A DNA stretch of 36,407 nucleotides from an uncultured Pseudoflavonifractor sp. GTDB taxonomy: Bacteria; Bacillota; Clostridia; Oscillospirales; Oscillospiraceae. The position numbers and the translations under genes were made by a program. Of this stretch, positions 1-36,407 are shown piece after piece; position 1 is the first letter of the stretch; the number at the start of each line of letters is the position of its first letter. The notes beneath the pieces were generated by a model. The model was not told the origin of the DNA. It saw only the letters and a program-made list of their open reading frames with translations, and searched no databases. Where the stretch lies: positions 1 through 36,407 of the forward strand of contig CANRZY010000009.1 of NCBI GenBank assembly GCA_947644625.1, given 5' to 3'.

Positions 1-35
1 CTCCGGCTTTCGAGACATCCCTTCATAAGCAAGGG

Positions 36-77
36 AAAAACGCCCGGCGGGCGGAGGCGCCGTCCGCCGGGCGTTTT
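36..77 (-). terminator. Rho-independent terminator of the binding-protein gene
   Basis: Arms at 37-50 and 64-77 pair over 14 bases and are GC-rich; the inner bases extend the stem further. Read on the minus strand, the stem is followed by a run of T, 18 bases after the stop codon of the neighbouring binding-protein gene. Runs of A on one side and T on the other mean it could also work in the other direction. Confidence 0.85.
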
Positions 78-94
78 CATTTTCGGAAAAGCGT

Positions 95-1279
95 TTACTT
101 CACAGTCTGGGTGGTCTCCAAAGCCCAAGCGTTGTTGGCGGTATCCGCCACCTTGATGTAGGCGGTATCCCGAATGGCGTCCCCGGTGGCGTCAAAGGCG
201 ATGGCCCCGGACACGCCGGTATAGGTCACACCCGGCAGAGCGGCCTTCACGTCGGCGGCGTTGATGCTGCCAGCGGCCTTCAGAGCCTCCAGGGCGGTGT
301 AGTAGGCGTCGTAGCCCATGGCGGTGACGGCGGCGATGGTATCGTTGCCGCCGTTGTTGGTCATGGCGGTGGAATCCTTGGATAGCCATTCCTTGATGCC
401 GCTGTCGAACTCAGGGGCGCCGCCCTCCTGATAGAAGGTGGAAACAAAGAGCTGGACCTTGGAATTTTCAGCGGCCTCCAGCACCATATTGTTATCCAGA
501 GTGTCGGAGCCCAGAATGGGAGTCTCCAAGCCCATAGAGGCAGCCAGCTTCACGATCTGGGTGGAGTAGGCGATGGACACGGGGCAGAAGATCACGTCGC
601 AGCCCTCGGCCACAGCCTTATTGAGGTAGGTGGAAAAGTCGGAGGTGTTGGTGGGGAAGGAGTCCTTCACCACGTCCCCCTGGAAGGCCTGCTCAAAGAA
701 GGTCAGCAGGCCCTGGTCATAGTCGTTGCCCAGCTCGCCCAGCAGGTAAGCCTTTTTGGCGGAGAACTTCTCCTGGGCGAAGTTGGCAAGGACGGTGCCC
801 TGGAAGGGATCCAGGAAGCAGATACGGAAATAATAATCGTTGCCCGCAGTGACGCCGGGGTTGGTGCAGGTAACGCCGATGGCGGCAAGACCGGCCTCCT
901 CAAAGGTGGGACCGCCGGCAATGGACACGCCGGAGCCGTAGGAGCCCAGCACCAGGGCCACGTCCTTGCCCACCAGCTCAGCGGCGGCGGTGGGAGCCTT
1001 GGCGGCGTCGGAGCCGTTGTCGGCGTAGACCAGCTCTACCTTGTAGGTCTCGCCGCCCACTTCCACGGTGGGGGTCTCCTGGTTGGCATACTGCATACCC
1101 AGCATCTCCTGCTTGCCGCCCGGTCCGGAGTCTCCGGTGGAGGGCTCGAACACGCCGATCCGAACCACCTTTTCGCCGGAGGCGGCGTCCTTCCCGTTCT
1201 CCTTGGTCCCGCCGCCGCAGGCGGCCAGACCCAGGATCATGGCGGAGGTCAGGAGCAGGGACAAAACTTTCTTTTTCAT
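95..1279 (-). CDS. Branched-chain amino-acid type ABC transporter substrate-binding lipoprotein
   Basis: This is a periplasmic-binding-protein type 1 fold lipoprotein of the LivJ / Peripla_BP_6 kind (394 aa, normal length). The first 20 residues are a lipoprotein signal peptide with lipobox LAAC (Cys21), followed by a Gly-rich tether, so the protein should be anchored to the outer face of the membrane. Typical family signs are the early segment VRIGVFEPSTGDSG, a substrate-pocket stretch around GSYGSGVSIAGG and the later ILGSDTLDN. It would capture a branched-chain amino acid, amide or similar small ligand and pass it to a LivHMGF permease. No permease or ATPase genes of this class lie next to it; a terminator follows directly, so partners must be elsewhere or beyond the left edge. 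The ligand cannot be told from sequence. An AGGAGG-like site precedes the ATG. Confidence 0.9.
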   Translation of the reverse strand: MKKKVLSLLLTSAMILGLAACGGGTKENGKDAASGEKVVRIGVFEPSTGDSGPGGKQEMLGMQYANQETPTVEVGGETYKVELVYADNGSDAAKAPTAAAELVGKDVALVLGSYGSGVSIAGGPTFEEAGLAAIGVTCTNPGVTAGNDYYFRICFLDPFQGTVLANFAQEKFSAKKAYLLGELGNDYDQGLLTFFEQAFQGDVVKDSFPTNTSDFSTYLNKAVAEGCDVIFCPVSIAYSTQIVKLAASMGLETPILGSDTLDNNMVLEAAENSKVQLFVSTFYQEGGAPEFDSGIKEWLSKDSTAMTNNGGNDTIAAVTAMGYDAYYTALEALKAAGSINAADVKAALPGVTYTGVSGAIAFDATGDAIRDTAYIKVADTANNAWALETTQTVK

Positions 1280-1351
1280 AATGGCATCCTCCTCTTTCCC
1301 TTACGGACCTTGTCCACACACGACGAACATTTGTCCGTAAATTTAAACTTC

Positions 1352-1380
1352 ATTATAGCAGGGTGCAAAAGAAATTGCAA
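1352..1380 (-). promoter_or_regulatory. Promoter of the branched-chain-type binding-protein gene
   Basis: On the minus strand TTGCAA (1380-1375) and TATAAT (1357-1352) are separated by 17 bases, with TGC directly before the -10 (extended -10). It lies about 70 bases upstream of the start codon. Confidence 0.75.
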
Positions 1381-1451
1381 GAAAAAAATATACGGATTTC
1401 ATTTTGTCCCCCTTTGGCTTTTTGTGGATTCCGCCTGGCCCCCTTGTCCGG

Positions 1452-1480
1452 TTGCAATTTTGAGCGGGCTTTGATACAAT
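1452..1480 (+). promoter_or_regulatory. Promoter of queH
   Basis: TTGCAA (1452-1457), 17-base spacer, TACAAT (1475-1480), with TGA before the -10. The transcript would begin about 20 bases before the queH start, leaving no room for a riboswitch. Confidence 0.75.
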
Positions 1481-1508
1481 GGGAGCATACGAAAAAGGAA
1501 GTGGTCTT

Positions 1509-2060
1509 ATGAAGCTTTTGCTCCATATCTGCTGCGCTCCCTGCTCCGTGGCCTGTATCAAGCAGCTTCGGGAGGAAGGAATCGAACCTGTGGGGCTTTG
1601 GTATAATCCCAACATCCATCCCTTTACCGAGTACCGCGCCCGGCGAAACTGTCTCAGGGAATATGCCCAGAGCATCGGCCTGGAGCTGGCGGAGATAGAC
1701 GAGTACGGCCTGCGTCCTTTTGTCCAGGCGGTGGCAAGCAACATTGAAAACCGCTGCTCCTACTGCTACGCGGTGCGGCTGAATGAAACGGCCCGGTATG
1801 CCGCCGAACATGGCTTTGACGCTTTCTGTACCACCTTAACGGTAAGCCCCTATCAGAATACCCCCCTGATTTTTGAGACAGGGGAAAAGCTGGCGGCGCA
1901 GTACGGGGTGAAGTTCGCCCCTTATGATTTTTCTCCCCACTATCGGCAGGGGCAGACCGAGGCCAGGGAATTGGGGCTCTACATGCAGAAATATTGCGGC
2001 TGCGTCTTCAGTGAAGAGGACCGGTACTGCAAAAAGAAGAAAAAGAAGGCGGAGGGCTAA
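1509..2060 (+). CDS. queH: Epoxyqueuosine reductase QueH
   Basis: QueH (formerly DUF208) reduces epoxyqueuosine to queuosine at the wobble base of GUN-anticodon tRNAs, the last step of queuosine synthesis, replacing the cobalamin-dependent QueG. The 183-aa protein shows all family cysteine motifs: HICCAPCS at residues 6-13, a central CSYCYAVRL, TTLTVSPYQN, and a late YCGCVFSEED. These cysteines are known in the family to hold an iron-sulfur cluster and a further metal. I chose the ATG at 1509 because AAGGAAG sits just before it and the protein then begins at the conserved N-terminus; an in-frame ATG at 1479 would lie within the -10 element. The C-terminus ends in a lysine run. No other queuosine gene is nearby. 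The terminator stem overlaps the stop codon. Confidence 0.93.
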   Translation: MKLLLHICCAPCSVACIKQLREEGIEPVGLWYNPNIHPFTEYRARRNCLREYAQSIGLELAEIDEYGLRPFVQAVASNIENRCSYCYAVRLNETARYAAEHGFDAFCTTLTVSPYQNTPLIFETGEKLAAQYGVKFAPYDFSPHYRQGQTEARELGLYMQKYCGCVFSEEDRYCKKKKKKAEG

Positions 2061-2083
2061 CGCTCTTCGCCTTCTCTTTTTTT
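2045..2083 (+). terminator. Terminator of queH, overlapping its stop codon
   Basis: Arms 2045-2057 and 2062-2074 pair over 13 positions (two G-U pairs) with the loop TAAC; a run of T follows. The stop codon TAA lies in the loop, so the last codons of queH encode half of the stem. Confidence 0.85.
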
Positions 2084-2090
2084 ATGATAG

Positions 2091-2129
2091 AAAAACAGCG
2101 CCCGGCGGCTCCGAAAACCGCCGAGCGCT
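2091..2129 (-). terminator. Terminator of the XRE regulator gene
   Basis: Arms 2097-2108 and 2118-2129 pair with a single mismatch. On the minus strand a T run (2095-2091) follows. The stem overlaps the stop codon of the regulator gene (2128-2130). Confidence 0.8.
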
Positions 2130-2370
2130 ATTTGATTTCCTGTTCCAGAGCGTCAAATTCCGGGGTGGAGAAAAACTCTCCCAAGGTGATCTCAAGACCG
2201 TCACAGAGTTTTTTGATGGTCACTGCACCTGGATTTTGACTTTCTCCATTCAAAATACTTTTGATTGTTGATTGTGGTACTGCGGCAATATTGCTTAACC
2301 CGTTTGGCGTAATATGCCGCTCGTTACACAGTTGAACGATGCGATTGACGATTGCCGCACGGGTATCCAT
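2128..2370 (-). CDS. Small XRE-family helix-turn-helix repressor
   Basis: An 80-aa cytoplasmic DNA-binding protein consisting of little more than one HTH domain of the Cro/C1 (XRE) type. The HTH core runs about residues 8-65: IVQLCNERHITPNGLSNIA is helix 1-2 and PQSTIKSILNGES is the recognition part, followed by the typical TIKKLCDGLEITLGEFF segment. I take ATG at 2370, with AGGGG eight bases upstream; a TTG two codons earlier is the alternative. It is divergent from an 82-aa small protein, and the 120-bp gap contains two nested perfect palindromes that are the likely binding sites, so autorepression is the natural inference. GC content is clearly below that of the neighbouring genes, which may point to transfer. 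The signal that inactivates it is unknown. Confidence 0.88.
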   Translation of the reverse strand: MDTRAAIVNRIVQLCNERHITPNGLSNIAAVPQSTIKSILNGESQNPGAVTIKKLCDGLEITLGEFFSTPEFDALEQEIK

Positions 2371-2388
2371 AAGCAACGCCCCTAAGAT

Positions 2389-2475
2389 GATATATCACTA
2401 TCATAGAGGATTTGCATTTTCCATGTTAGTGATACTTCACTAACATGGAAAAGTGTGGTAACATAGTGATATATC
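2389..2475. promoter_or_regulatory. Nested palindromic operators between XRE regulator and small-protein gene
   Basis: An outer perfect inverted repeat has 13-base arms at 2389-2401 and 2463-2475 (GATATATCACTAT and its complement). Inside it is a second perfect inverted repeat with 16-base arms at 2417-2432 and 2437-2452. All four arms contain the same core TAGTGA (or its complement), so this reads as four half-sites of one regulator. For the rightward gene, TTCACT (2436-2441), 17 bases and TAACAT (2459-2464) make a plausible promoter inside the operators. For the leftward gene TATGAT (2405-2400) could be the -10, without a good -35. Confidence 0.75.
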
Positions 2476-2492
2476 GTTTTGGAGGTATTATC

Positions 2493-2741
2493 ATGGACCA
2501 GCACATCGAGAATCTGTTCGAAAAGGCTCCGCCCTTTGCCGCCGGAGAGCTGTCCTTCCACCCGCTCTATACCCAGTACAGCGTTGCCGCCCAGACCCTG
2601 GAGGACATGATGGCGGAGTGCTTCGGCGGGGAGGTGGCCCGGCTTATGGAGGAATACGCCGCCGCCCAGTTTGAGCTGGAACGCTTTCATTGTCTCCACT
2701 TCTTTTATCAGGGATACCTGGCGGCAAAGGCGGAGGGCTAA
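2493..2741 (+). CDS. Small acidic protein, DUF6809-like, paired with an XRE regulator
   Basis: An 82-aa soluble, acidic, probably all-helical protein with no signal peptide or membrane segment. GGAGG seven bases before the ATG at 2493 fixes the start. The layout (MDxxIExLFE start, then a region of two helices, and an end with an aromatic-rich ExxxxFxxGYxxA segment) resembles the small clostridial proteins collected as DUF6809; I recognise this by eye only. The similar-sized protein at 14424-14663 has the matching ending ECFSRGFRLGVQLLLAAL and sits in the same divergent arrangement with an XRE gene. Function is unknown. Possible roles are a partner that modulates the regulator, or the effector half of a small two-gene module; nothing in the sequence decides this. 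Confidence 0.75.
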   Translation: MDQHIENLFEKAPPFAAGELSFHPLYTQYSVAAQTLEDMMAECFGGEVARLMEEYAAAQFELERFHCLHFFYQGYLAAKAEG

Positions 2742-2753
2742 GCCCTCCGCCTT
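2727..2753 (+). terminator. Stem-loop over the stop codon of the small-protein gene
   Basis: A perfect 13-base inverted repeat (2727-2739 and 2741-2753, one central base) includes the stop codon TAA. The following T content is poor (CTTGCTTGG, then CTTTTATTTC further on), so termination may be weak. It separates this gene from the convergent giant gene. Confidence 0.6.
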
Positions 2754-2769
2754 GCTTGGTCATAAGCTT

Positions 2770-5700
2770 TTATTTCTCCGTGTAAATACGGACGTCGTCA
2801 ATGTAGGAAGTCAGCATCTCGCCTTTATAGCTGTTGCAGGAAAATTGAAGAAGCCCCACACTCTCCTGCACCGTACGCAGCGGATATGTGCCCAGCAGTT
2901 TTCCATCCAAATAAAAGTGCATGTCCGCCCCGTCGATAATCATGCCGACGGTGTACCATACGCCCGTTTTCGGCTTGGCGACCTCTACGCGCGTCCCCGA
3001 CCCCGCTGTTTTATATACCTTCAGCGAGCCGCCCTCCAGGATCGAACCACAAATGGGGTCCTCCGTTTTCTCCTGCTGAAAAACGGCGGGAGCGGCATAG
3101 TAGCTGATGGTAGTATCAGAACGGATCTTTGCTTCAACGTACACCTTACCCGATGTGGAGACGCTGTCAAAACTTCTGAGGGCCTCCACATACAGCCGGG
3201 GCGTCTGCTGCTGCTTGGTCTGGACAAGCTTCAGGTATTGATTCCCCGCGTCCCCGGCCAGCTCTATCGTTCCGGCGTCCCCTTGGCAGGTATCAAAGCT
3301 CCACCCCTCCAGGTCAGCCAATTCCGCAGCCTCATCAAAGGTATCGTTGACGATATAGTTTCGTTCCACAAGGGCGTCAATGGCCGCCGTGATCCGGTCG
3401 GCGCAATCTCTCATGTCCTCAGGACCGCAATCCATACCGGTCTGAACCGCAGTTTGCAGCGCCGCATAGCTGTCGACGGTGTAATCCTCCCCATCGCACC
3501 CTTCCGCCGCTGCCAGCGCGTCCTCCAAGGCCTTCTGGGCGCCCGCATCAATTGCCGTTACCGTTATGGTAGCTTCCACCTTTGTATCCAGCCCTGCCAG
3601 CACGCCGTTTACCGTGACAGTACCGGCGGAGGCAAACTGCTCCCCGGTCAAACCGGACCAATCCGCCATTGCGTACCCATGACTTCCGTCGGCGTATTCT
3701 ACCGCGACAAACAGCGGCAGATCTCCGGGGATCTGCCCCTCCGTGGTTGAACACGCAACCGCGGCTACGCTCACGAGCTCCGGCGCCGTTGGGCGCTGCT
3801 CTTTTGTCAGAGCCTCAAACATTGCCTGGGCAATCATGGCATAGCCTTCGCACTGCATAACGCCGCCCGTTACCGGACCATAGCCATGCACACCGTCAGG
3901 AAACTGTGTATCAGGAGCCTCCGTGCCGCCCTGCGCGCCTGTAGCGCTCTTTGTCGCTTTCTGCACATCCACATATCCGGAATCCGTAATCAGCGCGATC
4001 TGCTTTTGAAGAGGAACAACATAATCATTCAACCGGTTCAATGTGGTCGTGTTGCTGGTCTTGAAATAGGTTGCGGAGGTCGCCACGTAGATTTGAACGT
4101 CAGGGTTGGCGTCCTGATAGCTCTTAATTAGGCTCAGTGCGTCGGGAACATAGTCAGCCTGATACTTGGTCCAATTTTCATCCTTACAGTCGTTTGTCCC
4201 CAGCATCAAAAGCACGATGTCCGGCTGATAGGCCAGGCTGGCCTGATACTCAGGCTTTTCGCCGGTGGTATACCCCGCCGCCTCTTTGCCGTTATTTCTT
4301 GTGCCGTTGTTTACCATTGTAGCGGCATTCCGGCCAAAATTTTGGACCTCATAGGTCTTGCCGGTTGTCTCTTTGGCGTCGTCCAGCAGCCTTTGAAGCA
4401 TGGCGGGGTACGTCTTGTCCGCGTCCACCTGCCCGCTCGACGTACCGTCATTGCCATAGGTGATACTGTCTCCGATGCAGGCAATCTTGATTTTATCGGG
4501 ATCATCGGGCTCTTCCGATCCCGTCCCCGCTTCCTGATAGACCCGGACGTCGTCTAAATAGAACGTCCCGTTTCCGTTCTTGTAATCATCAGAATAGAAC
4601 CGAAGCAGACCTATGGTATCTGCGGTATTGCGCATGGGATGATCTCCGCCAAGCTGTTCCCCGTCCAGATAGATCTGTATTTTTCCGCCGTTGATAATCA
4701 TACTAAGCGTATGCCACGTTGCGGTTTTAAAGCTGCCAACCGTTTTTTGGCTGCTGCTTCCCGCCGTGCTGTACACATTTACTTTGTTGTTTTGCAGGAT
4801 AGCGGCGCAGAGGATCGTACCGGGATAGGTCTGCCTGTTTTGAAACACAAAGGGCGCGCCATAGAAGGTCGCCGCCGTGTCGGAGCGTACCTTCGCCTCA
4901 ATATACATCTTACCAGAGGTCTCCGGAAAGCTTCTGAGCGCTTCTACCGACTTTGACTTTTCCTGTGTTGTCTGCGCAAGCTTCAGGTATTTGTTGCCGC
5001 CGTCCTCCTCCAGCGTCACCGTACCGACGGTCTCAATGAACTCCCAGCCCGCGTTCTCCAGGGCCGTCAGGTCGCTCGCGTCGTCAAAGCGGTCGTCGAC
5101 GATGTAGGCCCCTCTCTCTACCAGCGCGCTTATGGCGTTGGTGATCTGCGTGGCGGCAGCCCCCATGGCCTCCAGTGTGGCGGCCTCTTCGCCAGCTTTC
5201 ACCGCCTTTTTCAGTACCGCGTAGCTGTCCACCGTGTAGGAATCCGCCTTACAGCCTGCCGCTTCCTCCAACGCCGCCTCCAGGGCCTTCTGCTGGGGCG
5301 AATCCTCCCCCGATACGGTCACCACAGCCTTCGTGGAAACCTCCAGCCCCTTCAGCTTTCCCGTCACGTTTACCGTACCCACGGCGTCAAATCCAACTCC
5401 ATCCAGGGACCATTCCACCTGGGCGACGCCGGCGCCGCCCCCTTCATAGCTCACAGCTACAAAATCCGGCAGCTGCGGGCTCACGCCCAAAAGCGTAGAA
5501 CAGGCGTAGTCCACCGTCCGGGTAATGGCGGGCGCTTTGGGAACATCCGTCTTTGCCATAGCGTCGCCTATGGCGCGCGCAAGGATGGAATAGCCCGCCG
5601 CTTTGGGATGGACATTATCAAAGAACAGTTCCGTGGAAACGGCGGGGATGGCGGTATGGGTATCAATAAAGCCCACATCCGCAATCAGCGCGGCCTGTTT

Positions 5701-8700
5701 TTGAAGGGGCACCACCTGCTCATGGACCACGTCCGCCTGGATGTCAAAGCTGTTGCTTCCCGCCACCGGAGAAGCTGCCAGGTAGACCTTGGGGTGGGAG
5801 GGCAGGTCCTGATAGCTCTTAATAAGCTTCAGCGTATCGTCAATAAATTCCGTCTTCTGGGCATCCCAGTTATAGGGCTTGGAATCGTTGGTACCAAGCA
5901 TGATTACTACGATATCCGGCTGGAACTCCCGGCTTTGAGTATACTGGGTCTGAAATGCGTACCCTTTTTTCGCGTTATTTTTATCAATACCATCATACAG
6001 CATGGTAGCGCCGCTTATCCCGAAATTTCGTACGTCATAATTGTCGCCCAGATAAGTTTGCAGCTGTCCGTGAAGCTGCTCCTTTTCCGTTTTACCTTCG
6101 GTCGTAACGATCCGCTTGGCTTCGGTGATACTGTCTCCTACACAGGCCACCTTGATTTTGGCCACCGTCAATTTTCCAGTGGCCTGGATGCTATACGTAT
6201 TTGTTATCCCATTTGGAAGCCTCAAATCACTGGTAAAGCTGTATGTCCCAGCCGCACCGGCGTTGTAAGCGTCACAGGTCCACCCGACAGCCTCCATCTC
6301 CTGCCAGGAATCGTCGCCCAGCTTTACTCTCACCCTCGCAGGAAGAGCGGCTATCGCATCGTCCAGCGCCGTCCCAAGCGGAACCTCTGCCGTCACAGGG
6401 GCCGCATAGGAAACGTCGTTGTCGTCGGTAACGATCCCAAAGGATTCCTGATAAACGTTCAAATCATCCAGATAGAAAATACCCTTCGGACGGCTTGTGT
6501 CTTTATCATCAGAATAAAACCGCAGCATACCAAGCGTGGTCAGCGGATTACGCATGGGCAGGTCTGTCGCTATCCGCTCCCCGTTTACAAATACCTGCAT
6601 TTTTTGCGTCCCACTGTCCACGATCAGGCTGATAACGTCCCATTCTCCACTCTTAAAGGTACCGACCTGCTTCATGGAGGAGCTGCCCGCCTTATATGTG
6701 GCCATGATTTTTCCATCGTCGCGCAACGCAAGCGCTCCAAGGATCGTAGCAGAATCCTTGTTCTCGTACAAATATGGCGCGCCGTAGAAGGTTTTGGGCG
6801 TATCGGAGCGGACCTTTGCCTCAATGTACACCTTTCCGGAGATCTCTGTAAAGCTCCTTCTCGCCTCGACGGAGGCAGCTTTTTCCGTCTGTGCGATCTT
6901 CAGGTACTTGTTATCATCGCCCTCCAATGTTACGGTACCGTTGGTTTCAATAAATTCCCAACCATCCAACTCTCCACGCGTATCGACCTGAAAGTCGTCT
7001 ACGAGGATATTTTTCCGCCTTACCAGCATATCCGCCGCATTCTTCAACGTATTTACAAGGCCGACCGCCTGCTGCTCCCCGCCAACGCCGCTTTCCACAA
7101 TGGCTTCCGCCTGCCGGATCGCCGCCAGCACCGGGGCGTAGCTGTCGACGGTATATTCCCCGCCGTTCAGTCCCTTCGCCGCTTCCAGAGCGGAATTCAA
7201 TTCCCGCAGAGTTTCAGCGGATATAGGGATCTGTCTTGTTCCTTGCAGCTCGATCTCAAAAATAGAGGCGTTTCCGCTGTTGGTGGAGTTTCCTGACACG
7301 TTAACGCGCACATACCGCGCACCCACATTGTTTAAAGCGTCCTCCACAACGCCGGCTGTTGTATTATTGGAGCGGTCCACTACCTGCGTATAGGTTTCCC
7401 CATCCAAACTGGTCTCGACGGTGTACTTGTACGCGCGGCTGCCGCTGACAAACCAGCTTATGCCGATCCCGGTCAAGCTATAGGGCTCTCCCAGGTCCAC
7501 CTGGATCCACTGGGGATAGGAACCTCCGTTTGCCGCCCAGCGTGTATCAGGGTTTCCGTCAACGACGTACTCAGCCAGATTGCCGTTCTGGGACTCAGTG
7601 GAGGAAGCGGTCACCTTCAGTTTACGGTACTGCTTTACCTCCAGGATCGCCTGCTGAAGGGCCTCATAAGCCGTCAGCTTCTCTCCACGGGAGGCAGTTG
7701 TCAGGTCGATCTGCTTATACCGGTCATAAACCGGCACAAACCGGTCAATGGACGCTTGGTCATAGGGGGAAATGGGAAGCTCCGACGCAGCAAGGATAGA
7801 CCCGCACTCATCAAGGGTCGCCTGGAGCAGGGCGTCAATATCCCGCAACATCTCAACACTCCTCACCGCGCCCGCCAGCTGGGCATAGCCCCGGCGCACA
7901 GCGTCGGCCCCAGACTGACTCAGCGCCCTTTCTGCCTGGGCAAGCGCGTTTTCCAGGATCTCCTTCCCGGTGGGATCGCTCTCCTGGGAGGCCATGGCGG
8001 AGACCTCTTCCATATAAGCCTTCAGGACAGCCCCCGGCATAGAAAGAAGCTTGGGGGTCTCTCCCGCGTCCCGGTTATACACCGAATGATAGCTTTCCGC
8101 CGGGCCCTGGTTGGACGTACGCAGTCCGCCGGTATTGATCACGATACGGTCCACCGACACCCCCGCGTCCACCATATACAGCTTGACCATATGATAACCC
8201 CTGTCGGGCACATGGATGGTTCTGGTCAGCCGTTCGATCCCGTTTGTAACGTTTGTCTCCCAGGCCGTATTGTCCGAAACATGATTGCCTGAGAACACCA
8301 CCGGCTCGCCGTCGTCCACACCAATAGCCAGCCGCTGCCCCACCTCGTCCAGAGAGGGAACGCGGTAAACCGTGGTTTCAAAATCGCCCGCGGTCTGGAA
8401 GTAAACCGGATAGGTCAGGTAAGGCGCGCTCTTCACGTTATCCGCATAGTTCGGCGTACCCATGGGTCCTGCCGAAACCGAGGCTCCCGATCGGCCCAAC
8501 CCGTCAAACGCGAAAAATCCGACATCGCCGTCCTTGACGCAATCCGTATAATGCTCCGCCTCGATAGCCACATAGCCGTTGGCCTCTCCGTAGCCATTGA
8601 GCTGCTCCCGGACCAGGGCAGGATTGTTTACCCGCACCGCGATCTCTTTTGTTCCGCCCGCGCCCTGAATGGTCAGGGTGGCGGTCTGGTCTCCCGCCGG

Positions 8701-11700
8701 GAGAGTGGCCCAATCAATGGTGACAAACAGGCGCAGCTCATCATAAACCGTGCCCTCAGCCTCCGAAAGCTTTACCCAGGGCTGATCCGCCGCCGCCGTA
8801 AAAGCAAAGGCCTTCCCGCCCAGGTTAAATACGTCCACATAGCGGGTATCGTGCTGATAGGCAGAGAAGTCCAGAGCGCTGTCCTCCGCCTGCTCCATTT
8901 CCCCCTCCACAACAACGCCCAAGCCGCTGAGATAGGGCACGCTGGTTATAGCCGCCCCCTTCGGCTTTGCCGGGGCGATATTGGAATGGAGGAAATTGCC
9001 CGACTCCATAATGCCGTCCCATTTCCCGTCGGAAATGCGTTTATTGTAGTGGTCCTTGGCGTCGTCCTCCTGGGTCTGGGCCCAGTCGATCAGCTGGGTA
9101 TACAGGTTTGCCGCGGCGGTACGCCCCTGGCTGCTGTAGAGCTGGCTCTTCTGGGCGTAGTAATACTTCAGGTTATTATAATAAGACGCCTCAATGGGGT
9201 ACACCACATGCTGATAGAAGGCATCCCCCTGGGTTTTGTCCAGTCCGTTCAGAACGGCGGCGGCCCGTCCAAACAGCTCCTGATAATCGGCCAGGCGCTG
9301 CATGGATTCATCGCCGTAATTGACCGGGTCATATACCGCGCCGCGGGAATCGCTGAGGGTGGTATGCTCAGGCTTGCGGGAATAATTCAGGTGATAGTAC
9401 TCCCGCAGGATCTGCCCCACCTCAGCGCTGTCCGCATCGGGGAACCATTTCTCAGAAAGCTCCTGGAAAAAGCTGTCCCCGCCGTCCTGGCCCATCAGGT
9501 TGTCTGCCGTCCATTTCTCCATATCCCAGGCAATATCCAGGAAGAATTGCGCGCCCTTCTCATAGGGCTTGATATCGCCCACATTCAGCACCCAGAGCTG
9601 CTGTACTCCGGCCTCATAGGCCTTGCTCATCTCACTGAGGATCAGTGCGGGGGGAACGGAATCCATCCACAGATAGCCCTGCCTTCCGTTATACTGCAGA
9701 TGGTAGTATACGCCGTTCCCGCCTTCCCGGGCCTGTTCCTCCGCCGTGGGGAAATGCCGGATAAAGCCTTGGTTATCCTCCGCCCACACGATCGTCGTAT
9801 CCTCGGGCAGCTTCAGGCCCAGGTTATAAAGGGGCAGGACCTCTTTGTAGGGGACAAAGATGGGGAAGGACTCCTCGTTGGCGTCCTTCATCATTTCCAC
9901 CTGGCTGTCCACCACCGCCTGGAGCACATCCCGCTTTTCTTGATCGGTTTTCGCGTTGGCCGTCCGGAACCCGCTGTCATGCAGGCCCCGCATTCCCAGG
10001 GTGTAGGAGACCGGCACATCCTTATACCAGTCGATCCCCTGCCGCCAATAGGCGTCAATAAAGCCCCGGTTTTCGGTTATGCTGTAATCATACTTGGGGA
10101 AGCCGTATTTACCGGCGTTGTCGTTCATCCAGTTGTCGACCTTATTGCTTTTTCCCACGACCTCGGTCTGTGTCTTTCCTTCAAAATAACCCTGCGTCTG
10201 CAGGTAGTCAAACCAGTCCGCCGTGCCGTTCATCATCATGGGTTCGCAGTGGCTCGTGCCCACCACGACGCCGTATTCGGCCGCCAGCTGCCGGTTTTCG
10301 GGATATTTATTGAAATGCGCCACCGGGCCAAGACGGGGCTCGGAATGCATGGCGGTCCATAAATAGTTTGCCCTCAGACGCAGCAGCAGCTCATAGACCT
10401 TTTTGTAGGTCTCCGGCCCGATATTGTTTACGGGGTCGTTCCCGTTCTTTGTCCAGGCATACAAGCTTTGTTCGTCGTTAATGAAAATGCCGCGGTATTT
10501 GACAGAGGGCTCCCCCTGCACCTTGAGAGGCTCTGAAATAAAGACCCGGTTTTTCACCTCGGGCAGGATATCCCCCCAATAGTACCAGGGAGATACGCCA
10601 ATCTGTTCGGAAACATCGTAGATCCCGTAAATCGTGCCCCGCTTGTCGCTGCCCGCGATGACCAGCGCCCTGTCTACGCCCTCCATGGGCTCATCCACGA
10701 TCTTAATGATGTAGCTTTCCCACTTTCCCTCCAGATCCCTGGCCTCATCCAGCTTCCCAGCGGCCATCAGCTCTCCGATCATCTGACTGTTTTCCACCGA
10801 GCCCACGATAATGGCCAGGCCGGACAGCTCCGAGCGGTCATGCCGGACAAGGGGCTTGACCTCCGTGACCCGCTCTACATCCAACTGCAGATCCCCCACG
10901 GCACGGACGACCTGTTTATAGTCCGTCTCCTCCACATAAATATCCGGGACCGTAGTCCCCTGAAAGAGGACAAAGGCGCCCTCCGGAATCGGCTTTTCCG
11001 TTACGGTCACGGAAAATTTCGCGGTCCCATCCTCATACCCGTCGGCGGACGCGGTGACCGTCACAAGGGAGGTCCCCGGCTTTTTTCCGGTGACCCGAAC
11101 GGTATGTCCGTCCACCATGACGGAAACCACACCGGTATCGCTGCTGGCGGCAGTCAGTACGGCATTCTCCGGAACGGTAGTAAAGCGCACTTCCGCACTT
11201 TCCTCCTCCGGCAGGTCCTTTATGTCTCCGCCGCCCTGGATGGATACCGCTCCGGTAGCGCTTGATCCTGTGTCGGTATCCTTATCGCTCTCCTGGGGAC
11301 TGGGTTTCGGCCTTATCACCTGAGTGTCGGCGGGCGTCTGGATATGTTCCACCTTGGCGTTCCCGACCATCTCCACCGTTACCTTTTCGGCGTTCTCCTG
11401 GACCTTGAGCGTTGTAATACTGCTCTTTCCGGTAATCTTCACCTGTACGCCGTCCGCGCTTACGATCACAGAGTCAGCCTCGGTGTCCTTCAGCTTTACC
11501 GCTCCCTGTCCAGCGCCTCCGCCAATCAGCAATGTCCCCACTACGGTCCCGCTGACAGTAACTCCACCGGACGCCACCAGCACGAGTCCGGTCCCATTGT
11601 TCCCGTCCAGCGTATAGGTTCCAGGCTTCGCGATATAGGCGCTGATCGAACGGTTCAGGATGGTGACCACCTCAGCCCGGCTTATATCCTTCAGCGGCGC

Positions 11701-12249
11701 CAGACGCCCTTCAGAGGTCCCCTCCACGATCTTAGCCTCCATCAGCGCCGCCACGGCGCCTTTTGCCCAGTCCGCGACCTGTTCCCCGTCGGCAAAGCGA
11801 TCCACCGGCAGGTTTTCCACCGGCTCGATTGCCAACGACCGCGCAATCACCACCATGGACTCCTGACGGCTGATCCGATCATTTGGACGGAAAAGACCGC
11901 CGCTTCCCACCATGATCCCGGCCTCGGCGCATTTCAGCACCGCCTCGGTATACCAAGCGTCCCCCTCCACATCCGCGAAGGGATTGGAGGTCTGTTTCGT
12001 CAGCTTCAGCAGATTGGAAATGACCTGTGCCACCTCCGCGCGGGTAATGGGATCCCCTGGGCGAAACCTTCCATCGTATCCCTTCATGACCCCGTGCTGG
12101 TTCCAGGTCTCAATAGCCTGTTCCGCCCAATGCCCCTTTATATCAGCAAAGCTTTCCCCATTGCCCGGCGCGGCCACGGCTGGAACCATTCCCAACAGTA
12201 TGACCAACACCAAAAGCATGGATACCATTCGTTTCAACTGTTTTTTCAT
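2770..12249 (-). CDS. Giant SLH-anchored GH115 alpha-glucuronidase with two SGNH esterase domains
   Basis: A 3159-aa secreted wall protein. ATG at 12249 follows AAGGAGGAG and begins a signal peptide (residues 1-28). Domains in order: three SLH repeats (about 33-205) for binding wall polysaccharide; a beta-strand-rich segment (207-310); an acidic linker; a BIG2-like Ig domain (350-420); a GH115 catalytic and C-terminal region (425-1380; RGIFINDE at 587-594, LLLRLRANYLWTAM at 621-634); a helical stretch; a CBM32/F5-8C module (1543-1672); then a repeated tail of FIVAR (1678-1745), laminin-G-like module (1748-1935), Ig-like (1940-2030), SGNH esterase 1 (2031-2233), Ig, FIVAR, laminin-G-like (2382-2573), SGNH esterase 2 (2588-2816), Ig, FIVAR, laminin-G-like (2965-3157). 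Both esterases keep all catalytic residues: GDS with Ser2040 and Ser2595, GTND with Asn2121 and Asn2686, Asp2211/His2214 and Asp2785/His2788. GH115 enzymes release 4-O-methyl-glucuronic acid from xylan; the SGNH domains probably remove acetyl groups, though their substrate is not shown. No other xylan genes are adjacent. Confidence 0.9.
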   Translation of the reverse strand: MKKQLKRMVSMLLVLVILLGMVPAVAAPGNGESFADIKGHWAEQAIETWNQHGVMKGYDGRFRPGDPITRAEVAQVISNLLKLTKQTSNPFADVEGDAWYTEAVLKCAEAGIMVGSGGLFRPNDRISRQESMVVIARSLAIEPVENLPVDRFADGEQVADWAKGAVAALMEAKIVEGTSEGRLAPLKDISRAEVVTILNRSISAYIAKPGTYTLDGNNGTGLVLVASGGVTVSGTVVGTLLIGGGAGQGAVKLKDTEADSVIVSADGVQVKITGKSSITTLKVQENAEKVTVEMVGNAKVEHIQTPADTQVIRPKPSPQESDKDTDTGSSATGAVSIQGGGDIKDLPEEESAEVRFTTVPENAVLTAASSDTGVVSVMVDGHTVRVTGKKPGTSLVTVTASADGYEDGTAKFSVTVTEKPIPEGAFVLFQGTTVPDIYVEETDYKQVVRAVGDLQLDVERVTEVKPLVRHDRSELSGLAIIVGSVENSQMIGELMAAGKLDEARDLEGKWESYIIKIVDEPMEGVDRALVIAGSDKRGTIYGIYDVSEQIGVSPWYYWGDILPEVKNRVFISEPLKVQGEPSVKYRGIFINDEQSLYAWTKNGNDPVNNIGPETYKKVYELLLRLRANYLWTAMHSEPRLGPVAHFNKYPENRQLAAEYGVVVGTSHCEPMMMNGTADWFDYLQTQGYFEGKTQTEVVGKSNKVDNWMNDNAGKYGFPKYDYSITENRGFIDAYWRQGIDWYKDVPVSYTLGMRGLHDSGFRTANAKTDQEKRDVLQAVVDSQVEMMKDANEESFPIFVPYKEVLPLYNLGLKLPEDTTIVWAEDNQGFIRHFPTAEEQAREGGNGVYYHLQYNGRQGYLWMDSVPPALILSEMSKAYEAGVQQLWVLNVGDIKPYEKGAQFFLDIAWDMEKWTADNLMGQDGGDSFFQELSEKWFPDADSAEVGQILREYYHLNYSRKPEHTTLSDSRGAVYDPVNYGDESMQRLADYQELFGRAAAVLNGLDKTQGDAFYQHVVYPIEASYYNNLKYYYAQKSQLYSSQGRTAAANLYTQLIDWAQTQEDDAKDHYNKRISDGKWDGIMESGNFLHSNIAPAKPKGAAITSVPYLSGLGVVVEGEMEQAEDSALDFSAYQHDTRYVDVFNLGGKAFAFTAAADQPWVKLSEAEGTVYDELRLFVTIDWATLPAGDQTATLTIQGAGGTKEIAVRVNNPALVREQLNGYGEANGYVAIEAEHYTDCVKDGDVGFFAFDGLGRSGASVSAGPMGTPNYADNVKSAPYLTYPVYFQTAGDFETTVYRVPSLDEVGQRLAIGVDDGEPVVFSGNHVSDNTAWETNVTNGIERLTRTIHVPDRGYHMVKLYMVDAGVSVDRIVINTGGLRTSNQGPAESYHSVYNRDAGETPKLLSMPGAVLKAYMEEVSAMASQESDPTGKEILENALAQAERALSQSGADAVRRGYAQLAGAVRSVEMLRDIDALLQATLDECGSILAASELPISPYDQASIDRFVPVYDRYKQIDLTTASRGEKLTAYEALQQAILEVKQYRKLKVTASSTESQNGNLAEYVVDGNPDTRWAANGGSYPQWIQVDLGEPYSLTGIGISWFVSGSRAYKYTVETSLDGETYTQVVDRSNNTTAGVVEDALNNVGARYVRVNVSGNSTNSGNASIFEIELQGTRQIPISAETLRELNSALEAAKGLNGGEYTVDSYAPVLAAIRQAEAIVESGVGGEQQAVGLVNTLKNAADMLVRRKNILVDDFQVDTRGELDGWEFIETNGTVTLEGDDNKYLKIAQTEKAASVEARRSFTEISGKVYIEAKVRSDTPKTFYGAPYLYENKDSATILGALALRDDGKIMATYKAGSSSMKQVGTFKSGEWDVISLIVDSGTQKMQVFVNGERIATDLPMRNPLTTLGMLRFYSDDKDTSRPKGIFYLDDLNVYQESFGIVTDDNDVSYAAPVTAEVPLGTALDDAIAALPARVRVKLGDDSWQEMEAVGWTCDAYNAGAAGTYSFTSDLRLPNGITNTYSIQATGKLTVAKIKVACVGDSITEAKRIVTTEGKTEKEQLHGQLQTYLGDNYDVRNFGISGATMLYDGIDKNNAKKGYAFQTQYTQSREFQPDIVVIMLGTNDSKPYNWDAQKTEFIDDTLKLIKSYQDLPSHPKVYLAASPVAGSNSFDIQADVVHEQVVPLQKQAALIADVGFIDTHTAIPAVSTELFFDNVHPKAAGYSILARAIGDAMAKTDVPKAPAITRTVDYACSTLLGVSPQLPDFVAVSYEGGGAGVAQVEWSLDGVGFDAVGTVNVTGKLKGLEVSTKAVVTVSGEDSPQQKALEAALEEAAGCKADSYTVDSYAVLKKAVKAGEEAATLEAMGAAATQITNAISALVERGAYIVDDRFDDASDLTALENAGWEFIETVGTVTLEEDGGNKYLKLAQTTQEKSKSVEALRSFPETSGKMYIEAKVRSDTAATFYGAPFVFQNRQTYPGTILCAAILQNNKVNVYSTAGSSSQKTVGSFKTATWHTLSMIINGGKIQIYLDGEQLGGDHPMRNTADTIGLLRFYSDDYKNGNGTFYLDDVRVYQEAGTGSEEPDDPDKIKIACIGDSITYGNDGTSSGQVDADKTYPAMLQRLLDDAKETTGKTYEVQNFGRNAATMVNNGTRNNGKEAAGYTTGEKPEYQASLAYQPDIVLLMLGTNDCKDENWTKYQADYVPDALSLIKSYQDANPDVQIYVATSATYFKTSNTTTLNRLNDYVVPLQKQIALITDSGYVDVQKATKSATGAQGGTEAPDTQFPDGVHGYGPVTGGVMQCEGYAMIAQAMFEALTKEQRPTAPELVSVAAVACSTTEGQIPGDLPLFVAVEYADGSHGYAMADWSGLTGEQFASAGTVTVNGVLAGLDTKVEATITVTAIDAGAQKALEDALAAAEGCDGEDYTVDSYAALQTAVQTGMDCGPEDMRDCADRITAAIDALVERNYIVNDTFDEAAELADLEGWSFDTCQGDAGTIELAGDAGNQYLKLVQTKQQQTPRLYVEALRSFDSVSTSGKVYVEAKIRSDTTISYYAAPAVFQQEKTEDPICGSILEGGSLKVYKTAGSGTRVEVAKPKTGVWYTVGMIIDGADMHFYLDGKLLGTYPLRTVQESVGLLQFSCNSYKGEMLTSYIDDVRIYTEK
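2779..3357 (-). repeat. Laminin-G-like module, copy 3 of 3
   Basis: Encodes residues about 2965-3157 of the giant protein. It shares with the other two copies the pattern NDTFDE, GWSF, YLKLVQT, EALRSF, SGKVYVEAKIRSDT, FYLDG and a final YIDDVRIY. It is the most diverged copy (FSCNSYKGE instead of FYSDD) and ends the protein. Confidence 0.85.
4531..5106 (-). repeat. Laminin-G-like module, copy 2 of 3
   Basis: Encodes residues about 2382-2573. It is closest to copy 1: WEFIET, GTVTLE, SGKMYIEAKVRSDT, FYGAP, LRFYSDD, FYLDDVRVYQE. Base-level similarity to copy 1 is easily visible, for instance 4855-4925 against 6775-6845. Confidence 0.88.
6445..7008 (-). repeat. Laminin-G-like module, copy 1 of 3
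   Basis: Encodes residues about 1748-1935: DGWEFIETNGTVTLEGDDNK, SGKVYIEAKVRSDT, FYGAP, MLRFYSDD, FYLDDLNVYQE. The fold is likely a concanavalin-type jelly roll; such domains often bind carbohydrate. Confidence 0.88.
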
Positions 12250-12274
12250 TGGGAGCTCCTCCTTGTTTTTAATT

Positions 12275-12325
12275 ATTATCATTTCTCCCTTCGGGGAGAA
12301 ATGATAATGCTCTAGAGCATTATCA
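12275..12325 (-). promoter_or_regulatory. Overlapping alternative hairpins in the 5' leader of the giant gene
   Basis: Hairpin A: arms 12308-12294 and 12289-12275 pair perfectly over 15 bases around a four-base loop (CGAA in the mRNA). Hairpin B: 12325-12302 is a perfect 24-base palindrome with AGAGCATTATCA as its second half. The two share 12308-12302, so an mRNA can form one fully or the other, not both. They lie 26 bases above the start codon of the gene. The DNA palindrome could instead be an operator for a repressor. Confidence 0.6.
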
Positions 12326-12360
12326 CGCTTCATGTCACATATACATGAAAGTTGTTTTTT

Positions 12361-12389
12361 ATTATACCATCGTGGCCCATCACCGTCCA
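12361..12389 (-). promoter_or_regulatory. Probable promoter of the giant glycosidase gene
   Basis: On the minus strand TATAAT (12366-12361) is preceded by TGG (extended -10) and, after 17 bases, by TGGACG (12389-12384), which matches four of six -35 positions. Transcription from here gives a leader of about 105 bases containing the overlapping hairpins. Confidence 0.6.
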
Positions 12390-12501
12390 CTAGTATACTA
12401 CCACATTTTTACCCACTTTTTTTGTGCATAATAACAATTTTGGCTTTCTTATTTTATGGCCTAACAGCATTATATATAAAGAAAATGAGCGCCTCTTGCC
12501 C

Positions 12502-12540
12502 ATAAAAAAGAGCGTCGGCTCCTGCGGGAGCCGACGCTCT
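12502..12540 (-). terminator. Terminator of the xre-lspA-rluD operon
   Basis: Perfect 14-base arms at 12509-12522 and 12527-12540 with a four-base loop. On the minus strand the stem is followed by TTTTTTATG. It lies 216 bases after the rluD stop, beyond a 145-base structured repeat. Between it and the promoter of the giant gene (about 12391-12508) I see only AT-rich DNA with no gene. Confidence 0.8.
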
Positions 12541-12567
12541 TACCTGTTATATTCTTTTTGTCGGCAA

Positions 12568-12712
12568 TACCTTCGCTTGACAAGGGCAGACACGGTTTTG
12601 CAGGACCCAAGCCGCACCCCGCAGGCGGGCTGTCCCCCGGCAAGGGGGAGAACGCCGCCAGCGCACCCTTTGGGGTCCTCTGGGGCGTGTTTGCCCTTGT
12701 CAAGCGAAGGTA
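12568..12712. repeat. 145-bp structured inverted-repeat element
   Basis: The ends are a perfect 21-base inverted repeat (12568-12588 and 12692-12712), and pairing continues inward: 12589-12594 with 12686-12691, and AGGACCC (12602-12608) with 12673-12679. Two small hairpins sit in the middle: one formed by CCCGCAGGCGGG (12618-12629) and one with CCCCC and GGGGG arms at about 12634-12648. No coding potential was recognised. It could be a MITE-like mobile repeat or a structured RNA downstream of rluD. Confidence 0.7.
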
Positions 12713-12755
12713 CAGCCTTATGATGTAAGCCGCTTCCCCAATTTGTAAAAACGCC

Positions 12756-13667
12756 CTATATCGGCCGGAGCTTTTTCCTGACCGCCTCAAACCATTCCGG
12801 CAGCGGGCACTCCACCTCCACCCGCCGCCCTGTCCGGGGGTGGGCAAAGCTCAGCTTTTTTGCGTGGAGACATTGGCCCGCAAGGCCGGGATAGGGCTTT
12901 TTCGCTCCGTAGACCGTATCCCCCAGCAGGGGATGGCCCAGAGAGGCCAGGTGGACCCGGATCTGGTGGGTCCGGCCCGTCTCCAGGCGGCACTTCAAAT
13001 AGGTATAGCCGGAATAGCGCTCCAATACCTCCCAGTGGGTCACCGCCCGCTTGCCTCTTTCCCGGTCAACGGCCATCCGTTTTCGGTCCGCCGGGCGCCG
13101 GGCGATGGGGGCGTCCACCGTGCCGCCGTCCTCCCGAAAGCCTCCCACGGCAATGGCGTGGTACTCCCGGTAAAGACTGTGGTCCTCCAGCTGTCCGGCC
13201 AGGGACAGGTGAGCGCCGTCGTTTTTGGCGGCGATGATAAGCCCTGAGGTGTCCCGGTCGATCCGGTGGACAATGCCGGGGCGCAGCTTTCCGTTGATTC
13301 CGGACAGGCTATTTTCGCAGTGATATAACAGAGCGTTTACCAAAGTGCCGTCGGGGTGCCCCGCCGCCGGATGGACTACCATACCCACCGGCTTATTGAC
13401 CACGATCACATCCTCATCCTCATAAGCCACGTCCAGGGGGATATTCTGAGGAAGAGCCTCCACAGGTGCGGGAGCGGGAAGCGCCACAATATAGACCTCT
13501 CCGGGAATGGTTTTTCGATTCTTCTTTACCGGCTCTCCGCCGCATTCTACCGCCCCGTCCTCCAGCAGCTTTTGAGCCCCGGACCGGGTCAGCTCCGGGA
13601 CCGTCCGGGCCAGAAACTGGTCGCACCGTTCCCCCGTCCGGTCGGCGGTAAGCTCAAGCCGGGTCAT
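12756..13667 (-). CDS. rluD: RluA/RluD-family 23S rRNA pseudouridine synthase
   Basis: Cytoplasmic enzyme that isomerises uridine to pseudouridine in large-subunit rRNA. The 303-aa protein has an N-terminal S4 RNA-binding domain (about 11-60, DQFLARTVPELTRSGAQKLL) and a pseudouridine synthase domain with PGIVHRIDRDTSGL, placing the catalytic aspartate at Asp137. Also seen are VVNKPVGMVVHP, GRTHQIRVHLASLGHPLLGD and the C-terminal ECPLPEW. The ATG at 13667 has GGAGG just upstream and overlaps the end of lspA by 14 bases, so the two are translationally coupled. lspA-rluD pairing is common in Firmicutes. The exact uridine target is inferred from family resemblance; other RluA-type sites are possible. 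Confidence 0.92.
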   Translation of the reverse strand: MTRLELTADRTGERCDQFLARTVPELTRSGAQKLLEDGAVECGGEPVKKNRKTIPGEVYIVALPAPAPVEALPQNIPLDVAYEDEDVIVVNKPVGMVVHPAAGHPDGTLVNALLYHCENSLSGINGKLRPGIVHRIDRDTSGLIIAAKNDGAHLSLAGQLEDHSLYREYHAIAVGGFREDGGTVDAPIARRPADRKRMAVDRERGKRAVTHWEVLERYSGYTYLKCRLETGRTHQIRVHLASLGHPLLGDTVYGAKKPYPGLAGQCLHAKKLSFAHPRTGRRVEVECPLPEWFEAVRKKLRPI

Positions 13668-14130
13668 GGCCGCCCTCCTTGTCCTTGTCCTTGTCCCACA
13701 GCAGCAGCACATAGAAGACCATGAGAAAGCCTCCCGCCACCACGCAGATATCCGCCACATTGAAAACGGCAAAGTCCATGAAGGTGGTCTCAAACATATC
13801 GGTGACAAAGCCCAAAAGGGCCCGGTCAATGAGGTTTCCCACCGCTCCGGCCAGAATGAGGGAGAGGGACAGCTTTCCCCAAGCGCCGGGAAAGTAGTTC
13901 TTTGCCAGCAGTACCGCCACCACGATGGAGGCCCCCAGGGACACCAGGGTGAGGAGCCAGGTCATACCGGAAAAGCTGGAAAAGGCGGCCCCGGTATTTT
14001 GGGTGTAGGTCAGATCTATCAAATGGGGAATAAAGGGGATGGACTCTCCCAGGGGGATGGAGGAGCGGACCCACCACTTCACCAGTTGGTCGAGCCCAAC
14101 CAGGCAGATCGGAAGAATATAATACAGCAT
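13654..14130 (-). CDS. lspA: Lipoprotein signal peptidase (signal peptidase II)
   Basis: Integral membrane aspartyl protease that cuts the signal peptide from prolipoproteins just before the lipid-modified cysteine. The 158-aa length and four hydrophobic segments (about 3-19, 56-77, 87-105, 120-145) fit the family. The conserved catalytic motifs are present: GNLIDR with Asp102, and FNVAD with Asp127, as well as NTGAAFS. It would serve the five binding lipoproteins encoded in this window. Its ribosome site AAGGAG is made by the last codons of the upstream XRE gene, which ends four bases before it, so it is coupled to that gene; rluD overlaps its end. The C-terminus is lysine/aspartate rich. 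Confidence 0.95.
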   Translation of the reverse strand: MLYYILPICLVGLDQLVKWWVRSSIPLGESIPFIPHLIDLTYTQNTGAAFSSFSGMTWLLTLVSLGASIVVAVLLAKNYFPGAWGKLSLSLILAGAVGNLIDRALLGFVTDMFETTFMDFAVFNVADICVVAGGFLMVFYVLLLWDKDKDKEGGHDPA

Positions 14131-14134
14131 GGCT

Positions 14135-14344
14135 TCACTCCTTGTCCGTCCGGCCCAGGAGATAATCTGTGGTCACGTCAAAGAAATCCGCAAGGGCGAT
14201 TATCCCCGAAATACTTGGCTCCCGGTCTCCTGCCTCATAATATTGGTAGGAGCGCGTTGACACTCCAACACATTTTGCGCAGGACGCTTGCGTTTTTTTT
14301 CTTATTTTCCGTATTTCACGCAGGCGCATATAAAAGGGTGTCAA
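14135..14344 (-). CDS. Small XRE-family regulator at the head of the lspA operon
   Basis: A 64-69-aa protein that is essentially one XRE/HTH_3 domain: MRLREIRKIRKKTQASCAKC, VSTRSYQYYEAGDREPS, then ALADFFDVTTDYLLGRTD, the classic ending of clostridial XRE regulators. The start is uncertain. ATG at 14329 has no good ribosome site; a TTG at 14344 lies ten bases after AAGGAG, giving an N-terminus TPFYMRLREIRK that fits relatives with a few residues before RLR. I use the TTG. It is divergent from a small protein gene, and the palindrome ATGAACCTAAGGTTCAT lies in that gene's promoter spacer. Its 3' end carries the lspA ribosome site, so lspA and rluD may follow its regulation. It probably represses its own and the divergent transcript. 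Confidence 0.8.
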   Translation of the reverse strand: MTPFYMRLREIRKIRKKTQASCAKCVGVSTRSYQYYEAGDREPSISGIIALADFFDVTTDYLLGRTDKE

Positions 14345-14358
14345 AATAAAACATCTCC

Positions 14359-14387
14359 TTGACATGAACCTAAGGTTCATTTATAAT
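14359..14387 (+). promoter_or_regulatory. Consensus promoter with operator in the spacer
   Basis: TTGACA (14359-14364) and TATAAT (14382-14387) are both perfect consensus with the ideal 17-base spacer. The spacer is filled by the palindrome ATGAACCTAAGGTTCAT (14364-14380; 8-base arms, one central base). A further half-site AGGTTC lies at 14398-14403. A protein bound here would block RNA polymerase directly. The adjacent XRE regulator is the obvious candidate. Confidence 0.88.
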
Positions 14388-14423
14388 AGTGAATGTGAGG
14401 TTCGCTGTTTTGGAGGGGAGCAT

Positions 14424-14663
14424 ATGGATGATATTCTAGCCTATCTGGAAAGCATTACCCAGCCCGACAGCATGGGGCCGGAGCATTCGGCGCTACTGCA
14501 AAAGGCCATCGCCCTGGAAGCCTCCATACAGGAGGCTCTTTCCCCGGAATATCTGGACCGGCTCTCCGAGGCCCAATGCGACATTCTCCGCGTTGAGCGC
14601 CGGGAGTGCTTCTCCCGCGGCTTCCGCCTGGGCGTCCAGCTACTGCTGGCGGCTCTGGAATGA
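14424..14663 (+). CDS. Small DUF6809-like protein, second XRE-paired copy
   Basis: A 79-aa acidic, helical, soluble protein without signal or membrane segments. GGAGGGGAG just before the ATG at 14424 sets the start. It opens with MDDILAYLES and ends with ECFSRGFRLGVQLLLAALE; the FxxGFxLGxxLxxAL ending is what I associate with DUF6809 proteins. It shares size, composition, ending and genetic setting (divergent from an XRE gene over a palindromic promoter) with the protein at 2493-2741, but overall identity is low. It is transcribed from a perfect consensus promoter, so without repression it should be strongly expressed. Function is unknown. The convergent ABC exporter gene ends six bases away with no visible terminator between. 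Confidence 0.78.
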   Translation: MDDILAYLESITQPDSMGPEHSALLQKAIALEASIQEALSPEYLDRLSEAQCDILRVERRECFSRGFRLGVQLLLAALE

Positions 14664-14669
14664 ACCTGT

Positions 14670-16418
14670 TTACGAGATCTCCTGGGCCCTGCACAGCCGG
14701 GCAAATTCGCCATCCTTGGCCACCAGCTCCTCCCAGGAGCCCAGCTCCACCACCCGGTTATCATCAATGACGGCGATCCGCCCCGCTGAACGGACGGTGG
14801 ACAGCCTATGGGCAATGATAAGGGTCGTCCGGCCACGGGCCAGCTCGTCAAAGGCCCCCTGGATCTTCTGCTCGGTCACCGTGTCCAGAGCGGAGGTGGC
14901 CTCGTCCAGGATCAGTACCGGAGGGTCCTTTAAAAATATCCTGGCAATGCTCACCCGCTGCTTTTGTCCCCCGGAGAGCATGACCCCCCGCTCGCCCACA
15001 TAGGTTTGAAAGCCCTGAGGCATGGCCATCACATCGTCATAAAGCTCGGAGCGCTTGGCGGCAGCGTAAACCTCCTCCTCCGTGCACCCCGGCTTTCCGT
15101 AGGCAATATTGTCGAAGATCGTCCCAGCGAAAAGGAATACGTCCTGCTGGACCACGCCAATATTTTTCCGCAGTCCGGAAAGGGTCAGCTCCCGCACGTC
15201 CCTGCCGTCCACCCGGATGGAGCCGCTGGTCACGTCATAAAACCGGGGGATGAGCTGACACAGAGTAGATTTCCCCCCTCCAGAGGGTCCTACCACCGCC
15301 ACCGTCTCCCCGGCGGGAATGTGAAGCTCTACCTCCTCCAGCACGTTGGGCTTATCGGGGGCGTAGGAGAAGGTCACCTTGTCAATGTCAATATCCCCCC
15401 GCAGAACGCCGGGATCCACCGCGTCCGGGGCCTCGGCCACCTCAGGCTCGGTACGCATCAGCTCCACAAACCGGGAAAAGCCCGCCATGCCCTGCATAAA
15501 CTGCTCCACAAAGGCGGAAAGCTTGCGGATGGGGGTGATAAACGTGGTGACATAGAGGGAGAAGGTCACCAGATCCACATAGTCCATGGTCCCCCGGATG
15601 ATGAAAAGGCCTCCGGCGGCAATGACCAGCACGGGAAGGATCCCCATGCAGAGCTCCATGCCCGCGTGGTAGGTAGCCATAGCCTTGTAATAGTCCCGTT
15701 TGGCGTCCCGGAACAGCTCGTTGGAGGCCCCAAACTTCCGTTTTTCCTCCTCCTCGTTGGCAAAGGCCTGGGCGGTGCGGATCCCGGAAATGGAGGATTC
15801 CACCTCTCCGTTGATGATGGCCAGCTTCTTTTTTACCTCCACGGAGGCCCGGCTCATCCGCCGCCGCTGGAGCACGGTAAAGGCAAGGAAAATAGGGACC
15901 ACGGCGAAGACGATCAGGGCCAGCTCCCACCGGACGGTAAGCATGATAAAAAACGCCCCCACCAGGGTGACGGTGGAAATAAAGAAATCCTCCGGCCCGT
16001 GATGGGCAAGCTCGGTGATCTCAAAAAGATCTCCGGTGACCCGGCTCATAAGCTGACCGGTGCGGTTTTTATCAAAAAAGGAAAAGGACAGGGTCTCCAT
16101 GTGGTGGAAAAGGTCCCGGCGGATATCCGTCTCGATCCGGGCCCCCAGCAGATGGCCCCAATAGCCGATGATATAGGAAAAAAGGGCCTTCAGGAGATAA
16201 GCCAGGAGCAAAATGCCCATCAGGGCAAAAAAGGCGTTGAACAGTCCCTGGGGCAGCAGCTCGTTCAGAGCGGTCCGGGAGGCGATGGGAAAAAGAAGGT
16301 CAATGAGGCATACCCCCAAAGCGCAGGCCATATCCAGAAGGAAAATAGCCATATGGGGCTTATAGTAGGACAGGAAAATGGCAATGTGGCTTTTGCGCTT
16401 CATCTCTTGGGTTGTCAT
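14670..16418 (-). CDS. ABC exporter, fused membrane and ATPase half-transporter
   Basis: A 582-aa type IV (MsbA/LmrA-like) half-transporter that should form a homodimer, or a heterodimer with a partner not seen here. Residues about 15-310 hold six transmembrane helices; 340-582 are the ATPase. Visible motifs: Walker A GPSGGGKST (377-385), Q-loop VVQQD, signature LSGGQ (481-485), Walker B VLILDE (501-506), and the H-loop histidine in AHRLST (His537). All catalytic residues are intact. The start is the ATG at 16418, five bases after GGAGG. Substrate is unknown: drugs, lipids or peptides are all possible. It is a single gene with its own promoter, divergent from thiI. Confidence 0.92.
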   Translation of the reverse strand: MTTQEMKRKSHIAIFLSYYKPHMAIFLLDMACALGVCLIDLLFPIASRTALNELLPQGLFNAFFALMGILLLAYLLKALFSYIIGYWGHLLGARIETDIRRDLFHHMETLSFSFFDKNRTGQLMSRVTGDLFEITELAHHGPEDFFISTVTLVGAFFIMLTVRWELALIVFAVVPIFLAFTVLQRRRMSRASVEVKKKLAIINGEVESSISGIRTAQAFANEEEEKRKFGASNELFRDAKRDYYKAMATYHAGMELCMGILPVLVIAAGGLFIIRGTMDYVDLVTFSLYVTTFITPIRKLSAFVEQFMQGMAGFSRFVELMRTEPEVAEAPDAVDPGVLRGDIDIDKVTFSYAPDKPNVLEEVELHIPAGETVAVVGPSGGGKSTLCQLIPRFYDVTSGSIRVDGRDVRELTLSGLRKNIGVVQQDVFLFAGTIFDNIAYGKPGCTEEEVYAAAKRSELYDDVMAMPQGFQTYVGERGVMLSGGQKQRVSIARIFLKDPPVLILDEATSALDTVTEQKIQGAFDELARGRTTLIIAHRLSTVRSAGRIAVIDDNRVVELGSWEELVAKDGEFARLCRAQEIS

Positions 16419-16452
16419 GGAGGGCCTCCGTATCTTGATATTCGCAGAATCC

Positions 16453-16481
16453 AGTATATCCCAAAAAGAGGAAAAATGCAA
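16453..16481 (-). promoter_or_regulatory. Promoter of the ABC exporter gene
   Basis: Minus strand: TTGCAT (16481-16476), 17 bases, TATACT (16458-16453), about 35 bases above the start codon. Confidence 0.78.
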
Positions 16482-16501
16482 CTGCGGGGCTTCGGAGCTT
16501 A

Positions 16502-16530
16502 TTGCCTGAGGCCCAAAACTATGCTACAAT
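16502..16530 (+). promoter_or_regulatory. Promoter of thiI
   Basis: TTGCCT (16502-16507), 17 bases, TACAAT (16525-16530) with TGC before the -10 (extended -10). Confidence 0.75.
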
Positions 16531-16563
16531 ACACCTGACTTTTACCGGAAAGGAAGCTTTTCC

Positions 16564-17748
16564 ATGAACGATATCATCCTTTTGAAGCTGGGCGAGCTGG
16601 TCCTCAAGGGCCTGAACCGCCACAACTTTGAAGAACAGCTTATGCAGAACGCCAGACGGCGGCTCCAGCACTGCGGGGGCAAGTTCAAAGTATATACCAA
16701 ACAGTCCATCACCTATGTGGAGCCCACGGAGGATTCCTGCGACGTGGACGCCGCCTTTGAGGCCATGAAGAAGATCTTCGGCGCGGTGGGGGTGTGCCGC
16801 AGCAGGGCCTGCGAGAAGGACAAGGACGCCATGCTTGCCGCCGTCCGGGAGTTTCTGGCCCCCCAGTTGGCGGCGGCCAAAACCTTCAAGGTGGAGTGCA
16901 AGCGCTCCGACAAGACCTTCCCCCTCAATTCCATCCAGCTTGCCCAATATTTAGGCGGCGAGCTGGACGAGGCCTATCCCCACCTGACCGCCGATATGCA
17001 CCATCCCGACCTTACCGTCTATGTAGAGGTCCGGGACGACGCCGCCTTTGTCCACGGGGACGTGGAGCCCGGCGCGGGCGGGCTGCCTGTTGGCATGGGC
17101 GGCCGGGCGGTAAGCCTTCTCTCCGGGGGGATCGACTCCCCCGTGGCCTCCTGGATGATGGCCAAGCGGGGGCTTTCTCTGGAAATGGTCCACTTTTTCT
17201 CCTACCCCTATACCTCAGAGGAGGCCAAGCAGAAGGTGTTGGACCTGGCAGGGCTCCTCACCCCCTGGACAGGGCGGCTGGTAGTCCATGTAGTCCCTTT
17301 TACCGCCATTCAGGAGGAGCTGCGGCGGAGCTGTCCGGAGGAATATTTCACCATTCTTATGCGCCGGTTTATGATGCGCATTGCCGCCCAGGTGGCAAAC
17401 CGGGTGGGGGCGGAGGCCCTTATTACCGGGGAGAGCCTGGGTCAGGTGGCCAGCCAGACCATGGAGGCTATGCACTGTACCGGAGCCGTCACCGACCTGC
17501 CCATTTTCCGCCCGGTGGTGGGAATGGACAAGGAGGAGATCGTCCGCATTTCCCGGAAGATTAACACCTTTGAGACCTCCATTCTTCCCTACGAGGACTG
17601 CTGCACCGTCTTTACCCCCAAGCACCCCAAGCTGAAGCCGACTCTGAAGCAATGCGAGGAGGCGGAGGCCGGCCTGGATGTGGAAGGTATGGTGACGGCG
17701 GCTGTGGAGGGGATCGAACGGGTCCGGATCGGCTGGGGAGAAGCATGA
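16564..17748 (+). CDS. thiI: tRNA 4-thiouridine synthase ThiI
   Basis: ThiI adenylates U8 of tRNA and transfers sulfur to make 4-thiouridine; in many bacteria it also feeds thiamine thiazole synthesis. The 394-aa protein has an N-terminal ferredoxin-like region and THUMP RNA-binding domain (about 55-165) and a PP-loop ATPase domain with SGGIDSP at 187-193. It lacks the C-terminal rhodanese domain of the E. coli enzyme, as is usual in Firmicutes, so sulfur must come from a dedicated cysteine desulfurase that is not in this window. The segment YEDCCTVFTPKHP near residue 345 is family-typical. An AAGGAAG ribosome site precedes the ATG. It is a single gene bounded by its own promoter and terminator. 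Confidence 0.95.
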   Translation: MNDIILLKLGELVLKGLNRHNFEEQLMQNARRRLQHCGGKFKVYTKQSITYVEPTEDSCDVDAAFEAMKKIFGAVGVCRSRACEKDKDAMLAAVREFLAPQLAAAKTFKVECKRSDKTFPLNSIQLAQYLGGELDEAYPHLTADMHHPDLTVYVEVRDDAAFVHGDVEPGAGGLPVGMGGRAVSLLSGGIDSPVASWMMAKRGLSLEMVHFFSYPYTSEEAKQKVLDLAGLLTPWTGRLVVHVVPFTAIQEELRRSCPEEYFTILMRRFMMRIAAQVANRVGAEALITGESLGQVASQTMEAMHCTGAVTDLPIFRPVVGMDKEEIVRISRKINTFETSILPYEDCCTVFTPKHPKLKPTLKQCEEAEAGLDVEGMVTAAVEGIERVRIGWGEA

Positions 17749-17764
17749 TTTTATAAACGCAGAA

Positions 17765-17802
17765 AAGGACCGTCTTCCCCGGAAGACGGTCCTTCTCTTT
17801 TT
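17765..17802 (+). terminator. Terminator of thiI
   Basis: Perfect 14-base arms 17765-17778 and 17781-17794 followed by CTCTTTTTG. Confidence 0.88.
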
Positions 17803-17887
17803 GTCAGACTCGCCCCCATTTGGCATATTCAGAAACTTTAACAATGCCATTTAAGCAAATACTGGCTATTTTGGATATAATATTGCT

Positions 17888-17916
17888 TTGATTTTTCCTT
17901 TTATGGCGTGTATACT
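17888..17916 (+). promoter_or_regulatory. Promoter of the second SLH protein gene
   Basis: TTGATT (17888-17893), 17 bases, TATACT (17911-17916), about 54 bases before the start codon. Confidence 0.75.
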
Positions 17917-17969
17917 GGGCCCTGTTCAAAAGGGCCGTGAATGCCCTTTCCATGAAAGGAGTACATGTG

Positions 17970-19757
17970 ATGAAAAAAAATAAGTTGATGCCTTTTGTTC
18001 TGAGTGGGGCAATGCTCCTTTCCCTGGCAAGCCTTCCCGCTACCGCCACAGGCAAGGAGCCTGTGGACTTCGGCGATATGGAGGGCCATTGGAGCGCCGA
18101 GGCTGTAGACCGCTGGTCCGGCTCCGGGATCTTCCGGGGAGATGAAAACGGCAACTTTTTGCCGGATAAGGAAATGACCCGCGCCGAGTTTGCCCAAATG
18201 CTGGTCAACCTGATGGGGTATCCGGTCAAGGCGGAAAACAAGTACGCGGATGTTCCCGCCGACGCCTGGTACGCAGACGCGGTCCTGAAGCTGACCGCCG
18301 CCGGGGTCATGGAGGGAGATGGTTCCAACGCCATGCCCAACGCCCCCATCAGCCGGGAACAGGCCGCCGTGCTGCTGTGCCGGGCCCTGAGCCTGAAGAG
18401 CAGCGATGAGGCGAAGATCCTTTTTGACGACGCCTACCAGGTCTCCAGCTGGGCCAGGGACGCCGTGGCCGCTCTGGCGGAGCGGGATATGATCGCGGGA
18501 GTGGGAGAAAACAACTTTGCCCCCGCCCTGAATATCAACCGCGCCAGCGTGGCCCAGATGGTAAGCAATATGGTCTCCGCCTACGTGACCGAGGAAGGCG
18601 CTTCCGTGACCGGGGAGCAGAAGGGGATCGTCATAGTCGCCGCCGCGGATGTAACGGTGGAGAACGCCGTCCTTGCCGAGAGCCTGATCCTGGCCCCCAA
18701 GGCCTCCGGCTCCACTCTGACCCTAACCGGGAAGACTACGGCCGCCCAGGTGGTCCTGGCCGCCCAGGGCGGAAAGGTAATGGTGGAAAAGGACGCCTCT
18801 GTTAAGCGGGTCTTTGTAGAGGCCCCCAAGGCCGAGCTGACTGTAGCCGGAACAGTGGAGAACGTCACCGTAGCCGCCTCTGCCGCCGAAGCGGTCCTCA
18901 CCGTGGAAAAGGACGGCGTTATTGCCAATGTGGAGACCGCCGCTGATAAGGTGGCCGTGAAGGGCCCCGGAAAGATCGCCAGCCTTACCGTTACCAAGGG
19001 CGAGGGAGTCACCGTCAGCGAGGAGACCGTAGTCGATAAGGTGGTGAACCAGTCCAGCCACTCCGTCTTTGTAGGCAGGAAGGAGCTGAAGCCCGGCGCT
19101 TTTATAGGGGAGGATAGCTCCTCCGGCAGCGGCAGCGGTGGCTCCGGCGGCGCTTCCTCTTCCTCCGACACAATCTCGGTGACCTATGTGATTGGCAACG
19201 ACACTACGATCTATGCCGTTGCCAGGGGCGGCAGCGTAAGCGTTCCCGCCCTCCCTGCGGATGAGGAATATTTCTATACCGGTAAGTGGACCTATACTCT
19301 GGGCGGCGACACCGCCGTTTACGAGGCCCAGTCCGGCGATACCATTGAGAACGTGACCGCCGGGCTTACCCTCACCGCCCAGGCCTACGAGGTAAAGGCC
19401 GCCACCCCGGCGAAGCTTACTTATGCCTGCGAAAACGACGCCCTTCTTATTACGGCGGAAGGGAAGGACAAACTCATTATGAATACCTATGAGGTGGGCA
19501 ACGACGCCGGGATCGTGGAGATCGGGATGAAGTACACCGTCCCTGAAAATGCCAAAGGGCTGGCCGTTGCCGACACGCTGGAAGCTCTGCGCGCCGCCCA
19601 GCCGGAGGCTCCTGCCCCCACCGCCGTTACCGTACCCTTCGGCAAGGAGGGAGCGGTGGTAAAATACCTGCTGTGGACGGATAAGCAGGGAGAGATCCTG
19701 GCTGTGGAGAAGATCACGGTACAGCTTGCCGTTGATCCCACACGGCCGGAGGAATAA
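17970..19757 (+). CDS. SLH-domain surface protein with beta-strand repeat region
   Basis: A 595-aa secreted wall protein. The ATG at 17970 follows AAAGGAG and starts a signal peptide (1-27). Three SLH repeats span about 33-205, with motifs TRAE (70-73), SREQ (128-131) and NRAS (190-193). Residues 215-365 are a run of short valine/alanine/threonine beta strands, probably a small beta-helix, of the same style that follows the SLH repeats in the giant glycosidase. A Ser/Gly linker (381-400) leads to a 195-aa C-terminal part with two beta-rich, possibly Ig-like segments. No enzymatic motif is seen. It is likely a structural or adhesion component of the cell surface; I do not recognise a named family for the C-terminal part. 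Confidence 0.88.
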   Translation: MKKNKLMPFVLSGAMLLSLASLPATATGKEPVDFGDMEGHWSAEAVDRWSGSGIFRGDENGNFLPDKEMTRAEFAQMLVNLMGYPVKAENKYADVPADAWYADAVLKLTAAGVMEGDGSNAMPNAPISREQAAVLLCRALSLKSSDEAKILFDDAYQVSSWARDAVAALAERDMIAGVGENNFAPALNINRASVAQMVSNMVSAYVTEEGASVTGEQKGIVIVAAADVTVENAVLAESLILAPKASGSTLTLTGKTTAAQVVLAAQGGKVMVEKDASVKRVFVEAPKAELTVAGTVENVTVAASAAEAVLTVEKDGVIANVETAADKVAVKGPGKIASLTVTKGEGVTVSEETVVDKVVNQSSHSVFVGRKELKPGAFIGEDSSSGSGSGGSGGASSSSDTISVTYVIGNDTTIYAVARGGSVSVPALPADEEYFYTGKWTYTLGGDTAVYEAQSGDTIENVTAGLTLTAQAYEVKAATPAKLTYACENDALLITAEGKDKLIMNTYEVGNDAGIVEIGMKYTVPENAKGLAVADTLEALRAAQPEAPAPTAVTVPFGKEGAVVKYLLWTDKQGEILAVEKITVQLAVDPTRPEE

Positions 19758-19768
19758 TCAGAAGGCCG

Positions 19769-19815
19769 AAAAAAGGAGCGCCGGACCCGTTAAAAGGGTC
19801 CGGCGCTCCTTTTTT
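19769..19815 (+). terminator. Terminator of the second SLH protein gene
   Basis: Perfect 19-base arms (19769-19787, 19796-19814) around GTTAAAA-type loop sequence, with A and T runs as the outer part of the stem. Very strong and probably bidirectional. Confidence 0.9.
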
Positions 19816-19870
19816 GGGGGAGAGATAAAGGAGAAAATCGGAGGCCTCCCTTTTCGTTTTTGGGATTTTG

Positions 19871-19879
19871 TGGTATACT
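19871..19879 (+). promoter_or_regulatory. Extended -10 promoter of cinA
   Basis: TGG directly followed by TATACT (19874-19879); the -35 position reads TTTTCG and is weak. About 47 bases before the start codon. Confidence 0.55.
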
Positions 19880-19925
19880 ACATCTTAATCTCATTATGCC
19901 ATCCTTTTTCAAGGAGGTCCTTCTT

Positions 19926-21185
19926 ATGTCTCATACCGCCGAGCTGATCGCCGTGGGGACCGAGCTGCTGCTGGGAAACATCGCCAACACGGACGCCCAA
20001 ACCCTCTCCAAGGAGCTGTCCGCTCTGGGGATCAATGTTTTTTATCATACCGTGGTGGGAGACAATCCCCAGCGGCTCCAGGCCGCCGTGGAGACCGCCA
20101 GAAGCCGGGCCGACCTTATTATCACCACAGGCGGGCTGGGCCCCACCTGCGATGACCTGACCAAAAATGTACTCTCCCAATGCTTTGGGAAAAAGCTGGT
20201 CTACAACCGGGAGGCCGCCCTTCGGATGGAGGCCTACTTCCGCAAACTCCACCCGGAAAGCGGGAAAATGACCGAAAACAACTATCAGCAAGCTTACCTT
20301 CCCGAAGGCTGCGTTCCCTTTCAGAACGACTGGGGCACCGCCCCCGGCTGCGGCTTTGAGTCGGATGGGATCCGGGTGGTCATGCTCCCCGGTCCCCCCA
20401 GCGAGTGCGGACCCATGTTCCGGGAACGGGCGATCCCCTTTCTCCAGGACTGGACTGACGGGGCCATCGTCAGCCGCACCCTGCGGATCTTCGGCATGGG
20501 AGAATCCTCTGTGGAGGCCCAGCTCCGGGAGCATATGAACGCCATGCGCAACCCCACCCTGGCCCCCTATGCCAAGGAGGGGGAGGTGGAGCTGCGCCTT
20601 ACCGCCAAGGCCACAGACGCCGACGCCGCCCTGGAGCTGATGGCCCCGGCAGAGGCGGCCCTTCGCAAGCGTTTTGGAGATCTGATCTACGGCGTGGACG
20701 TACCCTCTCTGGAGCATGTATGCCTGGAGCTTTTAAAGGAAAAGGGACTTACCGTCTCGGTGGCGGAAAGCTGCACAGGGGGCCTTTTGGCCCAGCGCTT
20801 TACAGACCTTCCCGGCGCCTCCTCCGCTTTTAAGGGAGGGGTGGTAAGCTACTGGGGCCAGGTAAAGCATGATGTTTTGGGGGTCCCCAACGATCTACTC
20901 TTCCAATACGGCGCCGTCTCCGCCCCGGTGGCCAGGGCCATGGCCGAGGGGGTGCGGACCCTGACCGGCTCCGACCTTGCCCTGGCCGTTACCGGGGTGG
21001 CGGGGCCCGACCCTGACGACAGGGGAAACCCGGTGGGACTGGTATATGCCGCCATAGCGGGCCAGGGGGAGACCTATGTCCGGGTCATTCACGCCGCCGG
21101 CAGCCGGCAGCGGATCCGATACACCTCCGCCAGCCACGCCCTTGACCTACTGCGGCGGCGGCTCACGGGGCTGGAGATGGGGTAA
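19926..21185 (+). CDS. cinA: CinA family protein (NMN amidohydrolase / ADP-ribose pyrophosphatase type)
   Basis: A 419-aa two-domain cytoplasmic protein. Residues 1-170 are a molybdopterin-binding-like (MoCF) domain with AVGTELLLGNIANTDA and TTGGLGPTCDDLT; residues about 255-419 are the CinA C-terminal domain with SVAESCTGGLLAQRF and ALAVTGVAGPDPDDRGNPVG. In studied members the first domain hydrolyses ADP-ribose and the second deamidates nicotinamide mononucleotide in the NAD recycling pathway; in competent bacteria the gene is also induced with competence genes. No competence gene or recA is next to it here. The ATG at 19926 has a near-perfect AAGGAGG seven to eight bases upstream. Confidence 0.93.
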   Translation: MSHTAELIAVGTELLLGNIANTDAQTLSKELSALGINVFYHTVVGDNPQRLQAAVETARSRADLIITTGGLGPTCDDLTKNVLSQCFGKKLVYNREAALRMEAYFRKLHPESGKMTENNYQQAYLPEGCVPFQNDWGTAPGCGFESDGIRVVMLPGPPSECGPMFRERAIPFLQDWTDGAIVSRTLRIFGMGESSVEAQLREHMNAMRNPTLAPYAKEGEVELRLTAKATDADAALELMAPAEAALRKRFGDLIYGVDVPSLEHVCLELLKEKGLTVSVAESCTGGLLAQRFTDLPGASSAFKGGVVSYWGQVKHDVLGVPNDLLFQYGAVSAPVARAMAEGVRTLTGSDLALAVTGVAGPDPDDRGNPVGLVYAAIAGQGETYVRVIHAAGSRQRIRYTSASHALDLLRRRLTGLEMG

Positions 21186-21239
21186 AGGGTCGAAACGGAG
21201 CTTTCCCTCCAAAAGCTTCCTCTAAGGCTTGCCTTTATC

Positions 21240-21268
21240 TTGACATTTCTCCCAAAATCGGTTATTCT
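21240..21268 (+). promoter_or_regulatory. Promoter of the BlaI-like regulator gene
   Basis: TTGACA (21240-21245), 17 bases, TATTCT (21263-21268), about 43 bases before the start codon. Confidence 0.8.
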
Positions 21269-21311
21269 AAAGCATGATAGACACATAAAATGAGGAATCG
21301 AGGGGTCCTAT

Positions 21312-21647
21312 ATGTCTGACTACGCCAGCCGCCGCATTTCCGAAGCGGAGCTCTCTGTGATGGAGGCCCTTTGGGATACGGGTACGGCTATGACCGCCAA
21401 GGATCTACAGATCATGTTAAAGGAGCGCCGGGACTGGGAACGTACCACGGTGCGTTCTCTGCTGACACGGCTGCAAGAAAAAGGCTCCGTACAGGTATCC
21501 AAGGAAAATGACGTTGCCACCTATTCCCCCGCCTTTACCAAGGAGGAGTATGGTTGGGATCTGGCCGAGGTACTGGTCTACCGCCTCTATAACGGAAACG
21601 CCGCCTCGCTGGTGGCCGCTCTGAAGTCCCACGGCCTGATGGGCTGA
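21312..21647 (+). CDS. BlaI/MecI-family winged-helix transcriptional repressor
   Basis: A 111-aa cytoplasmic repressor with the BlaI/MecI/CopY winged helix over residues 8-75: ISEAELSVMEALWDTGTAMT, WERTTVRSLLTRLQEKG (recognition helix) and a wing with ATYSPAFTKEEY. The C-terminal dimer region (80-111) is shorter than in BlaI (about 125 aa). Members usually sit beside a BlaR1-type zinc peptidase sensor that cleaves them or beside a copper exporter; here there is neither, the gene being flanked by cinA and typA with its own promoter and terminator. Its target and signal are therefore unknown. The small size and isolation suggest either an orphan regulator or one that controls distant genes. Confidence 0.88.
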   Translation: MSDYASRRISEAELSVMEALWDTGTAMTAKDLQIMLKERRDWERTTVRSLLTRLQEKGSVQVSKENDVATYSPAFTKEEYGWDLAEVLVYRLYNGNAASLVAALKSHGLMG

Positions 21648-21660
21648 CTGTTTCAAGCTT

Positions 21661-21710
21661 ATAACGCGGCGTATTTTTGCAAAGAAAAATACGCCGCGTT
21701 ATTCTTTTTG
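21661..21710 (+). terminator. Terminator of the BlaI-like gene
   Basis: Perfect 18-base arms 21661-21678 and 21685-21702 with a six-base loop, followed by TCTTTTTG. Confidence 0.9.
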
Positions 21711-21722
21711 TGCATAAAATCA

Positions 21723-21751
21723 TTGATTTTCCCCGGCCAAACGTGTATAAT
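21723..21751 (+). promoter_or_regulatory. Promoter of the typA-ridA operon
   Basis: TTGATT (21723-21728), 17 bases, perfect TATAAT (21746-21751), about 56 bases before the start codon. Confidence 0.82.
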
Positions 21752-21807
21752 AGCAAGCCGTGTAAGATTTTTTATTTTTTAACGCAAAAGATTTGAGGTG
21801 CGTCAAT

Positions 21808-23634
21808 TTGCAGAACGAGAAATTGAGAAATGTGGCTATTATTGCCCACGTAGATCACGGCAAGACCACGCTGGTGGATGAAATGCTCAAGCAGGGCGGC
21901 ATCTACCGGGAGAACCAGGCCACCGTGGACCGGGTCATGGACTCAGGAGACCTGGAGCGGGAGCGTGGCATTACCATCCTGGCCAAGAATACCGCCGTCC
22001 ACTACAAGGATACCAAGATCAACATTGTGGATACTCCGGGCCACGCCGACTTCGGCGGCGAGGTGGAACGGATCCTGAAGATGGTCAACGGCGTTATCCT
22101 GCTGGTGGACGCCGCTGAGGGCCCTATGCCCCAGACCCGTTTTGTACTGAGCCGCGCTCTGGAACTGGGCCACCGGGTCATTGTGGTGGTCAACAAGATC
22201 GACCGGCCCGACCAGCGGATCCATGAGGTGGTGGACGAGGTGCTGGAGCTTCTCCTGGACCTGGACGCCACCGACGAGCAGCTGGATTCCCCCATGCTGT
22301 TCTGTTCCGGACGGCAGGGCACCGCCAGCTATTCCCCCGACGCCCCCGGCGTCGACCTGACCCCCCTTTTTGACACCATTCTGGACTATATTCCCGCCCC
22401 CCAGGCGGACGAAGCCGCCCCCTTCCAGATGCTGGTCAGCTCCATTGACTACAACGAGTTTGTAGGCCGGATCGCCGTGGGCCGGATCGAGCGGGGCACC
22501 ATCCATCAGAACGACGAGATCGCGGTATGCAATTTTCACTCCCCCGACTCTCCGCCCCAGAAGGCTAAGGCCACCGCCATTTACCAGTTTAACGGCCTGG
22601 GAAAGGTCCCCGTCACTGAAGCGACCGCAGGCAACATCATTGCCATGAGCGGTATTGGAGATATTACCATCGGCGACACCATCTGCGCCCCCACCGCCGT
22701 GGAGCCCATCGAGTTTGTAAAGATCTCCGCCCCCACCATGGAGATGACCTTCTCGGTAAACGACTCCCCCTTCGCCGGACGGGAAGGCAAATTTGTCACC
22801 TCCCGGCAGCTCCGGGAGCGGCTGTTCCGGGAGACTCTGAAGGATGTGTCCCTCCGGATATCCGAGGTGGAAAACTCCACCGACTCCTTTAATGTGGCGG
22901 GCCGGGGAGAGATGAGCCTTTCCATCCTCATGGAGACCATGCGCCGGGAGGGCTATGAGTTCCAGGTCTCTCCCCCCCGTGTCCTCTTCCAGGAAATCGA
23001 CGGCAAAAAGTGCGAACCCATTGAGCGCCTGGTGGTGGACGTTCCCGCCGATTGTGTGGGAAGCGTCATTGAGGCCATTGGCAAGCGCAAGGGCGACATG
23101 CTGGACATGACCCCTGTGGGCGACCGGATGAAGGTCCAGTTTTTGGTCCCCTCCCGCGGCCTTTTTGGTTACCGCAATGAATTTCTGACCTCCACCAAGG
23201 GGGAAGGAATTATGGCCTCCGTCTTTGAGGAATACGCCCCCATGAAGGGAGAGATCGCCCGAAGAAACACGGGAAGCCTGGTGGCCTTTGAAACGGGGGA
23301 GGCGGTGACCTACGGCCTCTTTAACGCCCAAGAGCGGGGCGCCCTCTTCATCGGGGCCGGCACTCCCGTTTACGCCGGTATGATCGTGGGCGAGTGTCCC
23401 AAGCAGGAGGACATCTCCGTCAACGTCTGCAAAAAGAAGCAGTTGACCAATATGCGGGCTTCCGGTTCCGACGACGCCCTCCGGCTGGTGCCCCCCCGTC
23501 AGATGAGCCTGGAACAGGATCTGGAGTTTTTGGCCGACGACGAGCTTTTGGAGTGTACCCCGGAAAATCTTCGGCTCCGCAAGCGCATTCTGGACCACAG
23601 CGCCCGGATGCGGGAGGCCAGCAAGAAGAAATAA
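21808..23634 (+). CDS. typA: Ribosome-associated GTPase TypA/BipA
   Basis: A 608-aa translational GTPase of the EF-G/LepA superfamily that acts on the ribosome in stress, cold growth and large-subunit assembly. GTPase motifs are intact: G1 AHVDHGKT (13-20), G2 RGIT, G3 DTPGH, G4 NKID. They are followed by domain 2, a domain III/V pair and the BipA-specific C-terminal domain (YGLFNAQERGALFIGAGTPVY, then CKKKQLTNMRASGSD). I choose the TTG at 21808 as start: GAGGTG lies seven bases upstream and the protein then begins MQNEKLRNVAIIAHVDHG, matching the family N-terminus; there is no suitable ATG. A TTG at 21793 is too close to that ribosome site. ridA follows after 14 bases. Confidence 0.95.
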   Translation: MQNEKLRNVAIIAHVDHGKTTLVDEMLKQGGIYRENQATVDRVMDSGDLERERGITILAKNTAVHYKDTKINIVDTPGHADFGGEVERILKMVNGVILLVDAAEGPMPQTRFVLSRALELGHRVIVVVNKIDRPDQRIHEVVDEVLELLLDLDATDEQLDSPMLFCSGRQGTASYSPDAPGVDLTPLFDTILDYIPAPQADEAAPFQMLVSSIDYNEFVGRIAVGRIERGTIHQNDEIAVCNFHSPDSPPQKAKATAIYQFNGLGKVPVTEATAGNIIAMSGIGDITIGDTICAPTAVEPIEFVKISAPTMEMTFSVNDSPFAGREGKFVTSRQLRERLFRETLKDVSLRISEVENSTDSFNVAGRGEMSLSILMETMRREGYEFQVSPPRVLFQEIDGKKCEPIERLVVDVPADCVGSVIEAIGKRKGDMLDMTPVGDRMKVQFLVPSRGLFGYRNEFLTSTKGEGIMASVFEEYAPMKGEIARRNTGSLVAFETGEAVTYGLFNAQERGALFIGAGTPVYAGMIVGECPKQEDISVNVCKKKQLTNMRASGSDDALRLVPPRQMSLEQDLEFLADDELLECTPENLRLRKRILDHSARMREASKKK

Positions 23635-23648
23635 GGGAGGTCTCCTGA

Positions 23649-24026
23649 ATGAATCAAACCATTGCCACCGTTTCCGCTCCCGCCGCCGTAGGCCCTTACT
23701 GCCAGGCTAAGTTGTGCGGAAACACCCTCTACACCTCTGGTCAGTTGGGTCTGATCCCCGCCACCGGCAAGCTGGCAGAGGGAGGGATCGAAGCCCAGGC
23801 CCGGCAGGCTCTGGAAAACATCGGAGCCGTTCTGAAGGAGGCTGGCATGGACTACGCCGACGTTGCCAAGACCACCTGCTTTCTGGCGGACATTCAGGAT
23901 TTTGCCGCTTTTAACGGCGTATACGCCCAGTTCTTCCAGGGCGACGTTCCCGCCCGCTCCTGTTTTCAGGTAGCGGCCCTTCCCCTGGGCGCGCTGGTGG
24001 AGATCGAGTGTATCGCGGTAAAATAA
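23649..24026 (+). CDS. ridA: RidA/YjgF family reactive enamine/imine deaminase
   Basis: A 125-aa cytoplasmic protein of normal length that forms trimers in the family and hydrolyses reactive 2-aminoacrylate and related imines released by pyridoxal-phosphate enzymes. The key pieces are present: GPYCQA near residue 15, YTSGQLGL (28-35), the substrate-binding Arg103 in PARSCFQVAALPLGALVEIE, and Glu118/Glu120. AAGGGAGG precedes the ATG. It lies 14 bases after typA and is followed by a terminator, so the two form an operon. A functional link with TypA is not obvious. Confidence 0.93.
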   Translation: MNQTIATVSAPAAVGPYCQAKLCGNTLYTSGQLGLIPATGKLAEGGIEAQARQALENIGAVLKEAGMDYADVAKTTCFLADIQDFAAFNGVYAQFFQGDVPARSCFQVAALPLGALVEIECIAVK

Positions 24027-24038
24027 ATTGGATCACAG

Positions 24039-24071
24039 AAAAGCTCCCCGCCATTGGCGGGGAGCTTTTTT
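24039..24071 (+). terminator. Terminator after ridA
   Basis: Perfect 14-base arms 24039-24052 and 24056-24069 with an ATT loop and T run. The A run on the left side would allow it to stop the convergent MFS transcript as well. Confidence 0.88.
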
Positions 24072-24105
24072 AGGACCGGTTTCAAAGCGGTACAGGGTCG
24101 AAGGC

Positions 24106-24134
24106 CGGGCGGATAATATCCGCCCCTACAAAGA
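24106..24134. repeat. Short intergenic palindromic repeat, copy 1
   Basis: GGGCGGATAATATCCGCCC followed by CTACAAAGA. The same design (GGGCGAT, short centre, ATCGCCC, then CTACAAAGA) is found at 26936-26965. This looks like a REP-type repeat family. Confidence 0.7.
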
Positions 24135-24174
24135 GAGGGAAGGAGCGCATAAGGGCGGTAGGCCCCAGCGGCAA

Positions 24175-25338
24175 TTATGCGGTCTTTTTCAAAAGTCTTT
24201 CATGGCCAAACACCATCAGTACCAGCAGCGCCAGCAGGAAGAGGGGCAGCAGCCCCACCCCCACATGGTTCGCCAGCACCCCGAAGAGAGGCGGCATGAG
24301 GCAGGAGCCCACATAGGCGCTGGCCATCTGGACCCCAATAATGGCCTGGCTGCGCTCCGCGCCGAAGAAGGCGGGGGTAGAGTGGATGATGCTGGGGTAG
24401 ATGGGAGCGCAGCCCAGCCCCACCAGCACCAGACCCGCCACCGCCATACCCGGCCCCGCCGGGATCAGAAGGGCGGCGGCTCCCACCAGGATAATGGCCT
24501 GGCCCAGCCGGATCATCTGGTGGTCCCCCAGCTTAAAGGTAATAAATCCGGATACAGCCCGGCCCAGGGTAATACCCAGGTAAAACATTCCCGCGCAGCC
24601 TGCCGCCGTCTCCGCATCCATCCCCCGTTCCAGGGTCAGGTAACTCCCCGCCCAAAGGCCCGCCCCCGACTCCAGGGCGCAGTAGCAGAAAAATATAGCG
24701 ATGATGGCCCAGACTCCGGGGATGGCGAAGATCTCTTTCAGAGAAAGGGGCCGGTCCGCCCCATTTTCCTTTTCCTCCGCCCCCTCCCCGCCTTTGCCCT
24801 TCCACAGGGGAAGGGTGAGGACCAGCAGGGCGGTAAGAAGGACCTGGATAAGTCCAATGATGCGGTAGCCCATATTCCATCCCAGGCCCCCGGTAAGGGC
24901 CCAGCCCATAATGTAAGGCCCCGTAGTGGCCCCGATCCCCCACATACAATGGAGCCAGCTCATATGGCGGCTTGCGTAGTGGAGGGCCACATAGTTATTG
25001 AGGGCGGCGTCTACGCTTCCCGCCCCAAGACCATAGGGGACGGCCCACAGGCAGAGCATCCAGAAGGAACCGCTGGCGGAAAAGCCCCAAAGGGCTGCCG
25101 CAGTGAGGCCCACGCTGACAGCGGTGACCTTTCCCGGTCCAAAGCGCCGGGTAAGCCGGTCGCTTTGAAGGCTGGAAACGATGGTCCCCAGGGAAATAAT
25201 CATGGAGATGGCCCCGGCATAGGACACCGGCACCCCAAACTGGGGATACATGGTGGGCCAGGCCGAGCCCAAAAGGGCGTCGGGAAGACCCAGACTGATA
25301 AAAGACAGGTAGATCATAACCAAGAGAAGATGGACCAT
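24175..25338 (-). CDS. Major facilitator superfamily transporter
   Basis: A 387-aa inner membrane protein with about twelve hydrophobic segments in two halves and a charged central loop (KGKGGEGAEEKENGADR, about 205-221). The first loop carries SDRLTRRFGPGKV, a form of the MFS motif between helices 2 and 3. The overall look (SLGLPDALLGSAWP at helix 1, GLGAGSVDAALN, and LVGLGCAPIYPSIIHSTP in the second half) is like the fucose/FucP-type and related sugar or drug MFS proteins of Clostridia; the substrate cannot be assigned. The ATG at 25338 is favoured over the one nine codons earlier because AAGGAG sits eight to nine bases ahead. Single gene with its own promoter. Confidence 0.88.
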   Translation of the reverse strand: MVHLLLVMIYLSFISLGLPDALLGSAWPTMYPQFGVPVSYAGAISMIISLGTIVSSLQSDRLTRRFGPGKVTAVSVGLTAAALWGFSASGSFWMLCLWAVPYGLGAGSVDAALNNYVALHYASRHMSWLHCMWGIGATTGPYIMGWALTGGLGWNMGYRIIGLIQVLLTALLVLTLPLWKGKGGEGAEEKENGADRPLSLKEIFAIPGVWAIIAIFFCYCALESGAGLWAGSYLTLERGMDAETAAGCAGMFYLGITLGRAVSGFITFKLGDHQMIRLGQAIILVGAAALLIPAGPGMAVAGLVLVGLGCAPIYPSIIHSTPAFFGAERSQAIIGVQMASAYVGSCLMPPLFGVLANHVGVGLLPLFLLALLVLMVFGHERLLKKTA

Positions 25339-25370
25339 AGGAAAACTCCTTCCCTGTTTTTTCACGCAGT

Positions 25371-25399
25371 ATCATACCACCCGGAGCATTTTGGCGCAA
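25371..25399 (-). promoter_or_regulatory. Promoter of the MFS transporter gene
   Basis: Minus strand: TTGCGC (25399-25394), 17 bases ending in TGG, TATGAT (25376-25371). Confidence 0.65.
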
Positions 25400-25414
25400 T
25401 GGGCTCATTCCACG

Positions 25415-25452
25415 AAAAACCGCCCGGTATCCAAAGGGATACCGGGCGGTTT
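25415..25452 (-). terminator. Terminator of the M20 amidohydrolase gene
   Basis: Perfect 16-base arms 25452-25437 and 25432-25417 with a four-base loop; the minus strand then continues with T residues. It lies 14 bases after the stop codon of the amidohydrolase. Confidence 0.88.
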
Positions 25453-25466
25453 GGCCTTTCACAAAC

Positions 25467-26912
25467 TCAGTCGGGCACCACCGGGACCGCGTCGGCGGGG
25501 GTGGGGCAGGTGTAGCCTTGGACGGTGGCCTTTTCAAACTCCGCCCTGGCTTTTTGGAGCAGCTCAGGCTTTTCCAGCAGGTCGATGGCCCCCAGGGCCA
25601 TGACCTTTCCGGCATGGACCGCCGCCTTATGGCCGATGGAGGTGCCGCCCACCGACACGTTCTGCCAGCTGTGGCCGGGCGCGCCGTTGGCGAACACCGC
25701 CACATGGACCTGAGCGGTGGGGGTGAGCCAGCTTACGTCTCCCACGTCGGTGGACCCCGGCTCAAATGCCTCCCCCTGGTAGAGGGGCAGAAGGAAATCG
25801 TTGATGGCGTGGCCGCTCTTTTTCCGGAGAGCCTTTACCTCCTCGGCAATGGCGGGGTCGTTCTTGGCTCCCGTGCCGGGAAGGGCGGTATCCCCGCCGG
25901 GATAGGTCTTGCCCAGGGCGTCCATGTAGGCGTACTCCTCCTCGGTGTAGGTGGGAACGCCGATAGCCCGGAAATTTTCGTAGAGGATGGATTCCAGGGT
26001 ATGGTTGGGCACCGTGTCGGCCAGGCCGTCGATGAATTTTTTCTCAAAGGTAGTCCCCGTCATAAGGGCGGCTCCCTGGGCGATATCGTCCACCCGCTTC
26101 TGAAGCTCCACCGCCTCGGAGACATGGTTGGAGCGGACCATATAGAGGACGCTGGCCTTGGGCTGGACCACATTGGGGCTCCGGCCTCCCGCGTCGGTAA
26201 TGGCGTAGTGGATCCGGGCCTTGCTGGACATATGCTCCCGAAGGAACTGCACTCCCACGTTCATCAGCTCCACCCCGTCCAGCGCGCTGCGGCCCATCTC
26301 CGGGTCTCCGGCGGCGTGGGAAGCGATCCCATGGAAGGTATATTGGGTCTGGATGCAGGAATTGGAGGAGCCGGTCTCCACCTCATTGGCGTCGGAGGGA
26401 TGCCAGGTAATGGCGGCGTCCAGGATCTTCCACAGCCCATCCCTGGCCATAAAGGCCTTGGCTGCGCCCCCCTCCTCGCCGGGACACCCATAGAGGGTGA
26501 CGGCGCCGGGGGTATGGGTCTTCTCCAGATAAGCCTTCAAGCCCAGAATGGCGGCCAGGGCTCCGGCTCCCAGCATATTGTGACCACAGCCGTGGCCGCA
26601 GCCTCCCGCCTCCGCCTCTTCCTTTTGAAGCCCTCCCGCCTTCTGAGACAGGCCGGACAGGGCATCGTACTCAGCCAGGATCCCGATGTGGGGCTTCCCG
26701 CTTCCAAAGGAGGCGGCGAAAGCGGTGGGAATGTTACAGATCCCCTTTTCTACGGCAAAGCCTTCCTTCTCCAGGACCTCACAGAACTTTTCCGCCGACT
26801 TGAACTCCATCAGAGAAAGTTCGGCGTATTCCCAGACGGCGTCGGAGACCTGGGCCACCAGCGCGGCCTTGGCATCAATGGCGTCAAGGGCAATTTGCTT
26901 GTTTTTGTCCAT
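25467..26912 (-). CDS. M20-family amidohydrolase, AbgB-like
   Basis: A cytoplasmic metallo-amidohydrolase of the M20D group, 481 aa, the same length as E. coli AbgB, the B subunit of p-aminobenzoyl-glutamate hydrolase. Metal ligands are present: GCGHGCGHN (His107, His111), GEEGG (Glu146/147), ITWHP (His171), and a late GHSWQN. The lid domain (about 190-310) contains FHGIASHAAGDPEMGRSALD. In the AbgAB system the product releases p-aminobenzoate and glutamate from folate breakdown products; other M20D enzymes cleave N-acyl amino acids or peptides, so the substrate is inferred. No abgA or abgT partner is adjacent, only an MFS transporter downstream on the same strand after a terminator. AAAGGAG precedes the ATG. 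Confidence 0.9.
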   Translation of the reverse strand: MDKNKQIALDAIDAKAALVAQVSDAVWEYAELSLMEFKSAEKFCEVLEKEGFAVEKGICNIPTAFAASFGSGKPHIGILAEYDALSGLSQKAGGLQKEEAEAGGCGHGCGHNMLGAGALAAILGLKAYLEKTHTPGAVTLYGCPGEEGGAAKAFMARDGLWKILDAAITWHPSDANEVETGSSNSCIQTQYTFHGIASHAAGDPEMGRSALDGVELMNVGVQFLREHMSSKARIHYAITDAGGRSPNVVQPKASVLYMVRSNHVSEAVELQKRVDDIAQGAALMTGTTFEKKFIDGLADTVPNHTLESILYENFRAIGVPTYTEEEYAYMDALGKTYPGGDTALPGTGAKNDPAIAEEVKALRKKSGHAINDFLLPLYQGEAFEPGSTDVGDVSWLTPTAQVHVAVFANGAPGHSWQNVSVGGTSIGHKAAVHAGKVMALGAIDLLEKPELLQKARAEFEKATVQGYTCPTPADAVPVVPD

Positions 26913-26935
26913 AGGGTAAACACTCCTTTGGAAAT

Positions 26936-26965
26936 CGGGCGATTCATAAATCGCCCCTACAAAGA
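26936..26965. repeat. Short intergenic palindromic repeat, copy 2
   Basis: GGGCGATTCATAAATCGCCC followed by CTACAAAGA, same orientation and right flank as the copy at 24106-24134. It lies just upstream of the M20 gene start. Confidence 0.7.
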
Positions 26966-26997
26966 ATAGGCCTCTATTGGGGGTGATCCCATTGCCA

Positions 26998-27076
26998 GGG
27001 CGCGCCGAGGCGTCGCGCCCTGCGGATCGTGTCTTTAAGTGGTTCCTCTGTGGGCCGTGACGCCCCTGGCGCGCCC
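26998..27076. repeat. Imperfect inverted repeat between M20 gene and glnQ
   Basis: GGGCGCGCC then GGCGTC on the left (26998-27015) faces a complementary copy on the right (about 27054-27076: GACGCC then GGCGCGCCC), with small differences between the two. It ends two bases from the glnQ stop and could serve as its transcription end, although no T run is seen. No gene lies in the interval. Confidence 0.55.
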
Positions 27077-27077
27077 C

Positions 27078-27869
27078 TTACAGCACCTTGCTCAGGAAAT
27101 CTTGGAGCCGGGGGTGCTTGGGATGTTCAAAAATATCGGTGGGGGAGCCCTCCTCCAGAAGCTTACCTCCGTCCATAAAGAGGACACGGTTGCCCACCTC
27201 GCGGGCAAAGCCCATCTCGTGGGTCACCACCACCATGGTCATTCCCTCCTTGGCAAGGCCCTTCATCACATCCAGCACCTCCCCCACCATCTCAGGATCC
27301 AGGGCGGAGGTGGGCTCGTCAAAGAGCATCACGTCAGGCTCCATCGCCAGGGCCCGAACGATCGCCACCCGCTGCTTCTGCCCGCCGGAGAGCTGGATGG
27401 GATAGGCTCCCGCCCGGTCCTTCAGCCCCACCCGGTCCAGAAGAGCCAGAGCCTTCTCCTCGGCCTCCTTTTTGCTCATGCCCTTGACCTTAACGGGGGC
27501 CAGGGTCATATTGTCCAGGATGGTCATGTGGGGAAAGAGGTTAAAGTGCTGAAAGACCATCCCCATCTTCTGCCGGTGCTGGTCCACATCCACCTTGACG
27601 GTAACGGTCCGCCCGGTGGAATCCTCCGCCTTGGTATATTTCTTTTTGGTGATATCCACGCCCTCAAACAGAATGGACCCGGCGGTGGGATCCTCCAGCA
27701 GATTAAGAGAGCGCAGGAAGGTGGACTTCCCGGAGCCGGAGGGGCCAATGACCACTGCCACGTCCCCCTTGTTGATATCCACGGTGACTCCGTCCAGAGC
27801 CTTGATGGCCCCCCGGTTATAATATTTTTTCAGATCCTTGACCTCAATGATCTTACCGGACGTCGCCAC
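27078..27869 (-). CDS. Polar amino-acid ABC importer ATPase
   Basis: A 263-aa cytoplasmic ATPase of the GlnQ/HisP family that powers amino-acid uptake with the upstream permease. Motifs: Walker [10 protein letters not shown] (42-50), Q-loop [10 protein letters not shown], signature LSGGQ (160-164), Walker B VMLFDEP, H-loop VTHEM. Compared with the usual 240-245 aa it carries an insertion of roughly 15 residues at about 76-95 ([19 protein letters not shown]) before the Q-loop. I prefer a GTG start at 27869, seven bases after AGGAGG; an upstream ATG would lie ahead of that ribosome site. The gene overlaps the permease by 17 bases, so the two are translationally coupled. Confidence 0.92.
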
Positions 27870-28662
27870 GGCGCATCCTCCTCTCTGCATAAGCGATAAG
27901 CTTGCTGGTGGGGAAGCACAGGCAAAAGTAGATCCCCGCCGCCACGATCAGGGGCTCCATAATGATGTAAGTAGCGCCCTTTACCGCGTTGACCGCCGCC
28001 ATAATGTCGGCCACGCCGATGGTCCAGACAATGGCGGACTCCTTGATAATGGTGACAAACTCATTGGCAATGGCGGGCAGAATGTTCTTCAGGGCCTGGG
28101 GCATGATGATGTAGCGCAGATTCTGAAGCTGCTTAAGGCCAAGGGACCGGGCCGCCTCCGTCTGGCCTCCGTCCACCGACTGCATACCGGAGCGGATGAT
28201 CTCGCACAGGTAAGCCGCCGAGTTAATGCCCAGAGTCACCGCTCCAGGAAGAAACCGGTTAAAGGCAATAAAGCCGAAGAGCTTGAAGGCGGGCAGCTTA
28301 ATGGCGTTGAAGACGCCATAGTAAATGATCCAGATCTGGACCAGCACAGGGGTGGATCGAATGATCTCCACATAGGCGGTGGCCAGAAAGCTGAAGGGAT
28401 TAAAGCGGCCCATGTGATAAAGAAAGCCGGAATCCAGCTTCAGTCCCTCCTTATCCCGCTCAAAAAAGCCAAAGACCTTGGGGAAGGCGTGGGCAAGCAT
28501 CAGAAAGGGACGAAAATTGCTCATTCGCATTACCGCCAGCACCAAGGCCAGGGCAAAGCCGATAAGCACGGTACACAGGGAGAGCAAAACGGTAACGCCG
28601 ATCCCCTCCTTGAACATTTGCAAAAAGGGCAGGATCCTGGGAAAATTTTCTATTTTGATCAC
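27853..28662 (-). CDS. Polar amino-acid ABC importer permease
   Basis: A 269-aa membrane protein of the HisM/GlnP family with about five transmembrane segments. The ATPase-contact EAA motif is visible as [22 protein letters not shown], preceded by [13 protein letters not shown], a hallmark of this class. The cytoplasmic region at about 62-90 ([20 protein letters not shown]) is longer than in the short family members. The start is GTG at 28662, preceded by AAAGGAG. It lies in one operon with the binding protein upstream and the ATPase downstream; only one permease is present, so a homodimer is expected. Confidence 0.92.
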
Positions 28663-28699
28663 GGGCGGCTTTCTCCTTTCGCTTTCTAGCCAAGATAGG

Positions 28700-28734
28700 C
28701 CGATCCCTCCCCGGATGGGCAGGGGAGGGATCGG
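28700..28734 (-). other. Intercistronic stem-loop between binding-protein and permease genes
   Basis: Perfect 13-base arms 28734-28722 and 28712-28700. No T run follows, so it is more likely to protect the binding-protein mRNA from 3' decay (raising its level over the permease) than to be a full terminator. Confidence 0.7.
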
Positions 28735-28752
28735 GCGGATATGCAGGGAACC

Positions 28753-29670
28753 TTATTTCTCGTCCTTGACGATCTCGCCGTCCACCAGGGAGGCGGTCTC
28801 ACCGCTGGCCAGCTCATTAGCCTCGGCCACGAACTTGTCCATGCTGCCGTCCTCCAGAGCGGCCTTGACAGCCAGATTCACCGCCGCCAGAAGGGCGGGA
28901 TTATCCTTCTGTACGCCCACGGCGGAACCCGCCACATCATAGGGCACGTCCAGAGCAATATACAGCTCAGGGTAGTTTTTGGCGTAGCTCTCAGCTACAG
29001 CGGTCTCAATGTAGGCGCCGTCCAGCTTGCCGGCCAGCAGCTCGGCAATGATGTCGGTGACCTTGGCCAGCTGGATCTTGGTGGCGTCGGGGCTGTTCTC
29101 CTCCATAAGCCCCACCTGGATGGAGCCGGTCTGCGCGCCGATCTCGTATTCGGGCTTGTTGGTGGAGGCCAGGTCGGGGAACAGGTCCTTGTTGGACTGG
29201 ACGCAGCAGAAGGACTGTCCGCCCAAGTAGTAGATATCAGAGAAATCCATGATGCCCTCCCGGTCGGGATCCGGGCTCAGGCCGGCCATGCCCAGGTCGG
29301 CGGACTTATTCTGAAGCTCCATCAGTACGCCGTCAAAGTCAATGGGTACGATCTCCAGCTCCAGCCCCAGGTAGTCGGCGATATAGCCGGCAAAGGCGGG
29401 GTCAAAGCCGGCGATGTGGGGCTCGCCAGATTCATCGATGGCGTAGAACTCATAGGGGGCAAAGTCGGGGCTGGTGGCCACCGTCAGCTTGCCGTCAGTG
29501 ACCGTCTTAACAAGAGGCTTCAGCTCCTCAATGGTCATCTCACTGTAATCCTTGTTCCCCTCCTCCGTAGGGGCGGAGGTGGGGGTGGTTCCGCCGCCGC
29601 AGGCGGTGAGGAGGGACAGGCTCATAACAGCCGCCAGAGCCATGGCTGTGATCTTCTTCCAATTTTTCAT
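28753..29670 (-). CDS. Polar amino-acid binding lipoprotein, first gene of the importer operon
   Basis: A 305-aa lipoprotein of the SBP_bac_3 family. Signal peptide 1-23 with lipobox LTAC (Cys24), then a Thr/Ser/Pro linker and the binding fold: KLTVATSPDFAPYEF, GFDPAFAGYIADYLGLELEI, then GAQTGSIQVG in the hinge region. It would deliver an amino acid to the permease encoded just downstream. The upstream gene encodes a close paralog with a shared core (EMTIEELKPL, EIVPIDFDGVLME). It has its own promoter. The ligand may be cystine, glutamine or a related polar amino acid; not decidable here. Confidence 0.92.
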   Translation of the reverse strand: MKNWKKITAMALAAVMSLSLLTACGGGTTPTSAPTEEGNKDYSEMTIEELKPLVKTVTDGKLTVATSPDFAPYEFYAIDESGEPHIAGFDPAFAGYIADYLGLELEIVPIDFDGVLMELQNKSADLGMAGLSPDPDREGIMDFSDIYYLGGQSFCCVQSNKDLFPDLASTNKPEYEIGAQTGSIQVGLMEENSPDATKIQLAKVTDIIAELLAGKLDGAYIETAVAESYAKNYPELYIALDVPYDVAGSAVGVQKDNPALLAAVNLAVKAALEDGSMDKFVAEANELASGETASLVDGEIVKDEK

Positions 29671-29705
29671 TTCCTATGCTTCCTTTCCTTTTGGATGTAT
29701 GTATA

Positions 29706-29734
29706 ATTATACGCACACAGGAGCCGGTATGCAA
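29706..29734 (-). promoter_or_regulatory. Promoter of the amino-acid importer operon
   Basis: Minus strand: TTGCAT (29734-29729), 17 bases, TATAAT (29711-29706), followed by TATACATACATCC. It matches the promoter of the upstream paralog (30866-30838) in both hexamers and in the bases just after the -10. Confidence 0.85.
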
Positions 29735-29847
29735 CCCCTTTTTTCTCGTCGAATTATACAAAGCGTTGGTTTTCCTTCCGCTCTTCCTGTGCTAATCTGT
29801 CAATTTTGTATATTTGAAACGAATACCTGTTTGCATATTCCGTATAC

Positions 29848-30801
29848 TTATCCCTGGGTGTTTCCCTGCTCATCCAGCAGGCCCTCGTAAATGTTTCCGG
29901 TGGCCTGCTCCATGGCCTCCTCCTTATACTGGGCCACCAACCCCTGGTCCACAGCAGACTCAATGGCTAGGTTCACCGCCGCCAGAAGGGCAGGGTTGTC
30001 CTTGACCACTCCGGCGCAGGTCCCGGCAAAATCGTTGGGAACATCCAGGACAATGGCGATCTGGGGATAGGTGGAATGGTAAGCCTCGGCAGTATCCATG
30101 GCCATATAGGCTCCGTCCAGCTTGCCGGAAAGAAGCTCACTGACGATGTCTGTGACCTTTCCCAACTGAATAATTTCCGCGTTGGGACTGAACTGGTCGG
30201 CAAAATCCGACTGGATGGAGCCGATCTGAGCGCCGATCTGATACTGGGGATCGTTGGTGGCCTCCAGAGTGGGGAAGCTGCCCTTATTCTCCTCCAGGCA
30301 AATGAAGCACTGGTTGCTCTCCGGGTCCACCTCGTAGGGGACGGTAAAATCCATGATCCCCATCCGCTTGGGGTCGGCGGCCAGCCCCGCCAGGGCAATA
30401 TCGGCGGCCTTGTTCTGGATCTCCATCAACACGCCGTCAAAATCAATGGGCACGATCTCCAGCTCCAGGTCCAGATAGTCGGCAATATACCCGGCCAGGG
30501 CCACGTCCATTCCCGCCAGAGAGGGGGTCCCATCCTCCCCGATCACATAGAACTCAGCGGGGGCGAAATCGGGGCTGGTCACCATCGTAAGCTTTCCCTC
30601 ATTTACCGTCTGGAGGAGGGGCTTTAGCTCCTCAATGGTCATCTTGTCATACTCCTTTTCCACTTCGGCAACGGGGGCTGTGGGATCGGCGCTGGGAGCG
30701 GTGGTCTCCTGGCTTTGCCCGCCGCAGGAGGTAAGCAGAGAAAGGCTCACAGCGGCGCCGAGGCCCAGAGCCAATATTTTTTTCACAGTCAGGTATTTCA
30801 T
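29848..30801 (-). CDS. Second polar amino-acid binding lipoprotein, paralog of the downstream one
   Basis: A 317-aa SBP_bac_3 lipoprotein with lipobox LTSC (Cys26). Its core is nearly the same as that of the neighbouring protein (MTIEELKPL, VTSPDFAPAEF, GYIADYLDLELEIVPIDFDG, DNPALLAAVNLA), so the pair arose by tandem duplication. Differences cluster where ligand contacts are expected (for example FTVPYEVDPESNQCF against FSDIYYLGGQSFCCV), suggesting a changed specificity while using the same permease and ATPase. Two ATGs are possible; the second (30801) is nine bases after AAGGAG, the first only three, so I take the second. No terminator was found between it and the next gene. Confidence 0.88.
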   Translation of the reverse strand: MKYLTVKKILALGLGAAVSLSLLTSCGGQSQETTAPSADPTAPVAEVEKEYDKMTIEELKPLLQTVNEGKLTMVTSPDFAPAEFYVIGEDGTPSLAGMDVALAGYIADYLDLELEIVPIDFDGVLMEIQNKAADIALAGLAADPKRMGIMDFTVPYEVDPESNQCFICLEENKGSFPTLEATNDPQYQIGAQIGSIQSDFADQFSPNAEIIQLGKVTDIVSELLSGKLDGAYMAMDTAEAYHSTYPQIAIVLDVPNDFAGTCAGVVKDNPALLAAVNLAIESAVDQGLVAQYKEEAMEQATGNIYEGLLDEQGNTQG

Positions 30802-30837
30802 GGTCATGCACTCCTTTTCCTCTTGGGGATATGCATA

Positions 30838-30866
30838 ATTATACAGTTTTAATTTATAAAATGCAA
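30838..30866 (-). promoter_or_regulatory. Promoter of the second binding-protein gene
   Basis: Minus strand: TTGCAT (30866-30861), 17 bases, TATAAT (30843-30838), then TATGCATATCC. Same design as the paralog's promoter. Confidence 0.85.
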
Positions 30867-31020
30867 GCCTTTCTTTGTTGTCGTTTTTCACAAAAACAGC
30901 TTATCCCCTTTCTCATCAATTGTCCTAATCACCTTTTTCACATATATTTACTGCATATTGATGCGAATAATATTCATATCAATTGCCGGCAGAGCCCTCA
31001 TCCAAGGATCGGGCTTTATA

Positions 31021-31066
31021 AAAAGGCGGGGACAAGGCAAACCACCACGGTTTGCCTTGTCCCCGC
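31021..31066 (-). terminator. Terminator of the RibD-C reductase gene
   Basis: Perfect 18-base arms 31066-31049 and 31043-31026 with a five-base loop, followed on the minus strand by CTTTTTATA. The rest of the 30.87-31.11 kb gap is AT-rich with no gene seen. Confidence 0.88.
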
Positions 31067-31114
31067 TTACCGCCATGACATTTTCAGGAGAAATCGCCTG
31101 TGGAACCGAAGTTG

Positions 31115-31795
31115 TCAGCGGACCACCTGGTAGCGCAGTCTGAGGTATGAGTTTTCTAAGACTATGCATTCCCGCAGCTCTAATATGCCTAATTGGGCCA
31201 ATTCATCTTTTGTCCGCAAAGAATTCCCGTCGATCAGCGTAGGGGTGTCCCTGCCGCCAATTAAAACCGGAGCAACCACAATATCAATATAATCAAGCAG
31301 CTTTTCCCGAAGAAACAGCCCATTCAGAGTACCACCGCTTTGTATGGTAAGCCTCTGGCAGCCATATTCCGACTTCAGTTTTGTAAGGACGTCAGGCAAA
31401 GACAGCCCGTTTTGGAAAATGATATGAAGATTGTCCTCATTTACCCCAAAGGCCGGGTGGTCCGCGTTGGATGTAACCAGCACAAACTCTTTTGCGCGGG
31501 CGCAAAAATAGCGGATCCCATGTTCGGTCAAATGAATGTTGTCGATCATTACAAAGGAAACAGGCGTTTTATCCGGCATTTCTTTCCGGTTGACGCCCAT
31601 CTTTTCCTGTACCCTGCCGGAGTTGAGTGACCACAGATCGGTTGTCTGCTCTATCTCATAATACTGATGCAGCCCCTCCTGAACGCCCTCAATTTGGGGA
31701 AAATCTTTGTCTACATCCAAATCGTCTGTGGCCCCTGTGCTGATTTTTCCGTCAACGGACATAAGCATAAATAACGTTGTGACCGGTCTGTCCAT
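31115..31795 (-). CDS. RibD C-terminal-domain / dihydrofolate-reductase-fold protein
   Basis: A 226-aa cytoplasmic NAD(P)H-dependent reductase of the RibD_C family. The N-terminal strand MDRPVTTLFMLMSVDGKIST is the substrate/cofactor entry typical of the pyrimidine reductase of riboflavin synthesis; LTIQSGGTLNGLFL and a late VAPVLIGGRDTPTLIDG are the nucleotide-binding and closing motifs. It lacks the deaminase domain of full RibD and no riboflavin gene is near, so it may act on another pterin- or pyrimidine-like substrate. GC content is much lower than in flanking genes, suggesting acquisition from outside. AGGAGG precedes the ATG. Confidence 0.85.
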   Translation of the reverse strand: MDRPVTTLFMLMSVDGKISTGATDDLDVDKDFPQIEGVQEGLHQYYEIEQTTDLWSLNSGRVQEKMGVNRKEMPDKTPVSFVMIDNIHLTEHGIRYFCARAKEFVLVTSNADHPAFGVNEDNLHIIFQNGLSLPDVLTKLKSEYGCQRLTIQSGGTLNGLFLREKLLDYIDIVVAPVLIGGRDTPTLIDGNSLRTKDELAQLGILELRECIVLENSYLRLRYQVVR

Positions 31796-31836
31796 TTTAT
31801 CCCTCCTAATCCCAAGCTTTCAACAACGCTTATCAC

Positions 31837-31875
31837 AAAGAAATACCCGCCGAAAAGCAATTCTCGGCGGGTATT
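31837..31875 (-). terminator. Stem-loop terminator after the cytidylate-kinase-like gene
   Basis: Perfect 12-base arms 31875-31864 and 31853-31842, then TTCTTTG on the minus strand. The T tract is interrupted, so strength is uncertain. Confidence 0.65.
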
Positions 31876-31934
31876 GGTTTCCTTTATCATTGGTCACAGG
31901 CTACCCAAGGCGGGAGCCCATGCCGATCCTTTAT

Positions 31935-32537
31935 TTAACCCTTACAAAACTCCAGGATCACCCGGACCGCCGCGTCTACCCCGTGGAGAGAGGAGCTGAC
32001 GCACAGGTCATAGCTTTCGGCGGCGCCCCATTTCCGGTCGGTGTGGAAGCTGTAGTAGGAGGCGCGGGTCTTATCCATCTTCCGCAGCTTCTCCTCCGCT
32101 TCCTTTTCCGTTACCCCGTCGCGATGGATCACCCGCTGTAGGCGGGCGTCATGGCCGGCGCAGACAAAGACCCGCACCAGTCCCGGCTTATCCCGGAGGA
32201 TATAATCGGCGCAGCGGCCCACAATAACACAGCTTCCCTTGGCGGCCACCGACAGCACCGCCTCCCGCTGGGCGTTGGCGGCCAATTGCTCCACCGTGTT
32301 CCCCGGCATACCCGGAGAAATGCGCTGCTGCCCCATGACCAGAGAGTAAAGAAAGCTGTTGGTGGGTTTTTCGTCGTAGCTCTTCAAAAACTCATGGCTC
32401 AGGCCGCTTTCCTGGGCGGCCACCGCCAGGATCTCCTTATCATAATAGGGGATCTCCAGCGCCTGGGCTACCTTCTTTCCGATCTCCCGGCCCCCGCTGC
32501 CAAACTGCCGACCAATGGTGATATAGAGTTCCGCCAT
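31935..32537 (-). CDS. Cytidylate-kinase-like family protein
   Basis: A 200-aa cytoplasmic P-loop protein of the Cytidylate_kin2 family. The P-loop is GRQFGSGGREIG near the N-terminus; further family signs are YYDKEIL, GRCADYILRD, the LID-like segment RDGVTEKEAEEKLRKMDKTR and a tyrosine-rich ASYYSFHTDRKWG. Members are widespread in Clostridia, distinct from the essential Cmk, and their true substrate has not been settled in what I know. Two ATGs are possible: 32543 is three bases from AGGAGG and 32537 nine, so I choose the latter. Single gene. Confidence 0.87.
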   Translation of the reverse strand: MAELYITIGRQFGSGGREIGKKVAQALEIPYYDKEILAVAAQESGLSHEFLKSYDEKPTNSFLYSLVMGQQRISPGMPGNTVEQLAANAQREAVLSVAAKGSCVIVGRCADYILRDKPGLVRVFVCAGHDARLQRVIHRDGVTEKEAEEKLRKMDKTRASYYSFHTDRKWGAAESYDLCVSSSLHGVDAAVRVILEFCKG

Positions 32538-32563
32538 ATCCATCGCCCTCCTTTGGTATTTTT

Positions 32564-32592
32564 ATTATAGCACAAAGTTCAGGGAAAGGGAA
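32564..32592 (-). promoter_or_regulatory. Extended -10 promoter of the cytidylate-kinase-like gene
   Basis: Minus strand: TGTGC directly before TATAAT (32569-32564). The -35 position (32592-32587) reads TTCCCT, a weak match. Confidence 0.6.
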
Positions 32593-32633
32593 ACAAAATA
32601 TGGGAGCCTCTCCCAAAGGAGAGGCTCCCATAT
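32593..32633 (-). terminator. Terminator of oppA
   Basis: Perfect 16-base arms 32633-32618 and 32613-32598 with a four-base loop, then TTTTG on the minus strand. It lies 17 bases after the stop codon of oppA. Confidence 0.85.
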
Positions 32634-32650
32634 GTCAAGCTTTCTTTTCC

Positions 32651-34441
32651 TTACTTCGTGCAGCGGTCAAAGAAGAAGTAGCCCAGGGGGGTGTAGTACA
32701 TACCCTTCACATCAGAGTTGAGCATATACTTCTGGGTGTAGAAGTAGATGGGACCCAGAGCCCAGTCCTGGCCCATGATGATGTCCTCCGCCCTGTGCAT
32801 AGCGGCCATACGGGCCTCGGGATCGGCGGTGGACTTGGCCTCGTTGATGGCGGCGTCGTAGTCAGGATTGCTGTACTGAGCGTCGTTGTTGCCGCCGCCG
32901 GTGAGCCACATATCCAGGAAGGAGATGGGGTCGTTATAGTCGGCGATCCAGCCGTTCCGGGCGATCTGGTAGTTGCCCTCTTTCCGGGTCTCCAGGAAGG
33001 CGGCCCACTCCTGGTTCTCCAGCTTCACCTCAACGCCCAGAGCGGTCTGCCACTGCTGCTGAAGGGCCTCACCGATCTTCTTGTGGTTGTCGGAGGCGTT
33101 GTAGAGATAGGTGACAGTGGGGAAGCCCTCGCCGTTGGGATAGCCGGCCTCAGCCAGGAGCTGGCGGGCCTGCTCGCAGTTCTTCTCATACTGGGCGTCG
33201 TCAGTGGCGGGCGTCCAGTAGTCGCCGCCCTCAGCGCGGAAGTCAGGGCCCACGCCGGCCACGCCGGAGGGCACAAAGCCGGAGGCAGGGACCTGGCCGG
33301 TCTGGGTCACGTTCTCCACGATATACTGGGCGTCGATGGCCAGGGTGAAGGCCTGACGAACCTTGGGGTTATTAAAGGGAGCCTTCTCCACGTTGTAGCA
33401 GACGTAGTAGGTGCCGATGTAGGGCACGATCCGCAGATCGCCGCTGTTGAGCAGAGAGGGGATCTCGTCCACGGGCATATCCTCGATAAAGTCCAGCTCG
33501 CCGGAATTGAAGCCGGTCAGCATGGCGTTGTTGTCGTCCATCAGCTTGAAGGTGATGGTATCGGGGCCCAGCTTGTCATAGTCATAATAGTTCTCGTTCT
33601 TGGCCATAACGATCTGGCTGTTGTGCTCCCACTGGGTCAGCGTGTAAGCGCCGTTGGAGATGTAAGTGCTCACATTGTGGGTCCAGCCGTCGGGATCGGC
33701 GCTCACCACATCCTCCCGGACAGGGAAGGCGGCGGGGAAGGCACAGATCTCCAGGAAGTAGGGGCAGTCGTAGGTCAGGGTAGCCACGAAGGTCTTGTCG
33801 TCGGGAGCCTCCACGGCCAGAGTGTCGGGATCGGCGTACTCCTTGATGACAGGCTGGCCGTCTTCACCCAGAACCACATTACCCTGAGCGTCCTTCTCAG
33901 GAATACCACCGTTGATCTCGGCGTAGCCCTTGACCATGTCGATCATGTAGCAGTAGTCGGCGGCGGTGGCGGGGGTAGCCAGACGCTTCCAGCTGTACAC
34001 GAAGTCGCCGGCGGTGACGGGCTTGCCGTCAGACCACTTGATGCCGTCCCGGAGCTTGAAGGTGTAGGTGACGGTGCCGTCATCGTTGACCACCTTCTCA
34101 TAGCTCTCCGCCTGACCGGGGACCAGCTCGGCCAGGTCGCAGTCCTCAACGCCGTCCACCAGCTCGCCGGAATCGGCCCAGCGGTAGAGGCCCTCGAACA
34201 TGTGGCCGGTCATGATGGCGCCGTCCACGGCGGAGTTCAGGGCAGGATCAATGGTCTGGGGCTCAGAAGCCACGTTGACGTTCAGGTTGAAGGGACCGTC
34301 AGCGGGAGCCTGAGTCTCGACTGTAGCCTGGCTTTCCACAGGAGCCGGGGTAGGGGTGGTCTCGGTGGTAGTGCCACCGCAGGCCGCCAGCAGACCCAGC
34401 ACCATAGCAGAGGCCAGTGCAAGAGAAACGAGCTTCTTCAT
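32651..34441 (-). CDS. oppA: Oligopeptide ABC transporter substrate-binding lipoprotein
   Basis: A 596-aa lipoprotein of the SBP_bac_5 (OppA/DppA) family that captures peptides outside the membrane. Signal peptide 1-20 with lipobox LAAC (Cys21), a Thr/Pro/Glu linker to about residue 50, then the family start NVASEPQTIDPALNS. Further signs: FEGLYRW, YTFKLRDGIKWSDGKPVTAGD (the family signature, about 125-145), and a late EWAAFLETRKEGNYQIARNG. The ATG at 34441 follows TTGGAGG. It lies downstream of oppD-oppF on the same strand but behind a terminator and with its own strong promoter and a structured leader, so it can be made in excess of the transporter core. Confidence 0.92.
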   Translation of the reverse strand: MKKLVSLALASAMVLGLLAACGGTTTETTPTPAPVESQATVETQAPADGPFNLNVNVASEPQTIDPALNSAVDGAIMTGHMFEGLYRWADSGELVDGVEDCDLAELVPGQAESYEKVVNDDGTVTYTFKLRDGIKWSDGKPVTAGDFVYSWKRLATPATAADYCYMIDMVKGYAEINGGIPEKDAQGNVVLGEDGQPVIKEYADPDTLAVEAPDDKTFVATLTYDCPYFLEICAFPAAFPVREDVVSADPDGWTHNVSTYISNGAYTLTQWEHNSQIVMAKNENYYDYDKLGPDTITFKLMDDNNAMLTGFNSGELDFIEDMPVDEIPSLLNSGDLRIVPYIGTYYVCYNVEKAPFNNPKVRQAFTLAIDAQYIVENVTQTGQVPASGFVPSGVAGVGPDFRAEGGDYWTPATDDAQYEKNCEQARQLLAEAGYPNGEGFPTVTYLYNASDNHKKIGEALQQQWQTALGVEVKLENQEWAAFLETRKEGNYQIARNGWIADYNDPISFLDMWLTGGGNNDAQYSNPDYDAAINEAKSTADPEARMAAMHRAEDIIMGQDWALGPIYFYTQKYMLNSDVKGMYYTPLGYFFFDRCTK

Positions 34442-34506
34442 TGTTTTTTCCTCCAATTCAAATTTGTATCTTCACGCCCCGGAAGGGGCCTTGATACCAA
34501 AAGAGC

Positions 34507-34558
34507 TTCTGTCCCACTTTAAGTGGGACAGAACGTGAAATGGCCCAGGCCATTTCAC
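34507..34558 (-). promoter_or_regulatory. Twin hairpins in the oppA 5' leader
   Basis: Two adjacent perfect inverted repeats: 13-base arms 34507-34519/34521-34533 (core TTCTGTCCCACTT) and 11-base arms 34535-34545/34548-34558 (GTGAAATGGCC). One base separates them. They lie between the promoter and the start codon, so both would be in the mRNA leader. Neither has a T run. Their loops (one or two bases) are too tight for a normal RNA hairpin without opening some pairs, so operator function is also possible. Confidence 0.6.
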
Positions 34559-34590
34559 TTCAGTAAAGCGTCAAAATTTGAACGGGCATT

Positions 34591-34619
34591 ATTATAGCAC
34601 AGGTTTCGGGGATTGTAAA
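34591..34619 (-). promoter_or_regulatory. Promoter of oppA
   Basis: Minus strand: TTTACA (34619-34614), 17 bases ending in TGTGC, TATAAT (34596-34591). The predicted leader is about 140 bases. Confidence 0.8.
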
Positions 34620-34671
34620 GGAAATATTAACATATCCCCCCTGACCGGAGGATTCCATAGCAGATCCCCAC

Positions 34672-34750
34672 AAAAAAGCGTAGGGGAGGGGCTTACCCCT
34701 CCCGCTATACTCGTCATATTTCCATCGGGAGGGGCAAGCCCCCTCTCCTA
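34672..34750 (-). terminator. Terminator and imperfect inverted repeat after oppF
   Basis: Two copies of a GC-rich hairpin sequence in inverted orientation (34681-34704 and 34726-34750, each containing GGGG-CTT-CCCC type halves) can form two small hairpins or one long stem. On the minus strand the second ends in CTACGCTTTTTTG, so it should stop the oppDF transcript before oppA. Confidence 0.7.
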
Positions 34751-34765
34751 TACAATAGCAATGCC

Positions 34766-35806
34766 TTATTGATCCAATAAATGGCAGGCAGCCCAATGGC
34801 CGGGCTGGTGCTCCTTAAATTCCGGGGCGCACTGGGCGCATTTCTCCGAGGCGTAGGGGCACCGGGTATGGAACCGGCAGCCGGTGGGCGGATTCATGGG
34901 GGAGGGGATGTCTCCCTCCAGCACGATCCGCTGCCGGGAACGGCTCACCTCCGGGTCAGGCACCGGCACGGCGGAGAGAAGGGTCTGGGAATAGGGGTGG
35001 AGGGGGTTCTTATTGAGCTCGTAGCTCTCAGCCAACTCCACCAGGGAACCCAGATACATGACGCCGATCCGGCTGGAGATATGGCGCACCACGGAAAGGT
35101 CGTGGGCAATAAAGAGGTAGGTGAGCCCCAGATCCTGCTGCATATCCTCCAGCATATTCACCACCTGGGACTGAATGGACACGTCCAGGGCGGAAATAGG
35201 TTCGTCGCAGACAATGAACTCCGGCTCCACCGCCAGGGCCCTGGCAATGCCCACCCGCTGCTGCTGGCCGCCGGAAAACTCGTGGGGGAACCGGTTGGCG
35301 TGTTCGGTATTCAGTCCTACCCGGTCCAAAAGCTCCTTGATCCGCTCGGTACGCTCCGCGCGGGTCTTACACAGGCCGTGAATGTCGATGGCCTCGCCGA
35401 TGATCTCTCCCACCGTCATCCGGGGATCCAGAGAGGCGGCGGGGTCCTGAAAGATGATCTGCATCTTCCGGCGCATGGGGAACATATCCACCGCCTTAGG
35501 CCGGGGCACGCTCTTCTTTCCCAGAACGCTCTTTCCCTCCGCCGTCTCCTTCCGCTCAAAGGGATACTCTCCCTGATAGATGGTCTCGCCGTTATAGACA
35601 ATCTGACCGGAGGTGGGCTCGTGAAGCCGGAGGATGGTGCGGCCCAGGGTGGTCTTGCCACAGCCCGACTCTCCCACCAGGCCCAGGGTCTCTCCCTTAT
35701 TGATAAAAAGGGATACGTTTTCCACCGCCTGGACGCCGGGGCCTTTGACCCCTTTGACGGGAAAGTATTTATAGAGGTTTTTTACCTCCAGCAGTTTTTC
35801 AGCCAT
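34766..35806 (-). CDS. oppF: Oligopeptide ABC transporter ATPase OppF
   Basis: A 346-aa cytoplasmic ATPase that works as a pair with OppD. Walker A GESGCGKT (45-52), Q-loop IIFQDP, signature FSGGQ, Walker B FIVCDEP, H-loop IAHDLSVV. The C-terminal oligopeptide-transporter domain has the cysteine cluster [17 protein letters not shown], which in related Opp/Dpp ATPases binds an iron-sulfur cluster. An insertion of about 30 residues (85-115, charged, with [19 protein letters not shown]) precedes the Q-loop and is longer than in E. coli OppF. Its ATG overlaps the oppD end by eight bases, so the two are coupled. Confidence 0.93.
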
Positions 35807-36407
35807 CCTTCTTCCCCTCCTTCTCCTTCAAGGCCTCCTGGACCCGCAGCCAGCAGGCGGAGCGGTGGTTCTCTCCCACCTCCACATAGGGGGGCATCTT
35901 CTGAAGGCACATCTTCATGGCGTAGGGGCACCGGGGAGCGAAGGGACAGCCTTCCGGGGGATTGAGCATATCCACGGGAGTCCCTTCAATGGGAATAAGC
36001 CGTTCGTGGTTGTCCGCGTCCACTCTGGGCATGGACCGAAGAAGCCCTTCGGTATAGGGGTGGGCGGGGGAGTAGAAGATGTCGTTCACCGGCCCCTGCT
36101 CCACCATCTTCCCCGCATACATAACGCAGACCTTATCGCAGATCTCGGCCACCACGCCCAGGTTGTGGGTAATGAAGATGATCCCCATATGGGTCTTCTT
36201 CTGAAGGTCCTTCATCAGCTCCAGGATCTGGGCCTGGATGGTCACGTCCAGGGCGGTGGTAGGCTCGTCGGCAATGAGCAGCTTGGGGTGGCAAATAAGG
36301 CCCATGGCGATCATCACCCGCTGGCGCATACCGCCGGAGAGCTCGTGGGGATACTGCTTCATCCGCTGCTCCACGTTGTTGATCCCCACCATGGTCAGCA
36401 TCTCCAT
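35799..36407 (-). CDS. oppD: Oligopeptide ABC transporter ATPase OppD, 3' part
   Basis: The C-terminal 202 or so residues of an OppD/DppD ATPase; the gene runs off the right edge, so the Walker A part is missing from the window. Visible: signature LSGGMRQR, Walker [10 protein letters not shown]-loop [13 protein letters not shown], and the C-terminal cysteine cluster [14 protein letters not shown]. The internal ATG near the window edge is not the true start. Permease genes oppB and oppC are expected beyond the edge. Confidence 0.9.

Follow-up and report, generated by a model that had tools for sequence, protein, structure and literature searches.

A giant gene on the minus strand of the window (the whole stretch of 36,407 nucleotides analyzed here, from contig CANRZY010000009.1 of an uncultured Pseudoflavonifractor sp.) is preceded by two hairpins that share an arm, which raises the question of whether this leader is a regulatory switch, a protein-binding site, a structural guard of the message, or a sequence of no function. 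Based on its translation and Pfam matches, the gene (2770–12249, minus strand; start ATG 12249) encodes a 3159-aa product with three SLH domains, GH115 catalytic and C-terminal domains, F5/8-type C and Big_4 domains, two GDSL esterase-like domains, and laminin-G-like domains. GH115 is an alpha-glucuronidase family. The product is a secreted surface protein whose signal peptide begins at ATG 12249. An ORF that runs on from GTG 12390 across the leader lacks a ribosome site and was taken as chance. The upstream neighbours on the same strand are lspA (from reading the ORF list) and rluD (Pfam), and their unit ends at a 15-bp intrinsic terminator (12508–12541, minus strand). Because this terminator sits before the promoter of the giant gene, the latter forms its own transcription unit; in minus-strand order, lspA/rluD and the terminator are followed by a promoter-like site, the hairpins H0, P1, and P2, the ribosome site, and ATG 12249. 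Beyond the 3′ end of the giant gene lies a small Cro/C1-type HTH gene (2128–2376, minus strand), which is split from it by an opposite-strand ORF (2445–2741) and is not co-transcribed with it. The genome assembly (1.9 Mb, 89% complete) contains SLH genes by the dozen.

A consensus scan predicts a sigma-70-type promoter (12361–12389, minus strand; 10/12 plus TG) that combines a −35 element TGGACG (12389–12384), a 17-nt spacer, and an extended −10 element TGgTATAAT (12366–12361), and from it we infer a transcription start at about 12355–12353. The promoter-like site (12389–12361) is upstream of all three arms of the hairpins, which agrees with the first-pass annotation in placing them in the leader, and direct reading and prediction gave no good promoter between 12302 and the start codon. 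H0 (12328–12350, minus strand; TTCATGT/ACATGAA with a 7-nt loop, present in the MFE and centroid folds) starts a few nucleotides past the predicted transcription start and is weak (about −5.8 kcal/mol). P1 (12302–12325, minus strand) is an inverted repeat in the form of a perfect 24-bp palindrome (TGATAATGCTCTAGAGCATTATCA; 24/24), which as RNA makes a 10-bp hairpin with a CUAG loop (−11.2 kcal/mol). P2 (12275–12308, minus strand) is also an inverted repeat, a perfect 15-bp hairpin with arms at 12308–12294 and 12289–12275 and a CGAA loop at 12293–12290 (−21.0 kcal/mol). The common arm b, ATTATCA (12308–12302), pairs with arm a (12325–12319) in P1 and with arm c (12281–12275) in P2, and the positions and pairings first reported for these arms were exact. 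That arms a and c are identical provides no separate evidence, because any two inverted repeats with arm b in common must have equal outer arms. Closer to the gene (12252–12263, minus strand), the Shine-Dalgarno sequence AGGAGG (12263–12258) overlaps an 8-bp palindrome (GGAGCTCC, 12259–12252), as had been noted at the outset. The H0-P1-P2 segment is bracketed by a 14-nt direct repeat (12365–12352 and 12276–12263; 13/14 identical), and with the segment removed the −10 box would adjoin the ribosome site. Given this bracketing repeat, an originally short leader may have gained the hairpins by insertion or duplication.

The 121-nt leader folds at −33.7 kcal/mol, far more stably than shuffled sequences (z = −6.5; 0/200 shuffles equally low), and two states are nearly isoenergetic when only the named helices are counted: state A, consisting of P1 and the upper part of P2 (−22.0 kcal/mol), and state B, consisting of the full P2 (−21.0 kcal/mol). 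With the whole leader left free, state B is favoured at about 75–87%. These are mutually exclusive alternative hairpins that differ by a 7-bp branch migration of arm b, with the GC-rich top of P2 common to both. The mutual exclusion originally claimed for P1 and P2 applies to the seven shared pairs and not to the upper 8 bp of P2, which are formed in both states. Following the order of transcription, the modelled probability of a–b pairing is 0.99 before arm c is made and about 0.2 afterwards, and the arm exchange itself is physically plausible in these models.

Shared arms of this kind had suggested an attenuator or leader switch, in which a ligand, protein, or RNA would trap state A or state B and so change expression. 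The near-equal energies of the states and the early formation of P1 in transcription are consistent with such a device, but the outputs sought did not appear. Using constrained partition functions, we found that the mean unpaired probability of the ribosome site is 0.35 in state A and 0.35 in state B, and that of the start codon is 0.39 vs 0.35; masking of the ribosome site in one state only, the mark of a translation-control switch, was not seen. There is no U tract after P1 or P2, the terminator scan of the minus strand lists no terminator there, a leader peptide preceded by a ribosome site was not seen on direct reading of the leader, and no Rfam cis-regulatory family matched the leader above its gathering score. 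A loaP gene was not found in the 89%-complete genome, and the sole NusG-like gene scores below the LoaP cut-off and adjoins secE and rplK, identifying it as the housekeeping NusG. Because access is equal and terminator, leader peptide, Rfam match, and LoaP are all missing, the leader has a shared arm with no visible output. Moreover, arm c is the last to be transcribed, so that P2 comes too late to influence what happens at P1 and has no antiterminator role on it, and the exchange is limited to 7 bp. The leader resembles attenuators with mutually exclusive hairpins (the rimP leader and others) in its shared arm and its states of similar energy, but differs from them in having no terminator, U tract, sensor, leader peptide, or masking of the ribosome site. 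A small stable hairpin ahead of a very long and costly transcription unit is likewise a trait of LoaP-dependent leaders (dfn/mln hairpin, UNCG loop), whereas the sense-strand loop here is CGAA (UUCG only in antisense), there is no leader terminator, and the only NusG is the housekeeping one.

To place this arrangement in its genomic context, a shared-arm pair was defined as two Watson-Crick hairpins, each with arms of 8 bp or more, that have 4 bp or more of one arm in common, and 1.56 Mb (82% of the genome) was scanned. The counts rest on Watson-Crick arms; GU-tolerant overlap scans were swamped by GC-rich coding sequence. Four pairs were found, and three first-order Markov controls gave 1, 0, and 1; the overlap limit behind this count was lowered post hoc from 5 to 4 bp to take in the C16 pair, and the 5-bp limit, applied to 1.09 Mb, gave two pairs (those of the giant GH115 gene and of contig C8). 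Three of the four are located in leaders of giant SLH genes: the GH115 gene (3159 aa), a 3981-aa gene on contig C8 (pair at 11955–12015 of locus L095), and a 2895-aa gene on contig C16 (pair at 19300–19349). The fourth lies in the rimP leader. Each of the three giant-gene pairs sits between a good promoter match (C8: TTGACA-17-TATTAT; GH115 gene: TGGACG-17-TATAAT; C16: TTGAAA-17-TATGAT) and a ribosome site. Their sequences are unrelated, and for this reason a structural role suits them better than a common binding protein; a common operator or repeat among SLH genes was rejected because the leader sequences differ. In C8 and C16, a terminator-like P1 directly follows the promoter and its U tract is the foot of P2, which is not so in the GH115 leader. 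It is possible that P1 of C8 and C16 is a premature terminator whose U tract is captured by P2, and the leaders of the three giants may differ in function. The terminator-like P1 of these two leaders, and the location of the shared-arm pairs of this genome in leaders including that of rimP, speak for a switch; set against the missing output, the late arm c, and the short exchange, they leave the switch reading of the GH115 leader weakly supported, and we consider a true switch decidedly improbable.

The rimP (ylxS) leader hairpin AGAGTGAGG...CCTCACTCTTTTT (own contig C1, about 74535–74576) recurs upstream of rimP in several congeneric species (L055, L060, and L069) and is a probable attenuator; it lies outside the window covered by the Rfam search. 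Leaders of the rimP class have been reported to be ubiquitous attenuators of transcription (PMC2965389). Another tandem arrangement was observed at 13923–13964 of contig C1, where hairpins GAGACAGCC/GGCTGTCTC and CCGGAGAAATTTCTCCGG precede a probable PTS transporter gene.

Additional giant genes were compared. In a congener's giant SLH gene (5827 aa; G007, L150), the predicted transcription start coincides with a perfect 18-bp palindrome, and an 11-bp hairpin follows directly. Among genes with a predicted promoter, leader hairpins of −20 kcal/mol or lower were found in 3/6 secreted giants vs 5/133 others (p = 0.002, from a small and post hoc comparison). Further giants of the genome (C21, C22, and C23) have no strong double hairpin. 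Most giant genes of the sampled congeners have no recognisable promoter, and the leaders that could be scored were too few for a replication of the enrichment. In signal-peptide genes in general, hairpins close to the ribosome site and lacking a U tract were not enriched (7/96 vs 27/418, p = 0.82). An arm (TGTCTTTCC/GGAAAGACA) present in both C8 and a G007 giant was dismissed as chance or terminator-derived, since its other matches were ordinary terminators. Two congeners carry orthologous secreted genes of 1725 and 1861 aa (L143, upstream of 1572; L144, upstream of 18507, complement), and their leaders of about 250 nt are recognisably related in sequence and contain several hairpins.

Homology searches covered relatives, distant loci, and mobile elements. 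No homologous leader was found in 149 related genomes, in which blastn gave only two short chance matches, and no close homologue of the giant gene was found in them (the GH115 search gave one match of 32% identity). Elsewhere, 14 distant GH115 loci were identified (27–36% identical), none of which has this leader; the closest (L008, 36% identical) encodes no SLH domain and shows no such hairpins before the gene. The P1 palindrome occurs once in its own genome, even with three mismatches allowed, and is absent from viral contigs; the leader is absent from plasmids.

These results bear on two explanations in which the RNA hairpins have no role of their own. P1 could be a DNA operator, with a dimeric repressor or activator bound to the 24-bp palindrome about 30 bp past the transcription start and blocking elongation or initiation; P2 would then be incidental or a second half-site array. 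The perfect symmetry of the palindrome and its position just downstream of the promoter suit a repressor site, and a possible regulator is encoded past the giant gene by the Cro/C1-type HTH gene, but the two genes do not form an operon. A Fur-type box match (12/14; TGATAATNATTATCA, 12281–12267), one of four in the genome with none in the backward control, also points to an operator, but its AT-rich surroundings weaken it, and the overlap is with arm c rather than P1. The single occurrence of the palindrome indicates that there is no regulon, although a gene-specific operator would be compatible with this, and the leaders of the other giant genes bear unrelated palindromes. Since an operator at P1 would also leave the longer and more stable P2 unexplained, we regard this explanation as unlikely. 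The alternative of no function holds that replication recently produced the perfect, overlapping inverted repeats by quasipalindrome template switching and that they have not yet decayed. Template switching is known to convert imperfect inverted repeats into perfect ones in bacteria (PMC7202029), and a recent origin is consistent with overlapping mismatch-free repeats that have no homologue in relatives and with the direct repeat that brackets them, as after local duplication or insertion. If such pairs arose at random, they would also be expected beyond genes or near terminators, but all four of this genome are in leaders and three of these precede giant SLH genes, which makes a purely mutational product an unlikely explanation as well.

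A second leader in the same window provides a comparison in which conservation can be followed. It belongs to an SBP_bac_5 gene for an oligopeptide-binding lipoprotein (leader 34450–34586, minus strand; gene start 34441) and consists of a promoter, a near-palindrome P1 (34558–34535), a perfect hairpin P2 (34533–34507), and a ribosome site, with a third, conserved element (GGTATC...GATACAAAT, a hairpin closed by GTATC/GATAC) between P2 and the ribosome site. The fold is again stable (z = −6.65). This leader was recovered from five congeners (69–81% identity) and, using a covariance model, from two further genera of the family, directly before genes for SBP_bac_5-like lipoproteins as judged from the N-terminal sequence. 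The sequences of its P1 and P2 vary among species and the hairpins stay perfect, with compensatory changes in 11 of the 41 predicted pairs; an invariant CCCG may pair with the ribosome site. Because P1 and P2 are kept in relatives through compensatory changes, the tandem leader acts as RNA, and with no Rfam match it is a candidate, from sequence comparison, for a new cis-regulatory RNA. It shares with the giant-gene leader the promoter, the palindromic or near-palindromic P1, the perfect P2, the ribosome site, and an exported product, but its P1 and P2 do not overlap, it has the third conserved element, and its structure is kept across species. The SBP_bac_5 leader shows that in this group tandem near-palindromes of leaders work as RNA structures, and by analogy only it supports an RNA rather than an operator reading of the giant-gene leader.

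Our preferred explanation, held tentatively and with rather less than even confidence, is that the giant-gene leader contains a promoter-proximal RNA double hairpin that guards the 5′ end of the very long mRNA for this surface protein. In this model, P1 would fold first as RNA polymerase leaves the promoter, and arm b would exchange between arms a and c once arm c emerges. In either state, some of the leader ahead of the ribosome site would be double-stranded, with the ribosome site equally open. The most likely job would be a passive one, i.e., to shield the 5′ region of the 9.5-kb message from 5′-dependent decay (RNase J/Y type), and the double hairpin would also prevent leader sequences from base-pairing to the ribosome site. 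The arm exchange would be a by-product of the origin of the element or a robustness feature, with no sensor involved. What is computed here is the anatomy with its energies, the equal access to the ribosome site in both states, and the recurrence in giant-SLH leaders; action at the RNA level and protection of the message are what we infer.

There is precedent for such protection: according to the accounts given in PMC3997798 and PMC7509114, the aprE mRNA of Bacillus subtilis is stabilised by a 5′ stem-loop together with ribosome binding (Hambraeus 2002), and papers by Emory and Belasco are cited there for 5′ leader stem-loop stabilisers. The aprE and ompA (Escherichia coli) leaders resemble that of the giant gene in having a stable stem-loop between the transcription start and an open ribosome site, in belonging to the message of an abundant exported protein, and in needing no sequence motif; the stable stem-loop and the open ribosome site are present in the giant leader by prediction. 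The known hairpins are at or near the 5′ end and their action has been shown, whereas the giant leader is known from prediction, its strong hairpins start about 30 nt in with only the weak H0 at the 5′ terminus, and its two hairpins share an arm.

A broader reading, which seems unlikely on the comparisons made here, is that a family-wide and undescribed class of leader RNA exists, a tandem double hairpin placed directly after the promoter that is free of conserved sequence and conserved in structure, in the leaders of giant surface proteins and of an oligopeptide-binding lipoprotein. The shared-arm form of the GH115 gene would be one version of it, able to exchange one arm. As a lead to a new RNA family, the SBP_bac_5 leader is firmer than the giant-gene leader, and the latter illustrates how a switch that looks attractive on the sequence may not hold up when its output is sought. 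The upkeep and translation of 9–12 kb messages for giant surface enzymes are little studied in bacteria. If a double hairpin defined by structure and free of conserved sequence is common to the leaders of giant genes, this would be testable by measuring half-life and would provide an engineering rule.
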